Source: Heterotrichella gracilis
Taxonomy: Eukaryota; Sar; Xanthophyceae; Tribonematales; Xanthonemataceae
Direction: 5' to 3'
DNA length: 64,000 nt
Assembly (NCBI GenBank): GCA_032358255.1
Contig: JAULBX010003332.1
Location: 248,001-312,000, forward strand
Part shown: positions 1 to 64,000 of the stretch, one piece after another
How positions within the stretch are numbered: position 1 is the first letter of the stretch
How the letters are laid out: each line of letters starts with the position of its first letter
Translations under genes and position numbers: made by a program
The notes under the pieces: generated by a model
The model's database searches: none
What the model saw: the letters and a program-made list of their open reading frames with translations, nothing else
Told to the model about the DNA's origin: nothing

Positions 1-3000
1 GGCGGCAGATGATGTGTGCATGCGCGTGGTAGCATGGTTTGTCAGTGTGTAGATGTAAATTACAAAGACTGGTGCACACCGTGTCAACCCTTAAAATGCC
101 CTGAATACCCCACTGCATGGCCCTCTCACCACCACCATCCACCACTGCTACCCCACACCCCACACAACAGCCACCACCCACCCACCACCACCGCCACCAC
201 CCACCCACCCACCTCCGCCTCCTCGTGGCACACCCCGCACACCCCCGGCTCCCCCTTCTCCACCTCCGCCCCCTTGCTCCCCTGGCTGGCGCTGTGCACC
301 ACCAGGTACGGGTGGTCCACTGCCTGGCGCAGGCGGATGAGCAGGTCGAAAATGTGTGCGTAGTTGTTCACTACGGTGCCCGACTGCACATAGGCGCCAA
401 ACTGGGCCTGGCTCTGCAGGTGGGCAGGGGAGGAAAATACAGTTAGTGGAGAAGTGTACTTTGGCTTGTCGATCACCGTGCTAAGGGGCCACGCTTCTAT
501 ATGTGTGCACACTTGTCAATTTGACCAATTGACAAGTGTGCACACATATAGAAGCGTGGCCCAATTCCATCGGGGCGTCCTCATTGAGGCTTCAATAGGG
601 TCTAAAGCCCATATAAACCTGTCCTTGGGCACCAATGTAAAGGCTTCCTATTCCTGGTTTCCAGACTCCACTGGGATTTCTCTAAGATTTCCCTAGGGTT
701 TCCATTAGGGTTGCCACAATCCCCCCTTCCATTACGTGCGTGTACAGCGCCTCATAAAAGTACTAGGGTTTCCATTAGGGTTCATAAAAAGTCCTACTCC
801 CCCCTTACCTGCGTGTACAGCGCCTCGTAGAAGTCGGCCTCCCTCTCGTCAAACCTGTCCTTGCGCAGCGTGACGGTGCGCGGGGGCAGTGCCAGCACAT
901 CCGCACACCCCACCTTGGTGCGCCTGAGCAGTATGCGCGGCAGGATCTCGTGCTTAAGAATGGCCATGGCCACCCTGCCCTTGCCCTGGTAGCCATATGC
1001 CTTGATTGGGTTGGCCACGTAGCGGTTCCACCAGCAGTAGTGGGACATGGGGGAGTGCCTGGGGGGTGGGGGAAAGGGGGTGAGTGAGGGGGTGGCTGCA
1101 AAACCAGCAGTAGTGAGACATGGAAGAGTGCCTGGAGGAGCGCTTGGGGGGGAAGGGGGGGATGCGGCGAGGCTGCAACGCGGGAGCTCACATCCCCAGA
1201 TCTTCTTTAAAGTGCAATTTCTACTAGATTTACGTAGGGCTAGCAATTGGAAGCAATTTGTGGGGGTAACGTAGTGCACGGCGTGTGGTCATTGCTGGTG
1301 CATACGTCCCACACCAAAAGGAACGTATGCACTGGTACTGGTTAAAGTTCCCACCCACCAGGAGGCATTGGCTGTTCCAGACTGATACCATTACCAGAGC
1401 CACTGGCACTGTTAGGGTTCAAGGAGCAGCAAGTTTAGGGTTTAGGGTTTTCCACCCACCCGCACAGGTCGCACGCCCTGTGGCTGTTCCTGAATGGGTA
1501 GTCCAGGCACTCGCACCCGCACTTGCACAGGTAGTGGCTGTAGGGGTGGATGCGCAGGAAGCGGACAAGCGAGTACAGCTCGCCCACGCGGTTCTGCAGC
1601 GGGGTGCCTGACAGCGCCCAGCGGTAGCGCGCAGCCAGCGCAAACACCGCCTTGGCGGTTGAGCACCGCCTGTCCTTGATGGAGTGGGCCTCGTCCAGGA
1701 CCACGCGCCGCCAGCGCACCTGGCGGGAAGGGGATAGGGTTTGGATAGGTTTGCATGGGGTTTGCGAATGAGTTGGAAGCCAGTGGAAACCTGGACACTA
1801 CGTGGCCTTGAGGTTTGGTGAGGGTGGCATTAGTCATTGGACAGGTTACTTATAGGTCCTGATGGGTTGCCTATCGACAACCCACCCACCTGATGCAATA
1901 TGGAAACTTCATTTCCATCCCCTAATCCACAAGCTTCACTTCTCACACCTCCATACCCATCCACCCCCTACCTGGTGCAGGATGGACACCGGCTCCTTCC
2001 CCTCCACCACCTTCGCCCCCTTGGCAGCCGCAGCAATCATGCGCGCGGCGTCGGCCGCAGCCGCATCCTCATAGTCACCCACTGAGGCGCCGCCACGTGG
2101 CGCATGGCCATCGCTGATGTCATCATCGCTGCCCGCTGACTCGTCGCTGAGGTCAGCACTGGAAGGAGACAGAGGTTGGGGGTGAGGCAAGGTGGGCATT
2201 GGGTGGGGGCAGTGCACTGGGTTGATCAATGTTTGCAGGCATGGGAGAGGGCACAATTGCATGCTGCAGTGCCACATCGACTCCACAAGGAGGAAGTGTC
2301 GCAAAATGGACATAATGGCCAATTGTTTTGCCAACAACCCTACCCTGTCTGATAACGTGCCTGGACTGTAGTGTGTATGTGGCAAATTTCATAGAAATAT
2401 GAATCCTGGAGTGCAGAACCATCATCCAAACTTTCCCCATGATACGCATTTCTGTCCCTCCCTTGCCATCACCCACCTGTCAGCATCATAATCCGAGTCA
2501 TCGCTGCCGTCGCTCCCTCCCCGGAGCTTCCTCTTGCCCACCGATGATTTCCCCCCCTTGCTCCCACTCAGCCCCCCACCACTCTTGCCACCCCCCTTGC
2601 TGCCATTTGGCCCCACACTGCCCTTGCCCCCCTTGCTGCCAGAGGGTGCCCTCCCCTGCTTCCTCGATTTCTTCAAGGCCTTGCCCTCCTTGGACCCTGA
2701 GGCACCCGCCTTCCCCTTCCCCTTGGCACTCTTCCCCTTCTTCCCCTTGACAGCGGCCTTGGGATCATCGTTGTTTGAGTCATCGCCCTCAGATGCAATG
2801 TAATCGGAATCATCCGATTCATCTTCATCGGCAGCTGCACAATTTAGGCAGCATTGTCAGCAACATCACAAGGGAAATGCCTGGCAACCATTGGTACATG
2901 ACATGTTAACGGAACTAGCGTATCGTTACCATGTAGCAACTTGGCCCCATCCCCCACCCATGCGCTAAGCAGCCACAGGGCACACAATGCAACTAGCATT

Positions 3001-6000
3001 GCGGGCCCACCACCCTCACCACCCCCCACCTGCCGCAACCCCCCCTGATGCAGTGCAGCAGGCAAGGATATTAGCTAGTTGCATTTAGAGCTTTTAAAAC
3101 CAAATCAGGGTGCACCATGCAACTATCACAGCGGCCCCAGCCCCCACATCCCCAACCCCCCCTACCTGCCGCCCCCGCCCTTGCCCGCTTCTTTTGCTGC
3201 CTGGCCAGCGCCTCGCTCTTGTGCGCGTTTGGGCCGCAGAAGTAGCGCAGGTGGACCTTGAGGCGATCGGGGTAGAACCTGGGGGGAATTGGAACAACAT
3301 TAGATCAGTCAACAGAAAGAGAAAAAAAATGTGTGTTTGTCCGATTTTTTAATTAACACTGCGGTAGCGTGCGCTGTCGAGGTAGAACATGGGAGCACGA
3401 GGTAACAGAATATCCATTGCTGCAATAAATTTCATTTTCATGAGGTACTGAAACATGTTATACACAACAGATAAGAAACAGACAAAGACTTGCGCACTAA
3501 ATTCCCCTTGCATATTTTCCGTTCCATGCCGTATAATTGATTACATCTGTAAAAGAAAGAAACATAAATCTCTACGGACCCATCCTTTCAGCAAAAGGAA
3601 CAAGAAGCTTAACTGTTAAGCAGGCTAGGAAAGCCTTCCTGTTTACTCCCTTCCCTCCCACCTGTTGCCGCAGTATGCGCATGCCGCCTTGCCCGGCAGC
3701 ATTGCCCTGCGGTAGTCCGCCTCCAAGGTAGAATAGGTGGTGAGGACCACATCCGATGAGGTCAGGGCGGCCAGGTCCAGGGCTCCACGCTTGGGACCGT
3801 GGTAGGTGACCACCTGAGGGGTGGAGGGGTGGACAGTTGTTATTGGGGTTGAGGGAAAGAGGGGAAGTGGTGGGTATGAAATCGGGTCTGATGGTGCTTG
3901 CAGGATTGAGCAGGATGTGAGAAACATCGTGACTGATGAGGTGAGTGGGGGATTGAGAAGGGGTGCAGGGGTTGCGGAATGGCCGTAAATGTGCCCCTCG
4001 CAAGTGTGTCCTTGCAATTGTGGCCTTGTGTACCGTCACTTGGGTCACCGGAAAGCCTCACATTACAACAGGCTTAGTGGGCACTGGTATCTCGGTGTAC
4101 TCTTATGCAAATGGAGTCTGTGACTGCAAATGTACGTCGGTGTGCTTAATGGAAAATGGCATCCCTGACAATGGTGCGGAATCAAACAAGCATGCATTTC
4201 CATGGGAGCACGCATCAATGCGCCCCATCAATGTGCCCCACCTTGAGTGCCCCCGGCACCACGTATTTCGCAATCTCCCCCCTCCACTGAATAACAGCCA
4301 CCAGGGGGCAGATCACCAGGGTGGCCGCACAGAACTCCCCCTCCTCAACCATTGCTTTAGCACCCCTGGCAGCAGCGGCGGCGGCACCGACTGCGGCTGC
4401 ACTGCCGTAGGTGCCTCGCACGGGCTTGGAGGGGGCTGGTAGGGCGGAGGCAGGGGCGGTGTCGGGGGCGGAATGGCTGCAGCCTAGGCAATAGAAGGAG
4501 TGGATGCGGGGATGAAGGGGTGAGTGTGGGTTTGTGGGGAGGCAGGTGTGTGGTGGGCATGGCTGCAACCTGTTAAGGAGGGTGGGGTGCTCACCAGTTA
4601 ACACTCTCGTTTGCAATACGCCATATGCTGAAACTCATGTGCAGAAAGTGTACAAAAACACACTACGCAAACAACCCACCTGCCCTGCAATGCATTGACA
4701 TGCCTTCCAAACTAAGTCCATGCCAATCACCAATGCACAAAGCTGCAGCCTGACAAACACATCATCAACACCCCAGCAAGCTCCTCAGCCACCTCAGGTG
4801 GTGGAGGGCTCGCCACCCACCTGCGCCACAGCCACCGTGCTCCCCTTCGCAGGCAGCGGGTGCCTGTGCATCGTTTGCTCCCTGATCGCCATCTGGCGCA
4901 GCTTCATTGGCCGAGGAGGGGCCAGCTGCCGCAAGGTTGTTGGTGGAGGGCTCGCCACCTGGCTGTCCATCGCCAGCTGGACACAGAGGGGAGGGGGGTT
5001 GATGCATGTTGTCTGAGAATGCACCCCGTCCAGGGCGTGCATGATGCAGTAAACTAATAAAGTATTTGCCATGGGTAGCGGGACACTGGTGGAGGAGTAA
5101 GCTTTAGGTTCAGCGTTCTTGTGGCACAAAAAAAGCACGGCGTTTGGCTGCTGTCGGTGCATGCATCCCATTGGGGCTGGGGCAGGCATGATACTTGACT
5201 TGGCAATTGTGAGCTATGACTGCAGCTGTTGTCGGCAGTGTAACTGTTACCAAACTCGACACTGTAGGCTGTAACCGAAACTGTAAGCCTGTCAGGCTGT
5301 GCCTATACGACTGCAAATATAAATTTGATACTGTATCTGTAACTGTGGTCTACAACTGTTATTAGAACATGGGTTCACACATGGGAAGGGCATAATGAAC
5401 ATGTGCGGAGGGAAGCGCCAATGCCGAGGTGCTACTATGATACTCGTGCACATAGAGGCGAGGTCAATGCTACCCTTCTCACTACCCACCTGCGGCTTGT
5501 GCGGAAGCTGCCCCCCTCAGCTTGAGCTTGGGGCGGTTAGGGTCTGCAGAGGGTTGGGCGGGTGCGGCTAGGGCTTGCGGCAACAGCTCCCGCGGCACCA
5601 GGTCGTCGTTGCGGTGGGTGACGATGAGGGAAATAGCCTGGGGGTGGCAAGGGGGATGGGAGTGATGGATGCGTTAGGGGGAGGGAAATGGTACACATGC
5701 AGGGTGCATGAGGTGGCATGTAGAAGGTGTGTCGGTGGTGTGCATGTAGAACGTGAATAGCATGTACGGGCATACAAATTATCTTGTCAGTGACACACAG
5801 GTGGCATGTTGATGGCCTAGGTAAAGATGGAGGTGGACTGTGGATGCTGATGGATGTAGGTAATGTGGATATGGACTTTGGAGAGCATGCATGTGGACAG
5901 TACATTTGCCCCCAAATACCAGCCATCTGCACCTGTATGGTTTTTCCCATCCCCATTTCGTCCGCCAGAATTCCCCCCTTGACCCCCCCTTGCTCCTGCG

Positions 6001-8124
6001 CCACCCCCCAGGCCAGGAACTCCTTCTGGTAGGGCAGCAGGGACAGGAGCAGCTCGGGGGGCGGGTCCATCTGGGACAAGACCTGTGGAAGGGGAGGGGG
6101 TTGGGAGGCTGTGGGTGGGGGTTTTCATGCGGGTGCAAGCATTCGACATTTGGAACATTTCTTTCTCATTCAACAATGGCGAGTACAACTGCAGAAACTC
6201 AAAAAAAGCTGTTCTCAAAAATGGAAAATCATGTTTTGATATTAACCATCCCAAGCATGATGTGAATACCTGGTAGGGTATATAGTGAGGACATAAAATC
6301 GATGATGATGTGCAATCTGGAAGTGGGAGGAGGAAGACTGATCAGGCCACACATGCCTCTCCATGTGCTGAGCAACGTGCAAAACCCTCACAATCAGCTC
6401 TCAGTGCTTCAGCACGTCCCCTCTCCATGCACTTCCTGTGCATGTTCCCCACCTTGTCATTTGCCAGGTCATCCTCCTCCATCTCATCCCCAGACTCCCA
6501 CACCTGCCAGGGGTCATCGCTGTCACTGGCACTCTCAGCCTTGCCCTTGCCTTTGCCCTTACCCTTTGCTTTGCCCTTACCCCTGCCCTTTACCTGCAGG
6601 TCGCAAATCGAAGGTGAGAGGACGACGTTATGGCGGGGTGCGTAGGCCAAGCCGGCCCCTACAATTGCCACCTGCCCTTGCACTGTTATGAGTGCAGCGT
6701 GTGCAATGACCACAGAGCCCAGGCAGCTGTTCATTTTATTAGTTGGACAGTCAGTTGGACAGTCAGTTAGACAGTCAGTTGCTTAGTTACTCCACACCCG
6801 TAGACAGGCTCCCCCAAATAGCGTTTCGTGCGTATTTCCCATGCAGCCTTATTCACGCCTTTCAATGAAGGCTTTCATTGTCTTTCTTAAATGCCATTCC
6901 ACCCCACCACCACCCAGACAAGCACATACCTTGGCAGGGGGCCCATCTCCATCTTCATCGGCACCGTCCAGCACCACCACCTCCTCGTCCTCCTCTTTTT
7001 TCTTCTTCTCCTTGCCATTACCTCCAGCTTTGGCCTTCTTGGCGCCGCTCCCCTGGCCACCTGGGGCCTTGCGCTTTGTGGGTCCTGGCGCAACACGAGT
7101 GTGACATGAGAACACCTACACCCTTGCTTAGGGTTTGACTGAACGTGCATGAGAAAACCGCACCCGCGGCTTGGGTTTTGACCGAGAACCCAACATGGTT
7201 TGCTTGCACATGGCCATGCCTACACCACACGCACTGGAACCACCATCGCTGCAGTCCAAGAATATGCTAACCAATGTTGCATTCTCCAACAAAGCGATCT
7301 TATGGCATAGCCTCCATCAGGGGGTGTCTAATGCATAAAGTATGCTTTGTAGACCCTAACGGGGTTCACTGAACCCCTGCCATTTCCTCCCCACCTGCCA
7401 CCGCCTTCCTCCCCTTAGCCCGTGCAGCCAGCGGCACGTCCAGCTCACCATCCTCGCTCCCACTGTCAATCACCACCACGTCATCGCTGACCTCAGCCTT
7501 CACCTCCCCACGCACAGAAGGGGTCACAACGGGAGCCGGGCTGGTGCTCTGTGCCGCTGCAGTGGGTCCGGAGGCTGACGGCCCCGCGCCACCACCCCCA
7601 TTGCTGCTGCTGGTAGGTGGTTGGCGGGTGCGAGTCTTCCCGTCTGGGATGATGTTGGCGGTGGTGATGGCTGTGCGCGCTGCAACGGTGGCTGTGGCTG
7701 TGGCTGTGGCTGTGGCTGTGGCTGTGGCTGTGGCGACATCAACTGGCCAGGGGTCATCCCCGCTGCTGGCGGGTGCAGCATCTTCGAGCAGAGTATTACT
7801 CCCCGTGACGCTGCTTCCACGCTTCAACCCTGGCGCTGCATTTCGTGCTGCCGCGCCGGCTGTGGGTGGTGTTGCCTGGGTGGTGGTGGTCCTTGGAGTG
7901 GGGTGGTTGGATGAACCCTTAGGGTCCAGTGGGGGCAAACCCTTGGCAGTGCCAGTAGCTGGCTTGGAGGGTGCTGACGTGGCTGGTGCTAGGTTGGGCG
8001 CGTCACTGGATGTGCTTCTGCTGCGTGTTGTGCGGGTGGCATGGGCTGAGGCACCACCACCACCTGGGCCTGGTTTAGTGGCAGCAGGGGCTGTGGGGGG
8101 TTTCCCCCCGCGGGTGGTGGGCAT
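1..8124 (-). CDS. RAD16: RAD16-type SNF2/RING DNA-repair helicase, 3' part off the left edge
   Basis: Fourteen exons close in frame (1081 codons before the edge): 8124-7395, 7084-6930, 6593-6453, 6082-5933, 5637-5490, 4976-4821, 4483-4242, 3813-3662, 3278-3166, 2834-2477, 2158-1972, 1719-1460, 1058-809, 413-213. SNF2 motifs seen: I DEMGMGKT (about residues 382-389), Ia with [16 protein letters not shown], Ib [20 protein letters not shown] (853-856), [13 protein letters not shown]2HC insert (CAYCGNRFYP then HLRYFCG) and the [11 protein letters not shown] and [13 protein letters not shown] blocks match plant RAD16 proteins, which act in nuclear global-genome nucleotide-excision repair. The last exon ends in CGVCHEEAE, the first cysteine pair of the RING that interrupts the helicase in this family; the rest of the RING and the helicase C-lobe lie outside. 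A long Ala/Thr/Pro N-terminus and a roughly 180-residue Lys/Asp/Ser-rich insert before DEAH are low complexity. The start is the first Met of an open exon; transcript evidence is lacking. Confidence 0.9.
486..562. repeat. Perfect 36-bp inverted repeat with 5-nt loop, in a RAD16 intron
   Basis: Arms 486-521 and 527-562 are exact reverse complements, separated by TGACC. The palindrome lies wholly in the intron between RAD16 exons 809-1058 and 213-413. It could be a tiny foldback element (MITE) or a cruciform-prone sequence. No target duplication was recognised. Confidence 0.9.
692..1139. repeat. Partial duplications flanking RAD16 exon 809-1058
   Basis: The donor end of the exon (about 797-836) is copied in degenerate form at 721-760, together with a 20-bp telomere-like phrase found at 692-711 and 763-782. 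The acceptor end (about 1028-1064) is copied at about 1099-1139. The copies carry splice-like sequence but no full exon. Confidence 0.6.
7687..7735 (-). repeat. Hexanucleotide microsatellite coding for (Ala-Thr)n in RAD16 exon 1
   Basis: A GGCTGT-unit tract gives an alternating Ala-Thr run on the minus strand within the first RAD16 exon. It sits in a disordered part of the protein, so length polymorphism is likely to be tolerated. Confidence 0.85.
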
Positions 8125-10060
8125 AGCGGGCGTGAAGAGGCGGCGTTACTTGGTGGTGGTCCTACAAGAACGGGTTCCAAGGTGTCACAGGGGCGTACTT
8201 GTGGTGGGATCAAAGCACGTTTAGTCATGCCCTTTACGCATGCATTAGAGGGGTGGTGCCTCCCGCCCACTTGGACCCACAACAAGATCGGCGCGCCCAC
8301 CAGCAGAAACAAGTCTAAAAGCTGGTTATACAGAGGATGAATACACGACGTATATATATGCAAGGCGATGCAAGAGGCCGAACCACATTCCGTGCTGGGC
8401 CCCAGCATGCAGAGCATGCCTGGCCGGCTCATACAAGGGCACCCAACGCGCCCTACATATGCACGAAAAGTATGCATAGACAGTTGTTTGGAGCTGGCGC
8501 CGGCGGGGTTTTGCGTTCGGCCCTCGCTCGTACCTGTCTCTGATGTGGGGTGGGTGTCCCTCCACGCCAGGCGACAACCAAACACTGGTGGGACCCTACA
8601 CCAACGGCCTGCAGTGCCCTGCTCCACCCAAAGCCGCCTTTGGGCGTGCTCTTTGCAGGCTAGACGCCTTGCCCTGCTATTTGTAGAGGCGCACTGTTTG
8701 GCATGTCTATAATTTACCCCCTTGTTACAGACGGGGAGGAGCTAAGGCACGTGTCTGCAGCAGGACAGGGTCCAGGTGGCAATCATAGGAGTAGATCTCG
8801 ATTGCCCACCAGGATCCTCGTCAGCGAGGGCTTCGAAAAAAGTGCTGCTGCCGGCTGACCTCGTCAGCGCATAAACGCATGTGGCTGTTCGTTGGAGACT
8901 CTACTTTGTGAGGCCTACTCTGCAAAAGCGTGTCGAAACAGTGTTATTTTGCACCAAAGCGTACATAAAGCAAACCAGTGGTGGGCAGATCTCTCCAGTC
9001 CGTACCAATTGGGTGCTTTCAAAGGTGTGGTGTCGGCAGCGGGGGAGCAGTTATCAAGTTGCACGTGAAAGAATATCCACAGCGCAAAACAGGCAGCTCG
9101 TAGGAGGTACGTGGAAGTAGTATTGTGGGTGACTGCCATCCGTCTGCGTTGCCATGTGTCTGCTTGAAAGGTTGCTGTCAACGCATGGCATGGTCTTGGA
9201 ATGTGTCCACTTGACGTGTGACTTGCTACGGTACCACTGTCCAAGGTAAAATGCCTTTTAGGTTGCAACTTTTCTATATGCAAAGGCTCAAAACCTGCGC
9301 ACTGGCAGTTTGCACCGCAATGCAGGACTGTTGTGTTGATGTATTTGGTGCCACGTCCACCCCTGGCATGAGCAGCAGTGTTCTACAACCCCTCAAAACC
9401 TCAGCTGTTGCTTACCCTCCCCGCCTCCGTAATGCCCCCGGTGTGGTCGTTTTATTTTTGTGTGTGGTCATTTTATCCTTCTTTTTCCCTTGCATTTGCG
9501 CACTGGGTTGCCTCTGACCCGGTCAGCATGGGCGCTGAGTCAGCTGCCTAGGATAGCTGTGCCTACCACGGCAACGTGCTCGATACAGCTCTTGCTGTCG
9601 TTCCCGAGGGTTTACTTCCGTCTTTGAACCACCTTATGGTACCCCTTAGGCTCTGCTCAGCCCCATGTCGAGTAGTCAGGTGGTGGGTGGGTGGTGCTCA
9701 ATGCCAGCCTGTGGGTGAAGTCATATGTCCAGGGTGTGAAGGCCAGTAAAACAACGTGGTTTCTGTGGGGTTGAAGAGGCAGATTTGGGTGCTTTGGTAT
9801 CAATGGTCAGGGTGGTATGGGGTGCATAGAACGCCTGCAGGCCATAGCGGGTGCATGTGGGTGGTCAGCCTCAGTTGCATGGCAGGGAGTTTAGTTCAAG
9901 TGAGCACCGTCACCAGCCGTTCTTGAGCTTACCATCGAGCCCTGCATTATCCCTGCGCACTGTTCCCGGTGCTGCGCCCCATGCCTTGCGCCATGTGTGG
10001 TCTTATTTCTGCCCTTCTCGACCTCCTTGCCCCTTCCTCAGGTGACTACAACACTTACCT
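8125..10060. other. Intergenic region between divergent RAD16 and CDPK genes
   Basis: About 1.9 kb separates two divergent starts (RAD16 at 8124 on minus, CDPK at 10061 on plus) and must hold both promoters. I found no protein with family features here and no clear TATA box. Short open frames at 8368-8712 and 9218-9517 are low in information and look incidental. Confidence 0.6.
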
Positions 10061-13000
10061 ATGGAGGCGGCAGTGGGCAGCGGCAGGGCCAGCGGGCGGG
10101 GCGTTGCCGTGGTGCCACCTGGCCTGTTGTCACGCAGCCTGGCAGGGGGTGGGCGGCGCGGGGGGCGCGGCGGGGAGGAGACGGTGGGCAAGCACAACCG
10201 GCAGCAGCACGGCTACATGGCTGAGCTCCAGGTGAGAGGGGCCCCTTAAGTGAATGTGCTGTCCCCACATCACAGTGCATTTGGGACAGAAACGCCAGCA
10301 AGATTGGCACTTCCAATACACATTAAATCCATCCCCGCGCAACATCATTATTTATTTTTTCATAGCATTCCAGCACGACGCAAGGGTGCTTTAGTTCTCT
10401 GCCATACTGCCAGTGCCACACACCCCCACCAGCCCCCACACCCCACCCACCTCTGCAGGTACACTGTGGTGCATCAGCTGTTGCGGACGCGCCTTCCTCC
10501 AGCGCCCCATCCACTTCCGCCCCATCCTCCGCCACCCACCAGCTAGATTTTGGGTTCAAGCGGGACCTGGAGGGGGCTTACAAGCTGGGGAGGGAGCTGG
10601 GCAGGGGGGGTAATGGAATCGTGCGGTTGGTGACGAATCGGGAGACAGGACAGGTGGGTGGCTGCCATGGCTTGATTTCACCCTTGCATCAGCTTGCCCT
10701 CGCCTGGCAAGGTTTTGACTTGCACAACACCAGTTGCACTGAATACACATGTGTGTCCTCACATGCACGGGCGTTGGTGTGATTCCTTTTCCCGGTGGCA
10801 TGCGGACCTCTTATTGGGATAGGGGGTTCACACATCATGTCGCTCGGGTGCACGCCATTACCCCCTCTATGGCCCCCCGACCGCCACACCCTCTCTCCCC
10901 CAGGACTACGCCATGAAGTCCCTCCCCAAGGTGCTTGAGGACCCCAACCTGTCTGACAAGAAGAAGAAGGAGAACCCGCAGGCAATGGCAAGAGAGGTGC
11001 GCTCACCTGCTCTCGAGTTTCATGCAACCCCTGTTCCGACGCATACGCATACGCAAACCCCTGTGGTGGCGCAACGGGGCAATTCTGGAGTGGGCGTTCA
11101 GATGTGTTGCATGATGCACTTATCAGATGGGTTTGTCATATTGGTTTATGCCTATGTAGTGCATGACCTGGATGATGGCAACCTCCCCTCTCCCCCCCTG
11201 CCCTCTGCTCCCTGACCCCTGCTTTTTTGCTGGTGCCAGGTTGAGGTCCTGCGTCGCCTGCGCGGCACCCTGAACGTGGCCTGCTTGGAGGATGTGTACG
11301 AGGACGACTACCACGTGCACATCATTATGGAGGAGTGCAAGGGGGGGGAGCTGTGGCACCGCATAGGGGACAGGCACTACTCGGAGAGGACGGTGAGGGG
11401 GCGGGGTGTGGGGTGGGTGGGAGTGGGGTTGAACTGTGGTACATGCGTGCCCCAGGTGGGATGGGATTCATTGATGGTGGCCACAACCAATGCACTGTAC
11501 AGTGAAGGGGGGGATGGATGGAGGTGGTGGGGGGGTCTATATAAAATTCATCTGCGGTGTCATGCTGTGCTTCAGAGGTGGGGATCTCATGGCATACATG
11601 CCATCCACGCTAAAACCTTGAACCCGACTCCCGCAGGTCGCGTCCTACATGCGCGCCGTGCTGCGCACCCTAGCCCAGTGCCACTCGCACCGCATCCTGC
11701 ACCGGGACGTGAAGCCAGGCAACTTCATGCTGTCTTCAGACCAGGACAAGGCGCCGCTCAAGGCAATTGACTGGGGTCTGGCAGTGTTCTACAATCCCCA
11801 AACGCTGCCGCGCACAGACCTGGGACTGGAGGGCACGCCATGGTACGACTAGGGATCGAATTTGCATGCTGTTGTGTGTTGACTTCATCATTCTGAATGG
11901 ACGACCCTTCGTGAGGGTATTGTGTTGAAAGTTTTATATTGCATTCCACCCGCTCGCATATCACATCCAAGCGCACATAGTATCGCAGTCCGCGCTAAGT
12001 ACCGTGCAAGTCCACGCATGGTCCTTTTGACTCTCATAACAAAACCTATATGCGTTTAATGCATTAACGTATTCTTTTCAATAAGTTATCAAGTTCATGT
12101 AAATATAAGAATGTCTTCTTTTAAAGTAGTAATTTAATTCTCTTGCTGGACCCTCCCCCTCCCCGCCCCCTCAGGTTCATGGCCCCCGAGACACTGCGCT
12201 CCGAGGTGTTCCCCGCATCCGACATCTGGGCAGCAGGCATCATGGCACACCAACTGCTCACAGGCAGATTCCCATTTGATGACAGGCAATCTGCCTCCAG
12301 GCCAGTCATCTCGCGCATCTGGAAGTCGATCCTGTCAGACCCACTGAATCTGGATAAGTCCTACTGGGATGGGATCAGTCCCGAGGCCAAGGACTTTGTG
12401 TCTTTGCTTCTCAACCGGGACCACAGCAAGCGGCCTACTGCCAAGGAGGCCCTGAAGCACCCCTGGCTGGCGGTACGCGCATGGGGCCAAAAATGGTTAA
12501 AAAATAAATACACTTGGCCCTTCTCTTCGCTTAATCCTCTTCCTTTGTGACTGCGCCTGTTTAAGGACAGGCTGCGTAGATATCTCTATATATGTTTTCT
12601 AGAAAAAAATGTACACTCTTAATATTTGGGCTGTGTAAGTTGTTGCTACTCGACTTGTACCCTGCATGGTCAGCCAGTGTCCAGGAAAAGCAAAGGAAAG
12701 GGAAGGACTTGCCAGCTGTCCAATGCACCACGGGCATTACTCCACACGCACCCACTGCCCCAAACACACCTGCTGTTACTGGTCCTGGCAATGGGACAGG
12801 TGTCACCCTGTGCCCCACCAATCACCCCCACTCCCCCCCCTGCTGCCCCTATCAGCAGTGCCCTCCATCCCTCTGACCCCACACGCCCTCACCGCAGGGC
12901 ACGTCCGCAGACCGCCTGCGCGGCACGCCCCTGTCGCTGTCTGTGGTCCAGCGCCTGCAGCGCTACAGCCAGGCGTCGACCTTCAAGCGCAGCGTGTTGG

Positions 13001-13630
13001 AGCACATTGCACAGGAGTTGCTGGAGCAGGTGGGGGGTCGGCTGTTGGGGCTCCCTGTGCTGGCGCCGGGGGAACGATGGGGAGTTTGTGGCTAAGCTGG
13101 CTATACATGCAGTGTACATGTACATGGTATTGGAACACATGATATGACATCACTATGAGCTTGGCTTGGATGCACTTGCAATTATCAAATAAGGTTGTAC
13201 CTAACTTCTCCACCTATTCCTCACAGGCCCCTGATCCTAGCGTGCCCGCCTCGTGCGCCCTCCAATCCGGCGCCACCCCCATCGTTTCCTCCCTGCACGA
13301 CTCCCCCCTGGACTACCTGTACTCGCGCATACACTTTGGTGATGGGCCAGGGGGGGAGGTAGACCACCACGCGCTAGGGGAGGCGCTGGGACAGCTGGGT
13401 AGGTCCCCGCACGCTACACTCTACATCCTAAAATTGTATCTCAATCCTAAAACCGAAAACCTTAGAGTGCACTGCAAATTTAATGCTTGTCCTCGTGGCA
13501 AGGGTCTGCAGTTTTTTTGGAATCAATCGGCCATATGCTGGCCTGTGATGTTTTTGTCGTGTCCAGTGTGGCAGCTCCATTAGGTGCACCCGTTGTGTGC
13601 CTTGTTGTGTGCCTTGTCCCCACCCCCGTC

Positions 13631-13698
<68 letters not shown>

Positions 13699-14560
13699 NN
13701 NNNNNNNNTGAACCCGTTTTTTGCCTTGTTTTGTGCGTTGTCCACAACCAAGTTTTGCCCCCCCCCCCCCCCCCCCCCTCCCCTCATCCCCAACACCCCC
13801 CCCTATAGGGTACCGCCTTGACGAGTCGGAGGTGTCCCGCCTGGTGCGCCAACTTGGTGCGGCGGGCAGTGGGCGGGTTGACAAAAACAGCTTCGCGGCC
13901 AGCCAGGTTGACTGGAGGGCGGTGCAGGAGCGTAACCGATCCGCATGGCTGTCCAGCGTGCGGCGCGTGTTCAGCGGCATGGACCTGGACCATGATGGGC
14001 TCATCTCAAGGGAGGAGATGGTAGCGAGCCTGGCGGGGAAGGTGCCCACAGAGGAGGTAGGGAAAAGTGCAGGGGATCCTGTACTGTGGTTAGTAGCTGT
14101 AATATTACTTATTTTTTATTTTGTGAAGCTGAGTTTGGAGTACGGTAAGGTGGGATTCACTGCCTTAGTTTCTACTGGTTGTTCTTCCCCACAGGGCCGA
14201 ATATCTTTCCTGTTTTATCATCAATGAGAACGAGGGCTGTGGAGCATCCTGCTTGACCATGCGTACTGTGGTTGCCCCATTAACCTTCACTCCCCCAACC
14301 GCATGCAGCTCGACGCGGCTGTGCGCCACGCCATGAACGAGGCGGGCAAGCGCAACGAGAGCATGCACGGCGGCATCGACTTCCCCTCCTTCCTGCACAT
14401 GCTGCGCTCGGCATCGGTGGACAGCCTGGACCTGTACGATGATCGTCTGGGATCGGCGCCATCCAGCAGGGATCGATTAGATGCGCTGCTGGATGCGTCG
14501 CTCCGGGGGGGCGAAGGGGCACGGCGGGCGGCGCTGGACACAGTAGCTGAGGCTTGCTAG
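10061..14560 (+). CDS. Calcium-dependent protein kinase (CDPK) with degenerate EF-hands
   Basis: Ten exons give 639 residues: 10061-10231, 10459-10653, 10904-10996, 11240-11392, 11637-11842, 12175-12472, 12898-13029, 13227-13398, 13809-14056, 14309-14560. An in-frame TGA 18 bases before the ATG supports the start. The Ser/Thr kinase domain (about 97-367) has a Gly loop GRGGNG (105-110), YAMK, HRDVKPGN (226-233) and MAPE; DFG is replaced by DWG (249-251). Exon 7 carries a CDPK-style autoinhibitory junction (RYSQASTFKRSVLEHIAQELL region). Four EF-hand positions follow, but only the third (DLDHDGLISREE, about 532-543) keeps the acidic ligands; the others are worn down. Calcium would relieve autoinhibition in this family; here sensitivity may rest on one site. 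There is no Gly at position 2, so no N-myristoylation. The intron at 12473-12897 holds a SINE-like copy and the intron at 13399-13808 holds the gap. Confidence 0.9.
12511..12594 (+). mobile_element. SINE-like dispersed repeat, truncated copy (CDPK intron)
   Basis: This is the plus-strand copy of a family also present at 18.2, 22.0 and 25.9 kb. Shared core words are CTTCGCT(T/C)AATCCTCTTCC and AGGACAGGCTGCGTAGATAT. It lies in a CDPK intron and ends in an AT-rich tail. The 5' part seen in the 22.0-kb copy is missing. Confidence 0.7.
13633..13778. other. 66-G homopolymer, 10-N assembly gap and 21-C run
   Basis: G runs from 13633 to 13698, Ns fill 13699-13708, and a C run lies at 13758-13778, all in one CDPK intron. 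The about 40 bases before the G run (13595-13632) resemble the about 40 bases after the Ns (13716-13757), so the two gap sides may be noisy reads of one locus. The real length is unknown. Confidence 0.95.
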
Positions 14561-16776
14561 GTGAAAGGGGTGGAGAGGTAATCAAGTGAGATACTCCAGC
14601 GGAACAGGAGCGTATATCTTTTGGGGTACGTCAGAGAACAAGCTGGGGCTGTGTAATAGTGAGCGGGATTGATGTTTGCTGGCACTGAGATGCTGGACCA
14701 GGGTCCGGTGCTGTGAATTGTTGGCCAGGCGTGCTAGAGGAGAGGAGAGAAATGGAAGGGACAGGGCAGCGACGAGTGGGTTGGGATTAATAGCGGCCTT
14801 AGGAGAAGTTGCGTGGAGCGTGATTTGATGGCATATCAATGTACTTTGCGAGGTGTGTGTGTGCGAGGGTGTACTTTTGCGGAAGATCATCCAGTTTTGT
14901 GCCTGCGATCATAGGCTTGGTAAGATGCAGCTTCTGTCTCAGGTGGTGTGCATGCGAAGTTGTTTTTTCACTGTACATAAAATATTTTTGCCCACTGCCA
15001 CGGACGTTTTGCAGTCAGAATCTTTTAAGAATAAGCGTGAAGAGTGGGTTTGCGTGCAACGGGGGTTGGCGCTAGAGCACCCCTGGGGTGGTGCTAACTG
15101 GCCCACCCATTCTCCATTGCACCCATTCTCTATCATTTATTTCCGGGAGCACACCATGAATGGGCTTGGCTGCAGCATGCAGTCTGAGGATGTTATGTGT
15201 TTAAGGAGTTTTAATTCCATGACTTGTGGGTCAATAACTTTGTAATGAATATTGTTATCAAGAAAATATTTGAATCGACACAACGTGGGAAAGTTCCACA
15301 GCCTGGGGTTATCTGATGGTTCATGAGTACTGTAGCATGCCCATGCTACGCTTATACATGATCATCAATAGCCTAGGCGGTCATTGACATGACGAGGTCA
15401 ACTACACATGTTGCCAACTTGCAGATTGCTTTCAAAGTACAGGTGTAAGCGATCTGCAAGTCTTGGAGACGCGGTTCTTGTTTGTGTGGTAACAATATTG
15501 CATCCGCCATTATTGTTACAAGGTACTGAAGCTGGCGCTAGGTCCTGCGTTGTTGTCTAAGTTTCAACCCCGTTAAACAGTAATGCTCAGTAATGCACAT
15601 ACTGCCATCTTCATTGATGCCGCAGGTCCAGTCAGATGTGCAATTGTGTAGTATATATATGTAGACACAGAGTGACTCCCAGTTAAGCATACCCTAGTAT
15701 AGGGTCATGAGTCATGACAATACCTTTGGTACAAGGTCCAGTAGCTTAGGGTAACCAGTAGGGTGCTGTTTGTACCTACTGGGCGTTTACCTTCCTTAAG
15801 GTAATTTGATTTGATTTAATAGAGCGCAGTGGTTGACTGCCAGCGCATGCAGACTGAGTGTGTGTGCCGGCAAGACTTAGCGCATACAGTATCATAGTAC
15901 TACTTCAGTGAAGCTAGTAGCTGTGTGTCTGACCTTATTCGTGGCTTGGACTGGTTACGCTTGCTAGCCATTCAGCCCCTGGAGAGGGGTGGGCCACCCA
16001 TTATCGCGTATGCTGCCTAGCTATTGTTGTTACCAACAAACCATTTCTCGCCTTACAATGCACTGCAGCTGGCAGCATGCCTGGCAATCACCATTGGCAT
16101 TAGATATCAATCCTGTAGGTTTTGTCCTTGAAACATCGCACGTGAGGCCCAGATAAGTACTCGATAAGAGATGCATGCAGGCTTCGATTGGCTTGACTTG
16201 AATCCTGACCCAGTATGAACAGGCCTTGCCATGATAAAGAGTTCCCTCTTAGGTACCTGAAACCACACACCACCAAGGTGTCAAGACTCGATGTCATGTG
16301 ACACAAAGCACGGTAACTTTGACATTTAATCATGATTTATATCTAAAAATAATTGGAAATTGCATTTTTAATGCGATATAAAGGTTGTGGGCCACATGTG
16401 GTTGGAGCACTTGACAATGTATACCTGAATTCAACCCTAGGAGTGGTTACCACTAACAGACAAATAAACGCATAGAAATGCAGCCGTAGTATCTGGCATT
16501 ATCAGAGAGAGTTCCTTGAAATTCATAAAAATCCTGAAATTTGTGAAATATCTCACAATTCCTTAAATATAGACTGCAATGTGAAGGGGCATGATAATGT
16601 TGTAGAATTCTCACCAATGAGCGCCGATGTTGCACTGCCGATATAGCATGTTAATTCCTACGATGTAAGCAGTTACGCATGACCCGGACGGGGCACCCTA
16701 TTACCTAACTTGGTTCCTGTCGGTGAAGACAATCAGTCCTGAACATGCCGTGCCTCATATGATGGCAAAACTTCTT
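14561..16776. other. Intergenic region between convergent CDPK and LRR genes
   Basis: The 2.2 kb between the CDPK stop and the LRR gene stop should hold the 3' ends of both genes. It becomes AT-richer beyond about 15.2 kb. I see no conserved protein, RNA gene or mobile element in it. Confidence 0.6.
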
Positions 16777-19700
16777 TCACCTTTGTTTTTCACACACTGC
16801 CAAGAAATTTCCCATTTGTTCCAAGTGACATAGCTGGTTACTGCTCAGATGCCTGCATTTCAACCGCAGGGGGGCCGTCAGAGCGGGACACGTCAGTGAT
16901 GGTCAGAAAGCAACACGTGAGGGGTGAGACAGGTGATGCATTGAGTTGGCATGCTGGGCACCACCATGCATGGCTACTCGCAGCTTCTGTAGAAGCGGAA
17001 ACACCCCTGGGCTGCCCCACGCATTCGGCAGCTGCCCGTTCAATTGGTTCTCGTGCAACCACCTGCATGGGGACCCTTGGATATGGTAAGGGCGTTGGGC
17101 ATGATAAAGGACTGGCAAACGTGGGCGAGGGCTTCAGCAAGCAACATGACAGGGGTGGTGCACTAGGGTGTCATTGCACCCCCCATGCATGGCTACTCAC
17201 AGATTCTCCAATTTTGTAAGTGCCCCTAGGCTGGCCCACGCAGCCGGCAGCTGCCCACGTAGATAGTTTTTCTGCAAATACCTGCAAAGATTTCCCAGGG
17301 GGAGATCAGTGCAGTGGATATGGGTGAGAATCATAAAGCAAGACAGGCTGCATAGTTCGAATAGTATTTTCATTTGTATTTCAAATTGCAAAAAGCAACA
17401 CATGGCAGGGGTGGGGCAGGGATGCATTAGGATGCATTGGGTTGGCATGCTCAGCATCCCCATGCATGGGTACTCACAGCCCTTGCAAGAGTGGAAACGC
17501 CCCCCGACTGCCCCACGCATTGGGCAGCTGCCCACCCTGCCGATTTGCGTGCAGGTTCCTGAACCAATGATCCCGGGGAGGTCAGCATGGTGGACATAGA
17601 TGAAGATTGGAAAGCAAGACAGATGCGGATTGTATATATTGTTATTGAGGATGGGGGTTCTTTTGCAAGCAACACACGGCAGGGGTATTGCAGCTGATGC
17701 ATTGGGTTGGCATGCTAGGCACCACCATGCATGGCTACTCACAGCTCCTGCAGCTTTGCAAATGCCCCCGGGCTGCCCCACGCAGCTGGCAGCTGCCCAC
17801 CCAGGTGGTTATTGCACAGATACCTGCATAATTACCACATGATGGGGTCAGCGTGGGGCACACTAGTGATGGCAAGAGAGCAACAGATGGTGGGAGAGTA
17901 TGTAGGTAATGCATTGGGTCTGCATGTTGTGCACCTTCATACATTGTTACTCACAGCTTCTGTAGCAGCGGAAATGCCCCAGGGCTGCCCCACGCATCTG
18001 GCAGCTGCCCTCCCAATTTGTTCTCGTGTAACCACCTGCAAGGGGACCCTTGGGTGAAGATAAGGATGGTGGGCATGATAGAGGATTGGCAAACAGGGGT
18101 GAGGGTTGGTAGGTGGGCAAGCAATATTAATACATGGCAGGGGTGATGCACTAGGGGGTCAGACTGTGCACCCCCCGTGCATAGCCTTTTCACAGATTCT
18201 TAAATAAATAAATAAGTATCTAGGCAGCCTGTCTGCGAACAGGCGCGTTGGTTTACAGCTTTTTAGACAAAACCTAATTCAGTTTTGTAAATGCCCCTGG
18301 GCTGCCCCACCTAGCTGGATTCTTTGCAAATACCTGAAAAGATCACCCTGGAAAAGTGAAGTTAGGTGGACATGGTGAGGATCAGAAAGCAAAAGACAGG
18401 CTGGCAGCAGTGTTGAATTCAAATGCCAAAAGCAACAACATGGCAGGGGTGGGCAGGGATTCACTGAGTCGGCATGCAGACCACCACCAATGCATTTCTA
18501 CTCACAGCTCTTGCAAAAGTGAAAACGTCCCCGAGCTGCCCCACGCAGTTGGCAGCTGCCCAACCAGACGATTTTTTTGTGCAAGTACCTGAACTAAAGT
18601 TCCCGGGGATCTCAGCACAGTGGACATGGATGAGATATTGGAAAGTAAGGCAGCTCTTTGGATTTATACGCCATATTTCTGAGGGTGGGAGTTATTTTGG
18701 AACTCCCAACACAAGGCAGGGATAATGTAGGTGATGCACTGGGCTTGGCATATTTGGAACACCATGGCGTTACTCACAGCTGTTGTAGCAGAGGAAATGC
18801 TCCTGGGCTGCCCCACGCATTCGGCAGCTGCCCACTCAACTTATTTTCTTGTAACCATCTGCAAGAGGACCCTTGGGTGAAGGTAAGGGTGGGGGGCATG
18901 ATTGAGGGTTGGCAAACATAGACAAGGGTTGGTAGGGTGGGCGAGTAACGCATGGCAGGGATGCTGCATTTGGAGCCATGAATGGGTACTCACAGTATAT
19001 GCAGCTTTGCAAATCCGCCCATGCTGCTCCACGCAGCCGGCAGCTGCCCAAGTAGCTGGTCCTTGCGCCAAAACCTGCAAAAGATAACCCCCGGTGGCCG
19101 TTAATGATCAGCACAGTGGACATGGGATGCCAGTAAAAACGTAACACATGGAGAGTGATGTATGGAGTTGGCGTGCCTGGCACAATCATTTCGTTTTTTT
19201 TACTTACAGCTCTTGCAGCAGCAGATCCGTCTCTGGCCTGCCCCAAGCAGCTGCCCACTCAATTTGTTCTCATGTAAGTACCTGTGAAAAAGAGCCGGGG
19301 GGAAGAAGTATGGTGAACATGGTTGAAGATTGGTAAACATGGGCGAGGGCCAGCTGGATGGGGGAGCAACGCTGTGCGACATGACGGCAATGCGGCAGGA
19401 CAGGGATGGTGCATTTAGGAGCCATGCTAGGAACCACCATGCATAGCTACTCACAGCTTCTCCAAGTTTGCAAACGCCCCCATGCTCCCCCACATATCTG
19501 ATAACTTGCCACTCAGCTGGTTTGTGTACAAATGCCTGCCAAGGAAAGGTTTATTGGAGGTTAACGTTGTGTACAGAGGCAAGGGCTGAAAGCAATTCGT
19601 GGCAGATATGACGTAGGCCCTCACGTTGATGCAGAGGGTTGGCATGCCTTGCACAGTCATTTGAATGAGCACTTACAACTCCTGCAGCAGCGGAAACGCC

Positions 19701-22700
19701 CCTGAGCTGCCCCATGCAACAGGCAGCTGCCCATGTAGCTGGTTCTTGTGCAAATACCTGCAAAGGGGGGGTGGTAAGGGTAAGGCCAGTGGACACGACC
19801 GTTTGGCAAACATAAGCAAAGGCCGGTATGGTGGGCGATCAATGCATAGCAGTCGTGGTGCACTGGAATTCTGACTGTGCATGGCTACTCACAGCTTCTG
19901 CAGCTTTGCAAATGCCCCCGGGCTGCCCCACGCAGCCGGCAGCTGCCCACCCAGCTTGTTCTTGCCCAGATGCCTGCAAAAATAATCGCGGGGGAAATCG
20001 GCGTGGTGCACAGCGGTGATGGTCGGAAAGCAACACATGGCAGGCGATAGTGTAAACGGTGCTTCAGGGAAGCTCGGTGCGCACAATCACGCATGGCTAC
20101 TCACAGCTCCTGCAACAATGGCAATGACCCTGGCCTGCCCCACGCATCCGGCAGCTGCCCATTCATTTGATTGCCAAGCAACGACCTGCACACAGCACAA
20201 AGCGAGGTCAACTGCAGCGAACATGATTGAGGATTGGCAAACAACGTCGAGAGCTGACATGGTGGGCAACTTGCTTGAAGCATACTGCACATGACAGGGG
20301 TGGGTGCAATAAGATGTCATGTTGGGTGCGCTACCATGCATGGCTACTCACAGTATCTGCAGCTTTGCAAATGCCCCTGGCCTGCCCCAAGATTCAGGCA
20401 GCTGTCCAACCAACTGGTTGTTTTGCAACCACCTGCAACGTGACTTCGGGTGAAGGTGGGGCGGAGGACATGACTGAGGGTTTGCAAACATGGTCGAAAG
20501 CTGACATGGTGGACAAGCATGCTATTCATGACAGCGGGTGTGCATTTAGGTGTCATGCTGGGCACCACCATGCATGGCTACTTACAGCTTCTCGAGCAAT
20601 GCAAATGCCCCCGGCCTGCCCCACGCAGCCGGCAGCTGCCCACCCAGCAGGTTATTATGTAGACACCTGCAAAGGTATTCAGCGTGTGGGCTTCGACAAA
20701 GTGGGCGGTTCAGCTAGTGCCACAGATCAGAACTCCGACACAAACAAGCAATCGTAGGGAACAGGCGACTCGTGTGCATAATAACATATGAGTTGGCAGT
20801 TAGCGTCATGGACATGAGTTGAGGGTCAGAAAGCAAAACATGGCAAGGGGCAATGTAGGAGGTGCATTAGGGAAGCTTGCTGCACACAATCATGCATGGC
20901 TACGCACAGCTCCTGTAGCAGCAGAAATGCCCAAGGGCTAGCCCATACATCCAACAGCTGCCCACTCAATTTGTTTTCGTGCAACCACCTGCAATGGAAA
21001 CCCAAGTGAACACAAGGAGGGTGGGCATGTTGACAGTTTGCGGACATGGGCGAGGACCTACAGGGTGGGCCAGCATGCTACACATGACAGAAATTGTGGA
21101 TTTAAATGTCATGTTGGGCACAACCATGCATGGCTACTCACAGCTTCCCCAGCCTTGCAAACGCTCCCGTACTGCCCCATGCAGCCGGTAGCTGCCCACT
21201 CAATTGATTTTTGCACAGACCCCTGCAAAGGTATCCCCGGTGGCAATGAGTTATGTGAACATGGAACGAGGGTCACAGAAGCACCACATGGCAACTTGGC
21301 ACACCCTTGAAAGGGTGGTATAGGAGGTGCATTAGCTGGCTGCACACAATGCTGTACAGAGTGGCTTGCTGCACACAATCATGCACGGCTACTCACAGCT
21401 CCTGTAGCAGTGGCAATGACCCTGGCCTGCCCCACGAATCCGGTAGTTGCCCACTCAATTTGTTTCCATGTAAGTACCTACACGGTGATCCTTGGGTGAA
21501 GGTAAGGACGGACATGAGCAAGGATCGGAAAAAAGGGCAATTGCTAGCAGGGTAGGCGTGGAATGCATGGCAGGGGGTGTGCGTGGTGTCATGGTCAGTA
21601 TCACCATGCATGGCTACTCACAGCTTCTCCAGCTTTGCAAATGCTCCTAGGCTGGCCCACGTATCCAACAACTGCCCACTCAGCAGGTTCACGTGCAGAT
21701 ACCTGGAAAGATTCATATGGTGGAGGTCAGTGCGGTAGAAAAAGAAAATTATATTACCGTAACATTTGTGATGGTTGGAGAGTAAACATGGCAGAAGTGT
21801 TGTAGGTGATGCAGAGGGTCGGCATGTTTGGCACCGGTGCACTGCTACTCATAGCTCCTGTAGCAGCGGAAACGCTCTTGGGCTGCCCCATGCATCAGGC
21901 AGCTGCCCACTTAGCTGGTTCTCGTGCAAATGTCTGCAAAAGGGACCGTGGTGAGGGCAAGGGCAGTGGACACAAACGGTTGGCAAAATAAATAAATAAA
22001 TATCTACGCAGCCTGTCCTTGAACAGGCGCGTTGGTTAAGGAAGAGGATTGAGCGAAGAAAAGGGCATTGCTCTTCTGTCCACTGTTTCCCCTACCATTA
22101 CAAACGGTTGGCAAACATGGGCAAAAGGCTGGCAGGATGGGCAATCAATTCAAGGCAGGGGTGGTGCACTAGATTTCAGGCTATGCACCAGCATGCATGG
22201 CTACTCAAAGCTTCTGCAGCTTTATAAATGCCCCTGGCCTGCCCCACGCAGCCGGCAGCTGCCCAACAAGCTGGTTCTTGCCCAGATGCCTGCAAAGATA
22301 ACCGCAGGAGGAATCAGCGTGGCGCACAGCGGTGATGGTCGGAAGCAACACATGGCAGGGATGATGTAAGTGGTGCATCAAGGAAGCTTGTTGCGCAGAA
22401 TCACGCATGGCTACTCACAGCTCCTGCAATAGTGGCAATGACCCTGGCCTGCCCCACGCATCCGGCAGCTGCCCACTCAATTGATTGCTAAGCAACGACC
22501 TGCATACAACACCAAGTGAGGTCAAGTGCAGCGGACATGATTGAGGATTGGCAAACATGCTAGAGAGCAACATGGTAGCATGCAACACACAACAGGGGTG
22601 GTACATTTTGATGTCATGTTGGGCACCACCATGGCATGGCTACTCACAGTATCTGCAGCTTTCCAAATGCCTGTGGCCAACCCCACATATCCGGCAGCTG

Positions 22701-25426
22701 CCCACTCAATTTGTTTCCATACAAATACCTACACAGGGATTCGTGGGTGAAGGTAAGGGCGGACATGAGCAAGGATTGAAAAAAAGGGCAATCGCAAGCA
22801 GGGTAGGCGTGGAATGCATGGCAGGGGGGTTGCGTTTGGGTGTCATGTTCAGTATCACTATGCATGGCTACTCACAGCTTCTCCAGCCTTGCAAATGCCC
22901 CGGACCTGCCCCACGTATCCCACACCTGCCCACTCAGCAGGTTCACGTGCAGATACCTGGAAGGATCAATATGGTGGAGGTCAGTGCGGCAGAAATTTGT
23001 GACGGTTGGAGAGTAAACATGGCAGAAGTGTTTTAGGTGATGCAGAGGGTCGGCATGTTTGGCACCACCATGCACTGCTACTTACAACTCCTGTAGCAGC
23101 GGAAACTCCTGGGCTGCCCCATGTAACAGGCAGCTGCCCACTTAGTTGGTTCTCGTGCAAATGCCTGCAAAGGGGGCGTGGTGATGGCAAGTGCGGTGGA
23201 CACAACTGATTTGCAAACATGGGCAAAGGCCGATTAAGTGGGCGATCGATGCATGGCAGTGGTGGTGCACCAGGAATTCAGGCTGTGCAACATCATGCAT
23301 GGCTACTCACAGTATCTGCAGGTTTGCAAACGCCCCTGGCCTGCCCCAAGATCCAAGCAGGTGCCCAACCAATTTGTTGGGCATTTGTTGGGTACTTACA
23401 AAAACAACATTGTTTTTTTGTAAATACCTTGCAAGGGACCCCGGGTGAAGGTGGGGCGGAGGACATGATTGAGGGTTTGCAAACATGGGCAAGAGCTGAC
23501 ACGGTGGACAATCATGCTATTCATGACAGCGGTGGTGCATTTAGGTGTTATGCTGGGCACCACCATGCATAGCTACTTACAGCTTCTCCAGCTTTGTAAA
23601 TGCCCCTGGCCTGCCCCAAGATTCAGGCAGCTGCCCACTCAGCAAGTTCATGTGCAGATACCTGGAAAGACAAACTCGGGAGGTCAGTTCGGTAAACACT
23701 GGTGATGATCGGGATGCAACACCTGGCAAAAGTGCTGCAGATGATGTTGCGCAGAAGCATGCGTGGCTACTCACAGCTCTTGCAGCAGCGGAAACGACCC
23801 TGGGCTGCCCCACGCATCCGGCGGCTGCCGACTCAGGTTGTCCCCCTGTAACCACCTGCAAAAGAACGATTGAATGAAGGTAAAGGGCGGAGGACATGAT
23901 GGAGGATTGGTGAACATATGTATGGCTACTGGGGTTGTTAAGGTGGGCAATCAATGCAAAACAAAGCTACCAGATTGTCAAGCTGGTGCACCCCTTGCTT
24001 GGCTACTCACAGCTTCTCCAGCTTTGCAAATGCCCCCGGGCTGCCCCACGCAGCCGGCAACCGCCCACCCAGCCGGTTCTTGCACAGATACCTGCAAATA
24101 TAGGATGCGGGGGGGAGAATGTCGACAGATGGTGGTCGGAAATTGACAAATGGCGGAAGTGCTGCAGATGATGCGTAGGGTTTGCATAGTTTGCATGCTG
24201 GGCACCAGCAGGCATGGCTACTCACAGTTCTTGTAGCACCGGAAACGACCTTGGGCTGCCCCACACATCCGGTAGCTGCCCACTTAGTTGGTTCTCGTGC
24301 AACCACCTGCAAAGGGACTATGGGTGAATGCCAGTGCGGGGCATGGACTGTTGGCAAGCAACAATGGCATGGGTTATTATACATAGGTGGTGCTTTAGGC
24401 CATTTTGCTGGGCACCAACAGGTGTGGTTACACTAATACCAGTCACCACAAGCAGGTGCATCAGGTACAGTCGAGCTCTTCCTCCGTGCTGGGTGCTGTG
24501 GTATTGGGTGTTTAATTACAAACAAACAAAACCGGACACCCAACATTGGCCACCCGGACCATCTACAATTTGAATCTTGGCAAATCAATCTGCATGCCTG
24601 TATAAATTCATACAGGCCATGAAATATGAAGTGGCGGCCATGTTACCATCTGGCAATGTGCCATATCTTTCTGTTTCATACGTACAAGCAGCGGAGCGCA
24701 GGCAGGTGTGCAAGACCTATAGGAAGATCGCAAAGGCTCCCGGTGAGGCCTCTACGCTCCAACCTGCACAACAACACAGCCGTTCTGTACACACTGTAAA
24801 TCTGCATCACATGTGCCATTTACATTGGAAAAGGAAAACTGAATCATATGGCCTTAGTACAGGAAGGCAGGGCTCTTTACTCCTTGAAATCCTCTTCCTG
24901 GATGGATGTGCGTGACATGAACAGATTGCACTGCTGGGCAGGTTGCTGAGCCCTTTCCTTGTGGTATCCTTTCTTCGTAGTGAAAGACTCAATATAGACT
25001 AGCCCCAATATACATTTCATTCACAAAATTGCCAGATATGTACTGCTCTGCGACCTTACTTCAGTCAGGCACAATTGGCATACCACTCTTGCCATTTTTA
25101 TGTGTGATTGAAACAACAATGACAGACCATCCCATCAAATATGTTTAGTTTGCGCAAAGCTATGATGCTGTCAGCTTAGAACTTGTCATTGTTGCAGCCT
25201 CCCCAATCCAGCCTTTGCCAACTCACTTTATTTCTACAACATGGCCTTCCTCTACCTTGACTCCCCTCCACTCCTCCAAGCGCAACCCCTCTCGCCAGCC
25301 TAGTCTGGAGCCATATGGGTCCACCACCCTTGCCAAATCCAACAATACACCTCTGAAAGCAAACAGCATGTTAGTCATGGCATTAACTAGTGCCCACCAA
25401 ATACCAACAAGGGGGTTTGGAAACAT
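16777..25426 (-). CDS. Leucine-rich-repeat protein built from a tandem array of one-repeat exons
   Basis: The first exon (25426-25227) has a hydrophobic leader (NPLVGIWWALVNAM region) and then an LRR N-terminal cap pattern (LLDLARVVDPYGSRLGWREG...EEWRGVKV...GHVVEI). It ends in phase 2, exactly matching the array. About 31 units follow between 24306 and 16982; 26 are exactly 81 bp, phase 2 in and out, each one 27-residue repeat of the form HLxxNxLxGQLPxAWGSPGAFxxLQxL. A terminal exon, 16852-16777, ends in TGA. No membrane segment or kinase follows, so a secreted or wall-associated binding protein is the simplest reading. Four units are not multiples of three (74, 79 and 83 bp, plus one broken by an insertion), and three donors are not GT. 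Because all intact units share one phase, bad units could be skipped without frame loss; otherwise the gene is decaying. Extra 5' exons are possible. Confidence 0.7.
18200..18282 (-). mobile_element. SINE-like repeat inserted into an LRR exon
   Basis: A TAAATAAATAAATAAGTATC tail and the GCAGCCTGTC...GAACAGGCGCGTTGGTT core split an LRR unit: the exon's donor end lies at 18190-18199 and the rest resumes at about 18283. The rest also lacks bases that neighbouring units have, so this unit cannot encode a normal repeat. The family is the same as at 21988-22099. Confidence 0.7.
21972..22115 (-). mobile_element. SINE-like element with perfect 16-bp target-site duplication
   Basis: The element is 21988-22099 (112 bp). 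The 16-base word ACAAACGGTTGGCAAA stands on both sides (21972-21987 and 22100-22115). Read on the minus strand it ends in an (ATTT)n tail. Homologous introns beside LRR units 19677-19757 and 23086-23164 have the same flanks without the insert, so they serve as empty sites. Tail plus long duplication points to LINE-aided retroposition. A GTTCAAGGAC word loosely resembles a pol III box B, which is only suggestive of tRNA ancestry. Confidence 0.85.
24307..25226. other. First intron of the LRR gene
   Basis: In the proposed model this 920-bp stretch is intron 1. Its low-coordinate end (to about 24440) still resembles the array introns, including a worn copy of the donor context near 24420. The remainder has no recognisable coding sequence; a plus-strand open frame at 24577-24915 has no family features. 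Confidence 0.5.
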
Positions 25427-26169
25427 TCTGACCCACCCACGGGACCCGCAATAGCTGCACATGCTCCGCAAGTGAGTAGGCATGGACGTGCCACGATTTC
25501 AAGTTGCAACTACATGTGTATTATCTTAGATAGTCGCACGATATGATGCAAATCACGTGTAAACATTGAAATTGCCTATATATGTGAAATACATATGGAA
25601 TACGACTTTCATACGAGTAAAGAAAAAGATGCCACAATTTAACACTTGAAATGATCATTTCCCAACAATAAAAAACACAGTGGCCCAATGGGATGGGATT
25701 TCGCTAAAGTTCAATAATAGATCACAGTAATTGTGGGTGCAATACCTCTAAAATTACAATATAGTTTGCCAATAATTTTTTTCATTTACCTATAACCCCT
25801 TAAAATTGCAGGTCCTTTTAAACTCATCCCTATCATGTTCACCATGCTGCTGCTGCAATGGGATCACTCCTTAATAGGCTTTGTTACGCACTTGAAAATA
25901 TGATATGAATGAAAACAAAATAGCTACGCAGCCTGTCCTTGAACAAGCGCGTCGGTGAAGGTTGCGGTTTTAGGCATTGCCCTCCTGTCACCTCTGTCCT
26001 CTACCATGTACTGTGACTACGTAGTGTGAATGGTGAATACACTTAGGAATCCTCTGAGAGATTACATGGAGGCCACATGCGTGCACACAGTTTTCTTGTT
26101 GATTTATCACTGCTTGATGGATGATGACAGAGGGTCCAATTGTAGGTACATCAGGCGGGTTTGAAGATC
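25427..26169. other. Spacer between LRR gene start and U-box kinase stop
   Basis: An AT-rich region of about 740 bp between two genes on the same strand. It contains a SINE-like copy and presumably the LRR gene promoter. An upstream exon for a longer LRR leader cannot be excluded. Confidence 0.5.
25913..26007 (-). mobile_element. SINE-like dispersed repeat copy
   Basis: It shares TAGCTACGCAGCCTGTCCTT, GAACAAGCGCG and a GGCATTGCCCTCCTGTC segment with the 22.0-kb element, in the same orientation and nearly full length. The tail is only a short A-rich run and no target duplication is clear, so it is probably an older copy. Confidence 0.7.
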
Positions 26170-29100
26170 TCAATGAGGATGACCATGGTGCCTGCGAGGT
26201 ATTAATTTGCTGGGCAGCAGGTGTTGTCTGGTTGGTTGGTGGACTGGGACATCATTGGCTGTGACTGGTGCAGGATTTGCTGCAACAGTGGAACTAAGAA
26301 GGGAGGGACGGCGTGTTTCAATAAATGAAGGACCATCGCGATTGGGACGCAGTGTCTGGATGATCTCAGTCTGCTGAGCAGCGGGTGTGGCTGGCAAGAG
26401 GGTTGAGGCCTGATTGGTCGCAATTAGTGCTGGCGCTGGTGTCTGCAAGATCTCAGTCTGCTGAGCAGCGGGTGTGGCTGGCAAGAGGGTTGAGGCCCGA
26501 TTGGCCGCAGTCAATGCTGGCGCTGGTGCCATCACTGCCTCAGGCGGGTTGTCGGGGTGATCAGGATGCCTCTCCACCCACTCCCGACAAGCAACATGCA
26601 GTGGATATACCGGGGTCAGCCAGGTAGAGTTTACTCGCTGGCGCGTCACTGGGCAAGTGGCTCTGTTCACAGCAAAATGCTGCTTGATGGCTGTGGACTC
26701 GTATATCATGCCTGACTGGATCACAACGGGGTCCCACATAATACACAAGGTGAGGGGGCATTTGTATTCTTCGGGTGCAGGTGGCTGGTCATGTTCCACA
26801 GTTGTTGGAGCCTGCATCATTAATGATAACAAGAAGTCATATGTGGGCGGAATTGACTTGTGTTTGGATATTGTGGATGAATGGGATTTCAGCCTAATTT
26901 GAGTGTCAAGGGTGACCATTGGGTCACATTTGAAAACCACGGAGTACCAAGAAGCAATGATTCTTCTGAAACAGCATGAATCAAGCTCCAGGAACACACC
27001 GAGTTGACATGCGTAAATACAAGCAAGGGCACAGCCTTTGTGCCATATGCTTATCCACAAACAAGGCATGTATTTCAGTTGGAACTGAGTAAGTGTAGCA
27101 CAACTTTATGCTAGAAACAATGGCATCACATGGATGCCTGTTGCGGCATACCATAAACTTTAAATGATCCAGTTGCTGGCTGATTCATTGCTCAATGAAT
27201 CCAAGGATAACCCAAGAGAATAGAGACAAAACTCAAAGTGCAAATGTCTTGCACACTGTACTGTAGCTACAAATGAGTGTTAACTCCACCGCCATGCCAA
27301 GGCTGCTCTCACCCTAAGGCCTTGTCTACATACCTGTGGAGCCTGTAACCCAGCATGCAGTTGCACTGTTTGACGCAGCACCGCACTCAGTTCTTGCAAT
27401 ACCTGTATATGGGATGGGTGGCGCAAGCTGTCAGGTGGGAATGAGAATAATGTTTGTTTATTCCAAATTGATACAGAAACCCCAGGCACTGGTGCAGTCA
27501 ATGGCACTTGTGTGCACACATGGTGACACCACTTATGGCATTTCATTTCTCCACCCCCCTGAAGCCCGGTAACTGGGTGCCACGTCAGCAGTGACGTGGC
27601 ACTTTTGGACCAATACATGCCCAAGACATGCGTTATAGCAACCAAGGTTGGGCAAGCACTTTGAGAGAGAAAAAAGTATATAGTTGAATGCAACAGCACA
27701 TCTTAACTCACTCTGTGCAGAAATTTATCGATATTTCATTTTTATGGCAACTTTCATGGGGAAATGAAATGCCAGGCGGCCTGGGAAGTGCCTATTATGC
27801 GCCATGCTCAGCTATTGATATCAGTAAATGGGACTAATTTATGTGCGTAGGAGAAGGAGTGTGAATGCAGTGGAGCAGACACAGTGTTTGCCCCATGATG
27901 ACAGTGGTTTGGTCCCCACCTGGCCCATAGTGGGGCGGTGCAGCGCGTCTTGATGCCAGCAGCCCTGGATGAGATGGCGCAAGGAGGGGACAGCCTCCAA
28001 CATTGGTATGCCATTTAGCGGGGGCCGCCTCTACGCAAGACAAACGAGCACCATTGCACAAGCATGTATCAGCATAATACTGGACAGTTCGAACTCATTG
28101 TGTAGATTGACTGTCTCAAGTTATGGCTACCCTACTTTACACGTACATCACAAGTCCCGGGCCTATACTTGTGGATGCCACCAAATACCTATCATGGATG
28201 CGTGGCAATGGCAATTTATTTTAACATCTGGTGGCACCCTGGGCTGTTGTTGCATGCTTGCCCACCTGCTGCCTCATCTCCTCTTCTATTGCGCGAGAGT
28301 TCAGTGGCTGAGGGTATGCTGGGCCCCACCGTGCCACCTCCGATAACACAATTCCAAAGGAGTAGACGTCGCAGGCAGTGGTGGGGTTGCACGATGCAGA
28401 GCTCATGAGCTGCAGAAAGCAAATGAAAGGACAATTTTTTAAACAGTTGTGGTAATGGAGCGCTGTTGTAGACCTTGAGCCCAACCTGCATGTGTTCAGG
28501 CCACCAAATTTGAGAATGCACTTTTAAAGGATCTTGGGTAGATAGCTTTAATAGCTTGCCAAGTTAATTAGGGACCTTGGAGTGAGACAAGTAAGTCACC
28601 CACATTCACACACATCCACACCAGTACCAAGGTGCACTACAGGGTACTCTGCATTCCATTGCCCTAGGTTAGTATACTTTGGGTAGAGTAATCACAAGGA
28701 CTACATGAAGGCCTTGTTTAAAACCCTTGAAGAGCCGGTCATGGGCCAAGATCAACAATGCAGCGATGGGAGAACAATCCACCTTGCTACCCACCTCTGG
28801 CACCATGTAGCCATTCGTGCCAAGCACACCATTGACGTTGCTGAAGCGGGTGTGTATTGCCTTGCGCTCCTTTGACGTGCCAAAATCACTGATCTTTGCC
28901 ACCATGCTGCAGAGCAAGAGAATGGTGAGACACCATTGTTTGGCGACAACTACCCAGACCCCCACAACTGTACGAAACTTTTGTTTGAAACATAGGACAC
29001 CTTGTCATGATCAGCAATGTCACACTTGGAAACTGCCTGTGCTTACAAAATTCCTAATTCGTAATTGGCAATATTGATACTTGTGTGGCATACACGACAT

Positions 29101-32100
29101 TCCAGTCCATTCTTATCATTAATGCAAGTTTTTCAATAGCATATTGTAGCCACCATAAATACTCTGGGGTTTGAGGAGTGAAAAATATGATACAACTGAC
29201 TTGGATAAGAATTACAATAATAGTATTCTTTAACAACCAAATGTCAATGACATTTTTTTCTACCTAGAATGTTTGCAACTAGTAATTAGGCAAAAGGAGG
29301 ATGCACCAATAGTCTCAAAAGACAATTTGCATTGTGCCAAGAGTGAGAGGGGTTGGCTGGGGTGGTAAAGATAGCCCTCCCCATAGGTGTGGGCGTATGC
29401 TATGCCTTTTGGCAGGGAAAGATGGCGGGAGTGGGGATTGGTGCTGGGGAGGATATAAGTTCGGGCAGGGGAAGATAGCGGGGGATTTGTACTGTGAAGG
29501 ACGGTGGGGGGAACACTTGGAAAGTTTCGGGCTTCGGGTTTTGGGTTGAATAAAACAACAGATTAGTGATGAAAACCCTGCCGCATAGGCAACTCCTCGG
29601 TGCCATCAGCCCAGGTGTTGCCATCACCAAGGAGTAGCCTATGCGGCAGGGTTTTCATCATATTCTGTTATTTTATTCTGTTATTGCACCAAGAAGAGAT
29701 ATCAGCACAGCGGCTATCGCACCTATCCACTGTGTAAACTGAATCTGCGCACCTGCTGCCTGTCTTGCAGATGATGATGTTTTCCGGCTTGAGGTCGCCA
29801 TGCAGAACATTGGGAGTGCGGGAGTGAAGGTAGTCCAGGCCGCACGCTATGTCCTGTGCCAGTCGGAGACGCTGCAATACATGCTCATGGGTCAATGCAT
29901 CTTCACCAGGCTGCCACAGTTTTGAAAGGCAGCCATACTCCCCTAGCTCCATCACCAGGCAGCGTTCATCAACCACTCCAGGCGCCTCCGGCGGCTTTAT
30001 GTGGCCCCCATACAGTCGGATGATGTTGGGGTGCTCTAGCTTGAGGTGCAGTTCTGCCTCGCGTTCAAGAGATTTTTGCACAAACGACCGCGCACCGCCC
30101 TGCAAGGTGCAGCCATGTTCGTTTCTATTATTTATGCGTACAGATTGTACAAGCGTGTATTGTGATGATCGAGAATCCATTCAGTAAACTTGGCACCCCT
30201 TGCCCTCAGTGCATGCATGCGCCTGCATACAGTACATGTGCGCTGAACGTACAGCATTTATTGTACCACAATCAAAGCAGTGATACACAGATACGCCTAC
30301 TACAGGCAGACTACGTGTGCTTATGTATAAACATATATAAATTCATGACTCAGAGGCAGAACGGGCAGAGGGTGCCATTACTCCAATTGCAACCTCAGTG
30401 AGACGGCATGGCACGGCGTTTGGTACATCATTGAAGCCTAAAACCTAAGACTGTACCTGAAAGCTTGCCTTGACGGCTACTGGCCTCCCATTCCACTCAC
30501 TGGGGTATACGCAGCCAAACGCCCCCTCCCCTATCATGTCATCGTGACGTAGACGCAATTCGGTTGACTTAATTGACACCCATTTCCGGGAAGTGGGAGC
30601 CTGCACATGCAGAAAGTTTGCCAATGGCATAGGAAGGTGTCAATGAATACAATAAAATATACCACTATGCCAATATAGCACTACTTGCAGTTAGCCTTGG
30701 CCCATAAATACATAACCATGTTATACATACCCAAACCATAGCCTTCCAATTGGGTACGTGTGCTTGGGAGGTATGCTGCATGCGCCACCTGCAGCTCCGG
30801 TATGTGTGCATTATAATGCATTGTAATGCACCTCGATGCACCTTGTGCAGCAAAGTTTAGATGCGTTGCCAAGGCATGGACCCTGCTGGCTCACCATGTG
30901 AGTCATCTCAGAAAGCATGCGCATGCGGGCCATCTCAGAAAGCAGATGACCAATCTCTGGTGCAGCCTGTTGCAGCTGCTCACTGCGCATCCCCTGACCC
31001 TCCAGCAATGCATCTCCCGTCAACAGCTGGCACAAGGCCTGGCGGTCCAATTCAATATCCTCATCCTGCATGCAAGTGGGCAAGTAAACTAAGCCAAGTG
31101 AAGGTGGTCCTGAGCATTACCCTTTTGCAGCATGCATTGCTGCAATGGATGTTGGTGGGCATGGAGTGTTCTCGAAAAAATGCTATTGCTAACATGCCCG
31201 CACAAACATGCGCGCACAATGTTTATATATTGTCCAGGCAGCCTGCATGCCAGTAAAATTTTCAAAAAACTATGACGATTCAAGACTTCTTTTTTTGGCA
31301 TTTGCAATAGTCCTGTGAAAGCCCAGTTGTTTATAGTAATGCACGGCACACAAGGTTATTGGCACCACAATAAAGTACACCGCCTCCACACAATGACATA
31401 CCGTGACTCGTTGGCAGTGCAGTGTGACTGACAGGGTGAGCTGGCTGCAAATGTGCTCCATGTCTGCCATGGGGGAGTTTATCTCATCACGCATGTTCCC
31501 GCTGTTGATGACGACGCGCATGAACCTGAGCAGGCCGCTGGCAGTGCACCGCTGATACACCCAGAGAGCCTGGTTTAGCACCAACTCCAGCTCTGACACC
31601 ACTCTTTGGTGGCATGTAACCTGGGCATGCGGGGATTGGGTCTCTGATTGGGCATGCACGCAAGTGACCCAGTGAAAAATTCCATATATGCCATGTCTGA
31701 CACAACTGGGGTGCATTGATAGTCGTGAAGATGTTCACAGGATCCATGCGCATCCAGATTGCGCCCCTATGTACCAACCATTGTACGGCACATGATCATG
31801 CACACCAACAAAAATAAGAGCATCTCACGTGGGGCATGTCTCACGTGGGGCATGCCTGCAACTGCCACGTGATAACGTAATGCATGAGGCGCCCTAGGTG
31901 CTTGAAGCAGCGCATGTATCATGGAATCTTCCCCTTGCAGCTTGGAAACACTTCTCCGCCATGCACCATGCATGTGGTACCCACCTGGCTGGCATGCTGT
32001 ATCTGCGTGTCCACCTCACACACACACCGGTGCAGGCGGCCGCACATGTTCCTGTTGGCCTCTACTTTGCCAAAAGCCTCCTTGCAAGAAACAATCACCC

Positions 32101-32209
32101 GGGCCACCTGCCCAAGCTCCGGTATGGCCGACATGGCCTTGGCGGTAAACTGCGATGATGGTACCATATGGGAAAAGTATGAGTAGAGGTTAATTAAAGG
32201 CACTTCCAT
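26170..32209 (-). CDS. Four-helix-bundle, protein kinase and U-box fusion
   Basis: Ten exons give about 727 residues: 32209-31985, 31620-31402, 31065-30895, 30600-30457, 30099-29753, 28906-28795, 28409-28266, 28030-27920, 27402-27334, 26811-26170. All junctions close in frame. Residues about 20-148 are helical and resemble the N-terminal bundle of MLKL-type kinases (IPELGQVARVIVSCKEAF, later NMRDEINSPMADMEHI). The kinase spans about 213-491: IGEGAFGCVY, VAVK, HGDLKPEN in place of HRD (non-RD), DFGTSK, VPEV in place of APE, and CWHQDALHRPTMGQ. The U-box begins at about residue 529 (EEYKCPLTLCIMWDPVVIQSG, then TCPVTRQ and EWVERH) and would recruit E2 enzymes. Plant kinase-U-box proteins have kinase before U-box too, but usually a USP domain first. 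The tail holds two 29-residue repeats. The first Met is uncertain: the frame is open upstream to 32230 and a 5' exon is possible. Confidence 0.82.
26356..26529 (-). repeat. 87-bp tandem duplication in the U-box protein tail
   Basis: Copies at 26356-26442 and 26443-26529 encode two nearly identical 29-residue units containing ASTLLPATPAAQQTEI. The repeat keeps frame and lies C-terminal to the U-box in a Pro/Ala-rich segment. Confidence 0.95.
29548..29678. mobile_element. MITE-like inverted-repeat element in a kinase intron
   Basis: Inner arms 29567-29602 and 29625-29660 pair with two mismatches around a 22-nt loop. An AT-rich outer part (29548-29566 with 29661-29678) extends the pairing with a few differences. 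The element lies inside the long intron between kinase exons 30099-29753 and 28906-28795. No transposase is present, so it would be non-autonomous if mobile. Confidence 0.7.
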
Positions 32210-32230
32210 TCCCTGCCCCGCATGGACCAT

Positions 32231-34922
32231 TGGCGACCTAACAGCTACCTACCCTACATGTAGAGTGCACACCCCATGCAGACCCACTCCAATGGCAGAA
32301 TTAAAGAATGTGACTTCTGCAGCATTTTGAGTTGCAACCGTTGAGTGGGACCATCTAAAAAATGACATCACAGCACTGAAGGATCAAAATTGCCTTAACA
32401 GATGGGGAAATGTGGATAGTTGCTAGGTCAGTCACGATGCAAATTCTCTAGTGCTATCGCCTCCCCTAGCGGGGGTATCGTGTGGATGTAGGGGTGTGGT
32501 AGGTGTGGCACACTGCGCAGTCTCAATATACAACAGGATAATGAGCATTATATTGATGTTGATCCACAGCCAAGTGCAGCAAACTCCAGCAACGCCACAG
32601 AATGGCGCAGAATGCAAGCAGGCACCAAAATGCGCCACTATCATGCCTCGTTTGGATTACATCTTGCTGTGAACCACACTTACTTTGTTGATGTGCCCGC
32701 TTGAACTGCTGGATCCTTAGTGCAGCAACTTCTCACATTGTACCCCACGACTTGTGGCGCACCAGTGCCGTGTTGTGCGTGCCTTATGCTTGCAAACTGG
32801 CAGTGTCACGGCACTCCCTGCACCATCAAAACACATGGCAGACATCAGCACTGGGTCTACTCTGTTTTACTCAGTGCCTAATATTTGCAAATGAACACAC
32901 GGAACAACCACTGGGCTAAAAGAGGGTGCAATCTACTTTCCTAAAGTTGCTAGAATTCTTGCACCCGCAACACAGCCAGACTAGACAGGGAATACGTTAC
33001 TGCCAAACCCAAACAGTACCCCCCGTAATCCATTCACAATGCATGCCGTGTGTTCCACATATATTGCAGACGGCCCGCTAGTACTTCATGTGGTTTATTA
33101 AAGGAGCCTATGTGCTGGCAAGTTTTAAACGTATTGTTGGCTTCGTTCCCCGGCTAACGCTGCTTCGAGGCTCCCCCAGGTATCGCCCCCAGGAATCTCC
33201 TGCCCACTCGGGACCTTGCAAATACTTTTGCGCAGGACCTTCCAACACAAAATATGGCATGTAATTTACCTTCAAGTGCATAAGCAGGCCTTTACGGTCG
33301 ACCAGAGTGCAGCCCGTGCTGAAGCTCGCATGCATGCATGTTGGCGCCAATCTTCCTGCACATCTTTGTGTCTGCAGCAGACACGACCCAGTACGTAAAT
33401 GTTTGCACTTCATGACCATAGGCTTCCTACTGTATGGGCCACTTCCGGGAAGCAATCAAAAGCGGCCTGCTATCACGCTCCTGTTAAACCCTGCGCACCT
33501 TAGCGCACCTTCGCTATGATCACGCAGTACCCCTAGGCACTCTCGCTGGGGGGTGGCACAACCTTACCACTGCGTCTTAAACCCAACTGCTTCATGTCAA
33601 AGGTCTAAGAGTCTTTCTTCACATGCGGGTGACGCATGCCGTGGACTGAAACCCTGGGGGGCACTAGAAAATGCTGTCCCGGCAGAAATACCTGGGGATT
33701 GGCTGGCTGGCCAGGCCACGACATGTCGGCTTGGCACAGTGTCAAGTTGGATGCAGTGCAGTGGGTGACCACGATCATTGAGCACAATTGCCCAATGGCC
33801 ATGCCGCCACCGCACTGTCAGTGGGTGCGCAGTGCCTAGAACTTCAGTGACTTGCGCCATGGCGCCATTGTCGCACAGTGCATTGATTATTGGCAATTAT
33901 GCCCTTAGGCAGATGTCATCAAGACTCCAGGAGAGTCTCCACCTTGAAATGTTCACTGCCAGACTGTTACATGCACAGTAAGCTACCCAGTGTGTATCTG
34001 AATAATAAGAAGCTTACATTGGAACTGTATCCTTCAAGTGATTGCAATTATTGTGACAACGCTTGCAATGCTGCCATGCGGAGTGAGAAAGCATGCACGA
34101 GAAGTGATGTGCAAATTATGTGCAACAACCTGTCATCCAAGTTTGACAAGGGCTCGCATTGGTGCAATCGGTGAGCAGCCACTCGTGACATGTCTCAACA
34201 CACATACACTGTTGGAAAACCCTCTGCGAAAAGAACAAAAGCATGGCTGGTATAGCAAGGTAGCATGCATAGCACAGCATGGCTGCTGCTGTACACCGGT
34301 CTACATGACCTGTAATTGGAACATGTGAACCCCGATGAAAACCCTAACAGTTACGATGCATCAAATTAAGGCATAGGCAGAGTTGGCAAAAGTAAACGGT
34401 GCCTAAAGCAATCTAACGTGAACACCGACGGTAGTACAAGGTAGGCAGTGTTGGATAAAAGTAAGGGGTATGCAGCGTCATGACCACAAGCAGCGCCATG
34501 ACCAGTGCAGGTGTGTGAGAGCAGCTGCCCTGTCCAAAAGATTACGCTGGGCTCCAGCCGCAACACCTGCCATTCCGAAGCAGGCTGCATGCCTGAAAGC
34601 AAAGGCTTCCAGGTGTCGCCTGTCTGAGGCTGCGGAACTGGGCAGCATGTGCTTCTTTCTGGCTGATTCCAGTCTGCTTGCCGGCTATAACCAAGTAGTA
34701 AAAGTAGGCTGGGGCCAATACCATAAAATGTATATGTGCTAACAATGGTTGCGCAGTGGCAGGCCCTCCTGATTGCTGACCAAAAAGCGGCAGGGTGCCA
34801 AGGCGTGAGCCTCTACTGCCCAACCTGTGCTGGATGCTGTTCCGCCTCACCACAGCCCCTTTCCCAGGGGGTGAAGACTGGTGAGCCAGTCCACAGCGGC
34901 TCCTTCTCCGATCTCCAGGAGC
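32231..34922. other. Intergenic region upstream of the U-box kinase
   Basis: This 2.7 kb holds the kinase promoter, perhaps a missing 5' exon, and the 3' flank of the secreted-protein gene. A minus-strand open frame at 33597-33896 (99 codons) is the longest candidate, but I recognise nothing in it. Confidence 0.5.
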
Positions 34923-36745
34923 TTACCAGTTCAAGCCCTTGAGCTGAATGGGCAGGTCATTGGGCAGATCATATGAGAATGGGTCGTAACCACCATCAGG
35001 CTCGGGCTGTGCCTCGGCTGCAGGGGGAGAAAGCCATAGAGTTTAGAGCCTGGCTAGAGTATTGATGGTTGCTGGCCATGCACATCGAGGGCGCAGCGAT
35101 GGTGGATTGCATGTCCCTCATGCCGATATGAGCATCCGTGATAACATGCAAATAATCTGGAGTACAACTCATCAAAGCGCAGCACCAGCACTAAGCCAGG
35201 ACATGGAGCCAACTAAGCACAGCCCCATGTATGGAGCTGAAACTTGGCAGCGGCTTGTGATAGACCAGAGTGCATGGCGTATGTCCACGTGGGTGGGATA
35301 TATCATGCCTGGTGCACGCATGCAGTTGTAACTGTTGCCCTACCTGCCGGCGCCGTCTGTGGTGCCATGCCGTGGTCCTCTCCCATTGCCTCATCCCACA
35401 TGGAGGGCGCGGGGGCGTCAGCCACCGGTGTGGGGTACCAGGGCTCCGGTGAAGCCTCAGGGCCAGGCGCAGGGGCCAGTGTGGGCTCCATGGAGGGTGC
35501 CAGGGGAGGGGGTGGGGACTGCACGAGGGGGGAGGAACGGGTGGGTCCTGGTGCAAGCGGCAAGCTAGTGTGCCCCCGGCAGGGTTAACCAAGTATGGGA
35601 GTTGCCAGCTCTTTAGGGGTGAGTGTGAGGTCAGCATCATGGAGATGCGTGCTATGGTGCTCTCCTGCAGCACGGTGGTTACAACTGCTGGGAGCGCAGC
35701 AGGCTGACTGTATTTGGCGGCAGTGGGCATACATGTGTCAAACAAGTGTACTGCTCAACTCGTTTGCGCACCTCCTCTGGTCCTGGTGGTGCCTCATCAC
35801 CAACCACGTCCACCGTGCCACCGCACCCACAGCCGCAGCCGCCACTGCAGCCACCTCCGCAGCCGCCGCCACAGCCGCAGCCGCAGTCCCCCCGCAGCAT
35901 GAACCCGCAGGGCACCTTGAACTCGCCCCCCTTGTGCAGTGCTGAGCTATTGATGGGGATGACTACCTCCTCGGTGGCGGTGGTCTGGGGCAAGGGGGGA
36001 AGAAGGGGTGAGGGAGAGACAAGGGGAGGGTGAATGCATCAAAGGATTGCATCATGCATGGCGGAGTCCTGACGCTGTGCCTTAAGTATCAAGAGTATGT
36101 TGAGCTGTAGTGTGGGTGCTCACAGCAAGGTGCTGCGGGGTAGTTGCCAAAACCAGCAATGCTGTTCAGGGATGCTTCCTATGTGTCCTGACTCAGAACT
36201 CCTGAAGCCCAAAATTGCCATCCAGGGTCACAGTGGCACTTTCAACTGCGTAACTCTTTGCAGCTGATGTCCAATTTGCCTGCATTTTGTTTTTATGTCG
36301 CAACTTACCTTTTTGTAGAAGATGATGGAGTCCGCCTGCTGCACCCCCGTGACTGCGTTCCCCACCCCTCCCTCGGTGGACAGCAGCTGGTTGAGGAAGT
36401 TGGCGGTGCTCACGCCATCCTCGGGCCGCTGACCAGACTGCTCGTTCAACGACTCAATCAGCCTCTCCACCACATTCTGGTTGTCCTCATTGACCAGGAC
36501 CTCTGTGGGCTGCTCTTGCACTCCTGGTGGGTGAGAAAACAACAGGCTGAGAACGAGATGTGAGAACACTGGTGGTGGACCCAAGATGCCAGTAGGAGCC
36601 TAGATGCAAGGTGCTGCCTGGTATGCTTTAAAATAAAGCACCTGTGAGGGGCTGTGGTTGTGCTGTGTAACCTACCTCTGACAGCAGATAATGTTGATGA
36701 CAGCAGCAGCAGTGACAGCAGTGCTGCTGCCCCTGGCCACCGCAT
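34923..36745 (-). CDS. Small secreted protein with a Cys-Gly-rich core
   Basis: Six exons give 280 residues: 36745-36676, 36523-36309, 35984-35772, 35664-35590, 35518-35344, 35017-34923, ending in TAA. The N-terminus is a clear signal peptide (MRWPGAAALLSLLLLSSTLS, cleavage likely after SAVRG). Residues about 24-95 look helical. A run of GC, GGC and SGGC units (about residues 127-150) contains 11 cysteines in some 25 residues, followed by a Pro-rich acidic stretch and the end GGYDPFSYDLPNDLPIQLKG. I do not recognise the family. An extracellular-matrix or metal- or disulfide-rich wall protein is an inference from composition only. Exons 4 and 5 are chosen because they keep frame and have good acceptors. 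Confidence 0.68.
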
Positions 36746-38055
36746 GGCTCTTTGCGAGCCCGTGGTCCTCATTGAGAACCACTGTGCCCTGAGTGCTGTC
36801 AACCTGCTGCAGTTGTGATCCCAAAGGCTTGGCTATCAGCTGCTACACGCTGGCGTTGTGAACTGCTGGCCCCTGCGGTGCTGCCACCTGGGAGGCCTAG
36901 TACAGTCAACGGCTTGCAAGCTCCACAGCCAACGCCCTGATGCTTTACCAAGCCCTGCAGGATTCACAACCGTTTAGTATACAGTGAGTTACCCGGTTGA
37001 CCGCTGTGTGTTGGTCTCCAGCAGGCACAACCAGTACTGGGCGCCATGGATGAGTTGGTGGGGGTGTTCAAAACCATGTTCAAATTGCGCCGCCCCGTTT
37101 ACAACTATGCCCATGCACAATAGGTTAGAAATGGGAAGCCGCGCAGAACGTTTCGCTTGTACTTGCTGCTGTAGGCCGAATGGAGCCTACAATAATTTTG
37201 GCAGCTGCCATATTCTCCCTCCAAACGTGCACCCACAAGTGGGCACCCCCATTCTGCAGCTGACGCCAGGGTAAACCAACCAAACTCCGCCCAAAGTCAC
37301 AAGCCGAGTGTACACGAGTCCTAAGTGTATCCGATTCTCGCGTGACTTGGGACACCTCGGGTCCTTGCGGCAGCGGCATGCTATATCACCGAACCGCCTT
37401 CCGTGCTCACAACACCGTCTGGATTGCCCAGCTCGATGCTCTGACAGGGACCGTGCGCTGCAGTTGGGACGCTTCATTTACTGGGTTGTTACCTGCGTGT
37501 GGTATTTAGCTGCCGATGTCAACAGCTCCCAAGGATTCCTGCTCCAAAAGCGTTTAGGCGCCAAGCGTGGCTGGGGGATGACCTATATGGTGGACCGGTT
37601 TTGCTGCCCTGAAGCGGATGCACAAGTTGCCTTTGCCAGTCGAGCGGTAGCCGTATAACGGTCGTCTGCGCGGGGTTATCGACTTGAACGTAGCCTGCAA
37701 TCTGTATACTGCGAAGGCAAAGCTGTGAACCTGTACTGTTTAGACAGTCGCGAGCTGCGATTTGGGCTGACTTTGCGCGCCCAAATTTGCGGTCGAATTT
37801 AAATTGGGGGTAAAATACTGCAAGAGTCAAAATCACGCCGTGCCCCCCTCTGGATGTTGTCGAGAAACACAAGGGGCGCGATCTTTTTGCCCCTCTATTA
37901 TTTCACCTCGGCAACTTCATGCATGCATGCTGCTTTTTAGAAAAAGCTTTCCGAGGCACAACCTTCGCCCCATATTGGCTGCGTGCAAGCATCATACTAG
38001 CAAACCTTATTTATAATTTCGTTGAGAACTCTTTTGTGGGTCAGAACCTGTCACA
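36746..38055. other. Intergenic region between divergent secreted-protein and TL29 genes
   Basis: A 1.3-kb shared upstream region for two divergent genes. No supported coding exon or repeat was seen; open frames at 37308-37658 and 37519-37872 lack any family pattern. Confidence 0.55.
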
Positions 38056-40290
38056 ATGCAAACCATGGCTAGCAGCAGCAGTCTTGGCACCCAACACCGA
38101 CCTGCGTGCCACGACTTTGTATCCAACAAGTGCGCCCCAAGGTCGAGAGTATTTCAAAAATCGAGGCACGCACCTATTCAGGCCTGCAGCCCTACACAGC
38201 ACCAACGGGATAGCGAAGGTAAGGTGTTGGGTCAGCATATGCATGCATATGGCTAGGCCAGCTAGGCCAGTGCTCCTTCAACAAAGCAAACCCTGCGTTT
38301 TGAGATTGTTGATACGTTTGTCAACTGTCCACCGTCCTTGTGACACACTTACCTCCCTGACCTGCAGCACCACTAGTTACTGAGTTGCACGGTCCTTTGC
38401 ATAGTGTTGCTGCCTAGGTACGCTACATAAGAGTGCATGCATGTATGAGGTTGCATCCACTAGTCCTGAACGCCCTAGCCAGCGTAGGCAATATACCACG
38501 GATGTAACCCTGCATGGTACAACAACCCTGCATGGTACAACAATGGTACAAGCAACAACCCTGCTTGATGTTGTACCTGTACAGCACTGGCGAGGATATG
38601 CACCCTGCCCACCATGCTTGCCTGTGTGCTGTGCTAGGCGAGTCAGCGTGTGCCTCTCGGCGGTCAGTGCTTGGCCTGGCCCTGCTGTCCTCCGCTGCCC
38701 TGCTGCTGCCCAGCGCACCGGCCCATGCACAGCTTGCGTACCCTGAGGGGGAGGTGCAGGCAGCCATACAGAACACGCTCAAGAAGAATGTGCAAAAAGC
38801 AAAGGTGTGGACAGTGCACACTCGCACAAGCACTTGCACTTGTCGACGTCCATGCTGAGGCTTGGAACAGCCAGGAGGAGCCTGTGGTCTTGTCCTGACT
38901 GCCGTGGGGCTTCTACCAACATGAAGTCTTCCTATTGTGTAGTGGGCGCCAAGGGTTTCAGACCACCGCCGCAAGGGGTACCATCCTGCCATCCCTGCAC
39001 TTAAAACCCGAAGTGACACCATCCATGCATGCCGCCCAATATGCTTCCATGTGCTTGCAGGCGCCAGTCCTGGTTCGCCTGGTGTTCCACGACGCTGGCA
39101 CCTTCTCCCTGACAGACGGGCAAGGGGGAGCCAACGCATCGGTGAGGTTTGAGCTGGATCGGCCCGAGAACAAGGGGCTGCGGCGAGGGTGGAACGTGAT
39201 ACAGCAGGCAATGGATGACCTGGTGGGCACCGCAGCGGAGGGGGTGGTGTCATATGCGGACATGGTGGCGCTGGCGGGGGCATATTGTGTGGGGTTGTGC
39301 GGGGGGCCACAAATACCTATCGCCATAGGTGGGTGGAGGGGTGTGGGGGAGTCAGTGGGGTTGGGGACCAGGCATGCAATGCTATCGGGGTGGATGCATG
39401 CGGGGTGGTCACGGGTGGCATGCCATGCGCCAATTGCACACATCGACCCTAAGATGCAGTCCATCTTGCATTGCCATTTGCTATGCTCACCGCCGGAACA
39501 TGCCCCCATCAAATGATCCCCTGCACCCCATGGCCATGCGCCGCTGAGTGTACATAATTTAACCGGGTAATGCATGCCCAAGAATGCTAATCTGGTCACA
39601 GTTTGAACGCATGTGCCCGCTTGCGTGCGCCCCCGCAGGTCGCCCTGACGCCCCCAGTCCCGACCCCCTTGACCGACTACCCTCTGAGACCCTTGCGCCA
39701 GCCGCCATCCTGCAGGCGTTTGCTGACAAGAGCCTAGGGCTGAGGGAGACGATAGCGCTGTCGGGAGCACACACGGTGGGTGGGCGGGGTTGATGGGTGG
39801 GGTGGGGGTTGAATGGCGGGGCCAGCTGAACGTTGCTGCACAGGCCACAGCACCCACTGCGGTGACTGTGGCGCGGATGGCGTCCATCCATTGCCTTGAC
39901 AGGTTGCCTCACATGTATGCGCGTATCAGCATGCTCGACATCAAGCGCCCTGCGCGTTACACATTCAGGGAAAGTTGCCCAGCAACTCCTGCACCCAAAC
40001 CCTGCACCCTAAAGCCCCCTCTTCCCCTTTTACCCCAGCTGGGCAGCAAGGGCTTTGGCGACCCTCTCACCTTTGACAACAACTACTACCGCATACTCAT
40101 CCAGCGCACGTGGGAGCAGCCGGCCAACCGCGACATGATCACAATGATCGGCTTGCCGTCCGATCGCATGCTGCCCGATGACCCGCAGTGCCTGGAGGTG
40201 ATCAAGGAATACGCTGGCAGCCAGGAGCTGTTTTTCAGGGAGTTTGGGTTGGCGTTTCAGAAGATGACGGTGCTAGGGGTAGCGGTGTGA
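38056..40290 (+). CDS. TL29: Thylakoid-lumen ascorbate-peroxidase-like protein (TL29/APX4 type)
   Basis: Five exons give 328 residues: 38056-38218, 38638-38804, 39061-39328, 39639-39775, 40039-40290. Exon 1 is a Ser-rich, basic chloroplast transit peptide (a second Met at 38065 is also possible). Exon 2 adds a lumen signal with twin arginines (SRRSVLGLAL, Arg62-Arg63) and a cleavage site near PAHA-Q (85/86). The class I peroxidase fold shows the distal RLVFHDAGTF (His120; the usual Trp is Phe), RPENKGLRRG, CGGPQIPIAIGRPD, the proximal ALSGAHT (His244), GSKGFGDP and GLPSDRMLPDDPQCL. The last two blocks are diagnostic of plant TL29, a photosystem II-associated lumen protein reported to lack peroxidase activity. 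Both histidines being present does not prove heme binding. Confidence 0.9.
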
Positions 40291-40888
40291 ATTGTAGGGC
40301 AGTGTCAGACTTTTGAAGGTGGAAAATTACAGCCAGCAGTGCTGCGTGGCACATGCATTGCGCATGCATGGCCTTGACACTGGCGGTAGTATAACAACAG
40401 CGGCTGAGACAGTAAATGTTTCAAAAACATTCACACAATCCCAAGCACCAGGATAATATTAGTGATTATTGAATGCATTCATGCCTGAATCAATTATTCA
40501 CCACAGCCAACATGAGGTTCAATTTATTTGAAAGCATGCCGGGCCGCGCCACCTGTTGTTAGGAGGTTCCATGGCATAAGCGACCAAATTGTATCAATTG
40601 ATGCGACTATATTTTCTAAATAATACAAGCAGAAACATGATGTGCACAATTATTTACCGCATCGACATCAATGCACATTCCGTTATGTGTCAAGGACCAA
40701 ACAGGGCCAGTCGCCAGTCACGTATCAATGATAGCCCACTGTGTTCAACCAAATCGTGATATTATCCATTACGGGTTGGAAGATGTAACCTTCTGCTAAC
40801 CCGCTCACCCCTTCCCCACATGGTACCTCTCCTCCCAATTGCCGTCGCACATGCTGGCGGCTGAATACCCCCAGCCACCCCCAATGTA
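40291..40888. other. Spacer between convergent TL29 and methyltransferase genes
   Basis: About 600 bp containing the 3' flanks of two converging genes. No gene or repeat was recognised. Confidence 0.6.
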
Positions 40889-42266
40889 TCACGCGTGCAA
40901 CACCAGCGCCCTCAGAAATGCGTTGTCCGCATCAGCATATGGCACCTCCGTGCGCCTGAACCCTGCCGCTCGCGCCTGCGCCTCGTACCATTCCAGAGGT
41001 TCGGGGAAGTCCTTCTGCATGAAATGGTCCGCCAGCAGCGCCGCCTCAGAGTGGGTCAGCACGCCCCACATGTTGAGGGTCAACCCTACCATGTGGTCCA
41101 GGTAGTCCTCACGTGACCTGGTGCAGCAGGGCCCAGTGCGGTAATACTACTATACAGTAAGGTAATACCATTTAGTAATACTCAGAGATGCTGATCTTGA
41201 TGATGCTCATTCAGGGTGCCCAATTGTTACCCAATTGCCATGGTGCATCATGCCGACTGGTGATGTCATGCGGGCTGAAAGTCATAGACCGACCCTGCCA
41301 ACCCTAGGAAAGATATGCATCCCCACTGACCTGCCAGGGATAAGGAAGGCATCCGCCACCACCAGCACCCCACCCCGCGGCGCCAGCAGTCGGTGCGCAT
41401 GCGCCAGGAACCGCTCCTTGGCGCGGGTCTGCAAGTGGTGCAGCATGTAGGAGGCCCAGATGACGTCATACTGCTCCCCGCACTGGCAAACGTACTCTTC
41501 AACATCCGCCACAGCCACTGATGCGCTGGCACCGGCGCGGCCGTGATCCAAGAGCAGCTGGCTCATGCTGGTGGATGCCTTGTGTGCCGCAGCCTGGGAC
41601 AGGTCCACTCCAGTGTAGTGCTCCACCTTGGCAACAACATCTGCACCATCCATCGGCCCGGGCCTCAGGTGCAGGGCGTGATATTCGGTGCAGTTAGGTC
41701 TTAGGGTTTAGCCATAAGGGTGCAGTAGTAGCCATGGGGGAAGCTTTGCAGACCATGGGCTTGTGTAGCAGTTGTGGCAATGCGCCTGGTGTACTGCAGG
41801 GGAGTTGCTGGCAATGGGGAGTGTAGGTACGACCGGTGGGGTCGGCAACAACCCATGTTGGCACTCTGCGCCTGGTAGGAGCACAACGCTTTAGGGTTCA
41901 TATGTCGTCCCTTCTGTGGTGTTACCATGCAGCACAGTTTGTCCCACTCCACAAACACCTTATATATCTTCTGTTGCCACCACTAGGCATACCCACAGCC
42001 ACCGCACCAGCAGCCCCCATCACCCTACCTGGCTCCTCCTTCAAAACCCCGCACAGGTAGGCAGCGTCGCCACACCCCACGTCCAGCACCCGCACACCAC
42101 CACCACCCACACGCCCCCGCAGGACTGACACCAGCACCTGGAACATCTGGCGGTGGGCTATGAGGTTGTGCTTCAATAGCTTGCTGTAGGCCGACTCGCC
42201 TATCCGGAAGACCTCCCCTTCACCCTCAAGGGGGGCAGCTTGCAGGGGGTCGTGCACTGCTGCCAT
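40889..42266 (-). CDS. Class I SAM-dependent methyltransferase
   Basis: Three exons give 258 residues: 42266-42029, 41640-41331, 41117-40889. Motif I is VRVLDVGCGDAAYL (about residues 59-72), followed by YTGVDLS (acidic end of strand 2), YDVIWASYMLHHLQ (motif IV region) and LLAPRGGVLVVADAFLIPG (post-motif). This is the ordinary Rossmann-fold pattern of small-molecule methyltransferases (type 11/12 style); the substrate cannot be told. The second exon is taken to start after GGTGCAG at 41641-41647 because this acceptor keeps frame. The C-terminal exon (DHMVGLTLNMWGVLTHSEAA and GFRRTEVPYADADNAFLRAL) fits the usual last helix and strands. Confidence 0.85.
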
Positions 42267-43061
42267 GGTGGTGTGGTTCCACCTCTTGCAGGGGATCACG
42301 ATGGTGTGCTGTCGTTGAGAAGGCCTTCAGTGCCGTGGCGCAAGTGAGCTTCCAGGAAAAGCAGGGCACTTGGCTTGAAGAGCAGGGATATGCCCAGGAT
42401 GCCCTGCACAGGACCTGCCCAAGATCACATTGTCAATCCAGTATACCTTGTACAAGCAGCACCGGCACTCCAACTGCGGTCTTAGAGCTTATATGTGGCT
42501 TCCACTAGTGACGGGTGCAGTTGTCTTATGTCGTGTTTCCACAGTGGCTTGATGACTAGTTGTTTGAACGCGGCTGGGACGCCAACCTTCATTTGCACCG
42601 CAATTAGCATGCTGTAGTGTCACAAGGGAGCTCGTTGTACCCGTATTTGCGTAATACCGCCTGCATGCATGCATCTGCAGAATGCAAATGCATGCATATC
42701 TGCATTTTGGCGCCAAAAACAGGTCCTGTCACGAGGACCCTCGTGGCTCAAACTTCGAGTGGCCAAAGCCAGCCCAAACAAAACCCGTTTACGTTGCTGA
42801 ACGCTACAACTCGGGCACGTATACTGCAGTGCAACACACTAACATCCACAGTTATTTCTGGTAGACCCCCAGCCCACTATTTCTGTGACCGGACATCTAC
42901 AGCCCCAAGACAAGCTCTACCACGCGAGTGCAAACAGCCTATTCTCTGCCTTGCAAACGAAACAAGCAGTTTTCCTGGCCACATAAACTGTTACACTTGG
43001 TCCTACTGCGATACAACCAGTCCAACTTGTTTCCCACTGCTATGGAGTAGCATTGCAGCCA
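42267..43061. other. Intergenic region upstream of methyltransferase and ISCA genes
   Basis: About 800 bp shared by two divergent genes. It contains several ATGCATGC-type words near 42662-42700 and no recognised coding exon. Confidence 0.55.
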
Positions 43062-43880
43062 ATGGTGTACTTCAGCTTGGCAGTGTTCGCAGCTGCAGCC
43101 TCCAGAGCCGCTCCAAGGTTGCGCAAAGCCCCTATCACGTTGAGTGATGCAGCTGCGAACCGAATAAAGGAGTTGCTGTCCAGTAGAGAGAAGGTACGTC
43201 TTGTGCAAGAAACGCCAGTGGCTTATATATGCATGCGGGTGGTTCTGGCTTGGCATAGTGGATGTGAAGCACTAATTTGGGTTCCATGGGTGCAGGAATA
43301 CCTGAAGCTGGGAGTAAAGCGAAGAGGTTGCAACGGATTGAGTTATACGTTAAACTATGCAGGTATTGTATATATGCGGGAAATAGGTTAGCCAGTGAGC
43401 ACTCCATGCCCACAACACTGGAATTTGTGGCAACCCCTTGTTTGCCTCTTTGCCTACTTTCAAGCCTTAAAGGCATGCAGGCACTCAGCAGCACCTGCAA
43501 GGATTCATGTGTGTCTGTTTGTGTGTGTGGTCTCTGTTCCTGCACCTCCACTGTGCACCTGCAGCAGTCCCGTTCACAGTGCGCCCTCCCTCGCAGAGAC
43601 CAAGGGCAAGTTTGACGAGGTGGTGGAAGACCATGGTGTCAGGGTCATCATTGATGGCAGCGCTCTGATGCACGTGCTTGGGACACAAGTGGACTACGTG
43701 GAGGATAAACTCAAGTAAGTGGAGGGCAGTGAAGCAATTTCGGCAGCTGCTACTAGTCCTGGCCATCGCTAGCCTTGGATGGCTCCTGACCAACCTCGTA
43801 TGTGCTGCAGGGCGGAGTTTGTCTTCACAAACCCAAACTCCAAGGGTAGCTGCGGGTGCGGAGAGTCTTTCACTGCATAG
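43062..43880 (+). CDS. ISCA1: A-type iron-sulfur cluster carrier (ISCA1/HesB-like)
   Basis: Four exons give 128 residues: 43062-43193, 43296-43362, 43597-43714, 43811-43880. After a short Ala/Arg-rich leader, probably mitochondrial, come APITLSDAAANRIKELLSSR, KRRGCNGLSYTLNYA, DHGVRVIIDGSALMHVLGTQ and the tail FTNPNSKGSCGCGESFTA. The three family cysteines (GCNG and CGCG) that hold the cluster are all present. Length and block order match the eukaryotic ISCA1 family, which feeds [4Fe-4S] assembly in mitochondria. Organelle assignment is inferred from the leader; a plastid SufA-like role is less likely. Confidence 0.93.
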
Positions 43881-45137
43881 AGTCTTTTACAGCTTGAGAA
43901 CAGAATATTCTGGGATTGTATTTGGGCGATGGGGAGCACGAAAGTGCGGTAAGCGGCACGACTGGTTGGCCACCATCTGCCACCCTGGAAACAGTGTCAT
44001 TTAAGCCTTGGCTCTAGGACTGGGGTGAGGCATACCCAGACATGCTAACCTGGCTTTGAAGCTGGAAAGCAAATACTTACTTACTTATATTTTGGGCGAC
44101 GGTGCATATGACGGCATGGCGAGTGGCATCATACCAAAGCCTTCATCAACTGCGGGGTTCTTTGCTGTGGGGCAGGATTTATTCAAGGGCAGCGTATCAA
44201 ATATAGCAGTCAATTAAAAGTGCACTGGCTTGAGTTGCAGCAACTTGTCTGCGTCACAGTGTCCCTGCTATTATTGAGAGCCATTGTGTCACAAGCGTGA
44301 CGCTTTCGTATTTGTTTTGTTTTTTTGGTAATTGCAAGTTCACTGTAAGGACAACTGAGGCACTTTAAGCTCCACGCAACCCAGAAATTGTAGTTATTCC
44401 TAGCTTTTTGCCCTTGCCTATACGGATACCCTTACAGTCTACTACTCATATGGTGCCGGGTTCCTGCTTGCACAGCATCTTGAACCCCACTTCAGATTTA
44501 GAGCGCAAGCACGTCAGTGTTTACAGATGGCCAAAGTGTTTGTAGTGTGCTCTTGCCACACTGACACCGGTGTTGCTGCTTAATGATGCTCTATGCTATA
44601 TCGTGCACTGTAACACTTACACACTGTTGTTGTCCCAGTGCCTACTGCCAGTGAACACCAAACGCAAACAAATCTGGCTCCCCTTTTCATTGCTGGCCCT
44701 CCTGCAATAGGGTTCAGGTGGCAACATGTCCCCACTGCGGCCAGGGCGTGAACAAGACTTTCCCATAAAACTGTTTTCCCCCCTAAAAAAGCATACTGAG
44801 TCGATCGAAACACACTGCAAGAGACAAGCAAAGACGCGGATATATGTGCATACCACAAACATGCACTGTCTGTGGACAATATAAGGTTCAAGGTGTTCCT
44901 TCTTGGCTCAAGTGCTTCGAGTGCAGTGACCGGAACTTTGCTGGGTTGTTCCCAACCAAGCCCATATTGTACCGCTGTGAGTGGCCAAAACAGAGCCAGC
45001 AACCGTCTGCAATTAGAGCAAAGCATAATAAAACTGTAGGTATTGCTGGCCCGCTGGACAGGAGCTGCTGATGAAGGCTAGTTGCAGTGCACATGGCCCC
45101 AAATGCTTGGAGCCCATCGCCCTCAGCACAACGCCTC
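43881..45137. other. Intergenic region between convergent ISCA1 and an unknown gene
   Basis: A 1.26-kb stretch. Minus-strand open frames near 44580-45026 show no family features. No repeat or RNA was recognised. Confidence 0.5.
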
Positions 45138-45907
45138 TCACGTAGCTGGGTAGTTGGGGCCCATCCTTTGCTGTGTCCACCTCTTGTACGCCAAGTGGTC
45201 CCACCACATCTTCTCCCAGCTGTCTGTTGTGGCCCTCGGCTTGCGGAAGAAGTGGGTGGGGACCTGGCCAAAGACCACCTCCCGCCGCCTGGCGTGCTCG
45301 TCGCACGACGCAATGATGTAGTCCCTGTTGAACCGCCTGGGGCGAAGCTCACTGCCCAAAACCCTGCCGGGAAGGCTCAGTGCCGTGAGAGCAAGCTGTG
45401 CACCCACGAAGTATACCTTGAAGAAGTCTTCGCTGACATGAGGAATCTTGGCGTCCCCCCTGCAAATATACGCACACATCAGCGACAGTACGCAAGTGTG
45501 TCGTCGTCTATATAGCCACAGGAGCATGTGCAGTGCGTGCCCAACTACTCCCCGTCTATGGCGAGAGTGGGAACAGCGTATGCATGCATTGTGCACAGTG
45601 GTGCTGAGCATACCTGAAGGGGTTAGGCATAAACTCCATGCTGAACCGCTGGCGTAGCCACAACTCTGCCTTGCCTGGGTGGTGGGCAGCTGTGTTCAAA
45701 ACCCACAAACAGTGCTGACAAACAGTGTTGGCGTACGTTGAAAAGCTTTGCAAATGGCTTATCCTTGCTGAGATGTGTAACAGTGAAAGAGAAGCGGGGT
45801 TCAGTTTTGGCGCGAACCTGATGCTGGGCAAGATTGGCAAACGTAGCAATGATTGGCACTGGCAACGTACACGGCGACAGTAATTCATTCACTTGGACTC
45901 GTTTCAT
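45138..45907 (-). CDS. Unidentified conserved-looking protein, about 182 residues
   Basis: Three exons close in frame: 45907-45737, 45669-45614, 45459-45138. The last exon encodes a long well-formed segment (VSEDFFKVYFVGAQLALTAL, RPRRFNRDYIIASCDEHARR, then WEKMWWDHLAYKRW) rich in Trp, Arg and aromatic residues, with one hydrophobic stretch. This resembles small subunits of mitochondrial complexes or ribosomes in composition only; I cannot name it. The first exon is weaker: the start could be 45907 or 45964, and the acceptor at 45670-45671 is chosen for frame over a better-looking one five bases away. The C-terminal 107 residues are well supported as coding by length and composition. Confidence 0.55.
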
Positions 45908-47133
45908 CTTCGTGCAACCGTTGCATAAGTAGCCTACTTCGACCATTGCTGTGCCGCATGCCATGCCATTTTTGGCCTGGGCAATAGCTGGCCCCTCTAC
46001 GCTCCACAGCCTTCAGCCCGCTTGAAGTCAGTAATCAAGTTAAATTAGCGCCCTCAATTTATACAGCTCCGATAGGCCGAGAATTGGGTCCACTGTGGCC
46101 TCAAAATGTACCTTGCAATATGTAAGCCATTGCAGACCAGGCTAAGGACATGTGCGCCCAATCGCCAACCCACAATGCAAGCAGTCAAAGCCATTTCACA
46201 GCACAACCAGGTTGAACCCATTTTGTCAGATGTAGCGGCAATATAAGTACCACCCATGCTTTGAAAACCTTGCCAAACCTTGCTCTAAACTTGGGAGTAC
46301 CGGTATGCATATGCTGAGGTCAATCTGGTAGTCAAACTTTCATGCACCGCAGCATGGCATGTCAGTTGACAGGTGATCATGGTAATTAAATAAGCTGATG
46401 CTCTCCCATAGTAATATATTATGAATGGCCATACAATGAGGGCAATAGTCATGAACTTGCTGTTCAAGTTCCATGACGTGTGCTCTACCCTACTGCCATT
46501 GATGGCGCACCATTCAACAGGACTAGGAAGAACTGCTGTTTATTGCATAAAACATTTTTGCTAGCGCCTAAGATGCCATTGAGGATCCCAACCAAAACCA
46601 CTGCGTGGAATGTGAGTGTCTTGGTTGCTGCACAGTTATGTGCATGCTCTTTACAAAAAAGAAACAAGTGTCGTTGAGGTGACCAGCCAGATTCAAGCAA
46701 ACTGCCTCTGATATGCATCTCAGCGTCAAGGTTGGGGACATACTATGGCACGTACAAACCTGGCACATCGCATGGCACTAGCCTCAATACCCCCTGTATT
46801 CAACGCTATACCTGCATGACTTCAAGCAGCAGCGTTTCTGGACAAACACCCTAAACATTAATGCAATGCAGGCTGCTTTGCCGCCCTAAACAGGGGTGCT
46901 GCTGGCAAGATGGCGCCTGGCTGGTGCCTGACTGCACGTTGTCACCGTTGCAGTAAAGCCACTCCAGGAATCCAGACTTCTCGCTACTGGTCCCTCTCAT
47001 ATACGCTCTCAACTTGCTGGAGTACTGTGCACCCATGCACTGCATACACATGCGCAAACACCAGCTGTGTTTGCGCATGTGTGCGCGCCCCCATCCCCAT
47101 GATATCCCCAACCCCATGCCCATCCAGCTGGCG
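45908..47133. other. Intergenic region downstream of the receptor kinase
   Basis: About 1.2 kb holding the 3' flank of the receptor kinase and the upstream region of the unidentified gene. Nothing further was recognised. Confidence 0.55.
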
Positions 47134-50100
47134 CTACGCCTTTGCTACCATGCCAGCCTTTGCCTGCTGAGCTACCGTCAGCATATTGTGCGCCTTGCGC
47201 GCTCGGTGCATGGGGGCATTCACCAGCGTTAGCCGGTTCATCTCCTCCTACAAGGGGGGTATGATATTGACCATCGGTGGGTGCACTGCAGTGACTATGT
47301 AGTGGCTTGCATTTTGCAACTACACTGCCTTTCCATACAACAAAGAGGAGGCAAACAGAAAGACAGCATGACATTAATGCACGAGGCCTAAAATGCAGTC
47401 AAGCATGCAACTGTTTACAATGGCAACGTTTCAATACCAGCAGAAATGCCACATACGGCATTTAATTGCATATAATGGAAGCTGGAAACCACCCGATGGC
47501 ATGAGACATGCGGCAGACAGACGCAAATGATGGATCTGCATGTGTACAATGGTATTACCTGAATCATATACTCTGTGAGCCTCATGATCTCAGCACAGCT
47601 TGGCCGCATGTGTGGATCCTGGTGCCAGCACTTCTGGATCAGGCGCTTGAGCTGGTCAGGGCAGTCATCAGCCATACGGGGGCGCTCCAAGTTGATTGCC
47701 ACGCGCATGATGATCTGCAACAATGCAAACACAAATGATGATTATGATGAACACAACAAAGGGCGAGCAGGATTAATCATGCTGATCTGCTACAAAGATG
47801 CCGTTCAGGACGCCCTATCATGATCACCACTGCGCAATGAAGTCAGTCTTCTATTGAAGCTAAAGGAATGGTCAGGCCCTGGAAAAGAAATATTAGATTG
47901 ATATCTAATATTCTCGGAGAAGAATTTAGATTATTTCTAAATATTCCAGCCACACTGTAGAATACTGGGCGCCTCTGCATTGTTCCCCGTCTAGCACCTT
48001 GTCCTGACTGTATTGATACGAACTTGGTCAACCAGTTATGCATGGGAATGTGCTATATAAATAGTACCTGAAAGAAGTGTGGGCAGTCTTTCCACGGCTG
48101 TCTCCGTGTGAAGCACTCATTGAAGATGCAGCCAAGCGCATACACATCGACCCTGCAACCCATACAACCATGTCAGAGAGAACCAAGCCAGCTGGATTGT
48201 TGAACCTGGATTACAAGCCATTGCCACCGTAACATGTATCATCGCCCCATACAGTGGCCAAAACAGGACAATAATAGATGGCAAACCCAATCCTTGCGCC
48301 AGGTGAATCAGTGCAACGCCAGGTGGATCAGCGCGCACTTACTTCTCATCCACGTGGATCCCATTGAACTGCTCCGGCGCCATGTACTGAGGGGTGCCGT
48401 TGTCATTGGTCACGGACAGGTACGTCTTGGCGGGGTCCTACAAAGGAGGTGGAAACGGGCTCAGTGCTTATAACCTGACGGCAGCCATAATAAAGCATAA
48501 AGCAACCAATCTGACATCAACAGTGCACACAAAACACTGTTGATGTCAGATCGGTTGCCAATTATATTGTATGTGCAGCAAATATAAATGCAATATATTA
48601 GATGCGATTGCGTCTATGAGTGTAGTACTATGAGAACGTAGTTGGTTTCTTGCCAGTTACCTTCACCCTGGAGATGCCAAAGTCAGCCAGCTTTGCCCTG
48701 CCAGTGACGTCCAGCAGGATGTTTTGCGGCTTGAGGTCTCGATGCACCACACTGGGGTGCAGATACGCCAGCGCTGCGGCAATGTCATGAGCAATCTGCA
48801 CCCCACCACAGGTTATCAACCAATGTAAAGCAAACATGAGAAATCAAATTAAGATAGTATGATCCGTCACGTGCTTTGTTGATAATCACAGCCCATTCTT
48901 GGTGATGGAGAATGACAGCATAAGAACAAAATACAGCACACATGATGCTTGGCAGAGCTTCCAACCAACTCTGCATACCCTCCATTGCATATGCACATCT
49001 GCACAGTAACTGCAGCAATGCTTTACCCTGTACCTGCAGTATCTCCAGGTACGTCATCCGCCTCTTCTTGTTGTCATAGATGCGCTGGTACAGGTTCCCC
49101 CCCGCCACCAGTTCCATGATGAGGCAGCAATTCTCGCGGTCATGCACGCACGCGCCGTACACCTTGACCAGGCGCTCCATCTGGAACTTGGAGGACAGGT
49201 TGATCTCACGCAGCAGCGCCTCGTACATGCGGTGCCCAGCCTCGTTGTTCTGGCTGATGTACTGGGGCAGCTTCTGCAGCAGGGCATACAGCACGCAGGT
49301 CACCATCAGTGATGCAACAGAGGATAGGGATTCATATCTGAGGGTCATGATTAGGCGGTATGCTAGCCTGTGCAGTAAACATCCATCAACAGGGGAGTTA
49401 CACCAATACTTGCCATGTGCTAGGATGTTTTAGGCTGATGCGCAGCACACATGAACCATGCTGGTATATCTGGAGAGTCCACACAATGCGCATGGTGACT
49501 GGCGCGGTCACAGGTATGCATTTCCAGTGTACTGTTCACTGGTAATCCCTACCCACCTTGACAGCCACCACCATTTCTCTCCATTGACACTCATAAACGC
49601 TGCCAAAGCCTCCAGTTCCCTGCGCAGGTGGATGATGCGCATTTTGACACAGATGTTTGTTTTATGATACCTTTAAACAGCCACTTTGCCTGCCAACTCA
49701 ATTCAACAGACAATTATGCATGTACTTAACGCCACATTACCAAAGTATGCGAGACTGGCTCCAAAAGGCTATACTCGTGCATGCATAACAATTTGAAAAA
49801 ATGGGCACAACTGCAGGTTATGGGACAAACACGTACCAAGCAGCGGCCAAGGAATGGCTCCACCTCTATCTTGTAGTCAACGTTGAGGTCAATGTCCTGG
49901 GCTGGCGGGGAGTTGGGCAGGACTGGCGGCGGCATGATGGTGAAGCTGGGAGCAAAACTGGGCGTGGGGCTCAGCCTGGCCCTCCCACTGATCCGCTCAT
50001 ACATGGGCGGCACATAGTAGTCCAGCCCTGGCTGCACAACAATGCCATCCCAAGACTGGCACCTACGCATCTGTGATGGGTCCTGCCATGGCGCCAGCCC

Positions 50101-53100
50101 CCGCATCTCACGGGGGCGGGGCAGGTTGCTGAGCAGCGGGAGCTCCAGGTGCATGGTACCAGCCTTGTGGTGCATCAGCTGATGAGCCTGGCCACAAAAA
50201 AAGGAGCATTAACAGGCAAAATTGTAAGCAGCAAGTTGCAAGGTTGTAAGCAGCAATATGCGAGGTTGTAAGCAGCCGTTTGAAACCGCACCAGTCGGGA
50301 GTATTGATGGAAGACAAAGGTATGCAGAACAAGGTTGACCCAAACAGTAGGTTTTGCAAAACGTGTGTTTCAGAAAAGCAACGGATTGGGCACAGCGCAA
50401 TGCAAGCACAGCCACATGGCCACACTGGCACGCACACACAGGGCAAACAGGGGTTATGCGTTAAATTACCAAATGATGATGGAATATGTATTCTACATTC
50501 AGGGCAAAAATATATTTCTGGATTGTGCTGCGCCGCCATCCGTGTGAGGGGGGTTATGCTATTTTTTTCATTACCTGTGCATATCGCTCCGCAGATATGG
50601 CATCTGGCCCCGTGGCATTGAATCCCCAGTCCCCTAGTGTCAGTCCCTGCCTGGAGCTTGGCACAGTGTCCTGCTGTTCTGACAGGGCTGAGCTGTCGCT
50701 TTGTCCAGGCTGGGAGAATAGGGCAGCCTGCAGCGCCTGGAATGACAGCGACCCAGACTTGACTGATCCTGACCTGAGGGACCCGGTCTCATTTTGGTAG
50801 GAGGAGTAAAAAGACACATCCGACTGTGTGTCAGTCAGTGGCTTCTTCCGGCTGTGCGCATGGCTGAGTGGCTGTTTGTCCTCAGCAAAGGGACTCTGCA
50901 CAATGATTGCGCGCAGCTCCAGGTCTGCCTCCTGTGGATGGTGGCTGTTCAGTACTGATAGGGTAGGGAGTTGCCGCGACCCTCCACTGCTGCCAAACTG
51001 GTCCCGCAGAGACAGCTCATCATAGGAACCGGACCCACCCCGGCCATTGGGCAAGAGCAGCGCATTTGAGGATGCGCCCAGCAGCATGGGCCTGCGCATT
51101 GCTCCGGAGGCATCACTCATTGGGGTTGAGCCAGAGGATTGCTCTACGCCTGGGTGCTTGTAGGCGCCATTGGCTTGCACCATGGCGTACTTCTCGATCA
51201 TGGCGTGGGAGCGGCGCTTGCGCCTCCGAAGCATGAACAGCCCAATGCCAACCAGACCCAGGACAACAACGAGCGCACCACAAACAGCTGCATGGCAAAG
51301 AACCGCATGTCAGCGCGAGTACAAAATGAAATTGGATGATAGCTGGCCACTGCAGTGATCTTTTGCTTGGACAACGAGTCTTGGCAACTGGAACTTGTGA
51401 GGCGCAGCACTGACAGGCACACAGTTCTGCAACAGCTTCGAGACATGTACTGCTCTTTTGCCACTAGTGCATGTGCAGTGCAGGCCCGCAACAGCCGTAG
51501 CTGGTGACACGCACCTCCTACTACTAGACCCAGCCCACTCTTCTTCGTGGGTGGTGGTGGCGATTGGCTGCTGCTTGTGATGTTGGTGCTGTTGGCAGGA
51601 GGACTCACAGGGCTTGGAGGACTGGCATCTACGGCCGGCAATGGTGGCACTGTCAGTGGCAAATGGCGACTACTTGAAACTAATCTTCAAGTATACTAGT
51701 ACATGTATCACATGACTTGGCCATGCAGGATACAAAGCAGTCAGATACCTTACATTGTCACCGATGCCCCGCCAAGTGGCAGTTTGCTCATGACAACGTC
51801 AGCCATTACACACGCTGGACATAAACATCATGCAGAGGAGTCATGCTTCCACACTACAGACATTTTGTATCCTACCTATGACGGTGCCAGCTTGGGATGC
51901 GTTGCATGCCGGGCCTGTGCACTGGCTGTTGGCCACCAGAGATGAGGGCAGGAGGTTGGCAGGGGGGGGTGGGGAGGGGGCACTGGCGGGTGCTGCAGCT
52001 GGCGCAGTTTGTGGACCAATGATGTCGGTGACATTGAAGCTGCCCACTGGCGCCGGGGCGCCACTGGTTGCCATGCGTAGCAGGTAGTTGGTGTAGGACT
52101 CCCCTGGCAGCTGCCCAGGGTTAGATGGCACTACCGCGGGAACCCTTGGAGGGTTTGCTGGTATAACTTGCGTCACGGGATCTGGGCTGGAGCAGCAGTA
52201 TGTGAGGGACATGCCACACACCTGCACACGCAGCAAACCGCGAGCATATTCGTTGGCAATGAAAAGTAGAAGGTGTGCAACAAGGCTGAACGGGATAGAT
52301 GCTTTATGATAAACCTTATTACAATATCCGCATTATGCCTGCATATTGGTCTAGAATACTGCCACATCAGTGTACAACTGATGGGCTCACCAGTGGGAGC
52401 AAAACAATCCCACAAATATACAACACACTGGAAGGCCAATTTGATCATTAAGGAAGCACACGTATTATCTTGCAGAAAACACTCACTTGCAAATTGCTCA
52501 CTCCCTATCAATGCTTCCCAAGTAATACTGTCAGGGAGGTTGGGATTCTGCGTTTCACGCCTTCTGCAGCACATACCTGATCTGCGCTCCCTGTCAATGC
52601 TTCACAAGTAATGCCATCAGGGAGGTTGGGATTCTGCGTTTCTGGCACCGTAACGTTGACAGTCACCTGCACAATAACCAATTTTCCCAGTGTCAATGAC
52701 GTCACATCACGTAAGTTATTGGCATAGTGATGCGCTGCACAAGTTGACAGCGCCAAAATGATAAAGAGGCATGTTATTTTATGCACAATTTGCTAAACTG
52801 CTCACTGCCTGTACCTGCAGGCCTATCCTATTTTAGCAACCACCTAGTACATGAAACAGCTATTGGGTACGCAGCCTGCAGAGGTAGCAGCTACTGCACA
52901 GTGCCTGCAACTCAGTCATGTACAGGTGCACTCACCACGGCATCCGGAGACGGCCGGCCACCCCACACAAGGTTGCCATTCACATATCCTGGGATCTTAG
53001 GATTTGGAAGAGCAACCTTTGGGCGGGCCCCAGAAGACGAGCTGTTGAGATTTGAGGCGTACTGTGTTGGCAGGTAGGAGTAGTCCTCGGTAGCATTGAT

Positions 53101-55088
53101 GACATCCAGGAACTGGCGTGTTTGGATGGTGAGGACCATGTCAAACACCTCAGTGCCATTTGTCACAAAGAAGGAGGGCAGCGCTGACGAGTCTCCACTG
53201 GGCAGCAGGTACCACAGGTCCTGGCTGATGGTCACATTTAGCACAAAGCGTGCTCCATAAATATCTGAGAGGCCCCGTGTGATGTTCAGGTCAATGAAAT
53301 CGCACCCTGCAACAATGGGCAAACTATCATGATCATTGCCGATCCCATTGCAATATTGGAGTAACTACACGACATCGCATGCATTGCATCAAGTATTCTT
53401 TTTTACTGAAAAACATATTTACGAGATACCTATTACATCAAAATATCTCAGTAAATAGAATTGTCAATGCCAGGTGCCAAATACATATGGCGTCCAAACC
53501 CCCATTTCTCAGGATCACCATTTGACACATTGATTGTAGGAGCTGCACATGACAACCCAGCTGCAGCAGCTACGGCATGCCACAAGCTGGCAGAAATGCA
53601 AATTGCATGCTTAAACGTTCACCTGTCACATTGGGGTCCAAGGAGGTCGCCTGGTCACAGCCAATGAAGAACAGCTGCTGTGGAGCCATCCGCAAGTCAT
53701 CAGCTGTCAAATGATCCGGGCCGTTCAGCCAATACTGAAACGACAAGGAGCTCAACGGCAGCGTCTCATTGCCGTTGATGTTGCGCAACCTGAAACAGAT
53801 GTTGGAAGAACACATAGGTGACCTCACTATTTGGGTAATCAGAACTGGCGCTGATGCATTCAATTTGACGCAATGGGTCATTCTCCTGCGTACCAATGCA
53901 ATTCAAACAGAGTATTGCAGTAGTTGACAACTTGAATATCACTTGCTATGTACCATGCATTCTGCCAGCTTGGAAACCCTCAGGAATAAATCTTCCTATG
54001 TGACAGTTGTGACGTAGTTTAACATTGCTCTTCATTTTGAGAGCACATGGTAAAGATTAACTCTGTATTCCACTAGGTTAGCTACATCTGATAATTAAGC
54101 ACAATTGTTCACAAAATCATTGAAACCCTGTCATGGGGTCCAGTGTGTGCCCCACCTTGCAAAGAATTGCGTGAATGAGCTTGGTAGCCTCCCAATGGGA
54201 GAGTCTGCTGCGTACTCCAAGGATGTGTACTCCACCTGGATGCTTGTGGGTTTGCTGAAAACTGCAGGGGCCGCAGCAATCTGCTGCGTAGTGGTTGCTG
54301 TTGAACTCCTATTGTCCAGCTCCCTGGCGCAGGCAAGGTTATTGAAAACCATGTTCTGAGGAGGGGCTATTCTGTAGGAGTTGTTGCCAACCTGGGACAG
54401 TGCCTTTGTCCCCACAAACTTCCACAGCACGTCCTTGGTGGGCCCAATACTTGCATTTGCCAGTCGGTCCTCGACAATGACCACCGGCCCACCCACTTCC
54501 ACAGCGTGCAGATCAGTGTCCAAGATATCTGTATCCTTGTTGATGTATTCTCCAGCAGCAAAGGACCAGCCCATCCTCCAGGTCGTGATGTTGAACTGCA
54601 TCAACAACAATGCCACCTCTCAGACTCAGCAATGCACTGTAACAGCAGTGTCGGACACCCTCAAGGCACAGCAAAACAAGTATACAAGAGCCATTAAACG
54701 GACCCATACCCACATTCAGTGTGACAGTCATTGCTTTGCAAGTCCAGAGCAGGTTGTGAATGCATGTGGGTTTGTGAATACGCACCTCAGCATGGTTGAT
54801 AACGGTCACTGCACCAACAAAGACCGGCACATCGTTGTCTTCTGTTTTCCCCAATGAGACATCATACTTTGCAGTGACGGAGCAGGTGTCGGCCTGTGCC
54901 AGGTTGATTGTGACAAGCAAGTACAGAAGAACCACAACTAAGCGCCCGTTGGTGTGGCGCACTTGCCTCACACCATTGCTGGGACTGCTGCTGGACGGAC
55001 CACCTCTGCCTGCTCTGCTGCTGCTGCCATTCATCCATAATCTGCTGTCACAATCTTCTGGCACCGCCTTTAATGAAGGCTTGGCCAT
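47134..55088 (-). CDS. Receptor-like kinase with carbohydrate-binding-like ectodomain
   Basis: Sixteen exons, all in frame, give 1260 residues: 55088-54786, 54595-54156, 53789-53623, 53306-52936, 52666-52577, 52221-51876, 51628-51515, 51287-50575, 50187-49837, 49619-49557, 49273-49034, 48795-48661, 48437-48343, 48152-48068, 47714-47559, 47247-47134. A hydrophobic leader ([16 protein letters not shown], about 50-65) precedes a CBM2/COBRA-like stretch (about 68-170). A CBM3-like domain follows (about 205-395): [10 protein letters not shown], then [11 protein letters not shown], then [10 protein letters not shown], matching the YWFT/NVT/DYSY skeleton of cellulose-binding family 3. Many N-glycosylation sequons and a Pro/Ser-rich stalk lead to one membrane helix (about 604-631) stopped by RRRKRR. 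A Ser-rich juxtamembrane region precedes the kinase (about 958-1223): [44 protein letters not shown]. All catalytic residues are present. Cell-wall polysaccharide sensing is an inference. Confidence 0.85.
48502..48558. repeat. 24-bp inverted repeat with 9-nt loop, in a receptor-kinase intron
   Basis: Arms 48502-48525 and 48535-48558 pair with one mismatch. The hairpin lies between receptor-kinase exons 48795-48661 and 48437-48343. Confidence 0.85.
52501..52642. repeat. 56-bp direct repeat copying part of a receptor-kinase exon
   Basis: 52587-52642 (within exon 52577-52666) and 52501-52556 (in the next intron) differ at 5 of 56 positions. The downstream copy lacks matching splice borders in frame, so it looks like a partial exon duplication rather than an alternative exon. 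Confidence 0.85.
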
Positions 55089-58000
55089 GCTGAAGACGGC
55101 ATGAAGTTTGGGGCACCATCAATGGATGGAGACCTGCTGCGCTGCAGATCTGTCGGTGGATGATCACAGGCAGGTGAGGAGGTACCTGGTCAATTGCTGA
55201 TTTGCGCTGTCTACACGATCCCTTTGTACTGCTGGGCAATATGGACTCCCAGTGTCGGAAATCAACACATGGGCGCCCTCTTTATGACTGTGTACTGCAA
55301 CATGCTCTGTTGTTGCCCTGGCGGCTCGGTCACTGACTTGAACTCCCCAGCAGCCTCAAGCAAATGCTGTTGCTCCACAGCTGTCTGGGCCCCACTGGTG
55401 CCTTTTCGTGGCCAATATAACTGCCTGCCTGCCCGCAGTCAGCGCGCAACCCACTTGGGCCACACCAGCTGTAGAAACCTGACTGCAGATCCGGTGACCG
55501 GATTCTGAATACTCAACCGTTGCAACCACTGCGGCAGAAATCTCCAGGAATAAGAAGGAATGGTTAGAAGCTGTCGTAGCTTATTGGCTTGACCTCCGGC
55601 AGCTCTTCACAGAAGTTTTGAAGGCTGACGTTGAGCAAAGCTGCACTGGGAGAGCCAGCAACAACCTGTGAAGGCCAGCGCCCACCCTTCGGGCCCGACA
55701 GGTATAGTATAGCAAATTATGGAAGCAGACCGGTACCCTGTGTGGATCAGCTGGCAGTTGTGGTGCTGACTGGCCTTACGCTGACTTTTATAAGCTGACA
55801 GTGTTGTCCGGCTGCCAACTGGTTTCCACTTGTGTCACAGCCTGGTTGATTCCACCTTGAAACTGCAACGCCTGGCGCTGCCTGGCGGCCCAGTCCCAAA
55901 GAAGCGCAGACTGCACTGTGGCACAGTGAGCTTGTCAGCAGGGTAGCAGCAAATGCAATTTTGGGAGAAAAAGTGAGCAGCTCAGTGGTTGAGCCAGCAA
56001 CATGCCTCATAGACATGAACTGTGCTGAGTTTAGCGTATTCTTCCCAACCAGTGGTCACCACTACTAGGTGACCTCCTGCCAGCCTCTATTATAGCAAAG
56101 CTCTCACACAACGTCAGGGCACGCATTTCTGTGTGGCATGCACCATTATTGCCATGCACAACCCATCCTTGTTTTTAAAATAATACAACGTGCTCAGGCA
56201 CACCGTCAGACTGAGTCACTGGTCACCACTTGTGGTGACCCAGCTCAGAGCTTCTGAGCTGGGTTGAACTCACTCTGTGAGACTGTACCCGCTAGCCCCT
56301 TTATGGCAATCCTATCATTGCATTGTCACATGAGCTATGTTTATTACCAGACTGTTGACATTGCCATGCTAAAAATGAATTGGAGTGAGTTGTTCTGCTT
56401 GTGGCGTGTCACTATGTGCTTTCCAAGAGGGAAAATACCTGGGCCGTCCAAGGCTGCCGAATGAGTTGTGCTGTGCCTCGTCAGGAGGCGAAGTTCTTGC
56501 CTTGTAAAACTCAGAAATAGCCGTCTCAAATTCCTTGCAGATATGATAACTATGGGGAATAGCTTGTGGCTTTTGAACCGGGGCCACAGTGTACTGGGCG
56601 TGAGTGCTTTCAAGCCACGACAGGGCAGTAATCCATCACTCGTAGGCTCAGCATCGAGAGTAACAGCAACGCACGTTGTCTACCGCCTAATGGGCTCACA
56701 GGAATCTCGAATAGCATAGCGAAACCGAAACCTGCTTGCCTTATGTGTTTCTGGGATCCTGGTAAACAGGTACTGTGTTTCACACAGGGCGCGGTTCTGT
56801 GCCCGATTTTGGGTACAGCATGGCGCTTCCCTGGTACAACAGCCAGTTGGAACAGCACGAGCCATGTGGCGCCAGGTGGCATGAGGATGTAATATTTGTA
56901 AGTGCCACCGGGGAGGTTTTGGGCATAATATTACGTGCAGCACAGGAGGGGATGGGAAACAAATCATTTATTGCCATTTAACTTGCCTCCACCACCATTG
57001 AGCCCATTTTTGATGATTTGAGATTCAAACCAAGTCATAGTCTCACATGCAGGTGTCACTAAAAAGGCTTGAATGTTTCCATTGCTCCCATTCTGTTCAA
57101 TAGTTAACTGTGGCTGCAGCACTGATGAGCCGAAGAACTTGAATCACCAGTCATTGTGAAGCATCAATTGAACCCACCATAATATATTAAGCCGACGGAG
57201 TGCATAACTGTGCGCTGCCTGCATCAAGAGCCATCTGGACAATCACACAAGTTCCAGTGGTCGGCACGGGTCCCCCTTATAACTGCCAGTTCGGAATATC
57301 ATATGATAGGTGCACCCTCCCCTGGTTGACATGCGCATGCATCCATGCAGCAACAAAGCACTGACATGCCCACATGGCAGGCGCATCAAGCTCAAATCCA
57401 AGGTGTGCAGGCCTCCTGCGGCGGGTCAAGCCGCTAGATGGCATCTGCGGCAGATTATACTCAACCTTCGTAGCTGCAAAGGTGCAGCAGTGCGTCCCGT
57501 TCAACAGCAGCCCGGTGCAATCCGTTGCCAGCCATTAAGTGCATGGGTGCACCTGCGGCGGACATGAAGTAGAAAATTTTCCAAAACCAATGTACAGTTA
57601 ATAGCACTCTGCATAGTGCCCCCTGCAGGGGTTGGATACCTCCTGCAGAAATGACGCGCAAAAATTGTCAAACGAGCGACCACATATATATCCAAATACA
57701 GCAAGCTGCAGCTGCAGCAAGCATTGATGACGGGCGTGGCATCATGCGTAAAGTGAGAAGTTCCCTTCCCCTCCCCCGACCCACCCCCACCCCACGGACT
57801 GCCTCAATATTACACCTGTGCACATGTGCACATGTGGGTGGTGGGTGCACCCTCCACCCACCACTGCCACCACCTGCAGCCTCACTTTATACTGGCTTGC
57901 GAGGTGGAAGCACCATATTGTGAATATTGACAGATGGATTGTTGCCCAATGGATTGTCGCGCAGGCCGTGATTGACATCGCAGGTATCTGCTGCCATGAA

Positions 58001-58430
58001 AAGCTGCTCCACATGTCAGGGAGCAGCTCCAGGCATGCACTGGCGCAGTGTCAGAAGACCTCAGTTGGCTCAACCATGGCACTCAGTGGCCTAGTCTGTA
58101 TTTCAGGGGTTAACCTTGCATGTGCGCCTGCACTGCATATAATTGCTGGCAGCTGCATGCAGCGGCCAGCGACCACATCATGCAGTATTTGCAGAATTTG
58201 CCGCTGCGGGGATTGCCTGTGCAGAATTGGCGCAAAAAGGTGTGCAAGACCTATTGGTAATTCACAACAGGGCATGCACAATTGCCTGAGTCAGCAGATT
58301 AGTAATAATATTGAATTCCGCCGCGGGTATAAAAACATAGGTAATTTTCAGCATCCTCCTTTTCTGCCACCTGCCAATCTCCCTTCCCTTGTCCATCCCT
58401 GCCCACCTAGCTGTTGACCCTCCCTTGGCG
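55089..58430. other. Long region upstream of the receptor kinase, no confident gene
   Basis: Some 3.3 kb without a recognisable protein. A minus-strand open frame at 55747-56016 (89 codons, hydrophobic start) has no family pattern. Two adjacent palindromes lie at 56221-56262. The receptor-kinase promoter should be at the low-coordinate end. Confidence 0.5.
56221..56262. repeat. Two adjacent short palindromes
   Basis: GGTCACCAC (56221-56229) pairs with GTGGTGACC (56232-56240), and CCAGCTCAGA (56240-56249) pairs with TCTGAGCTGG (56253-56262). The two hairpins abut. Similar GTGGTCACCAC words occur near 56051. Confidence 0.8.
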
Positions 58431-58579
58431 TCCCATTAGCACTCACCTCCTCATACGAGTCCTCCTTGCACCACATCCACGCATTGCGGGGCCCCGCCCC
58501 ACCCCGCGTGCCTCCCACACTGTGTTTGCAAACCTGTTGCCCACACCTTGGGTTAGGCTGCGCACCTGCGGGGGTGGGA

Positions 58580-58980
58580 TCAGGGGTCTGGGATTAGGGT
58601 TTAGGTTTAGGGTGTATTGCATGTAGCACCGATGGATCCCACACCTTGACGTCCAGCTGGGTCAGGCTGCGCATCTGCGGGAGGGATTAGGGTTTATGAG
58701 TAGGGTTTATGTGAAGGGTTTATAAGTAGGGTTTATTTTAGGAGTGTGTCACATGTAGCACCGCCGGGCACTGATTGTATAGGGATTAACTGCTAATATT
58801 ACTTTTGAGCCGCTCCCGGGGAATGCATGTTCTATACATCCATATAGAACATGGCCAGAACAGAGGGCTCCCACACCTTTACGCCCAGGGTCAGGCTGCG
58901 TATCTGCGGACGTGGGGTTAGAGTTTGGAGTTAGGGTTTGGGATTAGGGTTAACTGCACCGTCAGGGTTTTGGGGTTTAC
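58580..58980. repeat. Degenerate interstitial telomere-like repeats
   Basis: Runs built on TTTAGGG and TTAGGG words occur at about 58590-58612, 58684-58740 and 58916-58952, each beside one ArfGAP-like fragment. Other short runs lie in introns or spacers near 692-782, 1410-1455, 41696-41712 and 60642-60672. Confidence 0.75.
58826..58853. repeat. 11-bp inverted repeat with 6-nt loop
   Basis: CATGTTCTATA (58826-58836) pairs exactly with TATAGAACATG (58843-58853) in the spacer between two ArfGAP-like fragments. Confidence 0.8.
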
Positions 58981-59035
58981 GAAACGTTCAAGATTCCCAC
59001 ACCTTGACCCTCAGGGCCAGGCAGCGCACCTGGGT

Positions 59036-60350
59036 GCATGGGTGGGTGTGGTGGTGGAGAAAGTCCAGTAAGCCCCCGAAAGAACCCATTGGGAATGGGA
59101 CTTATTGGGAAGTGTGGTACCCCTTCTATACGAATTGATCACATTTGCCATACAATACATATATGAAAGGGGAGGAGGTTGCCCATTGCCCCCGCGCTGA
59201 TGGAGAGTGGGGATACACTGCGGGGTGTGAAACTGTAAATGCCGGTCTTCATTAGTGGACGTCTCCCAAAGAAACTGCCAGTGTTACACCAGATTGTATT
59301 GCAAGTTTGGTTATTATTTTATTGTAATACGCACATCAATTGAAACCACACTAAACGTAACTGATTTGCGCAGCCAGCGCCAAGCCCTGCACAGGTCACA
59401 AAGCTTGGATGTCACAAGACAACCACTGCAGCATGTTGGGGAGATTGGATATGTGAAGAACATATTCATGTCACAGCTCTAGTGCAGTCCAATCATTGAT
59501 GTTGTGCCAGGTCACGTTATTACTACTGTTGCCGCAGTGGCAGCATGGCATGATGATCTCAGTGTCTAGTTACAGGCTGGGGAGTCTTCTAACTTAGGCC
59601 CATACCCTTTCAAAACCCTCGAGGGCAATTCGGCGGGCAGTCAAAGAATACCCTGTAGGGTTTGGATCGTCCCATGATGCGCATTGGGTAGATGCTGAGA
59701 TTTTAGGCAAATTGGGTGAACTTTACGCGAGCGTGAGGCGAGCGATGCGGATTTTGTGGGCGATTCACAATGGGCGAGATCTGATAGTGCTGTCGACAAC
59801 AGCCCTGTTGGTGAACGATTATGCTGGTTACGGGGCGAATGCCCAGCCGCATACGTAAGGCTTGGCGGCAATTTCCTGGCACCACGCAGGGGCTGTATTG
59901 CACCTGCTCGAAAACTGCCCAATGAATTTGCAGCCCACCCGCCGCGTATTTGTAGCTAGGTGGTGGACCCCTTTGCCTGCGCAGCGCTCTGCTTGTATAA
60001 AGACACCTTTGGAAGCTTGAAGGCGAGTTCCAGCTCTGCTATCTGCTTAGTGCTGAGACTGCTTGTACTGGTTTAAAGTCCGTTAACTGACATGCGTGAC
60101 CAAAGCTAGTCAAAGTCTGTGTGCTGCGTAAACTTCTGCAGGTGCAGGTGCATTACTGTCACAGTGTGCAAACCATTCTGAACAGACGCCAGCAGTGCGT
60201 TAGCAAAGTGTTGCAAAGGGAGTTGTGACGGCTGTCTGTTTATTGTTATCATAGTGTGGTGGCACTGCAATCTCTTGAGCCGCTATCGATACCTGCTGTG
60301 CACTCAAAAGTTTGATCACAGCCGCCCCACTTTGACCCAACACCCTCACC
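59036..60350. other. Intergenic region upstream of the hexose symporter
   Basis: About 1.3 kb with no supported gene. It should contain the symporter promoter. Open frames at 59641-59959 show no family features. Confidence 0.55.
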
Positions 60351-63300
60351 ATGGCTGGCGGCGGTGTAGACGCTGCGGTAGGCAAGAGGGCCCAGTACTA
60401 CAATGGCAAAACCACGGTGTATGTCGTTTTCTGTGCCCTCATGGCAGCCAGTGGTGGACTGTTGTTCGGCTACGACATTGGTGTCACAGGGGGGGTCACT
60501 GCAATGGCGCCATTCCTTCAGAAATTCTTCCCTGACGTCTACGCAAAGACAGAGAACGAAGTGGACACCAACCCCTACTGCAAGTACTCCAATCCGGTGA
60601 GTGCAAGCCCAGGGCATGCAATGCTTGGCACAGTAATTGTTTAGGGTCTAGGGTTTAGGGTCTAGGTTTTAGTGCCAGAAGTGGTGTTGACTGGTCCCTC
60701 GTGGTCAAATTTTGCTGTTAAAAAGGCACTGACTTCATCAATCGAATTTGACAGACCCAATTACTAATGGACGGTCCGCCGCAACTGAAGAATTGGTTGC
60801 CTTTACCTGCATGCGCATTTGGGTTCAGTGGCAATCTGGCAGTGACCATGACCTCCATGAATGAACCTGCAGCTGGATGTACTGCAGATCACGTGGTTCC
60901 CATAGTGCTCAGGGATAGTTCCACACTCAGTTATAGCCCCAACACGCAGCAAAGATGGTGCTGTTGATGACTCTCTGTGCATGTATCTAGCAAGCCTTGA
61001 ACATTACCCTTGCCGCTGCAGAAACTGCAAGCCTTCACGTCCACGCTTTTCCTGGCTGGCCTGTTTTTCAGCCCAATAGCGGGATACATCACCAGGCACT
61101 ACGGGCGCAAGATGAGTATGCTGCTGGGTGGCCTCAACTTCTGCCTTGGGGTGGGGCTGTGCGCTGGAGCCCACAACGTGGCGATGCTTTGTAGCGGACG
61201 CGCTTTCCTTGGTGAGCAAAGTCCTGATTCCAAAACTTGAAATAGTAACAGTTGAATGGTCCTGTGGCACTGGCCAATAGTGCACTGCGCATTAGGAGGA
61301 GCCCTCCATCTCACTGAGTCATGCAGAGTGTTATGGTAAACCGCAGTAGCAGTCATTGCTGCTAAATGAGTGCCTACAGTGTGCGTGTGTGAAGCGCCAG
61401 TCTGGTAATGAAATGGAGGAGCCTCAGGCAACACTAGCATGTGCATGGCAAGTTGTTTATTTTTATTTAGTTCTTTATTTTATGCAATTTGTGCGTTAGT
61501 AATCATATGCCTTACCAGCGGCGATGAGTGGGCCCCAGAGGGTTTGGCAAAGGCCAGTTCACCAAGGAGGTGCCGGCCTGTTAAAAGCAAGCAATGTGCT
61601 GCAGAATTTGTCTTGTGACATCAAGCATTGTGACCTGTGCAGGGTTTGGCGTCGGCTGCGCAAACCAGTCTGTCCCGCTCTACCTGTCGGAGGTTGCTCC
61701 CATCCACCGCCGCGGCATGCTGAACCAGCTGTTCCAGATGGCAACCACCATCGGCATCCTGGTGGCCCAGCTCATCAACTACGGCACCTACTATATCCAT
61801 GACTGGGGCTGGCGCCTGTCCATTGGGCTGGCAGCCGTGCCTGCTGTGCTGCTGACCATTGGCGCCCTCGTGGTGCCCGAGACACCCAACTCCCTGATCC
61901 AGAGAGGTGAGACTCAAAAGCCATCCAGGCTGTACAATGCTGCTCAGTGTGACCATCTAAGAGCACTGTAGTGCATACAAGCATTGCATTGCATACAAGC
62001 ATCTGCAAAAGTATTATATTGGGCATGCACTACCTTGCGCCATGGGGGTCATGCAATCTTTAAATGTCCACTGTAAACTTGGTGATAGTTTGGCAATGCG
62101 CACTGTAGGGCTTACAAGGGGCACTGCGGGTTTTGAACGCTGTCCAGCATCAGTGATCATGCATGCCATCCTTGTAGTTCACCTCCCTCGACCATTTGCG
62201 CCTTCACAATGTATCCTCCCCCCCTTGTAGGTCACCTGGAGAAGGGGCGCGCAGTCCTGGAGCGCATCCGAGGCACCAAGGATGTGGATGCTGAGTACCA
62301 GGACATCTACGAGTCAGCGCAGGAGGCCAACATGATCAAGCACTCCTACCGCAACCTGTGCAAGAGGCATAATCTGCCCAAGCTGGTGCTGTGCATCGCC
62401 ATCCCTACCTTCCAGCAGTTCACGGGTGCGGGGTGATGGAAGTGGTGGGGCATTGAGCAGGTGACGAAGTGGTGTGCAACAGCTAGCGCTGCAAAGTGTG
62501 TAGTGTTACGCAATTCTCAGGATGCTAAGTAAAGTCCCATGCCGAATGTATGCATTTAAACTAAGTGTAGTTGGCAAAAATCTGAGCATAGTGAGGATTA
62601 CGTATCACTACCAAGTTTGCAATGCTAGCTGCTGAACACTTTGTGTACCATAGGAAAGTGCATCAGCACGCTCTATGCCCTGCTCAGATTCCACGCTAAA
62701 CTGTGCCTGTCATTGTCAGTGTCAGCAACAACTTTATCTTAAATTTGATCTTTGTGGTTCACCCGTTTGGGATGGTCGCAATATTCTAAATGTGATGCCC
62801 CTGACACCCTCCTGCAGGTATTAACGCCATAATGTTTTACGTTCCCGTTCTCTTCAATTCCCTGGGAGTGGGGCGCAAGATGTCGCTCATCCAGACCTGC
62901 ATCATCGGTGCCGTGAATGTGCTGTCCACCTTTGTGGCACTGTTCGCGGCTGACAGGGCGGGCAGGCGCTTCCTTTTCTTGGAGGGGGGCATGCAGATGG
63001 CCATCGCACAGGTAAGTTGTGTATTGCAGCTGTATTGACGAAGTGGTAGGGCCCAAACAGGTTATCATGATGCTCATTGGCATTTGCTTGAATTTCTTTG
63101 GGTTTCCATAGTGATGTGATGCTGCAAAGCTACAGACACATGTGGGACAGTGCATAGCAGCCTGCCATAGTATGCCGCTTGCAGGCACTGATTGGTGAGA
63201 GGAGTACATAGTAACGGGCATGACAATACTTGCTGACACTGGAATCTCATATAATGTGGATATGTGCAAGTTGGATATTTGTCCATGCACCCCATGTTGT

Positions 63301-64000
63301 TGCAATCTTTTTGCACCCTGGCCTGTGGGTATATCCTACTTATTCACTCTTTGCCATTGCCTGCAGATCATCACTGGCATCGTGATCGGTGTGGAGTTTG
63401 GCAAGACAGACAACGGCAAGCTGCCAGACGCTTCAGCCATTGGCATCCTTGTGGTCATCTGTGTGTTTGTGGCGGCCTTCGCGTGGTCCTGGGGACCCCT
63501 GGGGTGGCTGGTGCCGTCTGAAATTCAGACTCTGGAGACTCGCTCTGCTGGCCAGTCTGTCAACGTGACAATGAACTTCTTCTGGTCGTTTGTCATTGGT
63601 GAGTTTTTGGGTGGTGAAGGCTGCATTGCACTCTTCAGGCATTTGGGTCACATCAAATCAGTTCAACTTTGGGTTCTTCTGTCAAGAGAGTAGGGCAGTA
63701 TGCATATGCTGCTACTACTCCTTGCATGCCAAACATCTGCGGTGTAACAAACTACGCCTGATGGGAATCATTAGCTACAAATTAGGATAATGCCAGCGAC
63801 ACACAAGATAACGTATATCTAGTGTACGCAAAGCACTTCTTTTTGAAATTGCCTCAGTAATATCGGCAGTGTGCTGAGGAAGATTTGATGATAAAGGTGG
63901 GTTTGCTATCTGTAACTGACAATGCGTATCCCGGTGTGTCATACAGGTCAGTGGTTCCTCCAGATGCTGTGCACCATGCGATGGGGCATCTTCCTGTTCT
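60351..64000 (+). CDS. Hexose:proton symporter (HUP/STP family), 3' end off the right edge
   Basis: Seven exons are seen: 60351-60596, 61022-61211, 61643-61906, 62231-62425, 62818-63011, 63367-63598, 63947 to the edge. They join in frame as a major-facilitator sugar transporter close to Chlorella HUP1 and plant STP proteins. Signatures: [19 protein letters not shown] (helix 1), [10 protein letters not shown] (loop 2-3), [31 protein letters not shown] (helix 6 end), [17 protein letters not shown] (helix 7), [12 protein letters not shown] (loop 8-9), [16 protein letters not shown] (helix 10) and [13 protein letters not shown]. The protein would take up hexose with protons at the plasma membrane. 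The start Met (MAGGGVD) matches the usual N-terminus length. Helices 11 (end) and 12 and the C-terminus lie outside the window. Confidence 0.95.

Follow-up and report, generated by a model that had tools for sequence, protein, structure and literature searches.

A single gene on the minus strand, running from position 55088 to position 47134 of the window (the whole 64,000-nucleotide stretch of DNA that was analysed), is predicted to encode a green algal receptor kinase with the topology of a type I membrane protein. One predicted reading frame combines a signal sequence, an ectodomain, one membrane helix, and a complete kinase, and the ectodomain contains a module (module B) that is related, as judged by profile comparisons, to the family 3 cellulose-binding modules (CBM3). 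A first-pass annotation of this DNA had described such a layout and had interpreted it as a distinct algal wall or polysaccharide sensor. Its observation is confirmed by our analysis, and its interpretation is partly supported, in that both the architecture and the relationship to CBM3 are borne out.

The gene model, which consists of 16 exons encoding 1267 aa, was built by hand from the sequence. It fits exactly the span previously proposed (47134–55088), with an ATG at 55088 and a stop codon ending at 47134. The exons lie, on the minus strand, at 55088–54786, 54595–54156, 53789–53623, and 53306–52936 (exons 1–4), 52666–52577, 52221–51876, 51649–51515, and 51287–50575 (exons 5–8), 50187–49837, 49619–49557, 49273–49034, and 48795–48661 (exons 9–12), and 48437–48343, 48152–48068, 47714–47559, and 47247–47134 (exons 13–16). 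All 15 introns have GT-AG borders, are 190–387 nt long, and have a GC content of 44.8%, versus 57.3% in exons. Once spliced, the coding sequence is one open frame of 1267 codons; the other two frames contain 47 and 41 stops, and shuffled coding sequences (n = 200) contain 45 stops on average.

The putative signal peptide core (residues ~49–66; 54891..54944, minus strand) corresponds to a hydropathy peak at residues 50–68 and is predicted, by a cleavage-site rule, to be cut after AQA. Downstream of the two modules of the ectodomain, composition and motifs define a short Cys-containing stretch followed by a Pro/Ser/Ala-rich stalk (residues ~428–611; 51535..52666, minus strand). This whole region corresponds to exons 5–7 and is matched by no Pfam family, and the stalk displays two SPPPP motifs. 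Beyond the signal sequence, the hydropathy threshold is passed by one segment only, the predicted transmembrane helix (residues ~612–636; 51232..51533, minus strand), with a best window of 2.82 at residues 614–632. It is followed by RRRKRR at residue 638 and by a Ser-rich, putatively cytosolic linker (residues ~637–968; 49849..51231, minus strand), for which there is no Pfam family. N-glycosylation sequons are present in the receptor sequence. The membrane helix is interrupted by intron 7 and is restored by the splicing of the stalk exon to exon 8, which argues against a model fusing two neighbouring genes, one for a secreted CBM-like wall protein and one for a separate kinase. Such a fusion would be conceivable for a hand-made model, but no gap between exons exceeds 387 nt and the frame is kept at all junctions, making this scenario highly unlikely.

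Module B (residues ~216–423; 52948..54253, minus strand), which is encoded by exons 2–4, is CBM3-like by profile score and hhalign. Against a profile made from 43 bacterial CBM3 domains and CipA, it scores 16.0 bits, a value reached by none of 20,000 shuffles. As assessed by hhalign, it matches CBM3 at 95.1% with a score of 53.2, whereas the maximum of 300 shuffles is 22.0. The skeleton recognised in the first-pass annotation (YWL, NVT with CD, and DYSYLP) is indeed present, with YWL at position 267 of the protein, CDQA at 292, NVTGCD at 301, and DYSYLP at 378. An additional block that had not been named, YVNGNLVWG at 411, corresponds to the end of CBM3, and the framework blocks stand in CBM3 order. 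The CBM3 profile was also run on all open frames of 60 aa or longer in the window and in loci L001–L008 (821 frames, 507 of which were reported by the program), and the receptor gene's own exons 4 and 3 came out first and second. In cross-controls, each ectodomain module matches one of the two families only, CBM3 for module B and CBM2 for the other module (module A), and a kinase control matches neither.

These shuffles, the ranking of exons 4 and 3, and the order of the blocks make it very unlikely that the resemblance arose by chance and that the ectodomain is a beta-rich algal domain of unrelated origin. What speaks for chance is that module B has no match in Pfam (CBM_3 does not match the receptor protein at E up to 10) or in NCBIfam and no direct match in a PDB search, that its identity to three CBM3 sequences in one small alignment is 25–29%, and that its HMMER score is carried chiefly by the last of two short end blocks, the only parts aligned by HMMER, versus 134 columns aligned by hhalign. 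A PDB profile search using alignment A1 retrieves CBM3 chains, but A1 contains three bacterial CBM3 rows, so this result does not probe the algal row itself. Exon 4 alone, folded without relatives, has a pLDDT of 33.6. A CBM3c origin of module B was considered and rejected, since a CBM3c-type sub-profile (9 sequences) scores 25.6 versus 54.6 for a CBM3a/b-type sub-profile (35 sequences); the sub-profiles were divided by identity to CipA.

Module A (residues ~67–195; 54314..54890, minus strand; exons 1–2) had been described as CBM2/COBRA-like. Its only Pfam match is CBM_2, at E 0.026 and 15.3 bits, below the cut-off of 24. This match spans profile positions 15–46 only, and the score is reached by 5 of 20,000 shuffles, which suggests, weakly, that module A is CBM2-like. 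Its likeness to COBRA is marginal. The score against the N-terminal part of COBRA is reached by 4 of 1000 shuffles, and Pfam COBRA gives no match in the receptor protein at E up to 10. The CBM2 half of the description is no more than suggestive, and the COBRA half finds no Pfam match.

The protein kinase domain (residues 969–1223; 47580..49848, minus strand) was identified by its Pkinase match, PDB ranking, and motifs. Pfam Pkinase matches residues 970–1223 at E 6.7e-52, and the domain is complete and of the RD type, with its catalytic motifs (24 protein letters, not shown) and APE present and its active-site Lys in VAVKK. The stalk, single membrane helix, and complete RD kinase previously noted are all found in the gene model. 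The best PDB matches are CTR1 (133.1 bits, E 1e-37) and TAK1 (127.6 bits, E 5e-36); the plant receptor-type kinase 6cth (96.7 bits) is the only such kinase recognised among the best 60 of 2291 PDB matches. By PDB ranking, the kinase is nearest to CTR1/TAK1, which are TKL kinases, and not to plant receptor kinases. The likeness to land-plant wall receptors, beside which the first-pass annotation had set the protein, may therefore be an analogy.

GH9 cellulases give 31 matches in the genome, spread over seven contigs, one of them probably bacterial. A GT2 cellulose-synthase-like gene continues in frame into a GH9 start, making a cellulose-synthase-like–GH9 fusion probable. No copies of the ectodomain were found elsewhere in the genome (the five matches are all the receptor gene's own exons), and no relatives in viral contigs. 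An exon-by-exon family search of the genome found no further domains of the CBM3, CBM2, or COBRA families, which does not show their absence because such a reading missed module B itself. In the COBRA family search, control genomes likewise gave no match. Six GH9 loci with flanks of ~1.5 kb contain no CBM3-like domain above 3.4 bits, and their top CBM2-profile score is 6.7 bits (E 0.56, GH9 locus L091). No candidate membrane helices were detected upstream of other kinase loci, within flanks of ~1.5 kb that are too short to be telling. In other algae, wall cellulose was predicted for Coccomyxa from cellulose synthase and cellulase domains in its genome (PMC3446292). In the passages covered of a Trebouxia A48 study, the word "kinase" is absent and "cellulose-binding" is used a single time, of two secreted proteins (IPR000254; PMC12712428).

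Since the ectodomain seemingly has relatives among the modules with which bacterial cellulases bind cellulose, it may sense wall or other sugars. A role for the receptor as a wall or polysaccharide sensor is plausible, and the leading reading, to which we give an even chance, is that the receptor kinase senses wall or beta-glucan via its ectodomain. The residues expected to contact cellulose bear on this. In CipA, we take the CBM3a cellulose strip to be D56, H57, Y67, R112, and W118. In all the alignments made, D56 is kept, H57 is replaced by Gln, and W118 is lost (Thr or Leu). Y67 corresponds to a gap in one alignment and to Phe 307 in the other, and R112 to Phe in one and Arg in the other. 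One position is thus kept, two are lost, and two are alignment-dependent, the full strip being absent. In addition, module B is ~50 residues longer than CipA CBM3a, with expanded loops, and its profile match is strongest in the framework blocks. These features would suit CBM3/CBM2-like modules that are relics, now binding a protein or peptide ligand or dimerising the receptor rather than sensing polysaccharide, a serious possibility that falls short of an even chance. Against it, D56 is retained, carbohydrate-binding modules can shift their binding face, and the stalk and the wall genes of the genome suit a wall-facing receptor.

If the receptor is a polysaccharide sensor, the stalk would carry the ectodomain into the wall, where it would bind beta-glucan or another structured polysaccharide, which may come from the alga's own wall or from a partner's or intruder's. 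Receptor clustering would then be altered by binding, by its loss, or by tension, and the kinase switched on; given its likeness to CTR1/TAK1, the kinase may work at MAP-kinase-kinase-kinase level. More broadly, and rather doubtfully, chlorophytes might have independently evolved wall sensing by placing bacterial-type CBM2 and CBM3 modules on a TKL, not RLK/Pelle, kinase. If true, the receptor would belong to a class not known from land plants and would be, to our knowledge, a rare or first case of the CBM3 fold being used by a eukaryote. Monitoring of the wall by walled algae seems little known: in a word search of a review on the extracellular matrix of green algae, "receptor" and "sensor" occur 0 times (PMC10762512). 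Among the listed titles and abstract openings from the open-licence PMC literature, none names a receptor kinase whose ectodomain is of the CBM3 or CBM2 type. In a green alga, a receptor kinase carrying a binding module of the cellulase type would offer a direct candidate for sensing the integrity of the wall or the presence of a partner. It would also serve as a test case of wall receptors invented independently, outside the land-plant receptor-kinase family.

Among known systems, the CBM3a/b modules of clostridial scaffoldins and cellulases (CipA CBM3a, PDB 1nbc) share with module B, which hhalign matches at 95%, the order of the framework blocks (N..LS.L.F.YW/Y, CD.A, NVTG, DYSY, and Y.NG.LVWG). 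Unlike them, module B, longer and without H57 and W118, would belong to a eukaryotic membrane receptor. The land-plant COBRA and COBRA-like proteins have an N-terminal stretch that module A weakly resembles. COBRA is GPI-anchored, whereas the algal receptor is a predicted membrane kinase with no Pfam COBRA match. CTR1 and TAK1, the TKL kinases best matched by the kinase domain in the PDB, are not known to have a membrane-spanning ectodomain.

The kinase of the Arabidopsis receptor CORK1/IGP1 belongs to the RLK/Pelle family. CORK1/IGP1 is an LRR-malectin receptor kinase for cello-oligomers (PMC10139151). Like the predicted algal protein, it is a membrane receptor kinase, and the cello-oligomer binding reported there for the ectodomain is what we infer here; unlike in the algal receptor, its ectodomain consists of LRR and malectin domains. 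In the portion of a chlorophyte RLK review available, the table rows listed give 1–4 RLKs per genome, with two in Coccomyxa and C-lectin, L-lectin, and RLCK types in Chlamydomonas, and the text covered contains no CBM-type RLK (PMC10868138). The algal receptor would resemble these proteins in being a receptor kinase of green algae, but whereas the ectodomains of Chlamydomonas RLKs are, according to that portion, lectin-type or absent (PMC10868138), its own is CBM-like.

The receptor-kinase gene runs on the minus strand from 55088 to 47134, precisely the coordinates proposed in the first-pass annotation, and was modeled by hand from the sequence as 16 exons. All 15 introns (190-387 nt) are of the GT...AG type, with a GC content of 44.8% versus 57.3% in exons. 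The spliced coding sequence stays open over 1267 codons in a single frame; stops number 47 and 41 in the remaining two, against a mean of 45 over 200 shuffles of the coding sequence. Because it contains 15 introns, the gene is not bacterial. A stretch of 56 nt in exon 5 recurs with 91% identity 86 nt downstream, inside intron 5 (window 52501-52556 and 52587-52642); this is a partial exon duplication outside the gene model.

As predicted from its sequence, the protein has the architecture of a receptor kinase. It consists of a long N-terminal stretch (residues 1-48), a hydrophobic signal sequence with AQA at its end (residues ~49-66), two ectodomain modules, A (residues ~67-195) and B (residues ~216-423), a short stretch with four cysteines (residues 428-467), a stalk with two SPPPP motifs (residues ~470-611), a membrane helix followed by RRRKRR (residues ~612-636), a Ser-rich linker (residues ~637-968), and the kinase (residues 969-1223). 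Proline accounts for 19% of residues 482-632, and 16 of the 17 N-glycosylation sequons in residues 1-640 lie past the signal sequence. Coding for the membrane helix is divided between the stalk exon (exon 7) and exon 8, so that the helix is formed only upon splicing, which argues against two separate genes.

The CBM3 skeleton previously proposed for the ectodomain was partly borne out, in that the likeness of module B to CBM3 exceeds that of shuffled sequences, but the module is without a match in Pfam or NCBIfam and none was found by PDB sequence search. Our full-length CBM3 profile comprised 43 bacterial domains from fetched loci and CBM3a of the clostridial scaffoldin CipA (PDB 1nbc), which was also the query for the prokaryote-contig scan; a search of viral contigs with the ectodomain itself gave no relatives. 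Module B scored 16.0 bits and the whole ectodomain 13.7, values reached by none of 20,000 shuffles each (14,273 reported by the program, top 10.7, and 12,919 reported, top 11.2, respectively). Only two blocks are aligned by HMMER, worth 1.9 bits (profile positions 14-41) and 8.4 bits (positions 128-146). Masking the last block lowered the ectodomain score to 3.9 and masking the first to 9.9, so much of the score is owed to YVNGNLVWG (YLNGVLVWG in CipA), a block absent from the earlier argument. In a set of 821 open frames (60 aa or longer; 507 reported) drawn from the window and loci L001-L008, exon 4 of the gene ranked top (11.9) and exon 3 second (7.9), followed by a frame at 5.4. When assessed by hhalign, module B aligned with CBM3 over 134 columns spanning the exon 3-4 junction (probability 95.1%, score 53.2); no shuffle of 300 exceeded 22.0, and module A and a kinase control scored 11.2 and 13.5, respectively. 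By subtype, module B scored 54.6 against a CBM3a/b-type sub-profile (35 sequences) and 25.6 against a CBM3c-type one (nine sequences). As a cross-control, module B gave -0.1 bits against a CBM2 profile, which is ordinary for shuffles. A single exon folded alone had a pLDDT of 33.6.

We take D56, H57, Y67, R112, and W118 to be the cellulose-strip residues of CipA. In every alignment, D293 preserves D56 and Gln294 takes the place of H57. In three alignments, Thr occupies the W118 position, Y67 faces a gap, and R112 is replaced by Phe; in another, these positions hold Leu, Phe307, and Arg, respectively. Of the five positions, then, D56 alone is retained throughout, H57 and W118 are lost, and the state of Y67 and R112 depends on the alignment. 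Of the 35 sequences of CBM3a/b type, 33 have Trp or His at position 57 and 32 have Trp at position 118. In view of these losses, we classify module B as CBM3-related by sequence rather than as a proven cellulose binder. A polysaccharide is the most likely ligand; the main rival explanation is that an old CBM fold is now protein-binding.

For module A, a CBM2/COBRA-like character had been proposed, and the likeness is suggestive but no proof. With E values up to 10 admitted, Pfam yields CBM_2 alone for this module, below the cut-off (15.3 bits versus 24, E 0.026, profile positions 15-46); E is 0.11 within the 404-residue ectodomain, and the match is unreported on the whole protein. Few shuffles (5 of 20,000; 19,572 reported, top 18.2) reach its 12.7 bits against a small CBM2 profile of eight fetched domains and Cex. 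The hhalign score is 24.0, versus a maximum of 22.9 over 300 shuffles, and the cross-control against the CBM3 profile gave -1.3 bits, ordinary for shuffles. Likeness to Arabidopsis COBRA was reached by 4 of 1000 shuffles for the N-terminal part and 45 of 1000 for the C-terminal part.

The kinase is a complete RD kinase, as originally described (Pkinase E 6.7e-52, with catalytic motifs including APE present). Among the best 60 of 2291 PDB rows, the top chains were CTR1 (133.1 bits) and TAK1 (127.6), and the one plant receptor-type kinase recognized was 6cth (96.7), a ranking that favors a TKL over an RLK/Pelle assignment. Elsewhere in the genome (68.5 Mb, 903 contigs), searched exon by exon, the nearest kinase match shows 40% identity over query residues 115-268. 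A second kinase gene lies in the window at ~28200-30180 on the minus strand; it contains HGDLKPEN, and one of its exons matches Pkinase at E 1e-14. A U-box protein exon lies at 26173-27105, also minus (E 2.3e-15).

A cellulose-synthase-like gene and a GH9 start lie on the minus strand of contig C4 (~125449-130000; loci L086 and L092). The former matches Cellulose_synt with 22.1 bits, or 25.2 with neighbors (cut-off 24.7), and contains FDADQ, TED, and QRSRW, which we take to be cellulose-synthase motifs. By coordinate comparison, its C-terminal membrane exon shares a stop-free 305-aa open frame (L092 341-1258) with the GH9 N terminus. This locus is probably a synthase-GH9 fusion like those in Coccomyxa. 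Fusions of this kind are reported in the genome paper on Coccomyxa, which among algae places synthase domains in C-169, Chlorella variabilis, and Emiliania huxleyi alone and expects cellulose in the C-169 wall (PMC3446292). On these grounds, a trebouxiophyte is a likely source of the genome. GH9 matches number 31, on seven contigs. One GH9 gene, on contig C442 (locus L087), sits amid long bacterial-looking open frames, presumably, by eye, an ABC transporter ATPase and an AsmA-like protein; C442 is probably bacterial, and the assembly therefore probably includes some bacterial contigs. Matches to light-harvesting proteins number 35 in the genome, one locus being nearest CP26, and the window itself carries a peroxidase exon (38899-39513, plus strand) that comes nearest to ascorbate peroxidases and thylakoid lumenal 29 kDa protein. 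These matches make a green-lineage phototroph the most likely source.

In the most likely mode of action, the ectodomain would stand on its stalk in the wall space, binding a polysaccharide or strained by it, and the kinase, once activated, would signal through a pathway inside the cell. None of the literature matches listed mentions, in its title or the opening of its abstract, a receptor kinase bearing a CBM3 or CBM2 ectodomain. Table rows of one review give one to four receptor-like kinases in chlorophytes, with lectin types in Chlamydomonas (PMC10868138). In land plants, cello-oligomers are sensed by the kinase CORK1, whose ectodomain is LRR-malectin (PMC10139151).
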